Of a DNA stretch of 64,000 bases, positions 1 through 64,000 are shown piece after piece. Made by a program: the position numbers and the translations under genes. The notes beneath the pieces are model-generated. The model worked only from the letters and a program-made list of their open reading frames with translations. It had not been told where the DNA came from and ran no database searches. Origin of the DNA: Bacteroidales bacterium. GTDB lineage: Bacteria; Bacteroidota; Bacteroidia; Bacteroidales; GCA-2748055. Numbering within the stretch: the stretch's first letter is position 1; each line of letters begins with the position of its first letter. Where the stretch lies: contig JAGLOO010000024.1 of assembly GCA_023138875.1 (NCBI GenBank), positions 1 to 64,000 on the forward strand. The letters are read 5' to 3'.

Positions 1-37
1 CCACTAAAATGGTAGTAGAACCAAAGATACTTAGAAA

Positions 38-1210
38 CTAATTGGTAGCTATATCTATGTATAGATCATTCTGCTTGAATGTGTAATTAATCGGTGTGGT
101 AAGATTAAGGATTTCCAATACCTGACTGAGGGTCTCTTTATGTTCAAATTTTCCGGTGTACCGGTATTTTTTTAATTCTTCATTCTGAATATGGATTTTT
201 ACATCATACCATCTTTCCAGCTTATAAGCAATATTTTCACATGTTTCACTCTGGAAGATTAATTTGTCTTCTCTCCAAGCTGTATGCAGCTCAATATCAA
301 CATTAGGAGAAATGATTATTTGTTCTTTCTTGTTTGATGAAATGGATTGGTTTGCTCTTGTTTTTTTAACCAGGGTTGGTTTATCTGTTTCAATTTCAGA
401 AAGAGTGATCTGAGAACCTCTCTTCAATATTGTGACTTTTTGATTTGGCTTTAAAACAAAATTTTGATCTGGAGACGGTTTTATGCTTTTCCTTTGGATA
501 CAAACAGATCCGGTCACAACAGTAGTTTCAAAGGATTCTTCATCAGAATAGGCCATTACATTAAAACTGGTTCCCAGGACTTCAATATCAATGTGGGATG
601 TATTCACTACAAAAGGGATCTTATCATCTTTTTTCTGAACTTCGAAAAAAGCTTCTCCTTCCAGAAAAACCTCACGTTTGATCTCATTAAATGAAGAGGG
701 GTATTTTAAAACTGATTCGGAGTTTAGCCAGATCTTGGTGCCATCAGATAAGATGATCTGAGACTTCTCTCCTTTGGTAGTAATGATCTGGTTGTATGCA
801 AAAGAAGCAGTATCCGGTTTCTTATTTAATAGATAGAAAGATGCCCAAGAAAAAGAAAATGCAAGAAAAAATATTGCAGCAATCTTAAGGAAATTGTTTA
901 ATCCTTTTCTTGTTCTATCTCCAAAAATCTTACGAATTCCGGAATGTTGTACTTGTGATTTTAATAATTGATTTTCAGGTTCTTCCCCGATTTTACCTAA
1001 TATGATATTCCAGTCATTCTTCTTGTCATCGTCATTAAGATCACGGGAAATTCCTGAAGCTTTCCAGAGAAACTCTATTTCATCAAAATACCTTTTATTC
1101 TCGGCTTTCTTATTAAGCCATTGATTTATTAAAAGGTTTTCATCCTTTGTGGATTCACCCGTTAAAAATTTGATGATGAATTCTTTGCTTACCATTTGTT
1201 CAGATTGCAT
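38..1210 (-). CDS. FecR family anti-sigma factor
   Basis: Inner-membrane anti-sigma/signal transducer that normally relays a signal from a TonB-dependent outer-membrane receptor to its ECF sigma factor. From the ATG chosen here the protein has about 390 residues: a cytosolic N-terminal part with the FecR start pattern (KEFIIKFLTGE), one membrane segment at about 107-128, a periplasmic FecR domain (TKGEKSQIILSDGTKIWLNS, then LEGEAFFEV and LGTSFNV) and a C-terminal DUF4974 domain ending YTFKQNDLYID. The frame stays open to a TTG at 1231, but the ATG at 1210 (or 1195) fits the family start better. It follows the ECF sigma gene by 83 bp and is probably co-transcribed with it. The SusC-like receptor usually found downstream would lie left of the window. 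Confidence 0.93.
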   Translation of the reverse strand: MQSEQMVSKEFIIKFLTGESTKDENLLINQWLNKKAENKRYFDEIEFLWKASGISRDLNDDDKKNDWNIILGKIGEEPENQLLKSQVQHSGIRKIFGDRTRKGLNNFLKIAAIFFLAFSFSWASFYLLNKKPDTASFAYNQIITTKGEKSQIILSDGTKIWLNSESVLKYPSSFNEIKREVFLEGEAFFEVQKKDDKIPFVVNTSHIDIEVLGTSFNVMAYSDEESFETTVVTGSVCIQRKSIKPSPDQNFVLKPNQKVTILKRGSQITLSEIETDKPTLVKKTRANQSISSNKKEQIIISPNVDIELHTAWREDKLIFQSETCENIAYKLERWYDVKIHIQNEELKKYRYTGKFEHKETLSQVLEILNLTTPINYTFKQNDLYIDIATN

Positions 1211-1293
1211 ATTCCTTACTATTATATACAACGATTGACTTTCCTTTTACCCTTACATGGACTTGTTTGATTTTTCCGTGATTGGAGTTTCTG

Positions 1294-1863
1294 CTATATT
1301 TTAATAACATGAGATAATTTTTTCTTCAATGATTCAAGAGCCCTGGACATTTGTGTTTCCACAGTTTTTACAGATATATTTAGCTCTTCAGCAATTTCAC
1401 GGTACTTAAGACCTTCAAACCTGCTTAGTTCGAATATCTCCCTGCATTTTTCGGGCAGATTATTGATTGCATCTTTTATAGCATTTTCCAATTCTTTGGT
1501 AATTAATCCATCCAAAGGATGATCAATTATACTAAATGAGTTATTACCATGTTCTATAACTTCCTTAATCCGCTTTTTTTTATATTCATTTTCAATATTC
1601 TGATGTTTCAGATAATCGATACACTTATTGCGAACTGAAGTATACAAATAGTTTTTTAGTGATATGTCTGATGGGAGGGAGGTTCTCTTTTCCCAAATGT
1701 AAACGAAAACACCCTGGACAATCTCTCTTGCAGTATCCAGATCAAAAACAAATCTTTGAGCGAAATGACACAAAGGTGTATACTGCTCATTATAAAGCAT
1801 TTCAAATGCTTTTATGTCCCCGGCTTCTAATCTTTCATGTATGTGACTTTTAGAAGAACTCAT
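1294..1863 (-). CDS. ECF RNA polymerase sigma-70 factor
   Basis: A 189-residue extracytoplasmic-function sigma factor of the Bacteroidota type. Region 2 covers about residues 20-85 (FDLDTAREIVQGVFVYIWEKR is the core helix pair) and region 4 about 128-182, with the helix-turn-helix YREIAEELNISVKTVETQMSRA. It starts at an ATG and lies just upstream of the FecR gene. The pair is the usual sigma/anti-sigma unit that controls outer-membrane uptake genes. The gene is more AT-rich than the Rnf or guaB regions. Confidence 0.95.
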   Translation of the reverse strand: MSSSKSHIHERLEAGDIKAFEMLYNEQYTPLCHFAQRFVFDLDTAREIVQGVFVYIWEKRTSLPSDISLKNYLYTSVRNKCIDYLKHQNIENEYKKKRIKEVIEHGNNSFSIIDHPLDGLITKELENAIKDAINNLPEKCREIFELSRFEGLKYREIAEELNISVKTVETQMSRALESLKKKLSHVIKI

Positions 1864-2027
1864 ACCGCGATTTGTTCATAATAAGGCAGTTTTCTATTAA
1901 ATTATGGAGCTAAAGATAATAATTTTTGAGAGCTACTATTTTTTATAGTGGGGAATGCTGGTTGATCGTACTGGATATGGAGGGACCGGATTAAAGTGCA
2001 CCCGTATATCTCCCATCTGGTCCGGTT

Positions 2028-3494
2028 TTACCTTTTTTTGTAGTCCAATGGTGGCTTGCGATCGCCTAATAACGGAATGTATTCAAAATCCTTCCCCCGG
2101 CTCTTTTCAAATTCCTCATTAGCTTGTTTTACAAGCGATGGTTTTGTGTAGAAGTCATATGCTGTTAAAGCCATTGTTTTTGCAGCCAGTAACATGCCCT
2201 TCGTTCCGATGCTCATCCCGCCTGCTGCAACAGCCTGCCATGAATGCAGAGAGGTGCCTGGAACAAATGTGGCTGTAATGAGCCATCCTGATGGTGCGAT
2301 CCAGCTCACATCCCCGACATCCGTGGAAATACTTCGTAGCCGGTATTGGAGAGGTTGAATTTCTTCCTCAAGTCCTAGTTGTGCATCAGGACTTTCAAAA
2401 GTGGCATAGATTTTTTCAGCAAATTCCTGTTCATAGGGTGTATAGTGAATACCTCCGATCCAGTTCAGGTTTGTATCGATAACAGAGGATATAATTCTAT
2501 TGGGAAGTAAGCTGTAATCCCCTGATATGATCTCATATTCCATCTTTGTACCTGTACCTTTTGCTGCTCCTTCCGCTGCATTCACAACTCTTTCCCAGAT
2601 GGGTCTCAGTTTATCTACATCCGGATTTCTGACATAATAATAGACTTCGGCAAAATCAGGGATTACATTGGGCGCCAATCCCCCTGAAGTGATCACATAA
2701 TGTATCCGTGAATCGGAAGGAACATGTTCACGGAGAAGATTAACCATATGGTTCATGGCTTCCACCCCATCCAGAGCCGAACGGCCTTGCTCCGGTGCAT
2801 CGGCAGCATGAGATGAGAGTCCGTAAAACCTGAATTTTGCTGCGAACATAGCCAATGTGGTAGACCACTCGGTCCTGTTGTTATCACCCGGATGCCAGTG
2901 CAGAATAATATCTGCATCATCGAATATTTTTTCCCTGGCCATATATACTTTACCTGCTCCTCCTTCCTCTGCAGGTGTGCCATACACGCATATAGTGCCC
3001 TTTACCCCGGAATCATCCATCCATTCTTTCAGAGCCATTGCTGCTGCAACACCTGCAGTCCCGAAAAGATTGTGTCCGCATCCGTGGCCGTTTCCTCCTT
3101 CTATCAGCGGCTTCTTCCAGGGAACAGTATCCTGTGACAAGCCCGCCAATGCATCGAACTCAGCCAGTATCCCGATAACCGGCGAATCTTTGCCATACCT
3201 GGCCACAAAAGCGGTAGGCATTCCGGCTACTCCGGATTCGATCCTGAATCCTGCTTCCTCCAATACTTCCTTCAGTATCCTGGAACTGTTTGTTTCCAGA
3301 AATCCCAGTTCCGCATAATCCCATATCTTTCGGGACATATCGCAATACATTTCCTTGTTATCGTCAATATATTTTATCAGCCGACCTTTATCACCTTCCT
3401 GGGCTGAAGCATAAATAGTTAAGATACTGGTCAGAACAAGTATCATATACCGGTATCCTTTTCCGGTCAGGTCAGATGTTCTATGTAAAATCAT
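2028..3494 (-). CDS. M20 family amidohydrolase (AbgB-like)
   Basis: Predicted exported metallo-amidohydrolase of peptidase family M20, subfamily D, related to aminobenzoyl-glutamate hydrolases. The full frame has 488 residues. A signal peptide runs from Met17 (MILVLTSILTIYASAQ), so the true start is probably that internal Met near 3446. The metal-binding motif GHGCGHN is at about 136-142 and the catalytic/ligand Glu pair lies in PAEEGGAGK. A dimerisation lid domain follows, and the C terminus carries a further conserved His (TSLHSWQAVAAGG). The substrate cannot be named from sequence. It stands alone, with 164 bp to the sigma gene downstream. Confidence 0.88.
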   Translation of the reverse strand: MILHRTSDLTGKGYRYMILVLTSILTIYASAQEGDKGRLIKYIDDNKEMYCDMSRKIWDYAELGFLETNSSRILKEVLEEAGFRIESGVAGMPTAFVARYGKDSPVIGILAEFDALAGLSQDTVPWKKPLIEGGNGHGCGHNLFGTAGVAAAMALKEWMDDSGVKGTICVYGTPAEEGGAGKVYMAREKIFDDADIILHWHPGDNNRTEWSTTLAMFAAKFRFYGLSSHAADAPEQGRSALDGVEAMNHMVNLLREHVPSDSRIHYVITSGGLAPNVIPDFAEVYYYVRNPDVDKLRPIWERVVNAAEGAAKGTGTKMEYEIISGDYSLLPNRIISSVIDTNLNWIGGIHYTPYEQEFAEKIYATFESPDAQLGLEEEIQPLQYRLRSISTDVGDVSWIAPSGWLITATFVPGTSLHSWQAVAAGGMSIGTKGMLLAAKTMALTAYDFYTKPSLVKQANEEFEKSRGKDFEYIPLLGDRKPPLDYKKR

Positions 3495-3580
3495 TGAGAG
3501 GTATTGATTTATTAAGTTTATTAAGAACCATTGCCAGCTAAAAGTATAGAATAATCTTTACACGCAGGACCATATGTTGG

Positions 3581-4735
3581 TTACTTCTTAAAAACGATTC
3601 TGATCCGGACGATCTCTTCGGTATTCCCGTATTCGTTTGTCGCCGGATTCCATAGTGGTCCTTCCAACACCAATCTCATGGCCTCGTTTGTAAATGGTTG
3701 TCCGGGACTTCGCAGTGCCATGATCTCCTTGATTTCCCCTGCAGGAGTTACAATAAACTTCAGGATTATAACTGCCCTTCCTGTGGTTGTATCCTCAGCA
3801 GGGAATTGGATATTCTCTTCGATATATTTTTTAAAGGATTTAAATCCTCCTGAAGGTTCAGCTGAGATTACCATGTGGCTTGCTTCTCCGGAAATCAGCT
3901 CGTCAAACTCCTCCTGTGAGATGGCTTTTTTTGACATCTCCTGAGGCCGTTCGGTTACAGATTGACTCAGGGATTCTTTCCGTCGGCCGGCCTGTTTCCT
4001 TATTCTTGTTTCAGGCGCTGCTTCATGGAGTACCTTTTCCATGGGTACTTCTTCCTCCATGGCCATCGGTTGTGCTTCCGTAAAAGTGATCTGCTCAGCT
4101 TTAGTATACTCTTGAAACACCTGGACATCCTGAACCTCGGCAACAGGCATTTCGGCAACAGGCACCTCAGCAACAGGCATTTCGGGAACAGGCACCGCTG
4201 CAGCTTTTGACGGACCTTTGGTGGCTTTCTGTTCTTCCTGAACAGGTTCCACAGAAGATTCCCTGGTGGAATGGTCCCTGATAATTGCACCTCCGGTGGT
4301 TTCATCATCTGCCTGTGCTTCCATGGTTATTGCCTCTTCTGTCAAAGTCTTCACGGGTAAAGATTCTGCAGGTTCATCTGAAGATGCTACAGAAATATCC
4401 TCTTCATACATGGTTTTTTCAGTGCCTTCGGGATTGAAATCATAGATCTGCAGGAAAACAGTACCAACAATCAGCAGGGATGCGACAGTGGCGGCAATGC
4501 TATAAACTGCAATTCTCTTTCTCCTGGAAAGCCTTTTTCTCAACCTGGAATGCATGGAAAGGATATCCTCTTTTGCCTGATCTGGAGTGATAGTTTCCAG
4601 ACCTTCCAGTGCCTCCTTCTCAAAGGGATTGGCTTCCAGGTCACGTTCAAAGGAATGACGTTCCCGTTTGGAGAGCTCTCCTTTCAGGTAGCGTAGAAAA
4701 TCATTTGCGGTTTTATGTTTCTTATTAGCGAACAT
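3581..4735 (-). CDS. Membrane protein with anti-sigma-like N terminus and TonB C-terminal domain
   Basis: The 384-residue protein starts with a cytosolic part resembling anti-sigma proteins (LRYLKGELSKRERHSFERDL, cf. zinc-less anti-sigma domains), followed by one membrane helix at about 75-97. A long Pro/Glu/Val-rich periplasmic linker comes next, containing a short tandem repeat (EMPVAEVPVAEMPVAEV). A TonB C-terminal domain occupies about 290-384 (IQFPAEDTTTGRAVIILKFI and NPATNEYGNTEEIVRIRIVF). Its start overlaps the end of the upstream sigma factor gene by 11 bp, so translation is probably coupled. I infer that it regulates that sigma factor and may couple it to a periplasmic or outer-membrane partner. 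No experimental role is implied by sequence. Confidence 0.85.
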   Translation of the reverse strand: MFANKKHKTANDFLRYLKGELSKRERHSFERDLEANPFEKEALEGLETITPDQAKEDILSMHSRLRKRLSRRKRIAVYSIAATVASLLIVGTVFLQIYDFNPEGTEKTMYEEDISVASSDEPAESLPVKTLTEEAITMEAQADDETTGGAIIRDHSTRESSVEPVQEEQKATKGPSKAAAVPVPEMPVAEVPVAEMPVAEVQDVQVFQEYTKAEQITFTEAQPMAMEEEVPMEKVLHEAAPETRIRKQAGRRKESLSQSVTERPQEMSKKAISQEEFDELISGEASHMVISAEPSGGFKSFKKYIEENIQFPAEDTTTGRAVIILKFIVTPAGEIKEIMALRSPGQPFTNEAMRLVLEGPLWNPATNEYGNTEEIVRIRIVFKK

Positions 4736-5306
4736 TTTTACCTTCCAGACAAATTTTTAAATTTCGCTTTCCATTCTGCAGGTAGCTTTTTACTTTTTTC
4801 TCTTCCATTTTCAGGCTATCTGCAATCTCTTGATAACACAGTTTCTGATAGTAAAACAGTTCAATGCACTGTTTCTGTTCAGCTTTCAAGTGTTCAATAC
4901 ATTCTTTAAGTGCATCTTCGATAGAACTATCCTCTCTGTCTATGGGATGCAATTCCTCTCCTGATTCCATAAATTCCTGCTCGATTTTTAATCCCTCCAG
5001 CCTGTTTTCCGCACTTTTCCTGGATCTGATCTCCATGAGACAGTGGTTTTTTGTGAGTACATAAAGCCAGTTTTTAAAATTCTGAACTTTATGCCGGGGG
5101 AGGTCGGTGATCAGTTTCTCAAAGATTTGCATAACGGCATCCTGTGCATCATCCCGGTCGCCAAGGTACTTGAGAGAGACACCATATACCAGGTGCATAT
5201 ACCGTGAATAGAGCTCACCCAGCAGATCCAGGTTCCCCGAATGCTGAAATTTCCCGAGCAATTCCCCGTCAGACTTATCCGGATGTTTTCCGCTTATTTC
5301 AAGCAT
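4725..5306 (-). CDS. Sigma-70 family RNA polymerase sigma factor
   Basis: A 193-residue ECF-like sigma factor. Region 2 includes YLGDRDDAQDAVMQIFEKL and region 4 includes LCYQEIADSLKMEEKKVKSYLQNG, whose recognition helix ends in KRNLK. It forms a two-gene operon with the TonB-tailed membrane protein. The vWA protein gene diverges from it, with 108 bp between the start codons. It lacks any extra C-terminal domain. Target promoters are unknown. Confidence 0.93.
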   Translation of the reverse strand: MLEISGKHPDKSDGELLGKFQHSGNLDLLGELYSRYMHLVYGVSLKYLGDRDDAQDAVMQIFEKLITDLPRHKVQNFKNWLYVLTKNHCLMEIRSRKSAENRLEGLKIEQEFMESGEELHPIDREDSSIEDALKECIEHLKAEQKQCIELFYYQKLCYQEIADSLKMEEKKVKSYLQNGKRNLKICLEGKNVR

Positions 5307-5414
5307 AAAGTAGAGGAGTGGTATCAGTTAAAATTAAAAAAAATATGGAAAGTTTTATGGAATTGATTTCAACCGTGCATCCTAAGGGTGAAGTCAAACT
5401 TAAAAACAGAAATC

Positions 5415-7349
5415 ATGAAAGCAATAATTTCAATTTTAACAGTACTGATCTTTTCAGCTTTTAGTATTGCCCCTGAACAGTCCCGTATAATCAATGGAAT
5501 TGTTAAGGATGAAGCCGGAAATCTACTGCCGGGCGTGAGTGTGGTTGTAAAAGGGACCTCAAATGGTACGGTAACTGATATCAATGGTGCTTACCAGATC
5601 CCGGTAAATGTGAATGATAAATACCTTGTATTCACATATATAGGGATGGAGCAGAAAGAGGTCAGGATCACCAAATCCAACCGGATCAATGTGGTCCTGA
5701 AAACCTCTCGGGTAGCTCTTGAAGAGATTGTGTTTACAGAGCATGAGTCGAAGAAATCATATTTGATGACCACGGCTGATATGTCAGCACCCGTTAAGGG
5801 ATATGTTGCTGGTGGACGCAAAGGTCGTCATCCCGGTCGATATGCAAAGCAGTCCCATTACCAATCCTCCTATGCACCGGAGGCTGGATACGTTCAGCAT
5901 AACACAGAAGGGTACAGCACCATTCATGAAAACGGATTCAAGGATGTGACGCATAATCCTCTATCCACCTTCAGTATCGATGTGGACAAAGCTTCCTATT
6001 CCAATGTGCGCAGGTTCCTGAATATGGGCCAGTTGCCTCCAAAGGACGCCGTAAGGATCGAGGAGATGATCAACTATTTTAATTACGATTATCCCGAACC
6101 ACAGGGGAAGCATCCTTTCTCGGTTTATACAGAAATCTCCCGGTGTCCATGGAATGAAAGTCACCAGTTGCTCCATGTGGGACTGAAGGGCAAGAGTATC
6201 GATAAATCCGAATTGCCGGCTTCCAACCTGGTGCTCCTGATTGATGTCTCCGGATCCATGAGTGCTGCCAATAAGCTTCCTTTGCTGAAACAGGCTTTCA
6301 GAATGCTGGTGAATGAATTGAGGCCCGAAGACAGGGTAGCCATGGTGGTCTATGCAGGCGCAGCAGGATTGGTACTGGAATCAACACCCGGTTCCAGGAA
6401 AGAAGAGATCATCGCAGCCCTGGATCAACTCCAGTCGGGTGGATCCACTGCAGGAGGTGCCGGTTTGAAACTGGCCTACAAAGTTGCCCAGGAAAATTTC
6501 ATTGAAGAGGGTAACAACCGGATTATCCTGGCTACAGATGGTGATTTCAATGTGGGTGCTTCCAGCAATGCCGAGATGGAACGGATGATCGAGGAGAAAA
6601 GGGAGCATGGGGTTTTTATGACTGTGCTTGGTTTCGGTATGGGGAATTACAAGGACGATAAGATGGAAATCATAGCCGATAAAGGAAATGGGAACTATGC
6701 ATACATCGATAACATCCAGGAGGCCAGGAAAGTCTTTATCACCGAGTTTGGTGGTACACTGTTTACCATTGCCAAGGATGTGAAGTTCCAGATCGAATTC
6801 AATCCTGCCCGCGTGAAGGGATACAGGCTTGTGGGATATGAGAACCGCCTTCTCAATGATGAAGATTTCAACGATGATAAGAAAGATGCTGGAGAGATGG
6901 GTGCCGGTCACACTGTTACGGCCCTTTATGAAGTGATCCCTGCCGGTTCGGATGAGTCGCTGAAGAGCATTGATCCACTGAAATACCAGTCAAGCCGTGA
7001 AAAGCAAAAGGCTTCAGCGAAGGTTAAAGCTGATCTTTCAGCTGAGCTGATGACTGTCAAACTCCGGTACAAGCAGCCCGACGGAAACACCAGTACTAAG
7101 GTGGAGATCGCGGTAAAAGGAAAGGTTCTGGAGCTGGATGAAACTTCTGATAACTTCCGGTTCTCAGCCGCCATTGCAGAATTCGGATTAATCCTCAGGA
7201 ATTCCCAGTACAGGGAAGAAGCTTCCATTGAACAAGTGATCTCACTGGCAAAAAGTGCACGTGGTGAAGACGAGGAAGGTTACCGCTCAGAATTCCTTAA
7301 ACTTGTGAAACTGGCTGATGCTCTGAAGGACTGGACTGGGACGAAATAG
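5415..7349 (+). CDS. CarboxypepD_reg-like plus von Willebrand factor A domain protein (YfbK type)
   Basis: Exported protein of 644 residues from the ATG at 5415. The frame is open to a GTG at 5388, but the signal peptide MKAIISILTVLIFSAFSIA begins at 5415. Domains in order: a CarboxypepD_reg-like beta-sandwich at about 24-98 (GIVKDEAGNLLPGVSVVVKG), an unstructured Gly/His/Tyr-rich linker at about 110-175, the YfbK N-terminal region (FSIDVDKASYSNVRRFLN), a vWA domain with an intact MIDAS motif DVSGSMS at about 277-283, and a C-terminal DUF3520-like region. It diverges from the sigma/TonB-tailed pair. The three genes probably form one surface-sensing or envelope module, but this is inferred from context. 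Confidence 0.92.
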   Translation: MKAIISILTVLIFSAFSIAPEQSRIINGIVKDEAGNLLPGVSVVVKGTSNGTVTDINGAYQIPVNVNDKYLVFTYIGMEQKEVRITKSNRINVVLKTSRVALEEIVFTEHESKKSYLMTTADMSAPVKGYVAGGRKGRHPGRYAKQSHYQSSYAPEAGYVQHNTEGYSTIHENGFKDVTHNPLSTFSIDVDKASYSNVRRFLNMGQLPPKDAVRIEEMINYFNYDYPEPQGKHPFSVYTEISRCPWNESHQLLHVGLKGKSIDKSELPASNLVLLIDVSGSMSAANKLPLLKQAFRMLVNELRPEDRVAMVVYAGAAGLVLESTPGSRKEEIIAALDQLQSGGSTAGGAGLKLAYKVAQENFIEEGNNRIILATDGDFNVGASSNAEMERMIEEKREHGVFMTVLGFGMGNYKDDKMEIIADKGNGNYAYIDNIQEARKVFITEFGGTLFTIAKDVKFQIEFNPARVKGYRLVGYENRLLNDEDFNDDKKDAGEMGAGHTVTALYEVIPAGSDESLKSIDPLKYQSSREKQKASAKVKADLSAELMTVKLRYKQPDGNTSTKVEIAVKGKVLELDETSDNFRFSAAIAEFGLILRNSQYREEASIEQVISLAKSARGEDEEGYRSEFLKLVKLADALKDWTGTK

Positions 7350-7372
7350 AATAGTAGAATAGTAGAATAGTA
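7349..7372. repeat. Three copies of GAATAGTA after the vWA gene
   Basis: Three perfect tandem copies of the 8-mer GAATAGTA begin at the last base of the vWA gene stop codon and run directly into a terminator hairpin. They look like a short slippage or duplication product. No role is evident. Confidence 0.9.
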
Positions 7373-7402
7373 AAAATGGGGCGAGTTTTTCGCCCCATTT
7401 TT
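7372..7402. terminator. Bidirectional intrinsic terminator
   Basis: A perfect 13-bp stem (AAAAATGGGGCGA with TCGCCCCATTTTT) closes a 5-base loop. The arms supply a T-run on both strands, so it can end the vWA transcript (+) and the convergent kinase transcript (-). Confidence 0.9.
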
Positions 7403-7426
7403 GTTCTTTGTTTCAATACTTTCAAA

Positions 7427-8200
7427 CTAACTATTTCGGTTCTTTTTTTCTAACTTGTTATAATACTTACTCACCATTGCCGCACCTACAATCCCTGCTT
7501 CATTCATCAGTTTGGCAGGCACTACTTTGGCCTTGGTAGTAAGGTGGGGAAAGAACTTTTCACCTTTTTTACTGGCACCGCCTCCGATGATGATCTTGTC
7601 AGGCCAGATCAGTTCTTCAATACGGAGCAGGTATTCGTTGAATCTTCCGGCCCAGGTGTCCCAGTCCAGTTCATCTCTTTTCCGTGCAGCATCCGTAGCG
7701 TATAGTTCTGCATCAGCGCCGTGTAGAAGGATATGACCAAGCTCCAGGTTGGGAACCAGTTTGCCATTGGTGAAAACCACTGTTCCCAGTCCGGTACCCA
7801 CGGTAATCAGTATCAAAGTTCCCTTATGTCTTTTACCGGCTCCGAATTTCACCTCGGCCATTCCAGCCGCATCGGCGTCATTGACCACATGTACCTTGCA
7901 GCCTGTAGCTTGTGAGAAGAGCTTGTTCAGATCCTTGTCGATCCAACTATCATCCACGTTGGCTGCAGTACGTGCAATACCCTGCTGAATAACCCCGGGG
8001 AACCCTGCTCCAACAGGTCCTTTCCATTTGAAGTGTTTCGTAATCTTTTTTATGACCTCTGCCACAGCTTCAGGGGTGGCGGGTTGAGGTGTGGGAATGC
8101 GGTAGCGTTCAGTGATCAGTTCCCCCTTTTTTGTATCAACGATGGCCCCTTTTACTCCGGAGCCTCCAATATCAATTCCCAGTATCTTTTTCAAGTTCAT
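7427..8200 (-). CDS. ppgK: Polyphosphate glucokinase-like ROK family kinase
   Basis: A 257-residue ROK-fold sugar kinase. Visible motifs are the N-terminal phosphate-binding loop [26 protein letters not shown], the catalytic Asp region [12 protein letters not shown], the second phosphate loop ITVGTGLGT, and the C-terminal [12 protein letters not shown]. Length and the pattern GxDIGGSG...[11 protein letters not shown] match polyphosphate glucokinases (polyphosphate or ATP plus glucose to glucose 6-phosphate) rather than longer ROK repressors. There is no HTH domain and no zinc-binding CxC cluster. It is monocistronic, convergent with the vWA gene across a shared terminator. Phosphoryl donor preference cannot be read from sequence. 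Confidence 0.85.
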
Positions 8201-8387
8201 GTATTAGTAATTTTCATGTTCGTTTCATTCGTTATAATTTGAGTTCAGCTAAATGGTCGATGATTATGCGGTTTTAAAATTAATTTTTTTTCGGACTGTC
8301 GGGGAATAATTATCAGGAAAAAGGTTCACAGGGAATTATTTTTATTAACTTGGAATAGCACATATTCAAATTTACTAGTACTCATCA

Positions 8388-8777
8388 ATGGAAAATCACC
8401 CCAATTACCGCTGGAACAAGAAACACATCCTTGTTGTTGAAGATGATGAGACCAGCGCATATCTTTTAGACGAGTTCCTCAGGGAAACAGGTGCAAAAAT
8501 TGAATATGTTACCGACGGAGAAGGGGCGGTTGAATATATGCGGGAACATCCGGAGACCGATCTGATCCTGATGGATATACATCTCCCGCAAAAGGACGGA
8601 TTTACAGCCACACGTGAGATCAAGGCCATTGCACAGAATGTGGTAATCATTGCCCAAACAGCCTATGCATTTTCCATTGACCACCATGAAGCAGAATTGG
8701 CAGGGTGCGATGCTTTTTTTACAAAACCGTTGAATCCAATCCTGTTGCTGGATAAGATGAATGCTTTTCTGTCCTGA
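8388..8777 (+). CDS. Single-domain response regulator
   Basis: A stand-alone CheY-like receiver domain of 129 residues with no output domain. The acidic pair is Asp19-Asp20 (VVEDDE), the phospho-acceptor is Asp63 (LILMDIHLP), the switch Thr lies in AQTAYAF, and the conserved Lys in FFTKPLNP. This sequence style is closest to receivers of hybrid histidine kinases. It has no kinase neighbour. Its stop codon directly abuts the stop of the convergent acylase gene with no intervening base. Confidence 0.93.
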   Translation: MENHPNYRWNKKHILVVEDDETSAYLLDEFLRETGAKIEYVTDGEGAVEYMREHPETDLILMDIHLPQKDGFTATREIKAIAQNVVIIAQTAYAFSIDHHEAELAGCDAFFTKPLNPILLLDKMNAFLS

Positions 8778-11174
8778 CTATTCAAACACCGCTTTGTATT
8801 TCATATTGGTTTCAACGGCCTCCCTGCTGAAGTGATCTCTGTGGAATTTATTATTGACATACAGCTCGGTCTGGTCCAGGTAATGGGGTGATGCAGGAAC
8901 ACCTGAAGTACCGGTCGGGATCACCGTCAGCGACGCATCCCAGTCAGCCGTGTTGAATATATGACGTTCGGATGCTCCATGGTCTGCAACATAGGAATTG
9001 CCAAGTGGGTAGCTGTATGGACACACAGTATGGAAACTACCACCCACCGGGAAGGGTCCCCTGTTTATCTTGAAGAGTTTATCCAGAATACCTACACTTC
9101 CCAAGGGATGAATCAGCGCGACCTTGTGCAGGTCTCCCCATTGCCACAAGGCAGGATCCGTCCCGTACATGGAGGCAATGGTGTCCACTGCCTGGGAAAA
9201 GGCGGTCCTGATGTTATCATGGAATGATTCCTTTTTATCTTCTGTATTCACATCATCACACCACCGAGATTCCCCGGTGACCCTCACACGGTTGATCAGG
9301 TTGCGCGAAATAATATTGTTGTCAAGCATCAGTGGATAGAGCTCTTCTCCCAGTTCGTCTAGGAACATGGCCTTGTTTAATTCCAGCCACAGGATTTCAT
9401 AGATCAAAGCTGCAGAAGAAGTAACCTCCAGGTTGTAATCCCACTGCTCAAGGATCTGGTGTGCCGACTGATAGACACCCTCGGTGTTATCTTTAAGGGC
9501 TTCCAGATACACCGGAGTCATCTTCCGTGCAAAATGAGAAGTATGGTCCCGCAGCATGCGTTTAAAATCATCGGTTCCAAGGATCTCTTTTTCATCAAGC
9601 ATTTCCCGGATCCGTTCCACACGGTTGGGTAGACTGTACCATGTACCTATATAGTATGGATAATCATCCCCGACGGTCCGGTTGTTGGCACTGGAGACAT
9701 ACCCGTTTTCAGGATTAAATGAGTAGGGAAGCTCCTCGAATGGGACCTGTCCCAGCCAATCAAATAGAGAAGTGTCGCCAGGGTAGACCAGGATGCCGCC
9801 TTCCCTTCTGATGGGAATGCCAGCCGAGGTTTGCAACCCGATGTTCCCGAACCGGTCGGCGTAAACGATATTCTGACTTACTGAGTTAAACGTACTCACA
9901 GCATTCCTGAATTCGTCCCAGTTACCCGCCCTGTTCAGCAGATGAACGGATCTCAATTCATTGCTGAACTCATTACCCTGCCATCTAACGGAGAGCACCC
10001 GGTCATCAACTCCCCTGAACTCACTAATCACAGGACCACGGTGTGTATACTTGTTGACCCTGATTTCAGGTTCATCCATTCCCTTCACCATGATCTCTTC
10101 CACCACCACTTTCATATCCATCCACTGGCCATCAAGCATGTACTGGTTGCTGTCTTCCGGATTGATGGTTTCAAGATAAAAATCAATGTCGTCAACCGTT
10201 ACATTGGTCATTCCCCATGCAATATCATCATTGTGACCTGCGATTACATAGGGAGCACCTGGCAGAGCGACACCTGTAACATTGAATTCACCTTCCACCA
10301 CCTGGTGCATCTGGTACCATATCCCGGGAGCCATTAATCCCAGATGTATGTCATTGACCATGAACGGCATTCCGGTTTCACTCTTGGTCCCTGAGACAGC
10401 CCAGTTGTTGGAAGCCTCAAAAATCTGCAGGCCCAGTTCTTTCACAATTCCTATGGCATCATCCATACAGGATTGCAATTCCAGGTCATCGTTTGCGGTC
10501 ATAAACTCCGGAAAAACAGGTGTACTCTGGTATTTCATGTTGGGTAATAATTCCTGGAACAGCGTGTCCTCCAACACCTGTTGCATCTTATACAGCGCAA
10601 TCTCGGTCCCCCATCCGGAAGCAAGGTCCCAGGCCATATACCCAATAAGGTTGACGGTATGAATGGGTTCCCATAGATCGGGTTCATATCCCAGAAGAGC
10701 AAATTCAAAGGATAGGTTCTTGCGATTTTGTTCAATAAATTGGTTTACACCATCAGAAAATGCCTCTATGCAGGCGAGGATTTCGGGATCGGTTTTTGAA
10801 AGGACCAGTTTAGACTTTTCAGTAAAACTAAGCGCCCTGAAAAGCTGATCGGCATTGACCAGGCCGGGATCAAGGACTTCCGATAACCGACCTACTGTTA
10901 TCCTTCTAAGAAGATCCATCTGCCATAACCGGTCCTGGGCCATCACATAACCTGTTGTGCGGTACAGGTCAGGTTCATTGGTTGCATAAATGTGTGGTAT
11001 ACCAAATGAATCGCGGTATACTGTTACCTTGTCGGTGAGATTTTCAAGATCCACAGTTTCATTATAATCAGGAACAGCACGGGTTTTCAGGCCGTTCAGG
11101 TATATCATTCCTGCTGCCAGGGCAAGGACAATAATAGCGATCAGAACGGTGAGAACTCTCTTAAATATCTTCAT
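8778..11174 (-). CDS. Penicillin acylase family protein (Ntn hydrolase)
   Basis: A 798-residue precursor of the penicillin G acylase/AHL acylase family. It has an N-terminal membrane or signal segment (about 4-26), an alpha chain with the conserved TVYRDSFGIPHIYA start, and the autocleavage site before Ser255 in ASNNWAVSG, which would become the beta-chain N-terminal nucleophile. Typical beta-chain motifs follow: NDIHLGLMAPGIWYQMHQ and GHNDDIAWGMTNV. It should cleave an amide bond in the periplasm. The substrate (beta-lactam, acyl-homoserine lactone or peptide) is not predictable. Its start ATG overlaps the stop of the upstream EEP-family gene (TAATG), which indicates translational coupling. 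Confidence 0.92.
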   Translation of the reverse strand: MKIFKRVLTVLIAIIVLALAAGMIYLNGLKTRAVPDYNETVDLENLTDKVTVYRDSFGIPHIYATNEPDLYRTTGYVMAQDRLWQMDLLRRITVGRLSEVLDPGLVNADQLFRALSFTEKSKLVLSKTDPEILACIEAFSDGVNQFIEQNRKNLSFEFALLGYEPDLWEPIHTVNLIGYMAWDLASGWGTEIALYKMQQVLEDTLFQELLPNMKYQSTPVFPEFMTANDDLELQSCMDDAIGIVKELGLQIFEASNNWAVSGTKSETGMPFMVNDIHLGLMAPGIWYQMHQVVEGEFNVTGVALPGAPYVIAGHNDDIAWGMTNVTVDDIDFYLETINPEDSNQYMLDGQWMDMKVVVEEIMVKGMDEPEIRVNKYTHRGPVISEFRGVDDRVLSVRWQGNEFSNELRSVHLLNRAGNWDEFRNAVSTFNSVSQNIVYADRFGNIGLQTSAGIPIRREGGILVYPGDTSLFDWLGQVPFEELPYSFNPENGYVSSANNRTVGDDYPYYIGTWYSLPNRVERIREMLDEKEILGTDDFKRMLRDHTSHFARKMTPVYLEALKDNTEGVYQSAHQILEQWDYNLEVTSSAALIYEILWLELNKAMFLDELGEELYPLMLDNNIISRNLINRVRVTGESRWCDDVNTEDKKESFHDNIRTAFSQAVDTIASMYGTDPALWQWGDLHKVALIHPLGSVGILDKLFKINRGPFPVGGSFHTVCPYSYPLGNSYVADHGASERHIFNTADWDASLTVIPTGTSGVPASPHYLDQTELYVNNKFHRDHFSREAVETNMKYKAVFE

Positions 11175-12247
11175 TATATCGGGGTTTGGTATGTATGGTT
11201 GCCGGTAAGTCTCGCTTTAAGCTGAACCGGTTGATGGTCACTGAATTCGAAATTCACATCAATGGTCTTCACACCTTCAAGTTTTATATTGGGCGATAAT
11301 AAATAGTAGTCGATCACGGTAGTCAATGAGGTTGAACGGTTGTAGGGGACTGGTAAACGACGGTTTGTGGGCAGGGTTGTATCATAGGCCCAGGTCCAGT
11401 CAGCAGCCGGATAATCTTTGTCAATATAGGTCAGGTTCAGGGTGTCAAACTGATGGGATGGCAGTACCGGATCGAAACCATAGGGAGTCTGGTTCCAGTC
11501 TCCCCCTACAATAATGTAATTCCCCTTTTCGTATTCGGACAGCAGAAATTCTTTCAGAAATGACATCTGTAAAGTCCTCAGAGAACCATCGTCGTAAGCA
11601 GATTTGTGCGTATTGACGATGACCAGCTCGTTTCCATTCTGAACCGGGTAGCGGTTTATAAGGAAGCAACGGTCAAGCATGAAGAGCTTCATGGGCCAGG
11701 AATAGTTACCGGGAAAACTGTGTCTGTTAACCTCGGAAGGAGCTTGCCGTGAGAGTGTCATCAATCCCGATTCCACCTTACCCATAGGATCCTTTAATGG
11801 GATTGGTACAAACGAAACATTATAGTTCATTCCAAAAAAACTGCTGAAATGGTGGAAATGTCCTTCAATGATCTCATACTGGTTATAATGGTAACTACGT
11901 TTTGAATTACGGTCCACCTCCTGCAAAAGGATAAAGTCATAATCCAGGTAGGGTGTAAGGGTTTTAACAATGCCTTTCATGTTATTGATCACAACCTCTT
12001 CTGATGGTCGCATTTGATCACCACCATCATAAAAGAAATCCATGGAAGCATCAAGTCCCGCATACCCAATATTCCAGATCAACAGGTTGAAACCAGAGGT
12101 GTCGGAAACGGAAGCAGCCTGATTATTATTATGTTGCAACTCTTTATGCGCGGGTTGATAATCATCAACTGAAGCATAAACAAGGAATACTAGAAATGCC
12201 CCGACCAGGATCAGGATCAAGTATAACAACGGGCGAATAACTTTCAT
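11174..12247 (-). CDS. Endonuclease/exonuclease/phosphatase family protein
   Basis: Membrane-anchored or exported hydrolase of the EEP (DNase I/sphingomyelinase-like) fold, 357 residues from the ATG at 12247. The frame is open to 12307, but MKVIRPLLYLILILVGAFLV is the natural anchor start. Catalytic motifs in order: LIWNIGY, LLQEVDRNSKRS (metal-binding Glu), VNTHKS, GGDWNQTPYG and FSDHQPV (general-base His). It could act on nucleic acid, phospholipid or inositol phosphate. Its position upstream of and coupled to a penicillin acylase suggests a small catabolic operon, but no pathway is recognisable. Confidence 0.88.
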   Translation of the reverse strand: MKVIRPLLYLILILVGAFLVFLVYASVDDYQPAHKELQHNNNQAASVSDTSGFNLLIWNIGYAGLDASMDFFYDGGDQMRPSEEVVINNMKGIVKTLTPYLDYDFILLQEVDRNSKRSYHYNQYEIIEGHFHHFSSFFGMNYNVSFVPIPLKDPMGKVESGLMTLSRQAPSEVNRHSFPGNYSWPMKLFMLDRCFLINRYPVQNGNELVIVNTHKSAYDDGSLRTLQMSFLKEFLLSEYEKGNYIIVGGDWNQTPYGFDPVLPSHQFDTLNLTYIDKDYPAADWTWAYDTTLPTNRRLPVPYNRSTSLTTVIDYYLLSPNIKLEGVKTIDVNFEFSDHQPVQLKARLTGNHTYQTPI

Positions 12248-12361
12248 GGATGATTCAATCAGAATGACTAAAAAAAAATAAATGTACACAATTCTCTCAA
12301 TTTCCATATGTTGGTGAAATGGAAATTATCTATAAATTGGCCATGCCTTAAACTGACTCCT

Positions 12362-13717
12362 ATGAAAAACAAACTGCTTTCCATTTGCCTGATCTCTTTT
12401 GTTTCATTTACATTGCTTGCACAGGATTCCGACGCCGACTCCTCTGCCAGAGAAGAAAAAATAAAATCGGGTTTTTCCCTTGGTGGTGTCCCTGTGGTGG
12501 CCTATGATTCCGACATTGGATTTAAATACGGTGCCCTGGTCAACCTTTACTGGTTCGGCGACGGTTCACGTTATCCCATGTACGATCACTCTGTATATAT
12601 TGAATGGTCCAGGACCACCAAAGGAAACGGGATCAACCAGATCACCTATGATACGGATAAGCTGATCCCGGGGATCCGCTCTTTCTTCGAAGCCAGTTAC
12701 CTGACTGAAAAAGCGCTGGACTTTTATGGTTTCAATGGGTACCAGGCGATCTACGATTCAGATTATGAAGCGGACGTTGATCAGCACGGTGATGCCAACA
12801 GGCTTTATTACAGACACGCAAGACAATTGGTCAGGTTAAAGGCCGATTTCCAGGGAGAGATCTTTGGACAAAAACTTCGGTGGCTTGGTGGCATTGCCTA
12901 TTACGGGAATTCCATTGATTCGGTGGATGTGGATGGTTTGAATGAAGGTAAGGAAGAAGACCTGCTGTCTCATAATTCCCTGTATGGGAACTATGTGGAT
13001 TGGGGACTGATCCCGGGTGACCAGGCCAATGGGGGAGGGCATACCCTGTTGAAGGCAGGACTTGTATATGACACAAGGGATAATGAACCCAATCCGTTCA
13101 CAGGGATCTGGTCTGAATTGCAGTTGCATTATGCACCTTCATTCCTGAGCAGCACAGATTATAGCTATACACGGCTGGTTCTTACACATCGCCAATATTT
13201 TACCCTGATTCCGGAATGGATGAACCTGGCCTATAGGTTATCATACCAGGGGAAACTTACCGGTGAAATGCCATTCTATATGCTTCCTTACATCTTCCAG
13301 ACGGCCCCAAAACTTACAAGAGACGGAGTTGGGGGAGCAAAGACAGTTCGCGGGGTATTGCGTAACCGGATCGTGGGAGATGGTTTTGTGTTCGGAAACG
13401 TTGAATTGCGTGGAAAGATCTTAAGAACAACCGTATTGAATCAGAACTTCTATATAGCCCTCTCGGCCTTTGTGGATGCTGGAATGGTTACTCAAAAATA
13501 TAAGTTTGACACCTCAGGTTTGCCTGGAAACCTGCCTGATTATCTGCCTGCCGGGATCATTGATCTGGATGCAAAAGAGGTTCCCCATCTTGGTTTTGGT
13601 GGAGGTATTCATTTTGTCATTAACCACAACTTCATCGTAACAGTGGATTACGGAATGGCAGCTAAAAAGGATGATGGAGATTCGGGATTGTACATCAATC
13701 TGAATTTCCTTTTCTGA
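12362..13717 (+). CDS. BamA/TamA-family outer-membrane beta-barrel protein
   Basis: Outer-membrane protein of 451 residues from the ATG at 12362, with signal peptide MKNKLLSICLISFVSFTLLAQ (the frame is open to 12308). The body is made of alternating beta-strands, with the Omp85-like patterns LVYDTRDNEPNPFTGIW, a strand block containing VGGAKTVRGVLRNRIVGDGF (the RGxxxxR-type L6 motif of Omp85 proteins), and a C-terminal Phe (YINLNFLF). No POTRA domain precedes the barrel, so it belongs to the short surface-antigen branch and is not BamA itself. It diverges from the EEP gene, and its 3' end overlaps the HD gene by 23 bp. Confidence 0.85.
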   Translation: MKNKLLSICLISFVSFTLLAQDSDADSSAREEKIKSGFSLGGVPVVAYDSDIGFKYGALVNLYWFGDGSRYPMYDHSVYIEWSRTTKGNGINQITYDTDKLIPGIRSFFEASYLTEKALDFYGFNGYQAIYDSDYEADVDQHGDANRLYYRHARQLVRLKADFQGEIFGQKLRWLGGIAYYGNSIDSVDVDGLNEGKEEDLLSHNSLYGNYVDWGLIPGDQANGGGHTLLKAGLVYDTRDNEPNPFTGIWSELQLHYAPSFLSSTDYSYTRLVLTHRQYFTLIPEWMNLAYRLSYQGKLTGEMPFYMLPYIFQTAPKLTRDGVGGAKTVRGVLRNRIVGDGFVFGNVELRGKILRTTVLNQNFYIALSAFVDAGMVTQKYKFDTSGLPGNLPDYLPAGIIDLDAKEVPHLGFGGGIHFVINHNFIVTVDYGMAAKKDDGDSGLYINLNFLF

Positions 13718-14387
13718 TACCGCACTCATCATAGAACCTTTCCAGGAATTGCAGCATGAAGTTATGTCGCTCCAGGGCTATTCGCATTCCGGTTTCTGTA
13801 TTCATCAGGTCCTTAAGCTTGAGGAGCTTCTCATAAAAATGGTTGATGGTAGGGGCATTCGATTGATAGTATGCCTTTGAATCCTTGTACTCCTGAAGCG
13901 AAATAGAAGGGTCATATATGGGCCTGTTCTTAAATCCACCATAATTGAATGCCCTGGCAATTCCTATGGCCCCTATGGCATCCAGCCGGTCTGCATCCTG
14001 AACGATCTGGAATTCAATACTATTAATGCGATCCTGTGGAAATCCACCTTTGTATGAGACATACTTGATGATGGTTTGAATATGTTCGGCCTGCTCCCTG
14101 TCCACATCATTTTGAATGAGGAAATTGAAAGCCATCCGGTTTCCCAGTTCCTCATCCCCGTTGTTGAACTTGGCATCGGAAATATCGTGAAGCAGTGCTG
14201 CAAGCTCAATGGTGAGCAAATCTCCCTGACCCTCCTTCTCATGGATATGGAGGGCCATCTTCCACACCCTCTCAATATGGTTCCAGTCATGTCCCCCTTC
14301 GGCTCCGTTCAGGGTTTCCCTTACTAAGGCGATTATATTCTGAACAATCGTTTCTTTTTGGAAATCAGGCTGCTTCTCCCGGATCAA
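13695..14387 (-). CDS. HD domain phosphohydrolase
   Basis: A 230-residue HD-superfamily protein of the YedJ/uncharacterised hydrolase type. Metal ligands are visible as HDWNHIERV (about 34-42), LAALLHDISDAKF (the HD doublet) and later VQDADRLDAIGAIGIARAF. It probably acts on nucleotides or phosphate esters. Its start overlaps the stop of the upstream lipoprotein gene by 4 bp, so the two are co-translated. It converges on the outer-membrane protein gene with a 23-bp overlap. Confidence 0.9.
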   Translation of the reverse strand: MIREKQPDFQKETIVQNIIALVRETLNGAEGGHDWNHIERVWKMALHIHEKEGQGDLLTIELAALLHDISDAKFNNGDEELGNRMAFNFLIQNDVDREQAEHIQTIIKYVSYKGGFPQDRINSIEFQIVQDADRLDAIGAIGIARAFNYGGFKNRPIYDPSISLQEYKDSKAYYQSNAPTINHFYEKLLKLKDLMNTETGMRIALERHNFMLQFLERFYDECGIRKGNSD

Positions 14388-14908
14388 CTCTTCCCTTTCT
14401 TCTTTACCAGTGTAATGGTTCCCTTCCAGTGATGGTGAGAATTCTCATCTTCACTGCTGTTATAATCATCTGTCATGCCTTCACCTGTGGCACCTTTGAA
14501 TTTCCCGGTACCCCCCAGTATCTCAAATGGATCCCTCCAGTAGGAAACCACATGCTCAGGATGATCATCCAGTCTTCCTTCCAGGACCTGGCCCTCACAT
14601 TTCACAAACAGGGTGTCCCCGTTATCGGCAACCATAGAGGCGGCCATTGATTTGCCCGGATAATATCCTACACTATCCGCGCAGAAGTCAAAGAGAGTCG
14701 TGAAATTTCCAAGAACATCACTTTTCCCGGAACAATCCACCACCACGTGCATCCATGATCCAGGTCCGCATCTTACGGAATCGGGTTGAACAGAGATATA
14801 GATGCCAGTGAATTCTGCATCGAAAGGCACGGTTTCCGTGCGTTGGCAATTTGTGAAGGCTACCAGCATGCAGAAGCCCCCCATTGTAAGCATTAGATTT
14901 GTTTTCAT
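14384..14908 (-). CDS. Small lipoprotein with a beta-barrel-like GTGKFKGATGEG motif
   Basis: 174 residues. The N terminus has a lipobox (MLVAFTNC, Cys21), so a lipid-anchored envelope protein is predicted. The mature part is beta-rich, has several Cys and Trp, and carries the motif GGTGKFKGATGEG. This motif is seen in allene-oxide-cyclase-like/dirigent-like barrels and related DUF families. A His-rich stretch (ENSHHHWKGTITL) precedes the end. I do not recognise a specific function. It is coupled to the HD gene (4-bp overlap) and lies 73 bp downstream of rnfA. Confidence 0.72.
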   Translation of the reverse strand: MKTNLMLTMGGFCMLVAFTNCQRTETVPFDAEFTGIYISVQPDSVRCGPGSWMHVVVDCSGKSDVLGNFTTLFDFCADSVGYYPGKSMAASMVADNGDTLFVKCEGQVLEGRLDDHPEHVVSYWRDPFEILGGTGKFKGATGEGMTDDYNSSEDENSHHHWKGTITLVKKKGKS

Positions 14909-14981
14909 AAGATTGGTTATTGAGCTGGTTTTTTACAAATGAACCATAAAGGTATGAAATGATTCAACGTTAGTCCAGTCC

Positions 14982-15554
14982 CTAAACAATACCAGCGAAT
15001 CCCATGAAAGCCAGTGCCATCAGTCCGGCTACAATAAATGCAATGGGTACACCCTTCATTCTTGCCGGGACATTCATCAGATCAAGTTGTTCACGTATCC
15101 CGGAGAAAGTAATCAGGGCCAAACCGAATCCAATGGCATTCCCGATGGCAAATACCGTGCTCTCAAGCAGGTTAAAGTCTTTCTGGATAGCGAGGACAGC
15201 AACTCCAAGTACGGCACAGTTGGTCGTGATCAGGGGAAGAAAGATCCCGAGGGCCTGGTAGAGTGGCGGACTGATTTTCTTGAGGATGATTTCCACCAGT
15301 TGGACCAGGGAGGCTATTACCAGGATAAAAGTGATGGTCCGCATGTATGTGATGTCGAGGGGTACCAGGACCGAGTGAAATATCAGATAGGTAACCAGGG
15401 TGGCAATGACCATCACAAATGTCACGGCTCCGGTCATCCCGATGGCTGTCTCCACTTTGCTGGAAACCCCAATGAACGGACAGACCCCCAGGAACTGGTT
15501 CAATACAATGTTGCTGATAAATACAGCGGCTATAATGATCAGTACATATTCCAT
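14982..15554 (-). CDS. rnfA: Rnf complex subunit RnfA
   Basis: 190-residue polytopic membrane subunit with six predicted helices, homologous to NqrE. Conserved segments are NIVLNQFLGVCPFIGVS near the N terminus and LPLITTNCAVLGVA, whose Cys residues bind the intramembrane iron-sulfur centre shared with RnfE. Last gene of the rnf operon, 2 bp after rnfE. The complex couples ferredoxin:NAD+ oxidoreduction to ion (Na+ or H+) transport. Confidence 0.96.
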   Translation of the reverse strand: MEYVLIIIAAVFISNIVLNQFLGVCPFIGVSSKVETAIGMTGAVTFVMVIATLVTYLIFHSVLVPLDITYMRTITFILVIASLVQLVEIILKKISPPLYQALGIFLPLITTNCAVLGVAVLAIQKDFNLLESTVFAIGNAIGFGLALITFSGIREQLDLMNVPARMKGVPIAFIVAGLMALAFMGFAGIV

Positions 15555-15556
15555 GA

Positions 15557-16144
15557 TCAGGTATTTTTTTCTTTAATCATATTGGCTAGAACAATCAGGT
15601 ATCCCAGGGCGATAAAGGCACCTGGTGGGAGGATGAACAACAGCATGGCATCGCCGCTGATCATCTTCATTCCAAAGAAGGCCCCGCTTCCCAGGATCTC
15701 CCTGACTGCTCCCAGCACGGTCAGTGCCATGGTGAATCCGAAACCCATGCCTGTTCCATCCACCAGGGAAGACCAGACCGTATTTTTTGAGGCAAAGGCT
15801 TCCGCTCTTCCCAGTACAACACAGTTTACTACGATGAGGGGTATAAACAGACCCAATGCATCGAAAAGGACAGGTACGTACCCCTTCATCACCAGTTCAA
15901 CCACCGTCACAAAGGTGGCGATGATCACAATAAAGGCGGGGATCCTCACCTTATCTGGGATCATGTTCTTCACAAGTGAAACCACCAGGTTCGACATGAC
16001 CAGCACAAATGTGGTGGCCAGTCCCATTCCCAATCCGTTGATAGCCGAGGTGGTTACCCCCAGGGTGGGACACAATCCCAGGAAAAGTACAAAGACCGCG
16101 TTCTCCTTGATAAAACCTTTACTAAAGTTCTTCCACTGATTCAT
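15557..16144 (-). CDS. rnfE: Rnf complex subunit RnfE
   Basis: 195-residue membrane subunit homologous to NqrD and paralogous to RnfA. It shows GLCPTLGVTTSAINGLGMG and IPLIVVNCVVLGRAEAFAS, the paired Cys-containing loops that with RnfA hold the membrane iron-sulfur cluster. It lies 5 bp downstream of rnfG and 2 bp upstream of rnfA. Confidence 0.96.
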   Translation of the reverse strand: MNQWKNFSKGFIKENAVFVLFLGLCPTLGVTTSAINGLGMGLATTFVLVMSNLVVSLVKNMIPDKVRIPAFIVIIATFVTVVELVMKGYVPVLFDALGLFIPLIVVNCVVLGRAEAFASKNTVWSSLVDGTGMGFGFTMALTVLGAVREILGSGAFFGMKMISGDAMLLFILPPGAFIALGYLIVLANMIKEKNT

Positions 16145-16149
16145 AAGAC

Positions 16150-16725
16150 TTAGTTTTGACTTTCGACTAAAGCGTTGTATGCCCTTTGCACAGCATCACA
16201 GTAGGCACGGGAGGTGACAGTGGAAGCGGTGATCGCATCCACATCTCCACGGTCCTTTTTCACTGCAAGATTGAAACTCTCCGGGTGTTTTCCTGTAAAC
16301 TGCACGCTGAAATCCGACTTGTCTCTCTCCATTTTATCACCCAGCCCCGGGGTTTCAGCATGTTTAATCACAGCGATATCGATGATGGAACCATCCGGAG
16401 AGAATCCCACCATCAGTTTGAATTCCCCACTGAATCCTTCGTTGGTAAATGTTTCTACCGCAGTACCAAGGATCTCGTCACCTTTCCTGGCCAAATAGAA
16501 ATAGAGGGTATCCCCGTCTACATAAACCTTCTGAACCTCCTGGGAGGGTTCATTATCAAATCCGGGTACTACCACCCGGATGGCTTCATTCTTCTTTTTT
16601 AGTTCTGCCAGCCGGATGGGTTCTTTGGTCAGTGCAAAAACCGATCCCAGTAATCCTGCCGCTACCAGGGTTATCACGAACAGGGTGGTCACCATGGTCA
16701 GAAATGTGGATTCTTTTTTAGCCAT
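16150..16725 (-). CDS. rnfG: Rnf complex subunit RnfG
   Basis: 191 residues from the ATG at 16725, which has a strong Shine-Dalgarno sequence (GGAGG, about 6 bases upstream), unusual in this window. The frame is open to 16788 but overlaps rnfD further. One N-terminal membrane helix (about 8-32) precedes a periplasmic FMN-binding domain. The covalent flavinylation motif appears as DAITASTVTS near the C terminus, a variant of the usual [S/T]GA[S/T]. The start overlaps the end of rnfD by 8 bp. Confidence 0.94.
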   Translation of the reverse strand: MAKKESTFLTMVTTLFVITLVAAGLLGSVFALTKEPIRLAELKKKNEAIRVVVPGFDNEPSQEVQKVYVDGDTLYFYLARKGDEILGTAVETFTNEGFSGEFKLMVGFSPDGSIIDIAVIKHAETPGLGDKMERDKSDFSVQFTGKHPESFNLAVKKDRGDVDAITASTVTSRAYCDAVQRAYNALVESQN

Positions 16726-17710
16726 GAGCCACCTCCTTTCCAAATCTTTTGGGTTTGATATATTTGTTGAGTAACGGCGTAAAACCATTGAAAATCAGGA
16801 TAGCAAACTGGACCCCTTCCGGGTATGCCCCGAAGATCCTGATCAGTACGGTGACGATCCCGATTCCAACCCCATAGATCAACATCCCTTTCGCAGTCAT
16901 GGGTGACGTCACATAGTCGGTGGCCATATAGATGGCTCCAAGGATGAGTCCTCCTGTTAACATGTGGAACAGAGGATCTGCAAACCTGTCGGGATTCACC
17001 AGCCAGAGGATCCCGGTAAAGATGAATACACTGCCCAGGATGGAAACGGGGATATGCCAGGTAATAATCTTTCTGTAAAGCATGTACAGCATTCCAATAA
17101 GCAGAGCCAGGGCTGAAACTTCACCCGATGATCCCATCATCTTTCCCATGAAAAGGTTGAGGAAGGAGGGAACCTCCGGCATGATCTCACCCACTGTTTT
17201 CATGGCAAGCCCTTCTTTCATCAGCCCCAGGGGTGTTGCTCCTGTGGCCGCGTCAGTATATTGCATCCATTGGCCGGGTTCGGGCCAGGAGGTCATGGCT
17301 ACCGGAAAGGAGATAAAAAGAAATACCCTGCCAACCAGTGCAGGATTGAAAATATTGTTTCCCAGTCCCCCGAAGGTCATTTTTCCAATGCCCACAGCAG
17401 CCAACCCCCCGATCATGACCATCCAGAATGGAATATTAGCCGGCAGACAGAAAGCCAGCAGCAAACCGGTGAGAATGGCTGATCCGTCCATGTGTGTTGG
17501 CCTGGTTTTCATGACGAATTTCTGGATCAGGTATTCGAACAGGATGCAGGACAGGATCGAAACAGTGGTCACAATGACCATCCCAATCCCGAAATAGAAT
17601 ACCGAGACACCCAGGGCAGGAAGGAGTGATATGATCACCCCATACATGAGCCTGGGGACTGACTCCCCTGTGTATGTATGCGGTGATGGGGATACAATGA
17701 ATTTTTGCAT
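16718..17710 (-). CDS. rnfD: Rnf complex subunit RnfD
   Basis: 330 residues from the ATG at 17710 (MQKFIVSPSPHTYTGESVP). The open frame runs upstream into rnfC but lacks family similarity there. A polytopic membrane protein homologous to NqrB. The covalent FMN attachment Thr lies in DAATGATPLGLMK. The C-terminal helices include GAYPEGVQFAILIFNGFTPL. It lies 20 bp after the rnfC stop and upstream of rnfG. Confidence 0.95.
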   Translation of the reverse strand: MQKFIVSPSPHTYTGESVPRLMYGVIISLLPALGVSVFYFGIGMVIVTTVSILSCILFEYLIQKFVMKTRPTHMDGSAILTGLLLAFCLPANIPFWMVMIGGLAAVGIGKMTFGGLGNNIFNPALVGRVFLFISFPVAMTSWPEPGQWMQYTDAATGATPLGLMKEGLAMKTVGEIMPEVPSFLNLFMGKMMGSSGEVSALALLIGMLYMLYRKIITWHIPVSILGSVFIFTGILWLVNPDRFADPLFHMLTGGLILGAIYMATDYVTSPMTAKGMLIYGVGIGIVTVLIRIFGAYPEGVQFAILIFNGFTPLLNKYIKPKRFGKEVAHG

Positions 17711-17730
17711 TTCAATAATATTATAATTCT

Positions 17731-19065
17731 TTAGACAGCTTTTCTTGTGCGCATTATTTTTCCCACTTCGGCCTTGCCCAGTCTGATGTAATCGAGCAAT
17801 GGCCGTGCAGAGGGACAAGTATAACTGCAACTGCCACATTCGATGCAATCCATTACTTTTTCCTGTTCCAGCCTCTCATACATGCCTTTTTCAGCAAGGG
17901 TCATTAACAGGTAAGGTTCCAATCCCATGGGACAAACCCCCACACACCTGGTACAGCGGATACATGGTTGAACCTCTTTCCGCCGGGCTTCCTGTTCCCT
18001 GATCAGTAAAATGCCGGAACTTCCTTTTACAACGGGAACATCCAGTGAGGACAAGGCTTTGCCCATCATGGGACCACCGTTGATTACCTTGGCTGTATCT
18101 TCAGGCAAACCGCCTGCTTTTTCAACCAGGTAGGATACCGGAGTCCCGATACGTACCTGGAAATTGGAGGGGTTCGACAATGATTTTCCTGTTACTGTAA
18201 CGATCCTGTCGATGAGTGGCCTGTTTTTCATAACCGCATCGTAGGCAGCATAAACCGTACCCACATTGAATACAACCACACCCACATCAATGGGTAATCC
18301 GCCCGAAGGCACTTCTCGTTTCAACAATGCCTGAACCAGTTGTTTCTCTCCTCCCTGCGGATATTTCACTTTTAGTCCCTGTACCCTGACAGAAGTACCC
18401 TCGGTCATCTTCTGCATTTTTTGAATGGCATCGGGTTTATTATTTTCGATTCCCAGGATGGCTTTTTCAACACCCAGCCCTTTCATCATGAGGTGGATTC
18501 CTGCCAGCAGTTCATCAGACTTTTCCATCATCAGGGCATGGTCGGATGTTAGATAAGGTTCACATTCCACGCCATTGACAATCAGGTATTCGGCTTTCTT
18601 TCCTTTGGGGACCATCAGTTTCACATGGGTTGGAAAAGTGGCCCCTCCCAATCCTACGATCCCTGCGTCCAGGATCTTTTTGCGGATATCCTCTGAGGTG
18701 AGTACTGTATTTTTGACAAGGTCGTCAGACCGGTCTATGGTATCTATCCACTGATCTCCTTCCACCTGAATCTGAACAGCCATCCTCCGGTATCCGGAAC
18801 TATCACTGAAATTATCCACCTTTAATACCTTTCCCGATACCGAAGAATGGATATTGGTGGAAACAAATCCTTCAGATTGTGCGATGAGCTGCCCGACTAT
18901 TACCTCATCACCCCGGTTCACCATCACCTTTGACGGAGCTCCCAGGTGCTGGGATACGGGAATGACAACCACTTCGGGTGGAGGCAATACCTGGATGGCG
19001 TTTCCTGAAGAGAGCTTATGTTCGGCGGGATGAACACCACCCCTGGAGAATGATTTAAGACTCAT
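17731..19065 (-). CDS. rnfC: Rnf complex subunit RnfC
   Basis: 444-residue soluble subunit that binds NAD(H)/FMN and is homologous to NqrF/Nqo1-type modules. It has the RnfC N-terminal barrel-sandwich domain, a Nqo1-like Rossmann region (GIVGLGGATFPTHVK, NGVECEPYLTSDHALM), an SLBB domain, and two 4Fe-4S motifs CIRCTRCVGVCP and CIECGSCSYTCP at the C-terminal end. It directly abuts rnfB with no spacer. Confidence 0.96.
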   Translation of the reverse strand: MSLKSFSRGGVHPAEHKLSSGNAIQVLPPPEVVVIPVSQHLGAPSKVMVNRGDEVIVGQLIAQSEGFVSTNIHSSVSGKVLKVDNFSDSSGYRRMAVQIQVEGDQWIDTIDRSDDLVKNTVLTSEDIRKKILDAGIVGLGGATFPTHVKLMVPKGKKAEYLIVNGVECEPYLTSDHALMMEKSDELLAGIHLMMKGLGVEKAILGIENNKPDAIQKMQKMTEGTSVRVQGLKVKYPQGGEKQLVQALLKREVPSGGLPIDVGVVVFNVGTVYAAYDAVMKNRPLIDRIVTVTGKSLSNPSNFQVRIGTPVSYLVEKAGGLPEDTAKVINGGPMMGKALSSLDVPVVKGSSGILLIREQEARRKEVQPCIRCTRCVGVCPMGLEPYLLMTLAEKGMYERLEQEKVMDCIECGSCSYTCPSARPLLDYIRLGKAEVGKIMRTRKAV

Positions 19066-19938
19066 TTAATCACCTATTTTAGTTTCTGCTTCAACGGGCT
19101 CGGTTTTGTCTGTTTTCCTGGGTGGAAACAGGATCTCATGGATGGCGTTGGTAGGGCATTCCACCACACATTTACGACACAACTTGCATTTATCGGAATC
19201 GATAAAAGCCAGGTTGTTGTTCATGGTGATGGCTTCATACGGACAAACCTTAAAACATTTGGAGCACCCGATGCAGGCCACGCTGCAGTTCTTTTTAGCA
19301 ACGGCTCCTTTCTCTTCATTGATGCAACTAACGAATATCTTTCGGTCCTTTTTGTTCTTTTTCCGGAGTTCAATGATATCTCTCGGACAGGCTTCAACAC
19401 AGGCACCGCATGCGGTGCATTTGTCATCCACCACTACGGGAAGATCTGTTACCGGATCCATATGAATGGCATCAAAGTCACAGACAACCACACAATCACC
19501 TTCACCAAGGCAACCATGGGGGCATCCACCTTCACCCGTATACAGGTTGTGTATTATCACACAGGTAGGGGTGCCGTCATATTCATTGAACCTGGGCCTG
19601 AATTCGGGTGTGCCATGGCACCTGATCACAGCCACCCGGGGCGCCTGTTCGATGGCTTCTTTTCCCAGGATGGCAGCTGCCTTTGCCATGGTTTCGTTAC
19701 CGCCCACCGGGCAGAACAGTCCGTCCCATGTATCGGATTTCACCAAAGTCTCTGCGAAATTCCGGCAACCTGGGAATCCACATCCACCGCAGTTAGCTGC
19801 TGGCAGTGCCTCCTCCACTTCGTCGATCCTGGGATCCTCAAAAACTTTGAATTTTTGCGCCACAAAATATAAAATGATGGCAGCTGCTGCCCCGATGGTG
19901 ACCAGTGTACCTATTGTAAAGAGAATGATCTGGCTCAT
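19066..19938 (-). CDS. rnfB: Rnf complex subunit RnfB
   Basis: 290-residue ferredoxin-like subunit that accepts electrons from ferredoxin. After an N-terminal membrane helix (about 4-26) comes the four-Cys Fe-S domain AANCGGCGFPGCRNFAE. Three or more 4Fe-4S motifs follow (CTACGACVEACP, CIGCSKCFKVCP, CKLCRKCVVECP), with extra Cys at CPHGCLGEGDCVVVCDF. Its ATG overlaps the stop of the upstream rseC-like gene (ATGA). Confidence 0.96.
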   Translation of the reverse strand: MSQIILFTIGTLVTIGAAAAIILYFVAQKFKVFEDPRIDEVEEALPAANCGGCGFPGCRNFAETLVKSDTWDGLFCPVGGNETMAKAAAILGKEAIEQAPRVAVIRCHGTPEFRPRFNEYDGTPTCVIIHNLYTGEGGCPHGCLGEGDCVVVCDFDAIHMDPVTDLPVVVDDKCTACGACVEACPRDIIELRKKNKKDRKIFVSCINEEKGAVAKKNCSVACIGCSKCFKVCPYEAITMNNNLAFIDSDKCKLCRKCVVECPTNAIHEILFPPRKTDKTEPVEAETKIGD

Positions 19939-20384
19939 TGCACCGTTTGTATTTTCTTCATACTGAATGTAAATGTTGTCTTAATACGTTTCCTTAGTAA
20001 AAACAGGATCAGGTAGTAGGGCAGGAGGGACAGCAATGCAAATATACCGGCCCTTAGCTCATTGGCCCCGAATGCGGTCAGGCTGATCAGTACTGCCATC
20101 AGGAGTAAAAATGGATAGATGTAACCCAGCGCGACTGCTCTGAATCCCAGGTGCCTTGCCACCTGGACATGTACAGGTTCGCCTTTATTGTAATCTACTC
20201 CATGAAGTGGAATGTCAAGGTATTTTTCTTCCTGATCGGCAGCTCCGCAAACGCCTTTTGCATGACAGGCTGCACATGCGGATTCACTGTTGATCTTCAC
20301 AAGAGCAACATCATCTTCTATTTGTTCGATGATCCCAAAGTGGTCGATAAGGTTATGTCCGGACATTGCAGTCGTTTCATCCAA
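19935..20384 (-). CDS. SoxR-reducing system protein RseC family
   Basis: 149-residue membrane protein of the RseC/MucC family. It has an N-terminal soluble part with Cys residues spaced ACAACHAKGVCGA that may bind a cofactor, and two membrane helices (about 84-104 and 109-130). First gene of the rnf operon. In Bacteroidota and other lineages RseC-like proteins often accompany rnf genes, consistent with assembly or redox regulation. Start could be the ATG at 20384 or the one at 20366. A box TAATTTTG sits at 20400-20393 on this strand, so the shorter form leaves more room for a leader. Confidence 0.9.
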   Translation of the reverse strand: MDETTAMSGHNLIDHFGIIEQIEDDVALVKINSESACAACHAKGVCGAADQEEKYLDIPLHGVDYNKGEPVHVQVARHLGFRAVALGYIYPFLLLMAVLISLTAFGANELRAGIFALLSLLPYYLILFLLRKRIKTTFTFSMKKIQTVQ

Positions 20385-20392
20385 AACAGCTA

Positions 20393-20400
20393 CAAAATTA
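20393..20400 (-). promoter_or_regulatory. Possible -7 box upstream of the rnf operon
   Basis: TAATTTTG on the minus strand matches the Bacteroidota -7 consensus TAnnTTTG and lies just before the first rnf-operon gene. No good -33 TTG element is visible at 19-21 bp, so this is tentative. Confidence 0.3.
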
Positions 20401-20483
20401 TTGATGTTGGATGATTCTCACTTGCTGTATATCATATAAACACCTTTTCTTTGCTATTTATTCTGGATTTAAATAACGCCCCA

Positions 20484-21944
20484 TTAGAAGATAAATCCCA
20501 GCATGAAATAGACATTCTTATGCGTCATCGCAGTACGGGCTGGATCCTGCAACAATTCCGATAGTCCTTTTTGCATGTAGACGCCCCATTGCACATTCAT
20601 TATTTCGAATCCAAAACCATAGGTGATGCCAAATTCATGGACATTGAAAGCATCCTGAAAATCAATTTTATCATCACCCAGCTTGCCACCAAAATGATAA
20701 CTGTAGTATCCTCCCAACTGCAGGTATGTCCTGAATACTGCGTTGTCCGGGGTGGTGATCAGCAGGCTCAGCGGTGTTGTAACGGAATGGGTCCGGAAGG
20801 TACCATCCATATGTTTGCTGCCCTTGGTTTCGTACAGGACTTCCGGTTGGATGGTAAGAAAACTGGCAGCTCTGATGCTCGCAAATACACCGGCTTCAGC
20901 AGCAAAAATGGACTTACCCTGGTAAAATTCTTCCTGGTATTTGTGATGGCTTGAGCCTATATTGAGCCTTAATCCTATCCTGAAGACCTTCGGGCCGGAA
21001 GCGGCGATCTGCCCTTCCAGGGGGCCGGTCATATCAGACAGCTTTTCAGTGGAGGATAACTGAAGGGTGGTCGCGCTGATATAATTGGCAACAAGGGCCA
21101 TCCCGTCGTAATCCAGATCTTCAGGCACATCCTCCGGCTTATGGTAGGGCGATTCCAGCCCTGTATAAGTATGGATGGCAGGAATTCCTATCTTACCAAA
21201 AGGAGCTGTGTCGGTACGCTGCTCAATACGTCTGTTGGTTTTCTTAATGGTTATGTTATACTCACCGGCGAGCTCTCCAATAATCCTTTCGTAATCATTG
21301 AGCAATTCTACACCGACCAGTTCCAGTCCCTGGTGTGCTTCGTACATACCCACCATATCCAGGCTGAACATCAGTTTGATCTTATGGGGAGGCACGATGG
21401 AATCCTCTACAAAATGTGTTGAACCGATAAGGCCGCTTTCTTCCCCGTCAAATGCAACGATGATGACACTCCTGCCCAATGATTCCTGTTTCTTTACCAG
21501 GTTCCTCCCAATTTCAATGATGGATGCAGTACCCGAGGCGTTGTCGTCGGCTCCATTATAAACCACGGTATCTCCACTACTGATCTTCCAGCCCAGGTGG
21601 TCGTAGTGGGCTCCCAGAATGATGTACTCATCTCTCAGGTTCGGATCATTTCCCCGGATGATCCCCACTACATTGGCACCCGGGATGTTGAGGATGCCAT
21701 CGCGGTGGTTGAAAAGATGAAAATAGTCTCCGTTCAGGGGTTCAATCCCAGCTTCCCTGAATTGCTGTGCAATGTAATTCCTGGCTGTAACGCCTTGTTC
21801 CGTTCCAAATCCCCTTCCAAGCAGGGAATCAGAAGCCAGGGTATAGACATGGTTTTCAAGTTGCTCGGCCGTTGTGGAGAACTGGGCGGTTAATGGTATG
21901 GACAGGGCAATGAGTGCGGTCAGAAGGGTTGAATTCTTTAGCAT
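20484..21944 (-). CDS. M28 family zinc aminopeptidase fused to an outer-membrane beta-barrel domain
   Basis: 486 residues from the ATG at 21944, with signal peptide MLKNSTLLTALIALSIPLTAQ. The N-terminal half is a complete M28 peptidase with zinc ligands and catalytic residues in order: His113 (GAHYDHLG), Asp133 (GADDNASG), Glu168-Glu169 (FDGEESG), Asp196 (SLDMVG) and His268 (SPYHKPED). From about residue 320 to the end the protein changes to an eight-strand OMP_b-brl_2/PorT-like barrel pattern (LTIQPEVLYETKG, FRTYLQLGGYYSYHFGG, FGITYGFGFEI, ending NVYFMLGFIF). The architecture would anchor the protease in the outer membrane. It is monocistronic. Confidence 0.85.
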   Translation of the reverse strand: MLKNSTLLTALIALSIPLTAQFSTTAEQLENHVYTLASDSLLGRGFGTEQGVTARNYIAQQFREAGIEPLNGDYFHLFNHRDGILNIPGANVVGIIRGNDPNLRDEYIILGAHYDHLGWKISSGDTVVYNGADDNASGTASIIEIGRNLVKKQESLGRSVIIVAFDGEESGLIGSTHFVEDSIVPPHKIKLMFSLDMVGMYEAHQGLELVGVELLNDYERIIGELAGEYNITIKKTNRRIEQRTDTAPFGKIGIPAIHTYTGLESPYHKPEDVPEDLDYDGMALVANYISATTLQLSSTEKLSDMTGPLEGQIAASGPKVFRIGLRLNIGSSHHKYQEEFYQGKSIFAAEAGVFASIRAASFLTIQPEVLYETKGSKHMDGTFRTHSVTTPLSLLITTPDNAVFRTYLQLGGYYSYHFGGKLGDDKIDFQDAFNVHEFGITYGFGFEIMNVQWGVYMQKGLSELLQDPARTAMTHKNVYFMLGFIF

Positions 21945-21971
21945 GGTTGAAAATTTGTTGGCAATGAAAAA

Positions 21972-21979
21972 CAAAAGTA
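21972..21979 (-). promoter_or_regulatory. Possible -7 box upstream of the M28/barrel gene
   Basis: TACTTTTG on the minus strand, 27 bp upstream of the ATG at 21944, fits TAnnTTTG. No convincing -33 element is seen. Confidence 0.3.
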
Positions 21980-22080
21980 ATTATTTAATCCTGTCTGGAA
22001 TAATGAATATTCCCTACTTATTGAATGTGATCGATCAGGCCCTGTTTTTCGACGTTTCTCTCCATTGGTTTCTTTTAAAA

Positions 22081-22133
22081 ATGTAAAAATCCAAACGTAT
22101 ATTTACACAAATGATGTAAAAATCCAAACGTAT
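22081..22133. repeat. Duplicated 20-mer upstream of the AAA/DUF4143 ATPase gene
   Basis: The 20-mer atgtaaaaatccaaacgtat occurs perfectly at 22081-22100 and again at 22114-22133, with start points 33 bp apart (about three helical turns). The first copy also contains TGTAAA paired with TTTACA 14 bases further on. Position (54 bp before the ATPase start), perfect conservation and phasing suggest an operator or a duplicated promoter, but no known motif is recognised. Confidence 0.7.
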
Positions 22134-22186
22134 TTGTTAATATTGTAAATAACTACAATGAGGCAATAATCAATATCTAATTAATT

Positions 22187-23542
22187 ATGATACGTTTTTT
22201 TACCGAATATCTGATAGACTGGAAAAATCGGAACCACAGAAAACCTTTGATTGTAAGGGGAGCAAGGCAAGTGGGTAAAACTTACACTATTGAGAAATTT
22301 GGGAATGATTATTTCTCAGAAGTGATAAAAATAAACTTTGAGGAAACGCCTGACCTGCAACAATTCTTCAAAACCAACGATGTGGAGCAGATTGTTCGGA
22401 ATCTGGAGATTTACTTTGGAAAGAAAATTCTAATATCCGGTACTTTGCTCTTTCTTGACGAAATACAGACCTGCCCCGAAGCAATAGGTACTTTGCGATA
22501 TTTTTATGAAAAACTTCCAGACTTACATGTTATTGCTGCTGGCTCTTTATTGGATCACACCCTTAACGATCTGCAATATTCCATGCCTGTCGGAAGGGTG
22601 GAATTCGGTTATATGTATCCTTTACAGTTTTATGAATTTTTAATTGCAGTTAATGAGAAGACTCTTGTTGAATTTCTTAAAAACTACACCATTCAGGAAG
22701 AGATACCGCAGCCTATTCATAACAAATTGATGAGATTAATCCGGTTGTATTTTATTATTGGAGGAATGCCTGAAGCTGTTAAAATCTATGCTGAAACAAA
22801 AAGTTTGATAGATTCAGAACGCATACATGAAAGTATTATCAAATCGTTAGAGTTTGATTTTTCGAAATATGGAACGCGTTCACAGCAAATCACAATGATA
22901 AAACTGTTAAAGTATATACCAAAGGCAACGGGGCAAAAATTCAAATATTCAAATTTTGATCATTCTATCCGTTCAGAAACCATTAGAAGAGCATTGGATT
23001 TATTAGGTATGAGCAGGATAAGTTATCTTGTGCGCAATACCAAGGCCACAGGTATCCCGCTTGAAAGCGGTGCTGTAGAAAAGGTTTTTAAAACTCTTTT
23101 TCTTGATGTTGGGCTTTCAAATCATATTCTTAAACTTCGACCTGCAGACCTGGAAAACATAAATCTGATCAACGAAGGGAGCCTTGCAGAACAATTCATT
23201 GGACAAGAACTCTTATGTTTACCTCCCTACTTTATCGAAAACAGTATCTATTATTGGATGCGTGAACAAAGAAATTCAGAGGCGGAGATTGACTATCTGA
23301 TTCAATCAGGAAACCAAATTATTCCAATTGAAGTGAAGGCTGGTAAAACAGGAACGCTCAAATCATTACAGGTTTTTGTTACCGAAAGAAAATTAGACAA
23401 AGCAATCCGTTTCAATGCAGATTTACCCTCTTCCATACAAGTTAAAACCTCAATTAAAATTGGTAGTGGTATGAAAAAAGTAAATTTCCAACTTGTTTCA
23501 CTTCCCTTTTATCTTGTTCAGGAATTTATCAGATTTCTATAG
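22187..23542 (+). CDS. AAA ATPase with DUF4143 C-terminal domain
   Basis: A 451-residue ATPase of the AAA_14/DUF4143 family. It starts at an ATG with the family signature MIRFFTEYLIDWKNR. Walker A is GARQVGKTYTI (about 25-35), Walker B LLFLDEIQTCPEA, then sensor region VIAAGSLLDH. The C-terminal DUF4143 half has a PD-(D/E)XK-like nuclease core: AEIDYLIQSGNQIIPIEVKAG. The family is widespread in Bacteroidota, often in several copies, and its function is unsettled. It is visibly more AT-rich than its neighbours and flanked by an AT-rich upstream region, which hints at transfer. It ends 3 bp from the convergent recG stop. Confidence 0.93.
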   Translation: MIRFFTEYLIDWKNRNHRKPLIVRGARQVGKTYTIEKFGNDYFSEVIKINFEETPDLQQFFKTNDVEQIVRNLEIYFGKKILISGTLLFLDEIQTCPEAIGTLRYFYEKLPDLHVIAAGSLLDHTLNDLQYSMPVGRVEFGYMYPLQFYEFLIAVNEKTLVEFLKNYTIQEEIPQPIHNKLMRLIRLYFIIGGMPEAVKIYAETKSLIDSERIHESIIKSLEFDFSKYGTRSQQITMIKLLKYIPKATGQKFKYSNFDHSIRSETIRRALDLLGMSRISYLVRNTKATGIPLESGAVEKVFKTLFLDVGLSNHILKLRPADLENINLINEGSLAEQFIGQELLCLPPYFIENSIYYWMREQRNSEAEIDYLIQSGNQIIPIEVKAGKTGTLKSLQVFVTERKLDKAIRFNADLPSSIQVKTSIKIGSGMKKVNFQLVSLPFYLVQEFIRFL

Positions 23543-23545
23543 TCA

Positions 23546-25648
23546 TTAGCTGATACTCCCCCAGCTGATCCGGTTGGGATTGCCCTTTTTGATGTGTTTG
23601 GTGAAGATGTAGTTCTTCTCGAGCCGGAGATCGGGGTCCTCTGCGATAATGTTTTCGGCGGTGTCGCGGGCCAGTTGCAGGATCTGTCCATCTTTGCCCA
23701 GATGGGCGATCTTCAGGTTGAACGGGACGCCGCTCTGCTGAGTTCCTTCGATGTCCCCGGGTCCCCTCAGTTTCAGGTCCACTTCGGCAATTTCGAATCC
23801 ATCGTTGGTTCTTACCATCGTATCGATCCGTTTCCTGCCCTCTTCAGATATCTTGTATCCTGTCATCAGGATACAGTAGGACTGATCGGTCCCTCTTCCG
23901 ACCCTTCCGCGAAGCTGGTGCATCTGGGAAAGACCGAAGCGCTCCGCACTCTCGATGATCATGATGGTGGAATTGGGCACATCCACACCCACTTCAATGA
24001 CCGTAGTGGCCACCATGATATGGGTGCGTCCGGCCACAAAGTGTTTCATGGAGATCTCCTTCTCTTCCGGTTTCATTTTCCCGTGGACCACGCTGACCGC
24101 GTATTCGGGTGGGGGGAAAGCCCTGGAGATGCTTTCATACCCATCCTCCAGGTCCTTGTAATCCATGAATTCCGATTCCTGGATCAGGGGATAGACGATG
24201 TAGGCCTGTCTCCCCGTAGCAATCTGCTTTTTCAGGAATCCGAATACCTGCAGCCGTTTTGAGTCATAGGAGTGCCGGGTAATGATGGGTTTACGGCCCG
24301 GTGGCAGTTCATCTATGACAGAGACATCCAGATCGCCATAGAGGGTCATGGCCAGGGTGCGTGGAATGGGTGTGGCGGTCATCACCAGTACATGGGGCAA
24401 CACATCCGCCTTTTTCCAGAGTCGGGCCCGCTGGGCTACTCCGAAGCGATGCTGTTCATCAATAACCACCAGTCCGAGGTTATTGAACTGCACCACATCC
24501 TCAATGAGGGCATGGGTGCCGATCAGTATTTGAACCGATCCGTCGAGCAATCCCTGGTGGATGGGTTCCCGGTCAGCTTTTTTTATGGAGCCGGTCAGCA
24601 GCATCACTTGTACATCCATTCCTTCCATGAACCTGCCGATGCTGTTGAAATGTTGCTGTGCAAGGATCTCGGTGGGGGCCATGATGCAGGCCTGGAATCC
24701 ATTATCCATGGCAATCAGCATTGACATGAGGGCTACCAGGGTTTTCCCACTCCCTACGTCACCCTGCAAAAGCCGGTTCATCTGCCTGCCCGATCCCATG
24801 TCTTTCCGGATCTCTTTCATGACCCTTTTCTGAGCAGCAGTGAGTTCGAAGGGCAGGTGGTCTTTATAAAAGGTGTTGAAGTTGTCACCCACCGTTTCAA
24901 ACACATTCCCGCTGAAACGTTTGTTCCGTTCGGTTTTTCCCTGGAGGATATTCAACTGGATGTAAAAAAGTTCTTCAAATTTTAAGCGGAGTTCTGCTTT
25001 ATTGTACTGTGCAGAGGTATCAGGAAAGTGGATCTGTCGCATGGCTCCATCCAGGTTCACCAAGTTTAACTTTTCAAGGAGCCATGCTGGAAGTGATTCT
25101 TCAAACTTGGCAGGAAGGCCTTTGATCAGGTTGGCCAGCAGTTTGCTGATGGCTTTGGAGGTGAGGTAGTGGTCTTTGAGTTTTTCAGTGGTGGAGTAGA
25201 TCGCTTGGAGTTTGGAGCTGACCGCATGTTTTTTAGCGGGATCCTCCATCTCCGGGTGGACCAAATTGATCTTCCGGTTATAGACTGTGGGTTTACCAAA
25301 CACAATCAACTCTTTCTGAATGGGGTAAGATTCGGGGATCCATTTGGCGCCTCTGAACCACACCAGTTGAAGGTGACCGGTTCCATCTGCAAAGTCAGCC
25401 ACCAGCCGCTTCCCCTTTCCCTTTCCGATGGAAGCATACCCGGTAATCTGACCCCTGATCTGGATATGGGGCATGTCGGAGGTTACCTCCGAAATTTTGT
25501 GAAACCTGCTCCGGTCCACATACCGGTAAGGATAGTATGTGATGAGGTCTTCAACCGTATTGATATTCAACTCCTGCTTCAGCAAGTCAGCGCGTTTGGG
25601 ACCCACTCCCTCGAGAAATTGAATATCCTGTAGCAAATATTGTTGCAT
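23546..25648 (-). CDS. recG: ATP-dependent DNA helicase RecG
   Basis: 700-residue branch-migration helicase that remodels stalled replication forks and Holliday junctions. An N-terminal wedge/OB domain (ITGYASIGKGKGKRLVADFADGTG) precedes two RecA-like domains: Walker A GDVGSGKT at 296-303, motif II DEQHRFG, motif III TATPIPRTLA, motif V/VI with ATTVIEVGVDVPN and QLRGRVGRG. Length and order are normal for RecG. Apparently monocistronic. Confidence 0.97.
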   Translation of the reverse strand: MQQYLLQDIQFLEGVGPKRADLLKQELNINTVEDLITYYPYRYVDRSRFHKISEVTSDMPHIQIRGQITGYASIGKGKGKRLVADFADGTGHLQLVWFRGAKWIPESYPIQKELIVFGKPTVYNRKINLVHPEMEDPAKKHAVSSKLQAIYSTTEKLKDHYLTSKAISKLLANLIKGLPAKFEESLPAWLLEKLNLVNLDGAMRQIHFPDTSAQYNKAELRLKFEELFYIQLNILQGKTERNKRFSGNVFETVGDNFNTFYKDHLPFELTAAQKRVMKEIRKDMGSGRQMNRLLQGDVGSGKTLVALMSMLIAMDNGFQACIMAPTEILAQQHFNSIGRFMEGMDVQVMLLTGSIKKADREPIHQGLLDGSVQILIGTHALIEDVVQFNNLGLVVIDEQHRFGVAQRARLWKKADVLPHVLVMTATPIPRTLAMTLYGDLDVSVIDELPPGRKPIITRHSYDSKRLQVFGFLKKQIATGRQAYIVYPLIQESEFMDYKDLEDGYESISRAFPPPEYAVSVVHGKMKPEEKEISMKHFVAGRTHIMVATTVIEVGVDVPNSTIMIIESAERFGLSQMHQLRGRVGRGTDQSYCILMTGYKISEEGRKRIDTMVRTNDGFEIAEVDLKLRGPGDIEGTQQSGVPFNLKIAHLGKDGQILQLARDTAENIIAEDPDLRLEKNYIFTKHIKKGNPNRISWGSIS

Positions 25649-25696
25649 GCGTGGAGCAATTTATGTAAAATTAGCATTTTACAGGAAAGCTGAATT

Positions 25697-26440
25697 ATGG
25701 TCTGGCGAATCATTAAATATCTGGAACATCAGTTGTACAGGAGACACAGGAAAGGCAGGGGTATTCACCCGCCATACCTCTTCTCATTTGTTCATGATGT
25801 GGTTTTTAATACTCCGGGAACCGATATTCCGCATGAGATCAGCGAGATGCACCGGAACTTATGGAAAGACAGGACCATGATCGGGGAGCGTACAGTGGGT
25901 TCTTTTGTGTGTGGCTCATCGGTATCTCCCAGGTATGGAGAACTGCTTTTCCGGATTACCCGTTGGTTTTGTCCGGATATGATCCTGGAGCTGGGTACGG
26001 GTTTGGGTGTCAGCACCATGTACCTGGGTCAGGGATACCCCGGTGTACCATTGCATTCCATAGAAGGAAATACTGAACGGGCAGCTTTTGCAGCACAGCT
26101 GGTGTGCCGGTGTCATTTGGAACAGGTATCCATCCACTGGGGTGACCTGGATCGGAAACTGGAGGAGATCCTTCCACAACTCGATGGACGTTTTGTGGCT
26201 TTCGTGGATGCCAATCACAGCTATGAACCAACAATCCGGTATGTGAGGGCAATCCTGGAGAAGGCTGGGGATGAGGCAGTGATCATCATGGATGATATTT
26301 ATTGGTCACGGGGGATGTCCCGGGCTTGGAAGGAGGTGATTTCCTGGCCCGGGATCAGTGTTAGCATTGACCTGTTCCATATGGGGATCCTGCTGCTGAG
26401 AAAGGACCTGAATAAAGCCCATGTGAAAATTAAATCTTAA
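25697..26440 (+). CDS. Class I SAM-dependent methyltransferase (O-methyltransferase-like)
   Basis: 247 residues. The SAM-binding motif I is ILELGTGLGVSTMYLGQGYPG, followed by an acidic motif II (LHSIEGN) and a motif around AFVDANHSYEPTIRYV, with VIIMDDIYWSRGMSRAW. This is the pattern of Methyltransf_24/O-methyltransferase proteins often annotated as class I methyltransferases in Bacteroidota. The substrate is unknown. It diverges from recG with 48 bp between the starts. Confidence 0.83.
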   Translation: MVWRIIKYLEHQLYRRHRKGRGIHPPYLFSFVHDVVFNTPGTDIPHEISEMHRNLWKDRTMIGERTVGSFVCGSSVSPRYGELLFRITRWFCPDMILELGTGLGVSTMYLGQGYPGVPLHSIEGNTERAAFAAQLVCRCHLEQVSIHWGDLDRKLEEILPQLDGRFVAFVDANHSYEPTIRYVRAILEKAGDEAVIIMDDIYWSRGMSRAWKEVISWPGISVSIDLFHMGILLLRKDLNKAHVKIKS

Positions 26441-26498
26441 AGTTTTTAGAATGAGTCTTATCTAATATTGTTTACTTTCGTGTACAATTTAATAAGCT

Positions 26499-27197
26499 AT
26501 GGAAACACTCATCAGTCTGGATAAAATCGTAAAGAATTATTATATCGGCTCCATCACGGTTGAGGCGTTACGGTCGGTAAGTATCGAGATCGGGAAAAAC
26601 GAATATGTTGCCATCATGGGACCCTCGGGGTCGGGGAAATCCACCCTGATGAACCTTGTGGGCTGCCTGGATACAGCCACCAAAGGTTCTTATATCCTGA
26701 ACGGGACCGATGTAAGTAAGATGGATGACAACCGGCTCGCTGAGATCAGGAACCGTGAAATTGGATTCATCTTCCAGACCTTTAACCTGCTTCCCCGTTA
26801 TACAGCGCTTGAAAATGTAATCCTTCCACTTATTTATGCAGGATCAGGCAAGTCGGAACGGATCGAACGAGCGAAACAGACCCTTGAGGATGTGGGCCTT
26901 GGTGACAGGATGGACCACAGGCCCAATGAATTGTCGGGTGGACAAAGACAGCGTGTGGCAGTGGCCAGAGCCCTGGTGAACAAACCTTCCATCATTCTTG
27001 CCGATGAGCCTACCGGAAACCTTGACTCAAAAACATCGGTGGATATCATGAAACTGTTTGGTGAGATCCACGCACAGGGAAATACCATTATTCTTGTAAC
27101 GCATGAGGAGTCTATAGCCCGCTATGCCCATCGCATTTACCGGTTGCTTGACGGGGAGGTCGACAAAATCGAGATCAATAAGAATCCTGAAAAATAA
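26499..27197 (+). CDS. ABC transporter ATP-binding protein (LolD/MacB type)
   Basis: 232 residues. Walker A is [10 protein letters not shown]-loop [18 protein letters not shown], signature [15 protein letters not shown], Walker [16 protein letters not shown], and the switch His in [15 protein letters not shown]. It belongs to the MacB/LolD/FtsE class that drives extraction or mechanotransmission with FtsX-like permeases. No permease gene is adjacent, so the partner must be encoded elsewhere. The cobalamin adenosyltransferase gene follows 10 bp downstream. Confidence 0.95.
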
Positions 27198-27207
27198 TAA
27201 GTGGTTA

Positions 27208-27768
27208 ATGGCCGGAAAATCAGGAATATACACCAAAGGTGGGGATAAGGGAGAAACCTCATTAATCGGGGGAAAACGTGTTCCAAAATTCCATGTCCGG
27301 ATCGAGGCCTATGGGTCGGTGGATGAACTAATGGCCCATACCACTATGCTGCGCGACCTGGTGGATGATCCTTCCCTCAAAGAAGATCTTCTGACCATTC
27401 TCGATATTCAGATGGCTACAGCCTCGATACTGGCGGCCGATTGTGATGACTCTCCTGTAAGTTTGCCCGAGGTGGGAAAAAAGCAGGTGGCTTTCCTGGA
27501 ATCCAGGATCGATGAAATGGATGCTTCACTTAAACCGTTAAAATCTTTTGTGATCCCCGGCGGACATCCTTCCATATCCCAGGCGCACATCGCCAGGACC
27601 GTGTGCAGGCGGACCGAAAGAACCATAGTGAGGTTGATGCAGGAGATCACAATTGATGAAGAAATCGTCCAATTTTACAATCGGTTATCTGACTATTTCT
27701 TCGTGTTTTCGAGAAAAATTGCAAGCCTTCTGAGGATTGAACAGAAGTCCTGGAACAGCATGTTGTAG
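27208..27768 (+). CDS. Cob(I)alamin adenosyltransferase, PduO type
   Basis: 186 residues from the ATG at 27208. The frame extends upstream into the ABC gene, but the family start is MAGKSGIYTKGGDKGETSLIGG. That glycine-rich ATP-binding loop and the C-terminal ARTVCRRTERTIVRL helix with YNRLSDYFFVFSR are diagnostic of PduO-type ATP:corrinoid adenosyltransferases, which make adenosylcobalamin. It follows the ABC ATPase by 10 bp and is probably co-transcribed. No corrinoid-dependent enzyme is nearby. Confidence 0.94.
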   Translation: MAGKSGIYTKGGDKGETSLIGGKRVPKFHVRIEAYGSVDELMAHTTMLRDLVDDPSLKEDLLTILDIQMATASILAADCDDSPVSLPEVGKKQVAFLESRIDEMDASLKPLKSFVIPGGHPSISQAHIARTVCRRTERTIVRLMQEITIDEEIVQFYNRLSDYFFVFSRKIASLLRIEQKSWNSML

Positions 27769-27792
27769 GAATTGATTTTTTTTATAAATTTG
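27761..27792 (+). promoter_or_regulatory. Bacteroidota-type promoter for the DUF2795 gene
   Basis: TGTTG (ending 27765), 19 bp, then TAAATTTG at 27785-27792 matches the TTTG/TTG-N19-21-TAnnTTTG promoter form of Bacteroidota. It overlaps the end of the adenosyltransferase gene and would start transcription about 40 bases before the ATG at 27838. Confidence 0.6.
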
Positions 27793-27837
27793 CCGCACCC
27801 AATATGCACCCATTATTTAACCGAAATTTCTACGTCA

Positions 27838-28059
27838 ATGTACTGGACTCTGGAATTAGCCTCTAAGCTTGAAGATGCACCCTGGCCTGCTACCAAAGAG
27901 GAGTTAATTGACTTTGGCATCAGATCAGGTGCACCTATGGAAGTAATTGAAAATTTACAGGAAATCGAGGATGAGGGAGATGTATACGAGAGTATTGAAG
28001 ATATCTGGCCCGATTATCCCAGCAAAGATGACTTCTTTTTCAATGAAGATGAATACTAG
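27838..28059 (+). CDS. DUF2795 family small acidic protein
   Basis: 73 residues from the ATG at 27838. The open frame begins at 27772, but Met23 (MYWTLELASKLEDAPWPATK) is the conserved family start. The protein is strongly acidic at its end (PSKDDFFFNEDEY) and has no membrane segment or cysteine. It belongs to a short family highly conserved in Bacteroidota that carries a DUF2795 core (the AP/WPATKEELIDFGIRSGAP segment). Function unknown. It has its own promoter-like sequence. Confidence 0.9.
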   Translation: MYWTLELASKLEDAPWPATKEELIDFGIRSGAPMEVIENLQEIEDEGDVYESIEDIWPDYPSKDDFFFNEDEY

Positions 28060-28062
28060 GTA

Positions 28063-28088
28063 AGGAGCGATTCTGCTCCTGCTTTATT
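28063..28088 (+). terminator. Weak hairpin after the DUF2795 gene
   Basis: AGGAGC and GCTCCT form a 6-bp stem around a 6-base loop, followed by GCTTTATTT. It could be a weak terminator, but the stem is short, the T-run is interrupted, and it overlaps the stop of the convergent OstA-like gene. Confidence 0.3.
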
Positions 28089-29616
28089 TCCACCTGAATA
28101 CATCCAGATAGTTTAGTGGTCTCCACTGTTCTACCCACTTGAAATCGCTCAGGTATGCTTCTTCGGTCGGGAACAACTTCAGGGGATAATAGGTCCCATC
28201 CGGTTTTGTATTATAAACAACTCTCGAGATCTTGTTGTCTTTCAGGTAGATGGATAGATCTGAGCATTCAGTTTTATTGGCCCCCACGATGATCTCCTGG
28301 TCCTCCGCATAATAAATGGTCTGTCCGTTTCCGGTTACAAGGATCTTCGATAGTTTATTATTCGTAAAAAATCCGGTCATCTCTTTTCCCCGCATCTGGT
28401 CGTATTTATCAGAATCCTTCCGGGAGGTGACAAATGCTGTTCTGGTGAGGTACATACTGTGTAGTTGCTGGTTAACCATGACCACCCTGATCTGACTGGC
28501 AGTTAGCTGATTCTCAGCGGACCAGAGGACGGGTTCCCCAAAGAAATCAAAAGCACTGTCGGCCTCCACATAGACCAGTGAGTCGCACATCACCTGGATG
28601 TCGGGCCGGTAGATCTTAACCCTGTAGTATGCCTTGAGAATGCGGCTCTGGCCCTCAATCTCCGGATTTTGAAGGGAGCGAAGTGTGTCGGCGTGCACAT
28701 ACATGGTATCGGGGCCATCTATCTGGATCATCAGGGCGCTATCGGTGACCATGATGTAGTCCCTATCTCTGTAATAGAGGCCATAGTTCCCCTTGAGGAT
28801 CATGTTTTCGGCGGTATCAATTATTTCCACGTTTGAATTGGCGCGACCAAATCCCTCATTTGCCTCATAATAGAGTGTATCACCCCTGAGTGTACGGCCT
28901 TCTTCTTCCAGGTATACATTATCGGTAACAAAAGAGACATCCTGTTGGGTGTCATACCATCCGTTTTCGCAATAGATATATCGCTCGTCACTGATAATCT
29001 CTGTTGGACCGTAGAAATAGGATATCTCGGTCTGCGTATCATATTTCAGGCTATCGGTATATATGGTGTAATCCGGATTGTTGACCACGACACTGTCCAT
29101 GAAAAAAAAGATCTCCGAGTCGACGAAAAAGCGTCCCCGGCCACTGGTCAGCGTGTTGTCTTTCTGTGTAAGGATCCCCCCTCCCATATAATAGGCAATT
29201 TCCGTTGCCCTGTTATAATTGAGTGAATCGGTCAGCAGCGTGATCTCATTATTTACCAGCTTTACATTTTTCCGGACCCGGACAAGTTTTGTCTTTCCGT
29301 TATAATGCATCAGGTCTCCCGTTAAGGTGAGGGTGTCTCCCTGGATAATTTTTACATTGCTGAAAGCATCCACCGTACCGGTGGACGGGTAAAAATAGGC
29401 CGAATCACAGAACATGATCACATCTTCGTGTTTCAGCCTGACATCTCCCAGGAGCTTCCTGGCGTCCTTGCCAATTACCTGGTCATATGCAGTGAGTTCT
29501 GCGTTCATGATCTCAATGCGGGTAACCTTCTGTCCATTCAGGAGATGAGCAGAAAGCAGCATGCTAAGCATAAGCAGGCATGTCTGGATAACACGCTTAT
29601 GCGGGGGTAAAATCAT
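28084..29616 (-). CDS. OstA/LptA-like LPS transport protein
   Basis: 510 residues with a signal peptide (VIQTCLLMLSMLLSAHLLNGQ). The body is built of repeated beta-strand units of the OstA/LptA/LptD N-terminal type (for example DTLTLTGDLMHYNGKTKLVRVRKN cut as DTLTLTGDLMHYN then LVRVRKNVKL, and similar DSLNYNRATE, GDTLYYEANEG), which form a periplasmic beta-jellyroll for lipopolysaccharide. No C-terminal LptD barrel is present. It is the last gene of the guaB/PPIase cluster and overlaps the preceding PPIase by 4 bp, consistent with co-production of outer-membrane assembly factors. Confidence 0.88.
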   Translation of the reverse strand: MILPPHKRVIQTCLLMLSMLLSAHLLNGQKVTRIEIMNAELTAYDQVIGKDARKLLGDVRLKHEDVIMFCDSAYFYPSTGTVDAFSNVKIIQGDTLTLTGDLMHYNGKTKLVRVRKNVKLVNNEITLLTDSLNYNRATEIAYYMGGGILTQKDNTLTSGRGRFFVDSEIFFFMDSVVVNNPDYTIYTDSLKYDTQTEISYFYGPTEIISDERYIYCENGWYDTQQDVSFVTDNVYLEEEGRTLRGDTLYYEANEGFGRANSNVEIIDTAENMILKGNYGLYYRDRDYIMVTDSALMIQIDGPDTMYVHADTLRSLQNPEIEGQSRILKAYYRVKIYRPDIQVMCDSLVYVEADSAFDFFGEPVLWSAENQLTASQIRVVMVNQQLHSMYLTRTAFVTSRKDSDKYDQMRGKEMTGFFTNNKLSKILVTGNGQTIYYAEDQEIIVGANKTECSDLSIYLKDNKISRVVYNTKPDGTYYPLKLFPTEEAYLSDFKWVEQWRPLNYLDVFRWK

Positions 29617-30953
29617 TTCTGGCTGGTCTGCTCACCAAAGAGGGAACAGTTTTTGAATGAGTGATCGACCCGGATATAGGTGGTCTCTTTCTTTTCCCTG
29701 TACCATTCATTCATAACCTTATTGCTTTTGTGCTCAAGCGCAATATTTTGCAAAAGCAAGTAGTCCTGCTTCAGATTGGCACGGTGAGGCTCAGTACGTG
29801 CCTTCAGGAGGAGGAGTTTATAGCAGGTTTTACCATTGCGATCTTTCGTTTCATAGGGTTCCGAAAGATCTCCCACCTCCATGTTGCGGAGGATATAGTA
29901 ATCTTTTGTATCCAGATGGTCCAGTTCAAAAGTGGCTGCCATGGTCCTTGGATTGACGATCAGTCCCCCGTTCACACTGGTGTTTTCGTCTTCTGAGTAC
30001 CTTTTGGCTGCCAAGTTAAATGTTATGGAATCGGCTCTAATGACAGTTTTCAAACTGTCCAGTTTATAAATGGCCTTCTGTTTTGCATTGGCATCGGCCT
30101 TGGGATTCATCAATATGTGCCTGGTATTGGTACGGTCTCCCCGGCGCTCCACCATCTGGATGATATGGAACCCGAAGGAGCTCTCCACGATCTTGGATAC
30201 CATGTTTTTTTTCAGGGACCAGGCTGCATCTGCATAAGCTTTGTCCAGCTCACTGCGGAGCATAAATCCCAGCTCACCCCTCCGGGAGGCACTTGGTCCC
30301 TCGGAATAGAGAATGGCCAGTGTCCCGAAATCTTCTCCTTCCTGGACACGCCTTCTTAATTCCAGTAAACGCTCCTTTATTTCAAAGACTGCCTCCTCGC
30401 TGAAAGAAGGATAGGCAATAATCTGGGCTAGTTCGACCTCCGTGTTGATATAGGGAATGCTATCGGCATCCAGGGATCTGTAATAGCTTTTTACATCGGA
30501 AGGTGTGGTGGATACATCTTCTATGATGGCGGACCTCACCTCTCCGGTAACCATCTGTTCCTTGATGGCCTCTCGCAGGTCATCTTTGATGTCGAATATG
30601 GATTTGTTGAAATAATCTTCCATCTCATCCTCGCTTCCAAACTGACTGATGAAATAATCAAGTCGCCCTTCCATCTGCATTTCAACCTGGTCGGGTCCCA
30701 CCTCCACACTGTCGATCTTTGCCTGTGCCATCAATAGTTTCTGCTCTACAAACTGATTGAAAATCAGACATCTGGAATCGGATGCCATGTACATTCCTGA
30801 CATCTTCATCTGTAGGTATTGCTGCTCAACATCCGATTGAAGGATGTTGAAATCTCCAACAACACCTATGACCCTGTCAATGATGAGTGGCTGGCCCACT
30901 GCCTGGATTGACAAAGCTACTCCTAGAACGATATATGCAATTCTCCTTATCAT
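29613..30953 (-). CDS. SurA-like periplasmic peptidyl-prolyl isomerase
   Basis: 446 residues with a signal peptide (RIAYIVLGVALSIQAVGQ). A SurA-type N-terminal chaperone region (VIGVVGDFNILQSDVEQQYLQM) is followed by two parvulin-like repeats. The first contains ELAQIIAYPSFSEEAV and GEDFGTLAILYSEGPSASRRGELGF, the second RHILMNPKADANAKQKA and SVNGGLIVNP. Expected role: folding of outer-membrane proteins in the periplasm. It is coupled to the OstA-like gene downstream by a 4-bp overlap and lies 8 bp after the lipoprotein gene. Confidence 0.93.
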   Translation of the reverse strand: MIRRIAYIVLGVALSIQAVGQPLIIDRVIGVVGDFNILQSDVEQQYLQMKMSGMYMASDSRCLIFNQFVEQKLLMAQAKIDSVEVGPDQVEMQMEGRLDYFISQFGSEDEMEDYFNKSIFDIKDDLREAIKEQMVTGEVRSAIIEDVSTTPSDVKSYYRSLDADSIPYINTEVELAQIIAYPSFSEEAVFEIKERLLELRRRVQEGEDFGTLAILYSEGPSASRRGELGFMLRSELDKAYADAAWSLKKNMVSKIVESSFGFHIIQMVERRGDRTNTRHILMNPKADANAKQKAIYKLDSLKTVIRADSITFNLAAKRYSEDENTSVNGGLIVNPRTMAATFELDHLDTKDYYILRNMEVGDLSEPYETKDRNGKTCYKLLLLKARTEPHRANLKQDYLLLQNIALEHKSNKVMNEWYREKKETTYIRVDHSFKNCSLFGEQTSQK

Positions 30954-30961
30954 GATCCTTA

Positions 30962-31810
30962 TTAATAAATGTCAAACTGGTTTCTGGTTACACCATCATT
31001 ATATACCATCTGCTCCAGATCCTGGAAAAATTCAATTTTCCGCTTATTCAGGATGATGTTGGTAATATCATCTGAGACCATTTCAATGGGTGCAACTTCA
31101 CCTTCGGGAAGGTGATTACTTACATGTAAAAAATACCTGTACTGCGAATCGGTTGTTTCGATATTCCGGTTATACCTGAGGTAACTGGAGGGCTGTGAGA
31201 TCTGCATGGGCAGCTGCATCTTAATGGAAGAGAAATATACCCAGGTATCATTGAAATCACTGTATTTATCTGCATAGCTGATGCAATATTTTTCAATCTG
31301 ATCCAGATCATCCTCACCGTTGGACCTTGACCATCCACGTAGTTCATCGATCCGGGGTGCTGTAAGCGGAACCTTGATGAAGGTGCCTTTAATTACATTC
31401 TGGCCCAGCAGAAAGTTATTGATGTTTTCCTGGTAATATGATTGTACCTTGCTTTCACGGACAATGGTATCAAGCTTTTGTTGCAGTAGTTTTTGCCTGT
31501 AAGAAAAGATCAGCAGGGCTCTGCGGTACTCGGCGATCTGCTTTTCAAAATCCTTCTGCTCATCTGTTAAGGCCTGTTCAGCCCTGTGCAACATCAACTC
31601 ATCCTTCACCCAGGTATCGACATACCGCTTTGCCAGAACAGCGCTGTCCTGACTGGACGTGCCAGCGGGAATAGCATCGCTGATATCAGAAGGGTAGAGG
31701 TACCCTTCGAATACACGGGCTACCGGGTCTTCATGGTTGTTCCCGTCCAGAATGGAACAACCTGACATGATAATCGTTAACGCTGTTATGACGGGCAATA
31801 ATCTGTACAT
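30962..31810 (-). CDS. SurA-related periplasmic lipoprotein without a parvulin domain
   Basis: 282 residues with a lipobox (LTIIMSGCS, Cys18). An early helical segment (YVDTWVKDELMLHRAEQALTDEQ) and a later long helix (YRRALLIFSYRQKLLQQKLD) resemble SurA/PrsA-type chaperone regions. No parvulin active-site pattern is visible. It lies between two parvulin-containing genes, 2 bp after one and 8 bp before the other, and is conserved in this position in Bacteroidota in my recollection. I infer a chaperone partner of the two PPIases. Confidence 0.78.
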   Translation of the reverse strand: MYRLLPVITALTIIMSGCSILDGNNHEDPVARVFEGYLYPSDISDAIPAGTSSQDSAVLAKRYVDTWVKDELMLHRAEQALTDEQKDFEKQIAEYRRALLIFSYRQKLLQQKLDTIVRESKVQSYYQENINNFLLGQNVIKGTFIKVPLTAPRIDELRGWSRSNGEDDLDQIEKYCISYADKYSDFNDTWVYFSSIKMQLPMQISQPSSYLRYNRNIETTDSQYRYFLHVSNHLPEGEVAPIEMVSDDITNIILNKRKIEFFQDLEQMVYNDGVTRNQFDIY

Positions 31811-31812
31811 CT

Positions 31813-33768
31813 TCAGGCTTTGATCCTGGAAAGCAGGCGCTTGTCCACCTCAACAGGATATTTTTGCTTCAACGCTTTGAGCCACTCCTCTTCCAGATAA
31901 TTCTGGTAATCAGAGGTAATCCGCCCACGTGCTTCGTCCAGCTTTTTTGGTTCAGGTGATCTCACCTCTTTCAGGATCACAAAGCTGCTTGAATCATCAT
32001 TCTTAACTACCGGTCCCAATCCGGATTGTCCCTTCATGGCATCTACCATCTCATTTTCACCTTCTGCAACCAGCAAATGTGTAAGGGTTATACAGGGAAT
32101 TGTATCGGAGGGACAGAATTTCTCATTCAGAGCGATTTCATCCAGTTTGCCCTTCATAATTTTTTTATACGCTTTCCTGACCCCTTCAATATTCACTTCT
32201 TCTCCGCAGTTCACCACAAATGCATCGGTCCGATCCTGCCACATATAATCCATCCGGTACTCCTGGTGAAATCTGGCAAGACCCAGTGTGTCGGATACTG
32301 CTTTTGACCAGACATTCTGGTCCATGATATCAAACAGGAGGATACCGTCATGGTACTCTTCATAAATGTACCTGAATTCCGGGTACTTTTCCGAAAGGCG
32401 GGATTCCTCGTATTCCATCACCACATCCTGGGTATACTGTTTGTACATGGCATCCACATAGGCCTGTGGATTTCGCGATTTCCCCCTGTTCTGTGTGGCT
32501 TCAATATATGCAGTGAATTCTCCTGCAGTGACTGTGTGTTTCCCGATCTTCATAAGGGGAGTATTATCCTCCTTCAGGTCACCGCCATCCCACATTGCCA
32601 ACAATAACGAGGAGTCAACTGCTGCATAGATTCCCTCCAGTGCTTCAGGATACTCGCTGAACCCATATTCAGTTTGGAGTTTGGAAATATACCGACCGGT
32701 TCTGTACTTCCCACGGTCTCCCCGGCTTGCTTTTTCCTGCAGATCGGGGAGCATTTCTTCATAAGTACCAATCCCTTTTTCATCAAGCAACTTGATAATA
32801 TGCCACCCGTAGAAAGATTTGAAAGGTTTGGTGATAGCGTCCTTCTCTTTGATGGCAAAGCAGGCATCTTCAAATTCGGGGATCATACGGCCTGTCCCAA
32901 ACCATGGTATTTCACCGTTGTTCCTGGCAGAACCGGGATCTTCTGAATAGCGTTGTGCCATCTGACCGAAATCAGTCCCCAGCTGCAAACTATCATAGAT
33001 CATCTGGGCTTTTTCGTATGCTTCCTTTTTCTGGGGTTCGCCCATTCCTTCCGGAGTTCTCACAAAGATATGGGCCACTTTGATCTGTCCACGCGCAGGT
33101 CTTTTATCGTGGATATTCAGGATGTGGTAACCATAATCGGTCCTGAAGGGCATGCTAAGGGTGTTCACCGGGCTGTTGTATGCCACATTTTCAAAGGAGT
33201 ATATCATGGAGAACACAGTGAAATAGCCCAGGTTTCCTCCGTTTCGTTTGACCGATGCGTCGTCAGATGTGGCCCTGGCTACTGTTTCAAAATCCTCACC
33301 GTTCACAATCCGTCCCCTGATCTTAGTGATCTTTTCATAAGCTGCTACTGTATCCTCGGGGGTAGGATTGGCCGGAAGTTTGAGCAGGATATGACTTGCA
33401 TTGATGTCCAGTTGGGCCCTTTCATAGGCTTCCTGCATCATCTCTTCTTTTGTTTCATTATCTGCCAGGTAAGGTTTGGCGAGCTGAGCCCTGTATCCTT
33501 CCAGTTCATTAATGAATTTGGCGGTTGTATCCATGCCAAGCGCCTCTGCTTCCTTCACCTTGAGCTTGAAATTGATGAACAGTTCAAGGTACTCTTCAGG
33601 GGTTTGTCGGTTCAGCGATGCTTCGTTGTTGTTCTTTTTATAAATCCTTTCAAATTCCTCCAGGGTTACCTGCTCATCGGCAATGGTAAGGAGTACAGGT
33701 AGTTCTTGGCCGAGCAGTCCAACGGCTGCAATTAAAACAAGGACCATTGAGAGTATACACTTTTTCAT
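31813..33768 (-). CDS. Peptidyl-prolyl isomerase with two parvulin domains
   Basis: 651 residues with a signal peptide (MKKCILSMVLVLIAAVGLLGQ). A SurA/PpiD-like N-terminal chaperone part is followed by two clear parvulin domains: INASHILLKLPANPTPED to MPFRTDYGYHILNIHDKRPARGQ, and IKVAHIFVRTPEGMGEPQ to KPFKSFYGWHIIKLLDEKG. A long helical C-terminal region has no recognised domain. It is first of the three-gene PPIase set, 45 bp downstream of guaB. It should act in the periplasm on outer-membrane protein folding. Confidence 0.93.
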   Translation of the reverse strand: MKKCILSMVLVLIAAVGLLGQELPVLLTIADEQVTLEEFERIYKKNNNEASLNRQTPEEYLELFINFKLKVKEAEALGMDTTAKFINELEGYRAQLAKPYLADNETKEEMMQEAYERAQLDINASHILLKLPANPTPEDTVAAYEKITKIRGRIVNGEDFETVARATSDDASVKRNGGNLGYFTVFSMIYSFENVAYNSPVNTLSMPFRTDYGYHILNIHDKRPARGQIKVAHIFVRTPEGMGEPQKKEAYEKAQMIYDSLQLGTDFGQMAQRYSEDPGSARNNGEIPWFGTGRMIPEFEDACFAIKEKDAITKPFKSFYGWHIIKLLDEKGIGTYEEMLPDLQEKASRGDRGKYRTGRYISKLQTEYGFSEYPEALEGIYAAVDSSLLLAMWDGGDLKEDNTPLMKIGKHTVTAGEFTAYIEATQNRGKSRNPQAYVDAMYKQYTQDVVMEYEESRLSEKYPEFRYIYEEYHDGILLFDIMDQNVWSKAVSDTLGLARFHQEYRMDYMWQDRTDAFVVNCGEEVNIEGVRKAYKKIMKGKLDEIALNEKFCPSDTIPCITLTHLLVAEGENEMVDAMKGQSGLGPVVKNDDSSSFVILKEVRSPEPKKLDEARGRITSDYQNYLEEEWLKALKQKYPVEVDKRLLSRIKA

Positions 33769-33813
33769 CTTTTAATATTTGTTTTTATGTTAAACGATCT
33801 ATGTGATTATATA

Positions 33814-35283
33814 TTATCTGCTGTAGTTTGGGGCCTCCCTGGTAATGGTTACATCATGCGGATGGCTCTCCTGAACACCGGCATTTGTAATCCTGACAAA
33901 CTTTGCCTTCTGGAGGGCTGATATATCTGCAGCACCACAGTAACCCATACCCGCACGAAGCCCGCCTACCATCTGGTAAACTACCTCGGTCAGGCCTCCC
34001 TTGAAAGGGACCCTGGCAGCAATCCCTTCGGGGACCAGTTTTCTGATGTCATCTTCCACATCCTGGAAATAGCGGTCCTTGGATCCATGTTGCATGGCTT
34101 CCAGGGAACCCATACCACGGTAGGATTTATATTTTCTCCCGTTATAAATAATGGTCTCACCCGGAGATTCCTCCACACCGGCAAAGAGCGAGCCTGCCAT
34201 GATGGAACTGGCACCAGCAGCCAGTGCTTTGACGATATCTCCCGAATAGCGAATTCCACCGTCGGCAATGACCGGGACTCCCGATCCCTTGATGGCATTT
34301 GCCACATCGTATATGGCACTCAACTGGGGTACTCCTACGCCAGCAATCACCCTGGTGGTGCAAATGGAACCCGGACCAACGCCTACCTTGACACCGTCAG
34401 CCCCTGCATCAACCAGGGCCCTGGCAGCTTCGGCTGTACCGACATTGCCCACCACTACATCCAGTTCAGGGAATTTTGCTTTCACCTTTTTCAGGCTTTC
34501 CACTACAGCCAGGGAGTGTCCGTGGGCGGTATCGATTACCACAGCATCCACACCGGCTTTTTTCAGGGCAGCCACACGCTCAATAATATCGGCTGTTACA
34601 CCCACAGCAGCAGCTACCCGCAACCTGCCTTTGTTATCCTTGCAGGAATTGGGCCTGTCTTTTGATTTGGTGATATCCTTGTATGTGATCAGGCCGATCA
34701 GTTTACTTTCGATGTCAACAACAGGTAGTTTCTCAATCTTGTGCGCCTGCAGTATCTCGGCTGCTTTCGCCAGGTCCGTATTCCGGGTGGTGGTGATGAT
34801 GTTCTTGCTGGTCATCACTTCTTCTATGGACTTTTCCATGTCCTGTTGAAAACGAAGGTCCCTGTTGGTAACAATGCCGATCAGGGTGTTTTCCTCGTCT
34901 ACCACCGGGATACCTCCGATCTTGTACTCTTTCATGAGGTTGAGTGCGTCGTTGACCGTCCCTTCCTTCTGAATGGTGATGGGTTCATGGATCATCACGC
35001 TCTCTGCCCTTTTGACCTTGCGTACCAGCCGGGCCTGATCCTCCAGGGGCATGTTCTTATGGATCACCCCGATCCCCCCTTCTCGTGCTATAGTGATGGC
35101 AAGCTGTTCCTCTGTTACCGTATCCATGGCTGCTGATACAATGGGCGTATTCAGCATGATGTTCCTGGAAAAATATGATTTGATATTCACATCCCTCGGG
35201 AGGACTTCCGAATAAGCCGGAAGCATCAGTACATCATCGAAGGTAAGTCCTTCGGAGGTAATTTTATCTTGGACGAACGACAT
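33814..35283 (-). CDS. guaB: Inosine-5'-monophosphate dehydrogenase
   Basis: 489-residue IMP dehydrogenase (IMP to XMP, the committed step to GMP). TIM-barrel start [16 protein letters not shown], tandem CBS domains at about 95-215 ([35 protein letters not shown]), the catalytic loop [20 protein letters not shown] with Cys at about 306, and the flap segment [10 protein letters not shown]. Normal length. Only 27 bp separate its ATG from the divergent recQ start, so the two promoter regions must overlap or lie inside coding sequence. Confidence 0.97.
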
Positions 35284-35310
35284 TGTATAAGAATTTAGTT
35301 AAATTTAAAT

Positions 35311-37257
35311 GTGGCAAAATTACAAAAAAAAAGCTTAGCTGAACTTGAAGATTACCGGCAGATTTTAACCCGTTACTGGGGCTATACGGAATTTCGTTCG
35401 CTGCAGGAAGAAATCATCCTTTCTGTGGGAAGGGGAGAGGATACCCTGGCGCTGATGCCCACCGGCGGAGGTAAGTCAATCACATTCCAGATTCCTTCGC
35501 TCGCAATGGATGGAATTTGCATTGTGGTAACACCGCTGATTGCACTGATGAAAGATCAGGTGGATCATCTGATCAGCAGAAAGATCAAGGCAGCTGCCAT
35601 CCATTCGGGCATGACCAGGAATGAAATTCTAACCACCCTTGACAACTGTATCTTCGGAGATTTCAAGTTTCTCTATGTATCACCCGAACGCCTTGGTACC
35701 GAATTATTTCGGGCACGGGTCAGGGATATGAATGTCAACCTGATCGCAGTGGATGAGGCGCATTGCATATCGCAGTGGGGATACGATTTCCGGCCTTCTT
35801 ACCTGGAGATCAATTCCATCAGGGAAATGTTGGAGCAAGTGCCGGTGCTTGCACTGACTGCTACGGCAACACCTGAAGTATGTGATGATATTCAGGATCG
35901 ATTGTTCTTTAAGAAAAAGAACCTGTTAAGAAAGAGTTTCGATCGTGCAAACCTGGCCTATGTGGTCAGGCAAACGGAAGATAAGACCAGGGAGTTGACC
36001 GGAATTATCCAGAACCTGGAAGGAAGTGGCATTGTGTATGTCCGCAACCGTAAAAAATGCCGTGAACTGGCACAATTGCTTCAGGAAAAGGGCATTCCGG
36101 CGGTCTACTATCATGCCGGATTGAAACAGGAGACAAGGGATGAAAGGCAGCGGGGATGGACCGGTAACCGGTTCAGGGTGATGGTAGCTACCAATGCGTT
36201 CGGAATGGGGATTGATAAGCCTGATGTGCGTTTCGTAATTCACATGGACCTGCCCGACACCCCCGAGGCATATTTCCAGGAAGCCGGGAGGGCTGGAAGG
36301 GATGAAAAAAAGTCATGGGCCATCCTTCTCTACAGTCAGGCCGACAAACGATTGGCTGAACAGCGTATTGGTGTTAATTTCCCTGGAATCCCCAGGATAC
36401 GGGAAGTGTATAAGGGCCTGTGCAATTATCTTCAGATACCCCTGGGGAGTGGGAAAGGGCATCAATACGATTTTGAGATCGGGGAATTTCTGCACAGGTA
36501 CCGGTTCAATGCCCTGGTTGCCCATAGCGCCCTGAAGATTCTTGGCAGGGAGGGTTATATTGCCCTGACAGAGGCATTCAACAATCCTTCAAGGATCATG
36601 TTTCGGGTGGGACGTGATGATCTTTACAGTTTCCAGGTAAAGCATGCCGGATTCGATGGATTCATTAAGTTGCTCCTCAGATCATACAGCGGGCTCTTTT
36701 CCCAGTATGTAAGGATTGATGAAGCATTCCTTACAAAACGATCGGGACTCTCTGCAGAGCAGGTATATGGATACCTGAAAAATCTTTCATCCCTCCATAT
36801 CATTCATTATATTCCGCGAAAAGATATACCGGTGATTACGTTCCTTGAAGAACGGCTCGATGAAAAAAACATGCTGATCTCACCCGAAAGGTATCATTTC
36901 AGAAAAGAGCGATACGAGAAAAGAATCAAAGAGATGATTCGTTATGCGTCGTCGGAGACCCTGTGCAGAAACCAGTTCCTGCTGAGTTATTTCGGACAAC
37001 GGGATGTACCCAGATGTGGACGTTGTGACGTGTGCAGGGCAGGGGATGGATTGGATCGCGACAGTGCCGAATTTAATGTGATCAGGGAAAAGATTGTGGA
37101 TCTGCTCTCCACTGGAAAGGAGACCCTGGAAGATCTGGTGGCGGCTACAGGGATGGATCCCGGGAAGGTTATTCAGGTAGTTGAATGGATGGTTGAGCAG
37201 GGTAAGATCAGCAGGGAGAAGGACCTGAAACTTAGCTGGACAGGATCCCGGCAATGA
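35311..37257 (+). CDS. recQ: RecQ-family ATP-dependent DNA helicase
   Basis: About 648 residues. Motifs: ALMPTGGGKSITFQIP (Walker A), VDEAHCISQWGYDFRPSY (DEAH plus aromatic loop), LTATATPEVCDDI, QEAGRAGRD (motif VI), then the RecQ zinc region CRNQFLLSYFGQ...CGRCDVC and a winged-helix C terminus. The only start codon in frame is a GTG at 35311. An ATG two bases earlier is out of frame and stops after nine codons, because a run of nine A separates the two frames. A tenth A would join that ATG to the recQ frame. The GTG is taken as the working start. Confidence 0.92.
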   Translation: MAKLQKKSLAELEDYRQILTRYWGYTEFRSLQEEIILSVGRGEDTLALMPTGGGKSITFQIPSLAMDGICIVVTPLIALMKDQVDHLISRKIKAAAIHSGMTRNEILTTLDNCIFGDFKFLYVSPERLGTELFRARVRDMNVNLIAVDEAHCISQWGYDFRPSYLEINSIREMLEQVPVLALTATATPEVCDDIQDRLFFKKKNLLRKSFDRANLAYVVRQTEDKTRELTGIIQNLEGSGIVYVRNRKKCRELAQLLQEKGIPAVYYHAGLKQETRDERQRGWTGNRFRVMVATNAFGMGIDKPDVRFVIHMDLPDTPEAYFQEAGRAGRDEKKSWAILLYSQADKRLAEQRIGVNFPGIPRIREVYKGLCNYLQIPLGSGKGHQYDFEIGEFLHRYRFNALVAHSALKILGREGYIALTEAFNNPSRIMFRVGRDDLYSFQVKHAGFDGFIKLLLRSYSGLFSQYVRIDEAFLTKRSGLSAEQVYGYLKNLSSLHIIHYIPRKDIPVITFLEERLDEKNMLISPERYHFRKERYEKRIKEMIRYASSETLCRNQFLLSYFGQRDVPRCGRCDVCRAGDGLDRDSAEFNVIREKIVDLLSTGKETLEDLVAATGMDPGKVIQVVEWMVEQGKISREKDLKLSWTGSRQ

Positions 37258-37272
37258 TTTGTTCTCTTTTAC

Positions 37273-37280
37273 TATCTTTG
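37273..37280 (+). promoter_or_regulatory. -7 box at the start of the DUF5063 gene
   Basis: TATCTTTG fits TAnnTTTG and ends only 4 bases before the ATG at 37285, so a transcript from it would be leaderless or nearly so. No good -33 element is visible at 19-21 bp. Confidence 0.4.
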
Positions 37281-37284
37281 CCGG

Positions 37285-37833
37285 ATGCAAGTCGAAAATC
37301 CCCAGCTTCATAATTATGTGTTTTCCAGTGAAATGGTGGAGTTTGTAACTTCTGCCAATGCATATTGCCAGTTCCTGGAACAACTGAAAGGGGTGGAAGG
37401 AAAAGCATTTATCGCGCGTTCTGTAGAACATCTTGCCGGGGTGTATGTGGCCATCCTGAAGATCGCTGAGACTGAACCTGTATTTGATACCCCTGGAGAA
37501 CCCACAGTCACGGAACAGGATTGGTCCATGGTCTACCAGAGGATTTCCATGCTTCTGGGAGCACACAACGATTGCCTTCGTCCAGCCGAGGATGATGAAT
37601 TCGATCGGTCGGACCTGGTTACACACACCATATCCGAGGACATGGCTGATGTATACCAGGAGTTGAGGAATTTTACGACCATTTACAGCCGGGGATTGGA
37701 TGAGCTGATGAATGATGCTGCCTGGGAGTTGAAGGAACGATTCGGGGAGCACTGGGGAAAAAAACTGTTGCGTTCTCTGACCGCGCTGCACGATCTTTTT
37801 GTAAAAGGGACAGACCCAACGAAAAAAGAATGA
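37285..37833 (+). CDS. DUF5063 domain-containing protein
   Basis: 182-residue soluble, largely helical, acidic protein of the DUF5063 family (segments FSSEMVEFVTSANAYCQFLE, LGAHNDCLRP, SEDMADVYQELRNF, WELKERFGEHWGKKLLRSL). No catalytic motif is evident. Its stop overlaps the start of the 3'-5' exonuclease gene by 4 bp (ATGA), so the two are made together. I recall the same pairing in other Bacteroidota, which suggests the protein works with the exonuclease in RNA metabolism. Confidence 0.88.
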   Translation: MQVENPQLHNYVFSSEMVEFVTSANAYCQFLEQLKGVEGKAFIARSVEHLAGVYVAILKIAETEPVFDTPGEPTVTEQDWSMVYQRISMLLGAHNDCLRPAEDDEFDRSDLVTHTISEDMADVYQELRNFTTIYSRGLDELMNDAAWELKERFGEHWGKKLLRSLTALHDLFVKGTDPTKKE

Positions 37834-38411
37834 TGTTTCAGAGCGAGATGACTAAAGAAGAAGTAGCCGGGCTTGAATTGATCCAGTATGAGGGTCCCAT
37901 CAGTGTTATTGATTCCATGGGTTCTTTTGAACGGGTTATCGATCAGATTGCAGGACATCACATTCTGGGATTTGATACAGAAACCAGGCCTTCCTTCAAA
38001 AAGGGGAACGTATATCCCACGTCACTCATACAGCTCTCTTCATCGGATCATTCATGGCTTGTCCGTGTAAGCAGGATCGGTTACCCGAACAAGCTCCTGG
38101 ATCTTCTCTCCAGTGAAGATACCATCAAGGTGGGCTCTGGTCTGAATGATGACCTGCGAAGGCTCCGGTCTGATTTCCAATTTGAACCGGGTGGATTCCT
38201 GGATCTTCAACGGTATGTAGAAGCTTTTCATATCGAAGAAAAGGGATTGAAAAAATTGAGCGGGATTGTGCTGGGCCATCGCATTTCAAAATCACAACAG
38301 GTTTCTAACTGGGATGCAAATCACTTAACCGAAGCGCAATTGCGCTATGCGGCCACAGATGCATGGATCTGCCTTGAGATTTACAATACACTGAGAAATT
38401 CCTTAATATAA
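37830..38411 (+). CDS. RNase D-like 3'-5' exonuclease
   Basis: 193 residues. DEDD-superfamily motifs are present: Exo I LGFDTETRPSF, Exo II VGSGLNDDLRRLRSD, Exo III YAATDAWICLEIY (the DEDDy form with Tyr). No HRDC domain, so it is the short single-domain type. Likely start is the ATG at 37830 or the Met at residue 7. It overlaps DUF5063 by 4 bp and precedes the rRNA methyltransferase by 4 bp. Confidence 0.92.
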   Translation: MMFQSEMTKEEVAGLELIQYEGPISVIDSMGSFERVIDQIAGHHILGFDTETRPSFKKGNVYPTSLIQLSSSDHSWLVRVSRIGYPNKLLDLLSSEDTIKVGSGLNDDLRRLRSDFQFEPGGFLDLQRYVEAFHIEEKGLKKLSGIVLGHRISKSQQVSNWDANHLTEAQLRYAATDAWICLEIYNTLRNSLI

Positions 38412-38415
38412 CACC

Positions 38416-39603
38416 ATGGATGAGCGTACCAGGATCATATTGAAATCGGGAAAAGACCAGTCGCTGAGACGGTTACATCCCTGGATTTTTTCCGGAGCTA
38501 TTAAGAAAATTCAAGGACCGGCCAGGGAGGGTGAAGTGGTGGATTTGTATGATAACAAGAATGAACTCCTTGCTTCCGGTCACTACCAGGATGGCTCCAT
38601 TGCGGTAAGGGTGCTGAGTTTTGATCCGGTGGAGGTAGACCAGCAGTTTTGGGATGAGAAGATAAGCAATGCATGGCAGCTCAGGGAAAAGCTGGGGCTG
38701 GTTTCTGACCCTCAAACGAATGTATTCAGGTGGGTAAATGCCGAGGGGGATGGATTGCCGGGATTGATCATCGATTACTATGCGGGTACAGCAGCGATCC
38801 AGATGCACTCCATAGGAATGTACCGGAACCTGAAGGCGATTACCGAATCGCTGATAAAAACGGGTGGAAAGAGAATCCATACCATTTACAATAAGAGTGA
38901 ATCGACCCTGCCGGACAAACCCGGAATTACTGAACGGTCAGGTTTCCTGTTGGGCGATAGTGAGAGCGGTGAGGTGCTAGAGAACGGATTCAGGTTCAAT
39001 GTGAACTGGATGCAAGGACAGAAAACGGGGTTTTTCATTGATCAGCGAGACAACCGGAAGCTGGTGGAAAGCTGGTCGGCCGGAAGAAGAGTGCTGAACA
39101 TGTTTGGCTACACGGGTGGTTTCAGTGTCTATGGACTTGGCGGTAATGCCAGCCTGGTTCACAGCGTTGATAGTTCCGGAAAGGCCATCGACCTGACCCG
39201 TCAGCATGTGGAAATGAACTTTCCGGGGGACACCAGGCACGAGGCGTTTGCAGTGGATGCATTCGGTTTCATAAAGGATATAAAAAATAAGTATGACCTG
39301 ATCATACTTGATCCACCGGCCTTTGCCAAGCACCAAAACGTATTGAACAATGCCCTGCAGGGATACAAGCGGCTCAATCAGAAAGCTTTTGAACAGATAG
39401 CCCCAGGGGGAATCCTCTTTACTTTCAGTTGCTCACAGGCAGTGAGCAGGATGAATTTTCGAAAATCGGTATTTGCAGCTGCTGCCAATGCCCGGCGAAA
39501 TGTCAGGATCCTGTACCATCTTTCCCAGCCTCCTGATCATCCCGTGAGCATTTTTCATCCCGAAGGAGAATACCTGAAGGGACTTGTGCTGGAAGTGGAG
39601 TAA
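38416..39603 (+). CDS. Class I SAM-dependent rRNA methyltransferase (RlmI family)
   Basis: 395 residues. An N-terminal PUA domain (LKSGKDQSLRRLHPWIFSGAI) is followed by a SAM-binding domain with motif I LNMFGYTGGFSVYGL, motif IV LIILDPPAFAKHQN (a DPPAF variant typical of 5-methylcytosine enzymes) and LFTFSCSQAVSR. These match the RlmI/RlmK-like family that methylates C1962 of 23S rRNA. Exact target site is inferred from the family. Third gene of the DUF5063-exonuclease operon. Confidence 0.94.
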   Translation: MDERTRIILKSGKDQSLRRLHPWIFSGAIKKIQGPAREGEVVDLYDNKNELLASGHYQDGSIAVRVLSFDPVEVDQQFWDEKISNAWQLREKLGLVSDPQTNVFRWVNAEGDGLPGLIIDYYAGTAAIQMHSIGMYRNLKAITESLIKTGGKRIHTIYNKSESTLPDKPGITERSGFLLGDSESGEVLENGFRFNVNWMQGQKTGFFIDQRDNRKLVESWSAGRRVLNMFGYTGGFSVYGLGGNASLVHSVDSSGKAIDLTRQHVEMNFPGDTRHEAFAVDAFGFIKDIKNKYDLIILDPPAFAKHQNVLNNALQGYKRLNQKAFEQIAPGGILFTFSCSQAVSRMNFRKSVFAAAANARRNVRILYHLSQPPDHPVSIFHPEGEYLKGLVLEVE

Positions 39604-39674
39604 CAATTTAATGTTCCATTCGTCTTATAATACAGTGATACCTGAATATTAAACCTTAAACGGATAAAACGAAA

Positions 39675-40400
39675 ATGAAAAAAACAACTTTATTATTATT
39701 TGGTATTCTGTCTGTAGCCCTCGGGTCCTGCGTCATTAATGGATGGAACAAGAGTGTTTCGGGCAACGGAAATGTTACCGAAGAGACCAGGGATATTTCC
39801 GGATTTGCAGGGGTCCATGTGAGTTCCGGTATTGATGTCTATCTCAGCGAGGGTAAGGATTTCGAAGTGAGGGTTGAAGCTGATGAGAACCTAATGGATG
39901 TTATCATTACCGAGCTAAAAGGCAACATACTGGTTGTCAAGACCGAACAATACGGAATCAGGCATGCCAAATCAAAAAAGGTACATGTGACTTTGCCGGA
40001 GCTTGAAGTGTTGAAGATCAGCAGTGCGGGTGATTGCGTGGGGCAAACCTCTTTCAGTTGCGATGACCTGAAATTGGATATCAGCAGTGCCGGTGATCTT
40101 TCACTGGAGGTGGAAGCCGACAGAATTTACCTGGATATCAGTTCCAGCGGTGATGCCAGGATCTCGGGAAAAACAAATATCCTGGATGTATCCCTGAGCA
40201 GTGCCGGTGATCTCCATGCCTTTGATCTGATTGCAAAAAAGGTGGATGTGAGTGTCTCCAGTGCCGGGGATGCAAGGGTGCATGCCACCGAGGAGATATC
40301 CATGAATGTCTCCAGTGCAGGGAATATTTATTACAGGGGTGATGCCAGGGTAACACATTCCAGGAGTTCCAGTGCAGGAGATATCATTAAGAAAGACTGA
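39675..40400 (+). CDS. Head-GIN/DUF2807 lipoprotein with SSAGD repeats
   Basis: 241 residues with a signal peptide and lipobox (LFGILSVALGSC, Cys19). The mature protein begins with the DUF2807 pattern (VSGNGNVTEETRDISGFAGVHVSSGIDVYL). It then runs through seven SS[AS]G[DN] turns at about 20-residue spacing, the geometry of a right-handed beta-helix. Expected on the cell surface or in the periplasm. It stands alone, converging on rpoD with an 18-bp gap. Its role is unknown despite the common label of putative autotransporter adhesin. Confidence 0.9.
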   Translation: MKKTTLLLFGILSVALGSCVINGWNKSVSGNGNVTEETRDISGFAGVHVSSGIDVYLSEGKDFEVRVEADENLMDVIITELKGNILVVKTEQYGIRHAKSKKVHVTLPELEVLKISSAGDCVGQTSFSCDDLKLDISSAGDLSLEVEADRIYLDISSSGDARISGKTNILDVSLSSAGDLHAFDLIAKKVDVSVSSAGDARVHATEEISMNVSSAGNIYYRGDARVTHSRSSSAGDIIKKD

Positions 40401-40418
40401 ACTGATTGGAAAGTTTGA

Positions 40419-41282
40419 TTATCCGAGGTAACTTTTTAGGATTTTGCTTCTTGTGGTGTGCTTGAGCCTTTTGATGGCTTTTTCCTTGATCTGCCGAACC
40501 CGTTCACGGGTAAGGTTAAACTCTTCACCAATCTCTTCCAGGGTATGTGGGTGTTTTCCATTCAGTCCGAAATAGAGGCGAATGATACTGGCTTCCCTGT
40601 AAGTCAGGGTACTCAATGCCCGTTCTATTTCTTTTCGGAGTGAATCATTGAGCAATCCCCGGTCTGGTGAGGGCGTTTCACTATTGAGCAGTATGTCATA
40701 CATATTCCCGTCTTCGCCGTCCTGAAGGGGAGCATCCATGGATACATGCCTGCCCGAACTGCGGATGGCATCTTTCACATCCTCAGGTGCCAGCTCCAGT
40801 GTCTGTGCAATCTCAAGTACCGTAGGTTCACGCTCGAATTTCTGCTCAAGCTCGGCAAAGGTCTTATTGATCTTATTGATGGATCCGATCTTGTTGAGCG
40901 GCAGACGCACAATGCGGGCCTGCTCTGCAAGTGCCTGGAGTATGGATTGCCTGATCCACCACACTGCATAACTAATGAATTTAAAACCACGGGTTTCATC
41001 GAATCGCTGTGCAGCTTTTATCAGCCCCAGGTTTCCTTCATTAATCAGGTCGGGGAGACTCAAACCCTGGTTCTGGTATTGTTTGGAGACAGAGACTACG
41101 AAGCGCAGGTTTGCCTTGATCAATTTTTCCATGGCCTCCTCGTCCCCTTTCCTAATCCTTCTGGCCAGTTCCACTTCCTCTTCAGCCGTAATCAGGTCCA
41201 CCTTACCTATCTCATGCAAATATTTATCAAGAGAGGGTGTTTCCCGGTTGGTGACCTGCTTGATGATTTTTAACTGTCTCAT
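40419..41282 (-). CDS. rpoD: Primary sigma factor RpoD (short Bacteroidota type)
   Basis: 287-residue group 1 sigma factor. Region 1.2 [22 protein letters not shown], region 2 [55 protein letters not shown] (in parts), region 3 and region 4.2 [25 protein letters not shown]. Region 1.1 is missing, as normal in Bacteroidota, whose primary sigma reads TTTG/TAnnTTTG promoters. It diverges from rho across 297 bp. Confidence 0.96.
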
Positions 41283-41579
41283 GCCTCTGGCTGCTTGAGG
41301 TTCGTTATACGTAAAATAAACGATTTTGTTACATGAAAATTTTATCCTAAAAGAGACTAAATATGTTTATTCCAAAAGTGTCTAAATATATATGAAACTA
41401 TTCTTGATACCAAACCCATATCTGTCTGATACCAATTTATTTTTGGTAGTTCACCATAATTCCTTTAATATTGCAACAGAATTTCATTCTAACGAACGAT
41501 TGTTCCATTCTGTTTTTATTCCAACGATTTTGATATTACAATTATCCTCACTGGATTATTTTTTAATTACCATATATTT
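41283..41579. other. AT-rich divergent region between rpoD and rho
   Basis: 297 bp without a credible gene. A box TATTTTTG (41438-41445) faces rho and could give a roughly 130-base leader. No strong hairpin or second box is seen. A 69-codon frame on the + strand in here has the composition of AT-rich noise and overlaps rho. Confidence 0.6.
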
Positions 41580-43376
41580 ATGTACGATATTCTTGAATTG
41601 AATAAAAAGCTTCTCTCCGAGTTGCGAGATGTTGCTAAAGAGCTTAAAATTAAGCGTGTAGAGTCTTTTAGAAAACAAGACTTGATCTATAAAATACTGG
41701 ATACCCAGGCCATTGTCGTTTCTGAAAGCAAGGCTGCAAAAAAGGAGGATTCCAAGAGGGAGGATTCCAAGAGGGAGGATTCCAAGAGGGAGGATTCCAA
41801 AAGGGAGGATTCCAAAAGGGAGGGTTCTAAAAAGGAAAAGGGTTCCAGTGAACGAGAAAGTGCAACGGCCGAACCGAGAAAGAGACCCGGCAGGCCCAAG
41901 AAGGAGAAGAAGCGGGAGCCCGAAGTCAAGGCAGTTGCTCCTGAAGAGAAGACAGAAGTCAAACCTGCCCCGAAACCAGAAGCAGAAAAGGTATTGAAAG
42001 ACCGCACAACTCCGTCACCTGATGAACGGCCCCATAGGAAGGAAAGTGGCCGCAGGGGAGAGGATAGTTACCAGCGGAGACAGGGTGCCGACAGGAGTGA
42101 CAGGAGTGACAGAGGCGACAGGAGTGACAGAAGTGACAGGAGTGACAGAGGCGACAGGAGTGACAGAAGTGACAGGAGTGACAGAGGCGACAGGAGTGAC
42201 AGAGGTGATCGGGGTAAGAAACCTTTCGAACGCAGGGAAGTTGATAAATATGATTTTGAAGGATTGATCACCAATTCCGGCGTCCTTGAGATCATGCCCG
42301 ATGGCTATGGATTCTTAAGGTCATCGGATTACAATTACCTGAATTCACCGGATGATATATATGTTTCCCAGAGCCAGATCAAATTGTTTGGTCTGAAAAC
42401 AGGAGACAATGTGAAAGGGACCATCAGGCCCCCCAAAGAGGGAGAAAAGTATTTTCCACTGATCAAGGTTGAAGAGATCAATGGCCGAAGCCCCGACTAC
42501 ATCCGCGACCGGGTTCCATTTGATTACCTGACCCCATTGTTCCCCGACTCCAAGTTTACACTGGTCGGAGCCGGTCAGAGCAACCTTTCCGTAAGGATTG
42601 TGGATATGTTTGCACCCATCGGGAAAGGTCAGCGCGGGTTGATCGTTGCACAGCCTAAGACAGGTAAAACCGTATTACTGAAAGATATTGCCAATGCCAT
42701 TGCCTCCAATCATCCCGAGGTATACATGATTGTTCTGCTGATCGATGAACGGCCAGAGGAAGTAACCGATATGGCCAGGAATGTAAATGCAGAAGTGATC
42801 TCCTCCACATTTGATGAGCCGGCAGAACGGCATGTTAGAATTGCCAATATTGTGCTTGAAAAGGCCAAGCGCCTGGTTGAATGCGGGCATGATGTGGTGA
42901 TTCTGCTGGACTCCATTACACGTCTGGCCAGGGCTTATAATACCATTTCCCCGGCTTCCGGTAAAGTACTCTCAGGGGGTGTTGATGCCAACGCACTTCA
43001 TAAACCGAAGCGATTCTTCGGAGCCGCAAGGAACATCGAAGATGGGGGTTCCCTCACCATTCTGGCTACAGCGCTTACTGAAACCGGTTCCAAGATGGAT
43101 GACGTGATCTTCGAAGAGTTCAAGGGAACGGGTAATATGGAGCTTCAGCTCGACAGGAAGCTGTCCAACAAGCGTGTGTACCCATCAGTAGATGTGAATC
43201 CTTCCAGTACGCGTAGGGAAGATCTGCTGCTGGATAAGCCCATGCTTGATAAGATCTGGATCTTAAGAAATTACCTCTCAGATATGAATTCGGTAGAGGC
43301 CATGGAATTCCTTAAGGACCGCGTTAACAAGACGGCCACCAATGAAGAGTTCCTGATCTCCATGAACAGCGGCTGA
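41580..43376 (+). CDS. rho: Transcription termination factor Rho with long disordered insertion
   Basis: 598 residues against about 420 for E. coli Rho. Residues 1-43 are the Rho N-terminal helical domain. About 45-223 is a charged, low-complexity insertion made of (EDSKR) repeats at 56-83, a Pro/Lys/Glu-rich middle with [12 protein letters not shown], and (DRS)n-DRG repeats at 171-211. Then comes the RNA-binding cold-shock fold ([21 protein letters not shown]) and the ATPase with Walker [40 protein letters not shown] and [20 protein letters not shown]. Bacteroidota Rho proteins are known to carry such insertions. One in Bacteroides has been linked to phase separation. Confidence 0.97.
41745..41834 (+). 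repeat. 15-bp tandem repeats in rho (EDSKR)
   Basis: Six in-frame copies of a 15-bp unit (gaggattccaagagg and close variants), the last diverged to GAG GGT TCT AAA AAG. The copies are nearly identical at the DNA level, which points to recent slippage. Copy number changes keep the frame. Confidence 0.95.
42090..42212 (+). repeat. 9-bp/36-bp tandem repeats in rho (DRS/DRG)
   Basis: Repeats of gacaggagt and gacagaggc build higher-order 36-bp units coding [12 protein letters not shown], two of them complete, flanked by shorter variants. All are in frame. This is an expandable, charged, Arg/Asp/Ser/Gly-rich tract. Confidence 0.95.
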
Positions 43377-43418
43377 TCTTTATAAACAGCGACTGATCTT
43401 TATAAACAGCGACTGATC
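43365..43418. repeat. 20-bp tandem repeat across the rho stop codon
   Basis: The unit aacagcgactgatctttata occurs 2.7 times. Copy 1 (43365-43384) contains the rho stop codon and differs at one base, copy 2 is at 43385-43404, and a partial copy at 43405-43418. It looks like a tandem duplication of the end of the gene into the 3' UTR. Confidence 0.93.
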
Positions 43419-43436
43419 AAGTCCAAACTATACCTG

Positions 43437-43467
43437 AAAAGTGACGGTTTTCGCCGTCACTTTTTTG
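43437..43467 (+). terminator. Intrinsic terminator after rho
   Basis: An 11-bp stem (AAAAGTGACGG with CCGTCACTTTT) and 6-base loop followed by further T residues, 60 bp after the rho stop. Symmetric enough to act on both strands. Confidence 0.9.
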
Positions 43468-43570
43468 TTTAAAACAAACGCAATTCATGCCACTTCTGTT
43501 ATCCGTCACAGGGCATTATTTGTAATGATTTTATATTACGAACTACCTATCACAATTGAACCTATTTTAC

Positions 43571-43578
43571 TATTTTTG
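43571..43578 (+). promoter_or_regulatory. Possible -7 box upstream of nifJ
   Basis: TATTTTTG fits TAnnTTTG and lies 58 bp before the nifJ ATG. The nearest TTG upstream is only 12 bp away, so the -33 element is not convincing. Confidence 0.3.
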
Positions 43579-43635
43579 GGTGACTTAGATCAAGATAGTT
43601 AACTAATTGTAATTTAAATACATAAGAAAAATAAC

Positions 43636-46600
43636 ATGGCTAATAAGAAGAATTTTTTAACATGTGATGGCAATTATGCAGCTGCGCATATTGCCTACAT
43701 GTTCAGTGAGGTTGCTGCCATCTATCCCATTACCCCCTCTTCAAATATGGCAGAGTATATAGATGAATGGTCGGCCAATGGCAGAAAGAACATTTTCGGG
43801 GAAATCGTTAAGGTGGCCGAGATGCAATCAGAAGCAGGTGCAGCTGGTGCGTTGCACGGATCACTTCAGAGTGGAACCCTCTCCTCTACCTTCACTGCTT
43901 CACAGGGATTACTGTTGATGATCCCAAATATGTATAAGATCTCAGGCGAATTATTGCCTGGTGTTTTTCATGTATCGGCGCGCAGTCTTGCAGCCCAGGC
44001 GCTCTCTATATTCGGGGATCATAGCGATGTAATGTCTGTCCGCCAAACGGGTTTTGCCATGATAGCCACCGGAAGCGTACAGGAGGTGATGGACCTGGCT
44101 GGTGTCGCGCATCTTTCATCCATTAAAATGAGAATACCTTTCCTCCATTTCTTCGATGGATTCCGTACCTCCCATGAGATCCAGAAGGTTGAGGTCCCGG
44201 ATGAGGGCGACCTGGCCAAACTGGTAGATATGGATGCTTTGAAAGCGTTCAGGGATAATGCACTCAACCCGGAACACCCTGTTACCAGGGGATTGGCCCA
44301 GAATCCTGACATCTATTTTCAGACCCGTGAAGCAATCAACAGGTTTTATGAAGTGATTCCCGATGAGGTGGATGCTTATATGCAGGAGATCACTAAGCTT
44401 ACAGGCCGGGTGTATCATCCATTTACCTATTATGGTGCTGAAGATGCAGAGAACATTGTTATTGCTATGGGTTCTGTTACTGAGACCATTAAGGAGGTGA
44501 TTGATCACCTGAATGAAAAAGGAGAAAAGGTGGGATTGGTTTCTGTACATCTCTACAGGCCTTTTTCAGAGAAGTATTTAATGAAGGTGCTTCCCAAATC
44601 GGTCAAAAGGATCAGTGTGCTTGATCGTACCAAAGAGCTCGGTGCCAATGGGGAGCCCCTCTATCTGGATATGAAAGAAATGTTTTATGGCAAAGAGAAT
44701 GCTCCTTTGATTGTTGGTGGACGTTACGGTTTGTCTTCCAAGGACACAACTCCAGCCATGATGCTGTCTGTTTTTGAAAACCTGAAGCTGAAAGAGCCGA
44801 AGAATGGATTCACTGTAGGAATCGTTGATGACGTGACCTTTAAATCATTACCCTTGTTGCCGGAGATTTTAATTGGGCCAGAAGGTACCTTTGAAGGTAA
44901 GTTTTACGGACTGGGATCTGATGGTACGGTGGGAGCCAATAAAAACTCCATCATGATCATCGGTGAATCCACCGACAAGTATTGCCAGGCTTATTTCGCC
45001 TATGACTCTAAAAAATCAGGTGGTATTACCATTTCTCACCTCAGGTTCGGGGATCAGCCCATTCGTTCCCCTTATCTCGTGGGCACACCGGATTTCGTTG
45101 CATGCCATGTCACATCCTATCTGGAAAAATATGATATGCTGAAGGGTCTTAAGGATGGAGGCACATTCCTGCTGAATTCCATCTGGGATGAAAAGGAGAC
45201 GCATGTCCACCTGCCCGATCATATGAAAAAATATATGGCGGAGCACAACATCAACTTCTACATCATCAATGCCACCAAACTGGCGCAGGAGATTGGACTG
45301 GGGAACCGGACCAACACCATTATGCAGTCGGCCTTTTTTAAGATCGCTGATATTATCCCCTACGACCTGGCAGTAGAAGAGATGCGCAAGTTCATCATCA
45401 AGAGTTTCGGAAGAAAGGGTGAAGAGGTTGTGAACATGAACTTTGCCGCAGTAGAAATTGGCGAAAACGTTACCAGGGTTGAAGTTCCCTCAGCGTGGAA
45501 AGAACTGAGTGTCTCAGAAGAGAAAGATGAACGGGATATCCCTGAATTTGTGAAGAATGTGATGGAACCCATCAACAACCTTCAGGGTGATGATCTGCCT
45601 GTCAGTGCATTCACCGGACGCGAAGATGGAACTTTCCCATCAGGAACTTCCCAGTATGAAAAACGCGGGATTGCAGTAAATGTACCTGAATGGATCGGGG
45701 ATAACTGCATCCAGTGTAACCAGTGCGCCTATGTATGTCCCCATGCCGCCATCCGTCCCTTCCTGATCGATGAGGATGAGGCCAAAGCACTACCCGAAGG
45801 GACTACCACCCTGGATGCCAATGGTAAAGCGTTTGCAGGATTGAAATTCAAGATACAGGTATCTGTACTTGATTGTACCGGTTGCGGTAACTGTGCCGAT
45901 GTTTGTCCGTCCAAGATCAAGTCCCTTGAGATGAAGCCTCTGGAGACACAGCAGGCTGAAATTCCACGCTGGGATCATCTGATCAGGGAAATCTCTTACA
46001 AAGATACACTGGTAGATAAGAAACAGACTGTGAAGAACAGCCAGTTTGCACAGCCACTCTTCGAATTCTCAGGAGCTTGTGCAGGTTGTGGAGAGACTCC
46101 CTATATCAAATTGATCACCCAGTTGTATGGCGACCAGATGATCGTGGCCAATGCCACCGGTTGTTCCTCCATTTATGGTGGATCAGCCCCTGCCACTCCG
46201 TATTGCGCCAACGTGGAGGGACAAGGTCCCGCCTGGGCCAACTCCCTGTTTGAGGACAATGCTGAGTATGGATTTGGTCTTGCTACCGGTGTGAATAAGA
46301 ACCGTGAGCGTATCCGCAACCTTATGGAGGCTAGCATGGATGCAGTTAAACCTGCAACAAAAGAAGCGTTCGGTGAGTGGATCACTTCCATGGAAAATTT
46401 GGATGCTTCCAAGACTGCCTCAGCCAAACTGCTGGAGGTACTCGATAAAGAAAGCCATGCCGTGGCAGAAGAGATCAAAGGTCTTAAACAATACCTGGTG
46501 AAGAAATCGGTATGGATCTTTGGTGGCGACGGATGGGCCTACGACATCGGTTACGGTGGGCTGGACCACGTGATTGCTTCCGGTGAGGATGTGAACATCC

Positions 46601-47172
46601 TGGTAATGGATACCGAGGTTTACTCCAACACAGGTGGACAGGCCTCCAAAGCAACACCTGTAGGTGCTGTGGCTAAATTCGCTGCATCAGGGAAGAAGAT
46701 ACGCAAGAAGGACCTGGGCATGATGGCCATGACCTATGGTTATGTTTATGTGGCGCAGGTATCCATGGGAGCCAGCCAGTCACAGTTCCTGAAAACTGTC
46801 AGGGAGGCAGAAGCCTATCCCGGACCGTCGATTATCATCGCCTACTCCCCCTGTATCAGCCATGGATTGCGTTCCGGTATGGGCAAAACACAGGCACAGG
46901 GAAAACTGGCTGTGGAATGCGGTTACTGGCATCTTTACCGTTACAATCCTGCAATGGAAGATGAAGGGAAGAATCCGTTCATACTGGATTCCAAGGAACC
47001 CCAGTGGGATCAGTTCCAGCCCTTCCTGAACTCCGAGGTTCGTTATACATCGCTGCAGAAATCGTTCCCTGCAGAAGCAGTTCATCTGTTCAAAGCGGCT
47101 CAGACCAATGCCAAATGGCGGTATAACAGCTATGTTCGGATGGCAAGCCTTGATTTCTCACCCACTGCATAG
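43636..47172 (+). CDS. nifJ: Pyruvate:ferredoxin (flavodoxin) oxidoreductase
   Basis: 1178-residue single-chain PFOR (pyruvate + CoA + oxidised ferredoxin to acetyl-CoA + CO2 + reduced ferredoxin). Domain I begins AAHIAYMFSEVAAIYPITPSSNMAEY cut here as IYPITPSSNMAEY. The ferredoxin insert has CIQCNQCAYVCP and CTGCGNCADVCP, a further cluster ligand set starts at CAGCGETPY, and the ThDP site is FGGDGWAYDIGYGGLDHV with NTGGQASKATP. All cofactor motifs are intact and the length is typical. Reduced ferredoxin from this enzyme is the natural donor for the Rnf complex at 15-20 kb. Monocistronic with its own terminator. Confidence 0.97.
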   Translation: MANKKNFLTCDGNYAAAHIAYMFSEVAAIYPITPSSNMAEYIDEWSANGRKNIFGEIVKVAEMQSEAGAAGALHGSLQSGTLSSTFTASQGLLLMIPNMYKISGELLPGVFHVSARSLAAQALSIFGDHSDVMSVRQTGFAMIATGSVQEVMDLAGVAHLSSIKMRIPFLHFFDGFRTSHEIQKVEVPDEGDLAKLVDMDALKAFRDNALNPEHPVTRGLAQNPDIYFQTREAINRFYEVIPDEVDAYMQEITKLTGRVYHPFTYYGAEDAENIVIAMGSVTETIKEVIDHLNEKGEKVGLVSVHLYRPFSEKYLMKVLPKSVKRISVLDRTKELGANGEPLYLDMKEMFYGKENAPLIVGGRYGLSSKDTTPAMMLSVFENLKLKEPKNGFTVGIVDDVTFKSLPLLPEILIGPEGTFEGKFYGLGSDGTVGANKNSIMIIGESTDKYCQAYFAYDSKKSGGITISHLRFGDQPIRSPYLVGTPDFVACHVTSYLEKYDMLKGLKDGGTFLLNSIWDEKETHVHLPDHMKKYMAEHNINFYIINATKLAQEIGLGNRTNTIMQSAFFKIADIIPYDLAVEEMRKFIIKSFGRKGEEVVNMNFAAVEIGENVTRVEVPSAWKELSVSEEKDERDIPEFVKNVMEPINNLQGDDLPVSAFTGREDGTFPSGTSQYEKRGIAVNVPEWIGDNCIQCNQCAYVCPHAAIRPFLIDEDEAKALPEGTTTLDANGKAFAGLKFKIQVSVLDCTGCGNCADVCPSKIKSLEMKPLETQQAEIPRWDHLIREISYKDTLVDKKQTVKNSQFAQPLFEFSGACAGCGETPYIKLITQLYGDQMIVANATGCSSIYGGSAPATPYCANVEGQGPAWANSLFEDNAEYGFGLATGVNKNRERIRNLMEASMDAVKPATKEAFGEWITSMENLDASKTASAKLLEVLDKESHAVAEEIKGLKQYLVKKSVWIFGGDGWAYDIGYGGLDHVIASGEDVNILVMDTEVYSNTGGQASKATPVGAVAKFAASGKKIRKKDLGMMAMTYGYVYVAQVSMGASQSQFLKTVREAEAYPGPSIIIAYSPCISHGLRSGMGKTQAQGKLAVECGYWHLYRYNPAMEDEGKNPFILDSKEPQWDQFQPFLNSEVRYTSLQKSFPAEAVHLFKAAQTNAKWRYNSYVRMASLDFSPTA

Positions 47173-47193
47173 TTAGATACTTCATACTTGTAC

Positions 47194-47230
47194 AGGAAAC
47201 CGTCTGCGGAAGTGGGCGGTTTCCTTTTTT
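47194..47230 (+). terminator. Intrinsic terminator after nifJ
   Basis: A 9-bp stem (AGGAAACCG with CGGTTTCCT) followed by T6, 21 bp after the nifJ stop codon. Confidence 0.88.
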
Positions 47231-47353
47231 CGGAAAATTCAATTATCACATATCTCCATGTTATTCAACCGCCACTGAAATTCTCCGCTTCGCGAATAAT
47301 TATAGGTGGCTATGTGAATATCATTCCGATATGATAATAAGGGTATATTTTTT

Positions 47354-47361
47354 TAACTTTG
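47354..47361 (+). promoter_or_regulatory. Possible -7 box upstream of ruvX
   Basis: TAACTTTG fits TAnnTTTG. Transcription would begin near 47365, about 15 bases before the preferred TTG start of ruvX at 47380. No TTG is placed correctly for -33. Confidence 0.4.
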
Positions 47362-47379
47362 CGCGCAAATTATAGACCA

Positions 47380-47805
47380 TTGGCCAGGATATTAGCCATA
47401 GACTACGGAACAAAGCGGACAGGACTTGCAGTAACCGATCCCGGACAGATCATTGCTTCACCTCTCGTTACGATCCCCACCCATGACCTGATGCTGTTTC
47501 TGGAATCCTATTTTAAAAAGGAGGAAGTGGATGCACTGGTGGTGGGGCATCCCAGGAAAATGGATCATACGGATTCGGAATCGATGAAGCAGATCCGCTT
47601 CTTTGTGGAGGCCTTTAAAAAGCGCTTCAAAGGGATTGTGGTGGAGTGGATGGACGAACGTTTCACTTCCAAACTGGCCATGGATGCAATGGTTGCCGGA
47701 GGGATGAAAAAATCGGACCGGAGGATTAAGGGCAATGTGGACAAGGTGAGTGCCGCCATCATATTGCAATCCTTTCTGGAGCAGAGAAACAATCGTTCCG
47801 GATAG
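47380..47805 (+). CDS. ruvX: Holliday junction resolvase-like RuvX/YqgF
   Basis: 141 residues. RNase H-fold protein with the conserved start ARILAIDYGTKRTGLAVTDP, VVGHPRKMD, WMDERFTSKLAMDAM and the terminal DKVSAAIILQSFLE. It acts in 16S rRNA 5' maturation and possibly recombination. No ATG is available. The frame offers TTG codons at 47359 and 47380, and the latter gives the family N terminus MARILAIDYG. The def gene follows 33 bp downstream. Confidence 0.92.
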   Translation: MARILAIDYGTKRTGLAVTDPGQIIASPLVTIPTHDLMLFLESYFKKEEVDALVVGHPRKMDHTDSESMKQIRFFVEAFKKRFKGIVVEWMDERFTSKLAMDAMVAGGMKKSDRRIKGNVDKVSAAIILQSFLEQRNNRSG

Positions 47806-47838
47806 GTGTTATTAAGATCGAATAAGGAGTTTATTACA

Positions 47839-48402
47839 ATGGTATTACCGGTATATGTATACGGAATGTCGGTGCTTCGTAAAACTGCACAGGAAATTCC
47901 AGAGGATTATGAAGGGCTGGATCAGTTGATCGCAGATATGTTTGAAACCATGAGGGACAGTGATGGGATCGGCCTTGCAGCTCCGCAAATAGGAAAATCA
48001 TTGCGCCTGTTCGTGGTGGATGCCAGCCCTATAAGCGAGGATAAGGAGGAGCCTGAACTGAAGGATTTCAAAAAGGTTTTTATCAATCCCTACATCCTGG
48101 ATGAGTGGGGCGACCCATGGTCATTCGAGGAGGGGTGTCTCAGCCTGCCTAAAATCCGGGAGGAAGTCTCCAGGCCCTCCAAAATACGCATCGAGTATTA
48201 CGATGAAAAGTGGAACCTGCTTGAGGAAGAATACGACGGGATCAGGGCCAGGATTATTCAGCATGAATACGACCACCTGGATGGAAAACTGTTCGTAGAC
48301 AAGATCAATCCCATCCGCCGGAAATTGCTAACTGCCCGCCTGAATGCCATCAGTCGCGGTAAGGTGGACTGTGATTACAAAATCATCTTCCCAAAAAAAT
48401 AA
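47839..48402 (+). CDS. def: Peptide deformylase
   Basis: 187 residues from the ATG at 47839, which has an AAGGAG Shine-Dalgarno about 11 bases upstream. The open frame starts at 47806, but MVLPVYVYGMSVLRK fits the family. All three deformylase motifs are present: GIGLAAPQIG, EEGCLSLP and QHEYDHLDG (metal ligands Cys, His, His). It removes the N-formyl group from nascent proteins. It is probably co-transcribed with ruvX. Confidence 0.96.
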   Translation: MVLPVYVYGMSVLRKTAQEIPEDYEGLDQLIADMFETMRDSDGIGLAAPQIGKSLRLFVVDASPISEDKEEPELKDFKKVFINPYILDEWGDPWSFEEGCLSLPKIREEVSRPSKIRIEYYDEKWNLLEEEYDGIRARIIQHEYDHLDGKLFVDKINPIRRKLLTARLNAISRGKVDCDYKIIFPKK

Positions 48403-48439
48403 GAGACAGTCGCAGGAGTGAAAACCCATTTTATCTCCT

Positions 48440-48580
48440 TCAGCTCAGGATCATCTTCACCATATCAATTTCTTCATAAATTCCGTTGTTGGCTTCCACA
48501 TCGATATCCGGCTCAAACAATCTGTTAAACAATACAAAAGCGTCAGACCCCTCTGAAAGTTCAAAGAAAGTTGCAAAAGA
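48440..48580 (-). pseudogene. Remnant of a dihydroorotate dehydrogenase-like gene
   Basis: The stretch between def and comEC has no ATG-started gene, but one minus-strand frame reads 46 sense codons to a TGA with clear protein character. It contains FATFFELSEGSDAFVLFNR and LFEPDIDVE, then NNGIYEEIDMVKMILS. The first part matches, from memory, the barrel strand ADA-VLFNRF-PDID of the Bacteroidota dihydroorotate dehydrogenase-like protein, and the second its later strand NTGIY..KDVIK.LLAGAD. In the intact protein these are separated by about 40-50 residues, so this is an internally deleted, truncated copy. A possible frameshifted continuation upstream reads KIS in another frame. Confidence 0.72.
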
Positions 48581-48638
48581 TTAACAGATATTTTTCATGG
48601 TACTACATATAAAGAGAAAAAGGCCGGCCTGACAATAT

Positions 48639-50744
48639 ATGTTTGATCTGAGAAAGGCTCCTGTTGCCAGGGTCCTGATTCCATTTGCAGCAGGATCAAT
48701 GATGGGATATCAATATGTTCATTCTGAACAGGTTCGGGATGTGGTCCTGGTTTGCTTGTTGCTCTGGATCATCCTGGTAGTTCTGTTCTTTCTTATAAAG
48801 AAGAAGGCAGGCTATTTCATCGGAATGTTCAGTGTTGCAGCATTCCTTCTTTTTCTGACAGCAGGGTTCGGAACCGGAATGGTAACCACACCTGAAGATC
48901 CGGGATTGCCGTTGGGAGAGCCGGTGATGATCAGAGGGGAAGTTCTGGAGGAACCACAGTCCCGGAAGCGGAACTGGCTCTTCGAAATGAGGCTCTGCAT
49001 GGTGGTTTCCGGTGACAGTGCTTATGCAGTCAACACCCTTTTGAAAGTATACCTGGACATGCCTGCCGATTCCATTTTACCTGCACCCGGGGAAACATGG
49101 CAGTTTTATGGACAGCTTGCTGCCATCAGAAACAGCGGGAATCCCGGCCAGCCCGATTATGAAGCGATCATGCACAGGAAAAATTGCTGGTACAGATTCT
49201 TTACAAATGACCAGCTTGCAGCGAGGAGCTTCAATTTCAGGGTGGACGATCAGGTTCACCGGAAGATCAGCGCCATCAGCATCAAAAAGGTAGTTTCAGA
49301 ACAATGGGAGGGCGGACCAAAGGAGATCTCCCTGCTGAAGGCTGTTTGCCTGGGAGACCGATCCGGACTTACAGATGACATGCGACAGGCATATTCCAGT
49401 GCAGGTGGCATGCATTTACTGGCTGTATCCGGTCTTCATGTGGGACTGATCTGGTGGGTATTGCACCATTCTCTTTCCTGGATGGTTCGTCTCCTGCGCC
49501 GTGAGATATACAGGGCCCTGACCATTATCGCCCTGCTCTGGTTCTATGCATTTGTTACAGGTTTTTCATCCTCGGTGTGCCGATCAGTTACCATGTTTAC
49601 CCTTTTCTCTGCAGCACGCATGCTGGATCAGCGGACCCACCCGGTCAATGGCATCCTGGTATCGGCTTTTCTCCTGATCCTCCTGAATCCCGGCAGGCTC
49701 CTGGATGTAGGATTCCAGCTGTCCTATGCAGCCATCCTGGGGATCGTTACTCTTTTTCCATTTCTCAGGCGCATGCTGAAAGTGAAAAACCGGATCCTGA
49801 AATGGGCATGGGAAGCCACCGTGGTCAGTATTGCCGCACAGATCAGCACCGCTCCCCTGGTGGTTTATTATTTTCACCAGATACCGGCATATTCACTGAT
49901 CACAAACCTGGTAGCCATTCCAATGCTCAGCTGCATGATTGCTCTTTTTGTGTTCTCCATCCCGTTTATGGCAACCGGTGTGTTTACCGATCTGTTTAAC
50001 TGGTTGCTGGTCAAACTGGCCAGCCTGATGAATCAGTCCATGGAGATGGTTGCTTCCATCCCCGGATCAGTGATCGACCACCTGTACCTGGATATAACGA
50101 GCCTGTGCCTGATCATGATAATGATCTTTCTGGGCATTGTAGTTCTGAATGAGCGGACCACCTTTTACAGGTACATCCTGTTGTTTATGGTCTGCTCTGT
50201 CCTGGGCTGGACGTCCTGGAAGCGGTATGCCAGCTATCATACATCGGAATTCATCGTGGCCCATTTCAACGGGGGAAGCCTGGTAACATTCAGGGAGGGC
50301 CTCTGTGTGGATCACTATCTCTGGTACCGGGACCCGCAGTCAGTTATCTATATGGATCAATATATAGAATCGGTCTGGGGCAATGGCAGGTACGATTGCC
50401 GGAAATACGATCTGAGCGATGTACAACTGCACCAGGGTTCTGTTTCCGTCTGCCGTCCTGTTGACCGGGGGGCATGGATGCTGGGAAACAACAGGATACA
50501 CGGACTGGTCATTTCGGATTCCTTTGGTCCGGACCATGAGCGTATTCTGGCAGGTAATACAGGGGACTTTATTCTTCTTTCGGGGGAGCCCCGCAATCTG
50601 AGGATCCTGGATAATCCATTGCCAGCCAATTGCCATCTGATTGTGGATGGATCGAACAGAGGGTGGTACACAAGGCGGTTTGAAACATTAACGGACCAGA
50701 TCCATATCACCAGACAACATGGGGCCTACCTGAAAAGATGGTAA
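48639..50744 (+). CDS. comEC: ComEC/Rec2 family competence protein
   Basis: 701-residue polytopic inner-membrane protein. An N-terminal helical pair and OB-like DUF4131 domain (MIRGEVLEEPQSRKRNWLFE) precede the Competence domain with AGGMHLLAVSGLHVGLIWWVL and GFSSSVCRSVTMFTLFSAA. The C-terminal part (after about 540) lacks the HxHxDH metallo-beta-lactamase motif of Bacillus ComEC, so it is the shorter Bacteroidota form. Predicted role is passage of single-stranded DNA across the inner membrane. No other competence gene is adjacent. Confidence 0.93.
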   Translation: MFDLRKAPVARVLIPFAAGSMMGYQYVHSEQVRDVVLVCLLLWIILVVLFFLIKKKAGYFIGMFSVAAFLLFLTAGFGTGMVTTPEDPGLPLGEPVMIRGEVLEEPQSRKRNWLFEMRLCMVVSGDSAYAVNTLLKVYLDMPADSILPAPGETWQFYGQLAAIRNSGNPGQPDYEAIMHRKNCWYRFFTNDQLAARSFNFRVDDQVHRKISAISIKKVVSEQWEGGPKEISLLKAVCLGDRSGLTDDMRQAYSSAGGMHLLAVSGLHVGLIWWVLHHSLSWMVRLLRREIYRALTIIALLWFYAFVTGFSSSVCRSVTMFTLFSAARMLDQRTHPVNGILVSAFLLILLNPGRLLDVGFQLSYAAILGIVTLFPFLRRMLKVKNRILKWAWEATVVSIAAQISTAPLVVYYFHQIPAYSLITNLVAIPMLSCMIALFVFSIPFMATGVFTDLFNWLLVKLASLMNQSMEMVASIPGSVIDHLYLDITSLCLIMIMIFLGIVVLNERTTFYRYILLFMVCSVLGWTSWKRYASYHTSEFIVAHFNGGSLVTFREGLCVDHYLWYRDPQSVIYMDQYIESVWGNGRYDCRKYDLSDVQLHQGSVSVCRPVDRGAWMLGNNRIHGLVISDSFGPDHERILAGNTGDFILLSGEPRNLRILDNPLPANCHLIVDGSNRGWYTRRFETLTDQIHITRQHGAYLKRW

Positions 50745-50813
50745 AAAAAAGGGCAACCATTCGTGCAATTGCACAATTATCTGTTATTTTGCCATGGAGA
50801 TTTTCATTTCAAT

Positions 50814-52154
50814 ATGCGTATTGTAATTGCCGGTGCGGGTGAAGTTGGAATACATCTTGCAAAGATGTTAAGCAGCGAGGAGCATGAGCTTGTTGTGATC
50901 GATAATGATATTGATCGCCTGAAAGCTGTGAGCGGTGCACTGGATGTACTGACCATCGAGGGGAATGCCAACTCAATCTCCCACCTGAAGGAAGCCAGAA
51001 TAAGCAAGGCTGACCTTTTTATCGGTGTCACTTTCTCTGAGGATGTAAATATCAATTCGGCCATTCTGAGTAAAAGACTGGGGGCCAAAAAGACCATTGC
51101 CAGGATCGATAACCAGGAATACCTCCTGCCTGCCAACAAGGAGATCTTCGATAACCTGGGTGTGGATTATATGATCTACCCGGAAAAAATTGCAGCCCGT
51201 GAGATTGTGGGTCTTCTTTCTGAGACCGGAAGTACGGAGGTGGTGGAATTCTCAGGCGGGAAGCTGCATATGTATGTGATCCGGCTGGACAAGGATGCAC
51301 CCATCATTAACAAGACGCTCCGGGAACTCACTCCCGGTGATAATGGCCTTGAATACAGGGCGGTAGCCATTACCAGGCGTGCGCAAACCATCGTTCCCGC
51401 CGGCGACGACAGGTTTGAACCTGGAGATCTGGTCTATGTGATCAGCAGCAAGAAAGGACTGAAAGAACTCTACAAATATTCCGGTAAAAAACAGTTTGAG
51501 GTAAGGGACATCATGATCCTGGGAGGAAGCAGGATAGGCATGAAAACTGCAGATTCACTGGGGAACCAGCATTATGTAAAATTGATCGAGAAGGACCGCC
51601 AGAAAAGTTATAAACTCTCCAACCGGTTAAGCAATACTCTTGTGATCAACGGGGATGGTACCGATATGGAATTGCTCAGGCAGGAGGGCCTCGAAAAAAT
51701 GGATGCATTTATTGCGGTCACCGGGAACTCCGAAACCAATATACTTTCCTGCCTGCTGGCCAAGCACATGGGCGTTAAGCGGACCATCGCCGAGGTGGAG
51801 AACATTGATTACATACATCTTGCTGAAAACATTGGTGTGGACACCATCATCAATAAGAAGTTGATCACCGCAAGCAGGATATTCCGGTTTACCATGTCGG
51901 ATGAGGTCTCCAGCATCAAATGCCTGACCGGAACAGAAGCCGAGGTAATGGAATTCGTAGTTAAACCTGAGGCCCCTGCTACACAGGGCACCCTGGCTGA
52001 AATAAATTTTCCCAGAGAAGCCATTGTCGGGGGAGTGATCAGGGGCAAGAATACTTTTATTGCCCATGGGGAGACTCAGATCAAACCTTATGACCGGGTG
52101 GTAGTTTTTGCTCTGCCCGGGGTCATACGCACCATCGGTAAGTTTTTCAACTGA
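50814..52154 (+). CDS. trkA: Trk system potassium uptake regulatory subunit TrkA
   Basis: 446 residues from the ATG at 50814 (MRIVIAGAGEVGIHLAKML). Two tandem RCK modules are present, each with an NAD-binding Rossmann start (GAGEVGIHLAKML, LGGSRIGMKTADSLG), acidic strand ends (LVVIDNDIDRL, VKLIEKDRQ) and TrkA-C domains (VVEFSGGKLHMYVIRLDKDA, VMEFVVKPEAPA). It gates the TrkH channel in response to nucleotides. trkH follows 8 bp downstream. Confidence 0.96.
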   Translation: MRIVIAGAGEVGIHLAKMLSSEEHELVVIDNDIDRLKAVSGALDVLTIEGNANSISHLKEARISKADLFIGVTFSEDVNINSAILSKRLGAKKTIARIDNQEYLLPANKEIFDNLGVDYMIYPEKIAAREIVGLLSETGSTEVVEFSGGKLHMYVIRLDKDAPIINKTLRELTPGDNGLEYRAVAITRRAQTIVPAGDDRFEPGDLVYVISSKKGLKELYKYSGKKQFEVRDIMILGGSRIGMKTADSLGNQHYVKLIEKDRQKSYKLSNRLSNTLVINGDGTDMELLRQEGLEKMDAFIAVTGNSETNILSCLLAKHMGVKRTIAEVENIDYIHLAENIGVDTIINKKLITASRIFRFTMSDEVSSIKCLTGTEAEVMEFVVKPEAPATQGTLAEINFPREAIVGGVIRGKNTFIAHGETQIKPYDRVVVFALPGVIRTIGKFFN

Positions 52155-52162
52155 CAGGACAC

Positions 52163-53611
52163 ATGCTCAATTCCCGGACCATCATCCGTATTTTTGGTTT
52201 GCTTCTGATCACAGAAGGGATTTTTATGTGGTTCTCTATTCCTGTTTCATTCATATTCAAGGAACACGATCCCCTGCACTTTCTCCTTTCAGGTGCCATC
52301 ACTTCAGCTGTGGGAGTTGTGGCTTATTTTTCCGTAAGGAAATCGCCCCTGGTGTTGAACCGGCGTGATGGTTATGTGATCGTCACAGGAGGATGGATCC
52401 TGTTCTCGCTCTTCGGGACCCTTCCGTTTCTGTTAACCGGATCCATAACGGGTTTTACCGATGCATTCTTTGAAACAATTTCAGGGTTTACCACCACAGG
52501 GGCCTCCATACTCAATAACATTGAGGAGCTTTCACACGGTGTTTTATTCTGGAGAAGTCTTACACAGTGGTTAGGGGGAATGGGGATCATTCTTTTGACA
52601 CTTATCATCCTCCCGTTTCTTGGGATCGGGGGAATGCAGCTTTTTTCAGCTGAAGTTCCCAGTCCCACACCCGATAAACTCCATCCCCACGTAAAGGATA
52701 CAGCCAAACGTTTGTGGCTGATTTATATGATCTTCACGCTTAGTGAAACCCTGCTTTTATGGGCTGGTGACATGGAATTGTTTGATGCCATCTGTCACTC
52801 CTTCACCACCATGGCCACAGGTGGGTATTCTACAAAGCAGGCCAGTATCGCTTACTGGGATTCGCCCTATATTCATTATGTGATCACCTGTTTCATGTTC
52901 CTTGCCGGTACCAATTTTACACTTTCCTATTTTGCCATGCATGGACAGTTCCGAAAGATCTGGTCCAACGAGGAATTCAGGTGGTATGCTGGTTTTATCG
53001 GGGGATTTGCATTGCTTATCACATTGGGGCTCTTTTTCTCAACAGGAGGAGGAATGGAAGCAGCGTTCAGGAATTCCATTTTCCAGGTGGTTTCCATCCT
53101 GACTACCACCGGGTTTGTTACCGCAGATTACCTGTTGTGGACACCGGTACTGGGAGTACTCATCTTTATACTCATGTTTTTCGGGGGATCGGCAGGATCC
53201 ACCGGGGGCGGACCCAAGATCATGCGGATCGTGATCCTGCTTAAGAACAGTACACAGGAACTGAAGCGTATGATCCATCCCAATGCAGTTATTCCGGTAA
53301 GGCTCAATAAAAATGCAGTGGCAGAAGGCGTGGTCACAAACGTCCTGGCATTTATTGCTTTTTATGGTGTCATTGCAGTTTTTTCTATGGCATTGTTGTC
53401 AGCAATGGGCAATGACTTCGATACTTCTGTGGGTGCTGTAGCCGCTACACTGGGAAACATTGGTCCGGGAATCGGGGCCGTGGGACCAAGCATGAATTAT
53501 GCAGATATACATGTGGCCGGGAAATGGTTCCTCTCCTTCCTGATGCTGGTTGGCAGACTTGAGCTGTTTACCGTGCTGGTACTTTTCTCTCCCCTTTTCT
53601 GGCGAAAGTAA
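52163..53611 (+). CDS. trkH: Trk system potassium uptake protein TrkH
   Basis: 482-residue membrane channel with four M1-P-M2 repeats. Selectivity-filter loops are recognisable at FETISGFTTTGAS, SFTTMATGGYSTK, VVSILTTTGFVTAD and AAVAATLGNIGPGI-like VGAVAATLGNIGPGIG. Works with TrkA for K+ uptake. In the same operon as trkA. Ends 15 bp before the convergent CoA-binding protein gene. Confidence 0.96.
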   Translation: MLNSRTIIRIFGLLLITEGIFMWFSIPVSFIFKEHDPLHFLLSGAITSAVGVVAYFSVRKSPLVLNRRDGYVIVTGGWILFSLFGTLPFLLTGSITGFTDAFFETISGFTTTGASILNNIEELSHGVLFWRSLTQWLGGMGIILLTLIILPFLGIGGMQLFSAEVPSPTPDKLHPHVKDTAKRLWLIYMIFTLSETLLLWAGDMELFDAICHSFTTMATGGYSTKQASIAYWDSPYIHYVITCFMFLAGTNFTLSYFAMHGQFRKIWSNEEFRWYAGFIGGFALLITLGLFFSTGGGMEAAFRNSIFQVVSILTTTGFVTADYLLWTPVLGVLIFILMFFGGSAGSTGGGPKIMRIVILLKNSTQELKRMIHPNAVIPVRLNKNAVAEGVVTNVLAFIAFYGVIAVFSMALLSAMGNDFDTSVGAVAATLGNIGPGIGAVGPSMNYADIHVAGKWFLSFLMLVGRLELFTVLVLFSPLFWRK

Positions 53612-53626
53612 AAGCCAGATACTCAG

Positions 53627-54094
53627 TTAGATCATATACTCAGCAGGAACCTTTCCAAAGGTTTTTCGGATCCAGAGGTGGAATCTGTGGAAACCCTTTC
53701 CGTAAAACATCAAGGGGCAAAAACCATGCACAGCTTCTATATTGTTGCTCCCGCATATTTCGAGTGCTGTTTCTGAAGCAGATCCTTTGCCGATACCCCT
53801 GTGCATCCATACCCTTTGAATGGGTGTATCCACACACTGTTCAATAATTTCCTCTGTCAGACGGGGAGGTACAACCAGGATCAGGTTATGCACCTCTTCC
53901 GGCAGCTCTTTGATTGTGGGAATACAGGTTGTTCCTTCAATTTCTTCGCACCGGGGATTCACCGGGTACACCTTGTAACCCAGTTTGATCAACTCGGTCA
54001 TCAGGGTTTTTCCAAAGTTCTCTTTGTTGTTGGATGCGCCTGCAATGGCCACTTTTTTGTCATCAAGAAATGATTGTATGGTGTCTTTCATCAT
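53627..54094 (-). CDS. CoA-binding domain protein
   Basis: 155 residues from the ATG at 54094 (the frame is open to 54115). A stand-alone Rossmann-like CoA_binding domain of the YccU type: KKVAIAGASNNKENFGKTL, YKVYPVNPRCEEIEG, PIQRVWMHRGIGKGSASETAL and EAVHGFCPLMFYG. It resembles the nucleotide-binding part of succinyl-CoA synthetases. Its function is unknown in the family. Monocistronic. Confidence 0.9.
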   Translation of the reverse strand: MMKDTIQSFLDDKKVAIAGASNNKENFGKTLMTELIKLGYKVYPVNPRCEEIEGTTCIPTIKELPEEVHNLILVVPPRLTEEIIEQCVDTPIQRVWMHRGIGKGSASETALEICGSNNIEAVHGFCPLMFYGKGFHRFHLWIRKTFGKVPAEYMI

Positions 54095-54151
54095 TGGGAG
54101 TTTTTCTAATCCCAATTTATAAAAACTAAAGGAGAAAAGAAACGGTCAGCA

Positions 54152-54766
54152 TTAATCATCAACAGGTCCCAGGCCTTCTCTTACCACCTCGGGCTCTTCA
54201 CTGCTGCAATCGATGATGGTTGAAGGGACAATGCCGCCGTATCCTCCGTCGATGACAGCATCCACCAGGTCCCGGTACTCTTCATAGATCAGTTCAGGAT
54301 CAGTTGGATATTCCAGAATCTGGTCTTCCTTCTTCAGGGAGGTGGTAAGGATGGGATGTCCCAGTTTCCTGACGATCTCAAGGATGATGTTGTTGTCGGG
54401 GATCCGGATTCCGATTGTTTTCCGGTGGTGCTTGATGGATTTTGGTACCTGGTTGCTTGCAGTCAGGATGAATGTGTAGGGACCCGGCAGGTAGGATTTC
54501 ATCAACTTGAAGATCTTATTGTTCACATGCCTGGCGTAATCTGAAAGGTGACTCAGGTCAGAACAGATAAAGGCAAACCTGGCTTTTTCCGGTTTGATCC
54601 CCTTGATCCGGGCCACCCGCTCCACGGCCCGGGCTTTGGTAATATCACAGCCTATGCCATAGACCGTATCGGTGGGATAGATAATTACCCCACCATACTC
54701 CAGCAACTCAACAATTTTGTTGATGAGCCTGGGATCCGGATTCTGTTCATAGAGCTTCAGAAACAT
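54152..54766 (-). CDS. YrdC/Sua5/YciO family protein
   Basis: 204 residues. The YrdC fold signature is visible as GGVIIYPTDTVYGIGCDIT near the N terminus, KARFAFICSDLSHLSDY, YLPGPYTFILTAS, IGIRIPDN, and the final STIIDCSSEEPEVVREGLG. Families with this fold make threonylcarbamoyl-AMP for the tRNA t6A modification (TsaC/Sua5), while YciO paralogues have a less certain role. The single-domain length and motif style lean to YciO. Monocistronic. Confidence 0.9.
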   Translation of the reverse strand: MFLKLYEQNPDPRLINKIVELLEYGGVIIYPTDTVYGIGCDITKARAVERVARIKGIKPEKARFAFICSDLSHLSDYARHVNNKIFKLMKSYLPGPYTFILTASNQVPKSIKHHRKTIGIRIPDNNIILEIVRKLGHPILTTSLKKEDQILEYPTDPELIYEEYRDLVDAVIDGGYGGIVPSTIIDCSSEEPEVVREGLGPVDD

Positions 54767-54837
54767 TGTTTCAGGTTGAATCGCGTAAAAGTAGCATAAA
54801 TGCTTAATAAATGTGCTGTATTTTGTAATTTCAGCAA

Positions 54838-55371
54838 ATGCAACTACCTACCATACAAAGGAACAACTATGCGCTTCGGCCCTGGCATCCGGATGATGCC
54901 GGGTCACTGGTGAAACATGCCAATAATCCCAGTATTGCCAGAAACCTGAGGGATGGATTCCCCTATCCATATACCCTGCCGGAGGCAAAAAAGTGGTTGG
55001 ATATGGTGGGGAAGAACAGGGATGATTTGATCCTTGCCATCGAAGTGAACGGGGAAGCAGCAGGAGGCATTGGCCTCCACGGGTTGAAGGATGTATACAG
55101 GTACAATGCGGAGGTTGGATACTGGCTGTCAGAAGCGTTCTGGGGAATGGGGATCATCACTGATGCTGTGGGTGTGATGGTGGAGCATGCTTTTACACAG
55201 ACCAGGTGGTTGCGCCTGTTTGCCACCATCTATGAACACAATCATCCATCCATGCGTGTCCTGGAGAAAAATGGATTTAAAAAAGAGGCCATTCATAAAA
55301 AGACGGTCATGAAAGAAGGAAAATTGCTGGATGAGCACCTGTTCGCATTGCTGAAGGAGCACTGGATCTAA
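54838..55371 (+). CDS. GNAT family N-acetyltransferase (RimJ/RimL-like)
   Basis: 177 residues of the Acetyltransf_3 type. Typical features are YALRPWHPDDAGSLVKHANN, GGIGLHGLKDVYRYNAEVGYWLSEAFWGMGIITDAV (acetyl-CoA-binding region, written here only in part: YWLSEAFWGMGIITDAV) and SMRVLEKNGFKKEA. The substrate (protein N terminus or small molecule) is unknown. Its stop overlaps the end of the convergent rhomboid gene by 4 bp. Confidence 0.93.
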   Translation: MQLPTIQRNNYALRPWHPDDAGSLVKHANNPSIARNLRDGFPYPYTLPEAKKWLDMVGKNRDDLILAIEVNGEAAGGIGLHGLKDVYRYNAEVGYWLSEAFWGMGIITDAVGVMVEHAFTQTRWLRLFATIYEHNHPSMRVLEKNGFKKEAIHKKTVMKEGKLLDEHLFALLKEHWI

Positions 55372-56027
55372 CAGCACAAAGAATCACCCGGTTCCTGATC
55401 ATCAGACTTTTTTTCTTCATCGTTTTCAGGTTCTTCCTCTTCATCATCAAGGAGTGTGCTTTCCGGCTCTGGCCCCTGGTCCCTGTACACCACGGCAAGC
55501 ATTATTCCGGAAATGGCTCCTGTCAGGTGTGCTTCAAAAGAGACTTCAAAATCAAATGGAAGCAGGCCCCAGACCATGCCTCCATACCAGAAGACCACCA
55601 GAAGAGAAATGGCCATCAGGCTCCTCACCCTCCGTATTACACCGCTGAGAAACAGGAAAGCGGCCAGGCCATAAATGAGACCTGATGCTCCTATATGGTA
55701 GGCCTGTCTTCCAATGCTCCACAGAAGGATGCCTCCGATGAGGTAAATCAGGCCCCAGATCTTATAGGCTATGTCGCGATAGAAATAGAAAAGGGCCAGG
55801 CTGAGCAGGACGACCGGCATGGAATTATCTACCAGGTGTTTCCAGTCACCGTGTATGAGCGGGGAGAACAGGATCCCCTTCAAACCGCTCAAACGCCTTG
55901 GATAAACACCTGCTTCCACAAAAGAGATCTCCATAGCCATCTCGAAGAATTTGATGGCCCACAGCAGGAAAAGGAAGAAGGCCGGAAATACCAGGCTGTA
56001 TATGAATCGCTTTTTCTCTTCCGACAT
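55368..56027 (-). CDS. Rhomboid family intramembrane serine protease
   Basis: 219 residues with six predicted membrane segments. Catalytic Ser in HIGASGLIYGLAAFL and catalytic His in FEAHLTGAISGIMLA. The LIHGDWKHLVDNSMPVVLLS segment corresponds to the HxxxHLxxN oxyanion region. A very acidic C-terminal tail follows (LLDDEEEEPENDEEKKSDD). It cleaves membrane proteins. A TACCTTTG box ends 4 bases before the ATG, so its transcript may be leaderless. Confidence 0.92.
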   Translation of the reverse strand: MSEEKKRFIYSLVFPAFFLFLLWAIKFFEMAMEISFVEAGVYPRRLSGLKGILFSPLIHGDWKHLVDNSMPVVLLSLALFYFYRDIAYKIWGLIYLIGGILLWSIGRQAYHIGASGLIYGLAAFLFLSGVIRRVRSLMAISLLVVFWYGGMVWGLLPFDFEVSFEAHLTGAISGIMLAVVYRDQGPEPESTLLDDEEEEPENDEEKKSDDQEPGDSLCC

Positions 56028-56031
56028 AAAG

Positions 56032-56039
56032 CAAAGGTA
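56032..56039 (-). promoter_or_regulatory. -7 box at the start of the rhomboid gene
   Basis: TACCTTTG on the minus strand fits TAnnTTTG and ends 4 bases before the ATG at 56027. No well-spaced -33 element is seen. Confidence 0.4.
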
Positions 56040-56079
56040 TCTTTTTCTGATTTGCTATCTTTATCCATTAAAACACGCG

Positions 56080-57333
56080 ATGATGACAGAGATCCTGCTT
56101 GGAGTATTGATCCTTGTGTCCCTTACAACTTTGTTCCTGATGCTTTTCAGAAGAAAGGATAAGGAACGGGATCATTTCTCCCAATCCATTGAAGCTTCCA
56201 TCAAACGGTTGGAAGTGGTGTTTGAGCAGCTGGGAAAGTCCCTGAAGGACGACTTTCAGCGGAGCAGAGAAGAGGGACAGAATAATTTTGCACAGAACAG
56301 GATGGAGCTGGCTAAAACCCTGGAGGTGTTCCAGGGCAGGCTTGAGAAAATGAGGGAGACCATCGAGATCAAATTAAAGGATATCCAGATGGATAACAAT
56401 AAGAAGCTGGAAGAGATGCGCATGACTGTGGATGAGAAGTTGCAGGAAACATTGAATAAGCGGATCAGTGATTCCTTTAAACTGGTTAGCGACCGATTGG
56501 AACAGGTTCATAAAGGCTTGGGGGAGATGCAGGAACTGGCCACCGGGGTGGGCGACCTGAAAAAAGTGCTCAGCAATGTAAAGACCAGGGGTATCATGGG
56601 TGAGGTACAGCTTGGAAATATCCTCAAGCAATTCCTTGCACAGGATCAATTCGTCGAAAATGCAATGATCAGGCCGGGTAGCACCGAAAGTGTAGAATTT
56701 GCTGTGAGACTGCCGGGAAAAGATGACAGGGAGGAGGAGGTGCTGTTGCCGGTGGATTCCAAATTCCCCATGGAGGATTACCAGCGGTTGATGGAAATAT
56801 ATGAAAAAATGGAAATGTATTCCAGGGAGGATATCCAGAAGGCTGAAAAACAGTTCGATACCATCGTCAGAAAATCCGCTCAGACCATCAGTAATAAATA
56901 CATTGTTCCGCCGCTCACCACCAATTTTGCGCTGATGTTTGTGCCCACTGAAGGACTGTACGCCCAGATTCTGAGCCGAACCGGATTGTTTGAGACACTG
57001 CAGCGGGATTTTAATGTAACCGTGGTTGGTCCCTCTAACCTGGTGGCATTCCTCAGCAGCCTGCAGATGGGTTTCAGGACCCTGGCCGTCCAGCAAAGGT
57101 CAAACGAGGTTTGGAAAATACTCGGAGCGGTGAAGAATGAATTCGGCAGGTTCGAGGAGGTTCTGAAAAAGGCACAGAACCAGCTTAACCTGGCGTCAAC
57201 CAACATTGATAACCTGGTGGGAACACGGACCCGTCAGATCCAGCGAAAACTGAAAAATATCCAGGAACTTCCAAACAGTTCCACACAGGACATCCTTGAC
57301 CTTGATGAAGGGGAGGAGGATGAGTCAATGTAA
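56080..57333 (+). CDS. rmuC: DNA recombination protein RmuC
   Basis: 417 residues from the ATG at 56080. The frame is open upstream to 55951 but antisense to rhomboid. An N-terminal membrane helix (MTEILLGVLILVSLTTLFLMLF) precedes a long coiled coil (about 35-150) and the RmuC nuclease-like domain (KTRGIMGEVQLGNILKQFL, LPVDSKFPMEDYQRL, MFVPTEGLYAQIL, VVGPSNLVAFLSSLQMGFRT). The family limits inversions between short repeats. Divergent from the rhomboid gene. Confidence 0.95.
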   Translation: MMTEILLGVLILVSLTTLFLMLFRRKDKERDHFSQSIEASIKRLEVVFEQLGKSLKDDFQRSREEGQNNFAQNRMELAKTLEVFQGRLEKMRETIEIKLKDIQMDNNKKLEEMRMTVDEKLQETLNKRISDSFKLVSDRLEQVHKGLGEMQELATGVGDLKKVLSNVKTRGIMGEVQLGNILKQFLAQDQFVENAMIRPGSTESVEFAVRLPGKDDREEEVLLPVDSKFPMEDYQRLMEIYEKMEMYSREDIQKAEKQFDTIVRKSAQTISNKYIVPPLTTNFALMFVPTEGLYAQILSRTGLFETLQRDFNVTVVGPSNLVAFLSSLQMGFRTLAVQQRSNEVWKILGAVKNEFGRFEEVLKKAQNQLNLASTNIDNLVGTRTRQIQRKLKNIQELPNSSTQDILDLDEGEEDESM

Positions 57334-57384
57334 CGGGCTCAAATATCCTGTATAGATTTAATCCGAAATTTTTATGAGAAAACT

Positions 57385-57414
57385 TTTGGTGTGTTAATAT
57401 TATCTCTATATTTG
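57385..57414 (+). promoter_or_regulatory. Promoter of the ilv leader and operon
   Basis: TTTG at 57385-57388, 18 bp, then TATATTTG at 57407-57414, a match to the Bacteroidota promoter form with spacing one short of the usual 19-21. The start of transcription would be near 57419, giving a 14-base leader before the ATG of the leader peptide. Confidence 0.6.
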
Positions 57415-57432
57415 ACCCATGTTATAGAACAC

Positions 57433-57501
57433 ATGACAAAGAGTATTTTACATATCATTCTAGTGGTGGTGGTGCTGGTACTTATTCCAGGAGCAACCTG
57501 A
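57433..57501 (+). CDS. Branched-chain amino acid leader peptide of the ilv operon
   Basis: A 22-codon ORF starting ATG at 57433 and ending TGA at 57499-57501. From residue 5 it reads ILHIILVVVVLVLIPGAT, with 13 of the codons 5-18 being Ile, Leu or Val. Such Ile/Leu/Val runs are the hallmark of attenuation leader peptides such as those before ilv operons of enterobacteria. It lies between an ilv promoter-like sequence and a terminator that precedes ilvD by 28 bp. Scarcity of charged Ile, Leu or Val tRNA would stall the ribosome in this run. Confidence 0.85.
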   Translation: MTKSILHIILVVVVLVLIPGAT

Positions 57502-57543
57502 GAGTGGTATAAATCAGAATAAGAATTATACAAAGCCATTCTC
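57500..57543 (+). promoter_or_regulatory. ilv antiterminator hairpin
   Basis: GAGAGTGG (57500-57507), which overlaps the leader stop codon, is complementary over 8 pairs (one G-T) to CCATTCTC (57536-57543), the top half of the terminator 5' arm. Inside it TATAA and TTATA can extend the pairing. A ribosome at the stop codon would cover the first strand and free the terminator. A ribosome stalled on Ile/Leu/Val codons would leave it free to form the antiterminator. Confidence 0.75.
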
Positions 57544-57563
57544 AGAAAAGAGGATGGCTTTTT
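57532..57563 (+). terminator. ilv attenuator terminator
   Basis: A 12-bp stem (AAAGCCATTCTC with GAGGATGGCTTT, one G-T pair) with loop AGAAAA and a T5 tract, placed between the leader peptide and the ilvD ATG at 57592. It is mutually exclusive with the antiterminator described above. Confidence 0.88.
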
Positions 57564-57591
57564 CAGTATATAAAGGAAATATCTCACAGAG

Positions 57592-59418
57592 ATGAAGATT
57601 ACATACAGAAGTCATACCAGCACGATGGGCAGAAGAATGGCAGGAGCCAGGAGTCTGTGGCGTGCCAATGGAATGAAGGAATCACAATTTGGAAAACCAA
57701 TCATTGGTATTGCGAATTCGTTTACACAGTTTGTGCCCGGGCACGCACATCTTCATCACATCGGGCAGGATGTCAAGCAGATCTTTGAAGCCGCCGGCTA
57801 TTTTGCTGCAGAGTTCAATACCATTGCCATCGATGATGGGATTGCCATGGGTCATGATGGAATGCTCTATTCCTTACCCTCACGTGATCTGATTGCCGAT
57901 AGCATTGAGTATATGGCCAATGCTCATAAGGTGGATGCGCTTTTCTGTATATCCAACTGCGATAAGATCACTCCGGGTATGCTCATGGCAGCCATGCGAC
58001 TTAATATTCCTGTGATCTTTGTATCGGGTGGACCCATGGAAGCAGGCAGGGACGGAGATGAGGCCTATGACCTGATCGATTCCATGATCATGGCTGCCGA
58101 TCCCAGTGTGAGTGATGAAAAAGTAGCACACATTGAGAAATTAGCCTGCCCAACCTGTGGATCCTGCTCGGGTATGTTTACAGCCAACTCCATGAACTGT
58201 CTGAATGAGGCCATCGGACTTGCTCTGCCAGGCAATGGGACAATTGTTGCTACACATGTGGAACGTAAGAAGTTATTTGAGAAAGCCGCGTACCAGCTTA
58301 TTGAAAACACCCTCAGCTATTATCATGATGGTGACCAGTCGGTACTTCCGCGCAGTATTGCTTCATACGAAGCATTTGAAAATGCCATGACCCTGGACAT
58401 AGCCATGGGAGGTTCCACCAATACTGTCCTTCACCTGTTAGCTATTGCACATGAGGCAGAAGTTGAATTTACCATGAAAGACATGGACCGTCTCTCCAGG
58501 AGCACTCCTGTTTTATGTAAGGTTGCTCCCAGCTCTAAATACCATGTTGAGGATGTGAACAGGGCAGGAGGAATCATGGGCATATTGGCTGAACTTGACA
58601 GGGGTGGTTTGATGAACAGGGATGTATACCGGGTTGATCGGAAAACACTGGGCCAGGCCATCGAATGCTATGACCTGATCAATGCTGAACGATGTGACCA
58701 GATTGAGGATTTATATTCTGCCGCACCAGGAGGGATATTTAACCTTCAGATGGGTTCTCAGGAAAAAAGGTATGAGGAGTTTGACCTGGACCGGGTAGCG
58801 GGTTGTATCCGGAATATTGAAAATGCCTACAGTGTGGATGGTGGACTTGCGGTTGTCACTGGCAACATCGCCAGAAACGGTTGTATTGTAAAGACAGCTG
58901 GCGTTTCAGAGAATGTGCTGGTCTTTGAAGGTCCGGCAAAAATATATGATTCGCAGGATGATGCATGTGATGCCATCCTTCAGGGTGAAGTGATAGCGGG
59001 GGATGTGGTTGTCATTCGATTTGAAGGACCCAGGGGAGGTCCCGGTATGCAGGAGATGCTTTACCCAACCACCTATTTAAAATCCAGGAAGTTGGGAGAG
59101 AAGTGTGCTTTGATCACCGACGGTCGTTTCTCGGGAGGGACCTCAGGACTATCCATCGGACATATTTCCCCCGAAGCAGCAGACAGGGGTGAGATCGGTC
59201 TGATCAGGGATGGGGACATCATCAGGATCGATATACCGTCACGGACAATTGATGTTGTATTGGGGGAGTCTGAACTGGAGCGACGCAGGATCGAAGAGAA
59301 TCAAAAACCTTCGGGGTGGAACCCTGAACGTGAAAGGAATATTTCCGGGGCATTAAAGGCTTACGCAAGTATGGTATCCTCGGCGGACAGGGGAGCCATC
59401 AGACAAATCAAAGATTAA
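57592..59418 (+). CDS. ilvD: Dihydroxy-acid dehydratase
   Basis: 608 residues. Dehydrates 2,3-dihydroxy-isovalerate and -methylvalerate to the keto acids in valine and isoleucine synthesis. Iron-sulfur ligands are visible in [13 protein letters not shown] and [18 protein letters not shown]. Other IlvD/Edd signatures are [17 protein letters not shown] in part, [20 protein letters not shown], and [12 protein letters not shown]. First structural gene of the operon, 90 bp after the leader stop codon. ilvB follows 28 bp downstream. Confidence 0.97.
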
Positions 59419-59446
59419 TCAATTTTTCACTTAATACCTTAATCGC

Positions 59447-61180
59447 ATGCAAACACAAGTAAAAACGAAGGCTGATAAGGAGAAAGCTACCCCGAAGAAG
59501 ATGTCGGGAGCTGAAGCACTTATTCTGGGATTGCTGGAAGAGGAGGTGGATACCATATTCGGATATATTGGTGGTGCCATTATGCCGGTGTATGATGCCC
59601 TGTTAGACTATGAAGATCGATTAAAGCATGTCAGGGTGAGGCATGAGCAGGGCGCAGTCCATGCTGCCCAGGGTTACGCCAGGATCTCACGCAAACCGGG
59701 CATCTGTTTTACCACTTCAGGACCCGGAGCCACCAACCTGGTGACCGGACTGGCAGATGCCATGCTCGATTCCACACCCCTGGTGTGTATAACCGGGCAG
59801 GTGGGTGCACCATTGCTGGGATTCGATGCTTTCCAGGAGACAGATATGGTGAGTGTTTCCATGCCTATTACCAAGTGGAATTTTCAGATTACCAGTGCTG
59901 ATGAGATCCAGGATACGCTGGCCAAAGCATTTTTTTATGCCAATTCCGGACGGCCCGGACCGGTATTGATCGACATCACCAAAAATGCCCAGTTTGAAGA
60001 AGTAGAATTTAATTATAAGAAAATACAGCGGGTGAGGAGTTACGTGCCCAATCCCAAACCCAGTCCTGAATCTATCGACATGGCTGCAGAATTGATCAAC
60101 AATTCCAGCAAGCCATTTGTATTGTGCGGACAGGGTGTAACTATCTCCCGCGCTGAAGCAGAGTTTAAAGAATTTGTAGAAAAAGCCGGTATACCGGTGG
60201 CACATACGCTGAACGGAATTTCGGCATTCCCTTCAGGTCACCCGCTTTCAACCGGAATGCTTGGGATGCACGGCAATTATGCCCCCAATGTAAATACAAA
60301 CCAGTGCGATGTTCTCATTGCCATAGGAATGCGTTTTGATGACCGGGTAACGGGCAATGTTAATACCTATGCGAAGCAGGCCAAGGTGATTCACATTGAG
60401 ATTGATCCGGCTGAGATCGATAAGATTGTTAAAACGGATGTGGCCATCAACTCCGATGCCAGATTTGCCCTCCAGCAGTTGATCCCAAAAATTAAACCTG
60501 CTGAACATGCCGAATGGCTCGCCTCATTCGGTGAACTTGAGAAGGTGGAAAAGGCCAGGGTAATAGACAAAGATTGCTACTCAACTGGTCCCAAAATGCA
60601 TATGGGTGAGATCATCCACCAGATATCCGAAAAGACAGATGGATCTGCTATCCTGGTTACCGATGTAGGTCAGCACCAGATGGCGTCAGCACGATACTAC
60701 AAGTTCCGGGAAAATAACTCATGGGTTTCCTCCGGCGGATTGGGGACCATGGGATTCGGGTTGCCCGCTGCAATGGGGGCCAAGTTCACGGGGACAAAAC
60801 GACAGGTAGTGGTTGTTGTTGGTGACGGAGGATTTACGATGACTATTCAGGAGCTGGGCACAATTGCCCAGTATAATCTTCCTGTGAAAGTGATCCTGCT
60901 CAACAATCAATTCCTTGGAATGGTACGGCAATGGCAGGAACTCTTTTTTGATAGACGGTATGCAAGTACAGGGCTGACCAATCCCGATTTTATGAAAATA
61001 TCAGAGGGATTTGGAGTGCCTTCAAAAAAAATTACCGAGAGGGAAGAGCTGAGTCAGGCACTGGACGAGGCGCTGGCTCATGACGGACCATTTGTACTTG
61101 AGGTGGAAGTAGAGAAGGAGGGTAACATCTTCCCCATGATACCGGCCGGAGGAACAGTTTCAGAAATGCGTTTAGAATAA
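59447..61180 (+). CDS. ilvB: Acetolactate synthase large (catalytic) subunit
   Basis: 577-residue ThDP enzyme that condenses two pyruvates, or pyruvate and 2-oxobutyrate, to acetohydroxy acids. It has the catalytic Glu in [33 protein letters not shown], and the ThDP/Mg motif [14 protein letters not shown]...[13 protein letters not shown] short Lys-rich N-terminal tail ([17 protein letters not shown]) precedes the domain. It lies between ilvD and the regulatory subunit gene. Confidence 0.97.
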
Positions 61181-61193
61181 TACTATAAAAAAG

Positions 61194-61754
61194 ATGAAGA
61201 AAGAATTCACAATATCCGTTTTCACCGAGCATAAGGTGGGACTCCTGCACAGGATCACAGTGATCTTTTTACGCAGAAAGATTAATATTGAGAGCCTGAA
61301 TACATCCGAATCGGAGATCAGGGGAATCTATCGCTTTACGATTGTCATCCAAACAACGGAGGATATGGCGAAGACCGTAACCAGGCAGATCGAAAAACAG
61401 ATAGGTATTTTGAAAGCGTTTTATCATACCCTGGATGAGATCGTTTACCAGGAGATCGCCCTTTACAAGGTGCCTACCGCTGCTTTTACCCATGGCGATG
61501 ATGTGGAGAAACTGATCAGGAAGCATAATGCCAGGATACTGACCATTGAACCGGAGTACATCGTTGTTGAGAAGACCGGTCATAAGGAGGATACAAAGCA
61601 ACTGTTCAGGGAGCTTGAACCCTATGGGATCCTCCAGTTCGTAAGGTCGGGACGTGTTGCCCTCACCAAGCAGATAAAGGAGATAACAGCCTACCTGAAA
61701 GAAATAGAGAAACACCAGGCAGCTACAGCAGATGAATTATTAACCTATCAATAG
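61194..61754 (+). CDS. ilvN: Acetolactate synthase small (regulatory) subunit
   Basis: 186 residues. N-terminal ACT domain for feedback inhibition by valine (FTISVFTEHKVGLLHRITVIF, RRKINIESLNTSESE), then the ALS_ss_C domain (HNARILTIEPEYIVVEKTGH, EPYGILQFVRSGRVAL). It lies 13 bp after ilvB and 12 bp before ilvC. Confidence 0.96.
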   Translation: MKKEFTISVFTEHKVGLLHRITVIFLRRKINIESLNTSESEIRGIYRFTIVIQTTEDMAKTVTRQIEKQIGILKAFYHTLDEIVYQEIALYKVPTAAFTHGDDVEKLIRKHNARILTIEPEYIVVEKTGHKEDTKQLFRELEPYGILQFVRSGRVALTKQIKEITAYLKEIEKHQAATADELLTYQ

Positions 61755-61766
61755 ATATAGAATAAA

Positions 61767-62819
61767 ATGGCAAAACTGAATTTTGGAGGCGTTGAAGAAA
61801 ACGTCGTAACCAGAGAGGAATTCCCGCTTTCGAAGGCACAGGAAGTACTTAAGGATGAAGTAATAGCAATCATAGGATATGGAGTGCAGGGACCTGCCCA
61901 GGCATTGAATCTCAAAGATAACGGTATAACCGTAATTGTGGGTCAGGCCCCTGAATTTAAAGAAGACTGGGAAAAGGCTGTAAAAGATGGTTTCATTCCG
62001 GGCGAGACCCTCTTTCCTATTGAGGAAGCGGCAGAAAAGGCCACGGTGATCCAGTACCTGGTTTCAGATGCTGCGCAGCGTGCTGTATGGCCGAAACTCA
62101 AGCCGTGCCTGAAGGAAGGAGATGCCTTATATTTCTCCCATGGATTTTCCATTACCTTCAAAGAACAAACTGATGTAATTCCCCCGGCAAACATAGATGT
62201 CATACTGGTTGCTCCCAAAGGATCCGGCATAAGTGTAAGGCGGAATTTTCTTGCCGGCACCGGGATAAATTCCAGCTATGCAATCTTCCAGGATTTCACC
62301 GGCAGGGCTGAAGAACGCACTCTGGCCCTGGGGATCGGAATCGGTTCCGGTTATTTGTTCCCGACCACCTTCGAGAATGAAGTCTACAGCGACCTTACCG
62401 GTGAGCGTGGTGTTCTCATGGGCGCCCTTGCAGGCATCATGGAAGCACAGTACCAGGTTTTACGCGAAAATGGCCACAGTCCCTCAGAAGCCTTCAACGA
62501 AACCGTCGAAGAGCTGACCCAGAGCCTGATCCGCCTTGTGGATGAGAAAGGGATGGACTGGATGTATGCGAACTGCAGTGCTACCGCACAACGCGGTGCA
62601 CTGGACTGGAAGCCGAAGTTCAGGGATGCCAGCCTGCCCGTATTCAATGAATTATACAAAAGGGTCAGAAGCGGGGAAGAGACAAAAGTAGTGCTTGAAA
62701 AAACCGGTCACGCAGATTACAAAGCCCATCTTTCAGCCGAGCTGAAGGAACTTCGGGAGTCAGAAATGTGGCAGGCGGGCGCCCAGGTAAGAAGCCTGCG
62801 TCCGGATGCGCAAAACTAG
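61767..62819 (+). CDS. ilvC: Ketol-acid reductoisomerase
   Basis: 350 residues. Converts acetohydroxy acids to dihydroxy acids with NAD(P)H. N-terminal Rossmann motif IIGYGVQGPAQALNLKDNG, substrate/metal residues in LYFSHGFSI, VAPKGSGISVRRNF and EVYSDLTGERGVLMGALAGI. The C-terminal knotted helical domain is intact. Last gene of the ilv operon. Together ilvD-B-N-C cover the shared valine/isoleucine steps except the transaminase and threonine deaminase. Confidence 0.96.
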   Translation: MAKLNFGGVEENVVTREEFPLSKAQEVLKDEVIAIIGYGVQGPAQALNLKDNGITVIVGQAPEFKEDWEKAVKDGFIPGETLFPIEEAAEKATVIQYLVSDAAQRAVWPKLKPCLKEGDALYFSHGFSITFKEQTDVIPPANIDVILVAPKGSGISVRRNFLAGTGINSSYAIFQDFTGRAEERTLALGIGIGSGYLFPTTFENEVYSDLTGERGVLMGALAGIMEAQYQVLRENGHSPSEAFNETVEELTQSLIRLVDEKGMDWMYANCSATAQRGALDWKPKFRDASLPVFNELYKRVRSGEETKVVLEKTGHADYKAHLSAELKELRESEMWQAGAQVRSLRPDAQN

Positions 62820-62856
62820 ATCAGAATATTTCTGGAGCATGTTCAATGAGATGCAT

Positions 62857-62888
62857 GTTGTCAGATACGCTTTTTCTTCTTAAATTTG
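62857..62888 (+). promoter_or_regulatory. Promoter of the SRP RNA gene
   Basis: TTG at 62858-62860, 20 bp, then TAAATTTG at 62881-62888 is a very good match to the Bacteroidota promoter form. Predicted start is about 62892-62893, exactly where the SRP RNA terminal helix begins. Confidence 0.68.
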
Positions 62889-62892
62889 TAAC

Positions 62893-62993
62893 TTGGGCAA
62901 GTCTTATACGACTAGCTCCTGCTGAATTCCCCCAGGACCGGAAGGTAGCAAGGGTAAGCGGTTGTAGCGGTGCGATATAAGTAGCTTGCCCAT
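62893..62993 (+). ncRNA. ffs: Signal recognition particle RNA (small bacterial type, 4.5S-like)
   Basis: About 100 nt between ilvC and the DUF4199 gene. The conserved SRP domain IV loop region is present as CAGGACCGGAAGGTAGCA at about 62933-62950, with GGAA tetraloop and symmetric/asymmetric loops. The ends pair as GGGCAAG (62895-62901) with CTTGCCC (62985-62991), closing the hairpin. It forms the scaffold for Ffh in co-translational membrane targeting. No Alu domain. A promoter is positioned precisely upstream. A T-rich stretch after 62992 may end transcription. Confidence 0.93.
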
Positions 62994-63031
62994 TTTACTA
63001 TTAATTAAACACCACCAAATAGATTAACATC

Positions 63032-63568
63032 ATGGAAGAAAAAGTAAAAGCTCCATTCTGGAAACCTGCACTGATTTACGGTGCCATCGTTGGATTGATA
63101 AGTATCCTTCTTGCCGTAGTATTTTATGTACTCAATGTTCAGTTCAGAACCTGGGCAATGATCGTATCATTGATCGTATCTATTGTGGTAGTGGTGTATT
63201 GCCTTAAAGCGTACAGGGATGAACACCTCGGGGGCTTTGCCACCTATGGAAAACTGCTTTTAATGACACTCGCCATTGCTGTAGTTTCAACTCTTCTTTC
63301 AACAGCTTATACCTATGTCCTGGTAAACTATATTGATGTGGAGTACGTAGAAAAGGTGAAGCAATTTACCATAGAGAAGATCTCGGAGAATCCACGAATC
63401 ACCGAGGCACAACTGGATACACTTATTGAAAGAACAGAAAACAAAACCACCAAGGCAAAGGTCATCAGGCAGCCGTTGGTGGGTGGAATAATCTTTACAT
63501 TCATAATCGGATTGATCGCCGCCGCATTTCTCAAAAGGGAGGAGAATCCGGTCAGCAACACGATGTAA
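63032..63568 (+). CDS. DUF4199 domain-containing membrane protein
   Basis: 178 residues with four predicted membrane helices (around 12-32, 37-56, 70-95 and 146-166) and a charged segment between the third and fourth (VEYVEKVKQFTIEKISENPR). It matches the DUF4199 pattern of Bacteroidota. Function unknown. A glycosyltransferase gene follows 16 bp downstream, an arrangement I recall from other Bacteroidota, which suggests a role in envelope glycan or lipid modification. Confidence 0.9.
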   Translation: MEEKVKAPFWKPALIYGAIVGLISILLAVVFYVLNVQFRTWAMIVSLIVSIVVVVYCLKAYRDEHLGGFATYGKLLLMTLAIAVVSTLLSTAYTYVLVNYIDVEYVEKVKQFTIEKISENPRITEAQLDTLIERTENKTTKAKVIRQPLVGGIIFTFIIGLIAAAFLKREENPVSNTM

Positions 63569-63584
63569 TTGCAATACCCTTCCG

Positions 63585-64000
63585 ATGGACCTTTCAATTG
63601 TTGTTCCTCTGTATAATGAAGTCGAGTCATTGCCCGAGTTGTGTGACTGGATCAACCGCGTCCTCACTTCCAGCAAGCTTTCCTATGAATTGATCCTGGT
63701 GGATGATGGCAGCAATGATGGCTCCTGGGAACAGATCGAAACTCTGAAGAAAGATTATCCTGCCATAAAGGGGATCAAATTTCGAAGAAATTACGGTAAA
63801 TCAGCTGCCCTTCATACCGGATTTGCTATGGCTGAAGGTGAAGTCGTATTTACCATGGATGCAGATCTGCAGGACAGCCCGGAGGAGATCCCTGAAATGA
63901 GAAGAATGATCATTGATGAGGGGTATGATGTGGTCAGCGGGTGGAAGAAAAAAAGGCATGATCCCTTTTTCTCAAAGAGACTACCCACCAAGCTCTTCAA
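63585..64000 (+). CDS. Glycosyltransferase family 2 (dolichol-phosphate mannosyltransferase-like), 3' end outside window
   Basis: Starts ATG at 63585 and is still open at the window end (138 codons visible). GT2/GT-A motifs: SIVVPLYNEVESLPELCDW, ELILVDDGSNDGSWE, a nucleotide-binding region KFRRNYGKSAALHTGF and the DXD-type motif FTMDADLQDSPEEIPEM. This matches the DPM1/GtrB-like branch that transfers sugars to polyprenyl phosphate. C-terminal membrane helices, if any, lie beyond the window. Probably co-transcribed with the DUF4199 gene. Confidence 0.93.
   Translation, partial: MDLSIVVPLYNEVESLPELCDWINRVLTSSKLSYELILVDDGSNDGSWEQIETLKKDYPAIKGIKFRRNYGKSAALHTGFAMAEGEVVFTMDADLQDSPEEIPEMRRMIIDEGYDVVSGWKKKRHDPFFSKRLPTKLF

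Follow-up and report, generated by a model that had tools for sequence, protein, structure and literature searches.

The question raised by this locus is whether an ilvDBNC operon in a Bacteroidales genome is controlled through translation of a short leader ORF. In Escherichia coli, the ilvGMEDA and trp operons are subject to ribosome-mediated transcription attenuation by leader peptides. A first-pass annotation of a 64,000-nt stretch of a Bacteroidales genome (hereafter the window) proposed a leader-peptide attenuator upstream of ilvDBNC and described this type of control as little studied in Bacteroidota. The description is fair, but the field is not empty. One report gives strong clues for leader-peptide attenuation 5' of amino acid operons in Flavobacterium psychrophilum (PMC9723704), and another mentions Bacteroides thetaiotaomicron sORFs reminiscent of leader peptides (PMC7366714). 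In this study, we examined the anatomy of the ilvD leader, its conservation, its alternative hairpins, and the effect of ribosome position on them.

The features of the locus are listed in Table 1. The four ilv genes, called with NCBIfam models, are separated by gaps of 28, 13, and 12 bp. Just 3' of ilvC, a Bacteroidales small SRP RNA gene (RF04183, 108.7 bits) occupies 62888-62995 on the plus strand. The candidate promoter, TTTG-N18-TATATTTG, is presumably of the Bacteroidota type. Thirteen of the 22 leader residues are Ile, Leu, or Val, and all of them fall at residues 5-18 (codons at 57445-57486), as a recount confirmed. On base-by-base rechecking, the coordinates given in the first-pass annotation for the promoter, the 22-codon ORF, the antiterminator strand, the terminator, and the ilvD start were all exact. 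The sequence GAGAGTGG at 57500-57507 overlaps the TGA stop codon of the leader (57499-57501), and CCATTCTC (57536-57543), within segment 3, doubles as the antiterminator partner of segment 2. Between the leader ORF and ilvD sits a predicted intrinsic terminator with 12 consecutive pairs, one of them G-U, and a 6-nt loop; its T-run is short, with five T only (57559-57563), three of which are paired within the stem. The folding of region 57415-57600 had a z-score of -3.41 relative to 200 dinucleotide shuffles. The window fold also had a 5-bp hairpin at the start codon of the leader, which was dropped because by eye it did not seem to be kept in relatives. The element had been titled a translational attenuator; that word is wrong, and the anatomy is that of translation-dependent transcription attenuation.

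Table 1. Coordinates of the leader elements and the ilvDBNC genes in the window.
Feature	Start	End	Strand	Basis
Candidate promoter: TTTG (57385-57388), 18-bp spacer, TATATTTG (57407-57414)	57385	57414	+	read from sequence
Predicted leader peptide ORF, 22 codons, MTKSILHIILVVVVLVLIPGAT and stop	57433	57501	+	sequence and conservation
Segment 1, AUAUCAUUCU, codons 7-10; potential protector partner of 57501-57510	57452	57461	+	fold and codon controls
Segment 2; forms the protector with segment 1 or the antiterminator with segment 3	57500	57510	+	fold, alignment
Segment 3, terminator 5' arm	57532	57543	+	fold, alignment
Segment 4, terminator 3' arm (57550-57561), plus T-run (57559-57563)	57550	57563	+	fold, alignment
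ilvD, dihydroxy-acid dehydratase, first gene of the operon, ATG at 57592	57592	59418	+	NF009103 / TIGR00110 above cut-off
ilvB, acetolactate synthase large subunit	59447	61180	+	TIGR00118 above cut-off
ilvN, acetolactate synthase small subunit	61194	61754	+	TIGR00119 above cut-off
ilvC, ketol-acid reductoisomerase	61767	62819	+	TIGR00465 above cut-off

Conservation of the leader ORF was assessed in 164 regions upstream of ilvD. An ORF was accepted if it had an ATG start, 12-45 codons, and at least 9 Ile/Leu/Val in 14 residues. Two loci were left out before the count, L014 (ilvD N-terminus missing) and L051 (124 nt upstream). From one scan with 596 candidates, the best 80 served as the named loci, a non-random set that was split into Bacteroidota and other bacteria by record titles. 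The class and phylum loci were a hand-chosen part of the match lists. L056 and L113 are one locus, which was counted in both the same-order and the named Bacteroidota groups, shuffle counts included; both entries are in the 75-locus protector set and neither is in the 70-locus antiterminator set described below.

An accepted ORF was present upstream of ilvD in the window (1/1), in 16/16 loci of the same genus, 10/10 of the same family, and 17/20 of the same order, counts that are inflated by related sequences, as is every conservation and pairing count in this study. Among the named loci (the best 80 of 596 candidates), it was present in 31/44 Bacteroidota and 0/35 other bacteria. The same-class (4/20) and same-phylum (3/18) samples mostly carried another IlvD, with best segments of about 30-39% and 35-55% identity, respectively. 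Three same-order loci and 13 of the named Bacteroidota loci (the latter from the best 80 of 596) had no accepted ORF. By chance, the rule was satisfied in 55/3280 dinucleotide shuffles of all groups (about 1.7%), in 31/1820 for the window, genus, family, order, and named Bacteroidota together, in 11/400 for the class, and in 5/164 reverse strands. A GTG-started leader ORF was seen by eye at L043. The motif TAnnTTTG occurred within 70 nt 5' of the leader ATG in 16/16 genus, 10/10 family, and 12/17 order leaders, and in 25/31 leaders of the named Bacteroidota (from the best 80 of 596 candidates). Leader nucleotides vary, yet the Ile/Leu/Val run persists; its retention in relatives at the genus, family, and order levels is what the first-pass annotation had named as support for the attenuator.

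Some more distant loci differ in detail. At L140, of the same class, the leader MYPLVILLSFIILIGFTK has TGAGGCACT at its stop, and the terminator carries AGTGCCTCA, a like architecture in different letters. By eye, L088 and L119 have Ile/Val-rich leaders 5' of ilvD with a possibly different switch geometry; their downstream strand GGAATCC seems to have its match, GGATTC, around the terminator loop and not in the 5' arm.

For the pairing analysis, segment 2 was taken from the stretch at the leader stop, and the terminator was chosen without reference to segment 2. A strict T-run version of the terminator rule missed several relatives, and the rule was therefore relaxed; the T-run is interrupted in six relatives (L015, L017, L019, L020, L124, and L125). 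Segment 2 paired with the terminator 5' arm over at least 7 bp in 51/70 loci vs 12.9% of shuffles. The antiterminator score was 18.0 with the locus's own terminator arm vs 13.1 with arms from other loci. The remaining 19/70 loci had pairings below 7 bp, and 5/75 had no terminator by the rule used.

Base changes were followed in an alignment of 40 rows, obtained from the 48/70 leaders with a TGAG stop after removal of six near-duplicates and of L052 and L114; its stop columns are invariant by this selection. All 360 cells of the terminator helix (3:4) were paired, and 25 of them had two-sided changes. Of the 320 cells of the antiterminator helix (2:3), 98.1% were paired; its two-sided-change cells numbered 13 and lay at a single column pair (118/167). 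For both helices, the percentage paired, the two-sided cells, and the covariation score were reached by 0/500 shuffles, which take no account of sequence kinship. Two further measures, the count of pairs changed on both sides and the count of pair types, were not above shuffles (472/500, 290/500; 500/500, 149/500). Slid helices had far lower pairing than 3:4 and 2:3. A single base in segment 3 has a partner in segment 2 and another in segment 4. Its 2:3 pair is U-A in the 21 window, genus, and family rows and A-U in 12/19 others, with segment 4 following. RNAalifold on 21 genus and family sequences returned the 3:4 stem only, with a method that cannot display mutually exclusive helices. Compensatory changes in both hairpins, which the first-pass annotation had named as a sign of the switch, are thus found, those in the antiterminator at a single column pair.

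To evaluate the effect of ribosome position, we assumed a footprint reaching from 18 nt 5' to 12 nt 3' of the first A-site base and masked this stretch. With the window RNA extended to 57545, the probability of the 2:3 helix (P23) stayed at 0.98-0.99 with the A site anywhere in codons 1-19, dropped to 0.31 at codon 20, and was 0.00 at codon 21 and beyond, the stop included. Under this assumed footprint, a ribosome at any of the 13 control codons (5-18) leaves segment 2 exposed, and one at the stop codon masks it. In 40/40 aligned loci, mean P23 over the Ile/Leu/Val codons was above 0.5 and P23 at the stop was below 0.1, in a test that ignored codons in the last 14 nt before the stop and in which the stop effect is partly built in via the masking of segment 2. 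At least one Ile/Leu/Val codon gave a P23 of 0.25 or less in 9/40 loci. In the full-length window RNA, the terminator was preferred in every ribosome state tried. Because the complete RNA always favors the terminator, antitermination must be kinetic and decided before segment 4 is transcribed. The choice in known attenuators is likewise made before segment 4 transcription.

It had been claimed that the leader works without a separate protector stem, and this part of the first-pass annotation was not supported. In the minimum-energy fold of the window RNA, 57452-57461 pairs with 57501-57510 over 10 bp, so that all four segments of a classical attenuator are present in the leader. The probability of this 1:2 stem (P12) was 0.95-0.96 in the absence of a ribosome when the RNA ended at 57511-57530. 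Across 75 loci, pairing of segment 2 into the ORF was 0.73, vs 0.57 in synonymous and 0.56 in codon-permuted controls; 61/75 and 66/75 loci, respectively, were above the control means (Wilcoxon about 1e-9, which ignores kinship). Within the same family, the value was 0.97. We infer that the protector may be of relevance in the living cell.

These data have to be set against the simpler, two-hairpin version of the same attenuation proposed in the first-pass annotation, in which the 1:2 stem is idle, only the antiterminator and the terminator compete, and an untranslated leader is read through. In its favor, the 1:2 stem of the window RNA declines without a ribosome as segment 3 emerges, and at 57545 the equilibrium values are 0.00 for P12 and 0.99 for P23. 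With segment 3 present and no ribosome, 2:3 is the stronger helix in 22/40 loci including the window (for example, P23 is 1.00 in L002, L007, L024, and L028). Since 2:3 is the stronger helix without a ribosome in these loci, an untranslated leader may be read through. The 10-bp stem that dominates before segment 3 appears argues against an idle segment 1, as does the excess of ORF pairing over the codon controls; moreover, ORF pairing prevails over 2:3 in the other 18/40 loci (0.86-0.97 vs 0.00-0.07 in L016-L020). We regard the version with an idle 1:2 stem as unlikely, although it is by far the most serious competitor to a four-segment attenuator. Two explanations that dispense with leader translation are much less probable. 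The hairpin could be a mere terminator of the upstream gene, with the short ORF incidental. That gene (ORF 55951-57333) is presumably RmuC-like, had no match among NCBIfam models, and lies on the leader's strand, with its end 99 bp 5' of the leader ATG. The leader, segment 2, and the terminator nevertheless recur with ilvD across the order, the promoter motif mostly precedes the leader, and segment 2 tracks the terminator arm, which leaves this explanation with a negligible probability.

Only marginally better placed, and still very improbable, is a riboswitch or T-box that senses an amino acid or uncharged tRNA directly while the ORF goes untranslated. The terminator/antiterminator layout is common to riboswitches. 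In addition, PMC8632094 proposes a weak riboswitch candidate in Veillonella, WRC-18-2, which resembles the window element as a structured leader 5' of ilvD, with a terminator in some motif members; it differs in being, according to that text, exclusive to Veillonella. Against direct sensing, no Rfam family reached its gathering score on the window leader, on the Bacteroides and Phocaeicola loci L039 and L072, or on L172 (see below). Sub-threshold matches in the leader were scattered and far below gathering, with Phe_leader at 13.8 bits vs the 55 needed. By eye, little is conserved outside the ORF, the segments, and the terminator, and the maintenance of the Ile/Leu/Val run despite varying leader nucleotides also argues for a translated ORF. 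Because no Rfam family reaches the gathering score, such leaders in Bacteroides and Phocaeicola species are probably unannotated.

Taken with the conservation of the ORF and the linked pairing changes, which support the leader-peptide attenuator first proposed for ilvDBNC in this Bacteroidota genome, these comparisons make it very probable that the operon is controlled by a classical four-segment, ribosome-mediated transcription attenuator answering to Ile/Leu/Val supply. In the four-segment model, RNA polymerase would start just 3' of 57414, and a ribosome would trail on the 22-codon leader. Before segment 3 emerges, segment 1 would hold a free segment 2, and a stalled ribosome would cover segment 1. 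When charged Ile-, Leu-, and Val-tRNA are ample, the ribosome would reach the UGA stop and cover segment 2, and the 3:4 terminator (57532-57561) would then end transcription ahead of ilvD. When a branched-chain amino acid is scarce, the ribosome would stall within codons 5-18 and leave segment 2 free; the 2:3 helix would take segment 3 before segment 4 exists, and the operon would be transcribed.

Additional copies of the element were sought with a covariance model built from the 21 window, genus, and family leaders. The model recovered the ilvD copy in 27/28 family genomes. A second, weaker match was found in the window's genome at C40:25819-25944 on the minus strand (L172 / L183; E 1.9e-5). 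It lies 5' of gltB, with the leader MKSHSNTVNRHMTIGIIWSG followed by a stop, and in ten relatives the second-match scaffold precedes the same gene. The gltB call was based on the first 596 residues, which matched NF008730 (glutamate synthase large subunit) at positions 3-589 of 1490 with 627 bits, below a cut-off of 1047 that is set for the whole protein. Leaders were read in 21/31 gltB upstream regions by a script keyed to a stop-side motif, a choice that in part explains why their TGA, TAG, or TAA stops line up. In frame, the share of Lys/Arg/His/Asn in the 21 leaders was 0.42 vs 0.27 in shuffles (21/21 above), and that of Glu/Gln was 0.022 vs 0.099 (0/21 above); Arg alone exceeded shuffles in only 12/21. 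Pairwise differences among 13 gltB leaders numbered 567 at third codon positions vs 439 at first and 404 at second positions, a moderate excess only. Applied to L198, L199, L202, and L203, the same rule did not recover the terminator or the pairing of segments 2 and 3, and by eye the eight more distant gltB loci L205-L212 had no leader of this type. A C-terminal Ser-Gly before the stop (TCCGG) is frequent in gltB leaders (for example, L188, L190, L192, L197, L198, L202, and L203). By eye, the TCCGG of L197 looks able to lengthen the antiterminator via CCGGA beside segment 3; no CCGGA-like partner was seen beside segment 3 in the window's genus.

A seed-pattern search located the scaffold in another family of the order at G055:C4:20233-20283 (L221 / L243), 5' of a gene that we take from its sequence to be leuA. 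The leader there, MTKVNSLYILSILLCILLWVRD, is Leu-rich. Ile/Leu-rich leaders were found in 6/30 leuA loci, the six being picked by eye and two of the 30 having less than 50 nt upstream. The Val share was 0.11 in these six eye-picked leaders vs 0.37 in ilvD leaders. Besides L221 / L243, an Ile/Leu-rich leader with a terminator 5' of leuA was noted at L245, L261, L265, L268, and L271, in other families of the order. The leuA of the window's own genome (L253) has no such leader. At the seed-pattern matches L242 (G000:C45) and L224 no leader was seen, and both look like chance; a reversed-pattern control matched in 6/12 genomes.

These copies allow the tentative suggestion, which we hold as possible rather than probable, that one scaffold, whose segment 2 resembles UGAGAAUGG and sits in the stop codon and whose terminator is of the CCNUUCUC type, is re-used in Bacteroidales with swapped leader peptides. 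The peptide would be Ile/Leu/Val-rich at ilvD and Leu/Ile-rich at leuA; at gltB it would be basic, rich in Lys/Arg/His/Asn, and almost without Glu/Gln, and would read nitrogen status. The gltB version might do so through how well tRNAs for nitrogen-rich amino acids are charged or through nascent-peptide slowing. The likeness of the copies may also reflect convergence on the same short motif. Our literature search found no paper on a nitrogen leader-peptide signal of the gltB type. For glutamate synthase genes, riboswitch candidates have been described, namely the gltD motif (PMC8632094). The gltB copy may represent a new sensing mode.

Compared by design with E. coli ilvGMEDA and trp, the window leader has the same short ORF with codons for the product amino acids, the same set of protector, antiterminator, and terminator, and a terminator just 5' of the first gene. 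It differs in its phylum, its candidate Bacteroidota-type promoter, its start-proximal ATG, and a segment 2 that starts in the stop codon. To judge by its title, a 2010 comparative genomics study by Lopatovskaya, Seliverstov, and Lyubetsky deals with how bacterial amino acid and aminoacyl-tRNA operons are attenuated, and it may already include the ilvD element. In our full-text literature search, which covered few subscription papers, no paper was recognized as describing the Bacteroidales ilvD element. Corynebacterium glutamicum ilvBNC is reported to be preceded by a three-hairpin attenuator (PMC11857589). Compared by that description, the two systems share attenuated branched-chain genes and three alternative hairpins, and they differ in phylum and in the first gene. 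The F. psychrophilum elements belong to the same phylum as the window, and some of the new structured 5' elements in that species are without Rfam matches; pheA and hisG are named among those with conservation in other genera, and the term 'ilv' is absent from the main text (PMC9723704).

The window leader is very probably an attenuator, well conserved and ordinary in kind, and its proposed mechanism is textbook. Bacteroidota are said to make little use of Shine-Dalgarno sequences, and leader-peptide attenuation seems little documented in the phylum. The ilvD leader adds a concrete and widely conserved case of predicted coupled transcription-translation control in Bacteroidota. It also provides a ready test of whether the ribosome and RNA polymerase run close enough for attenuation in these bacteria.
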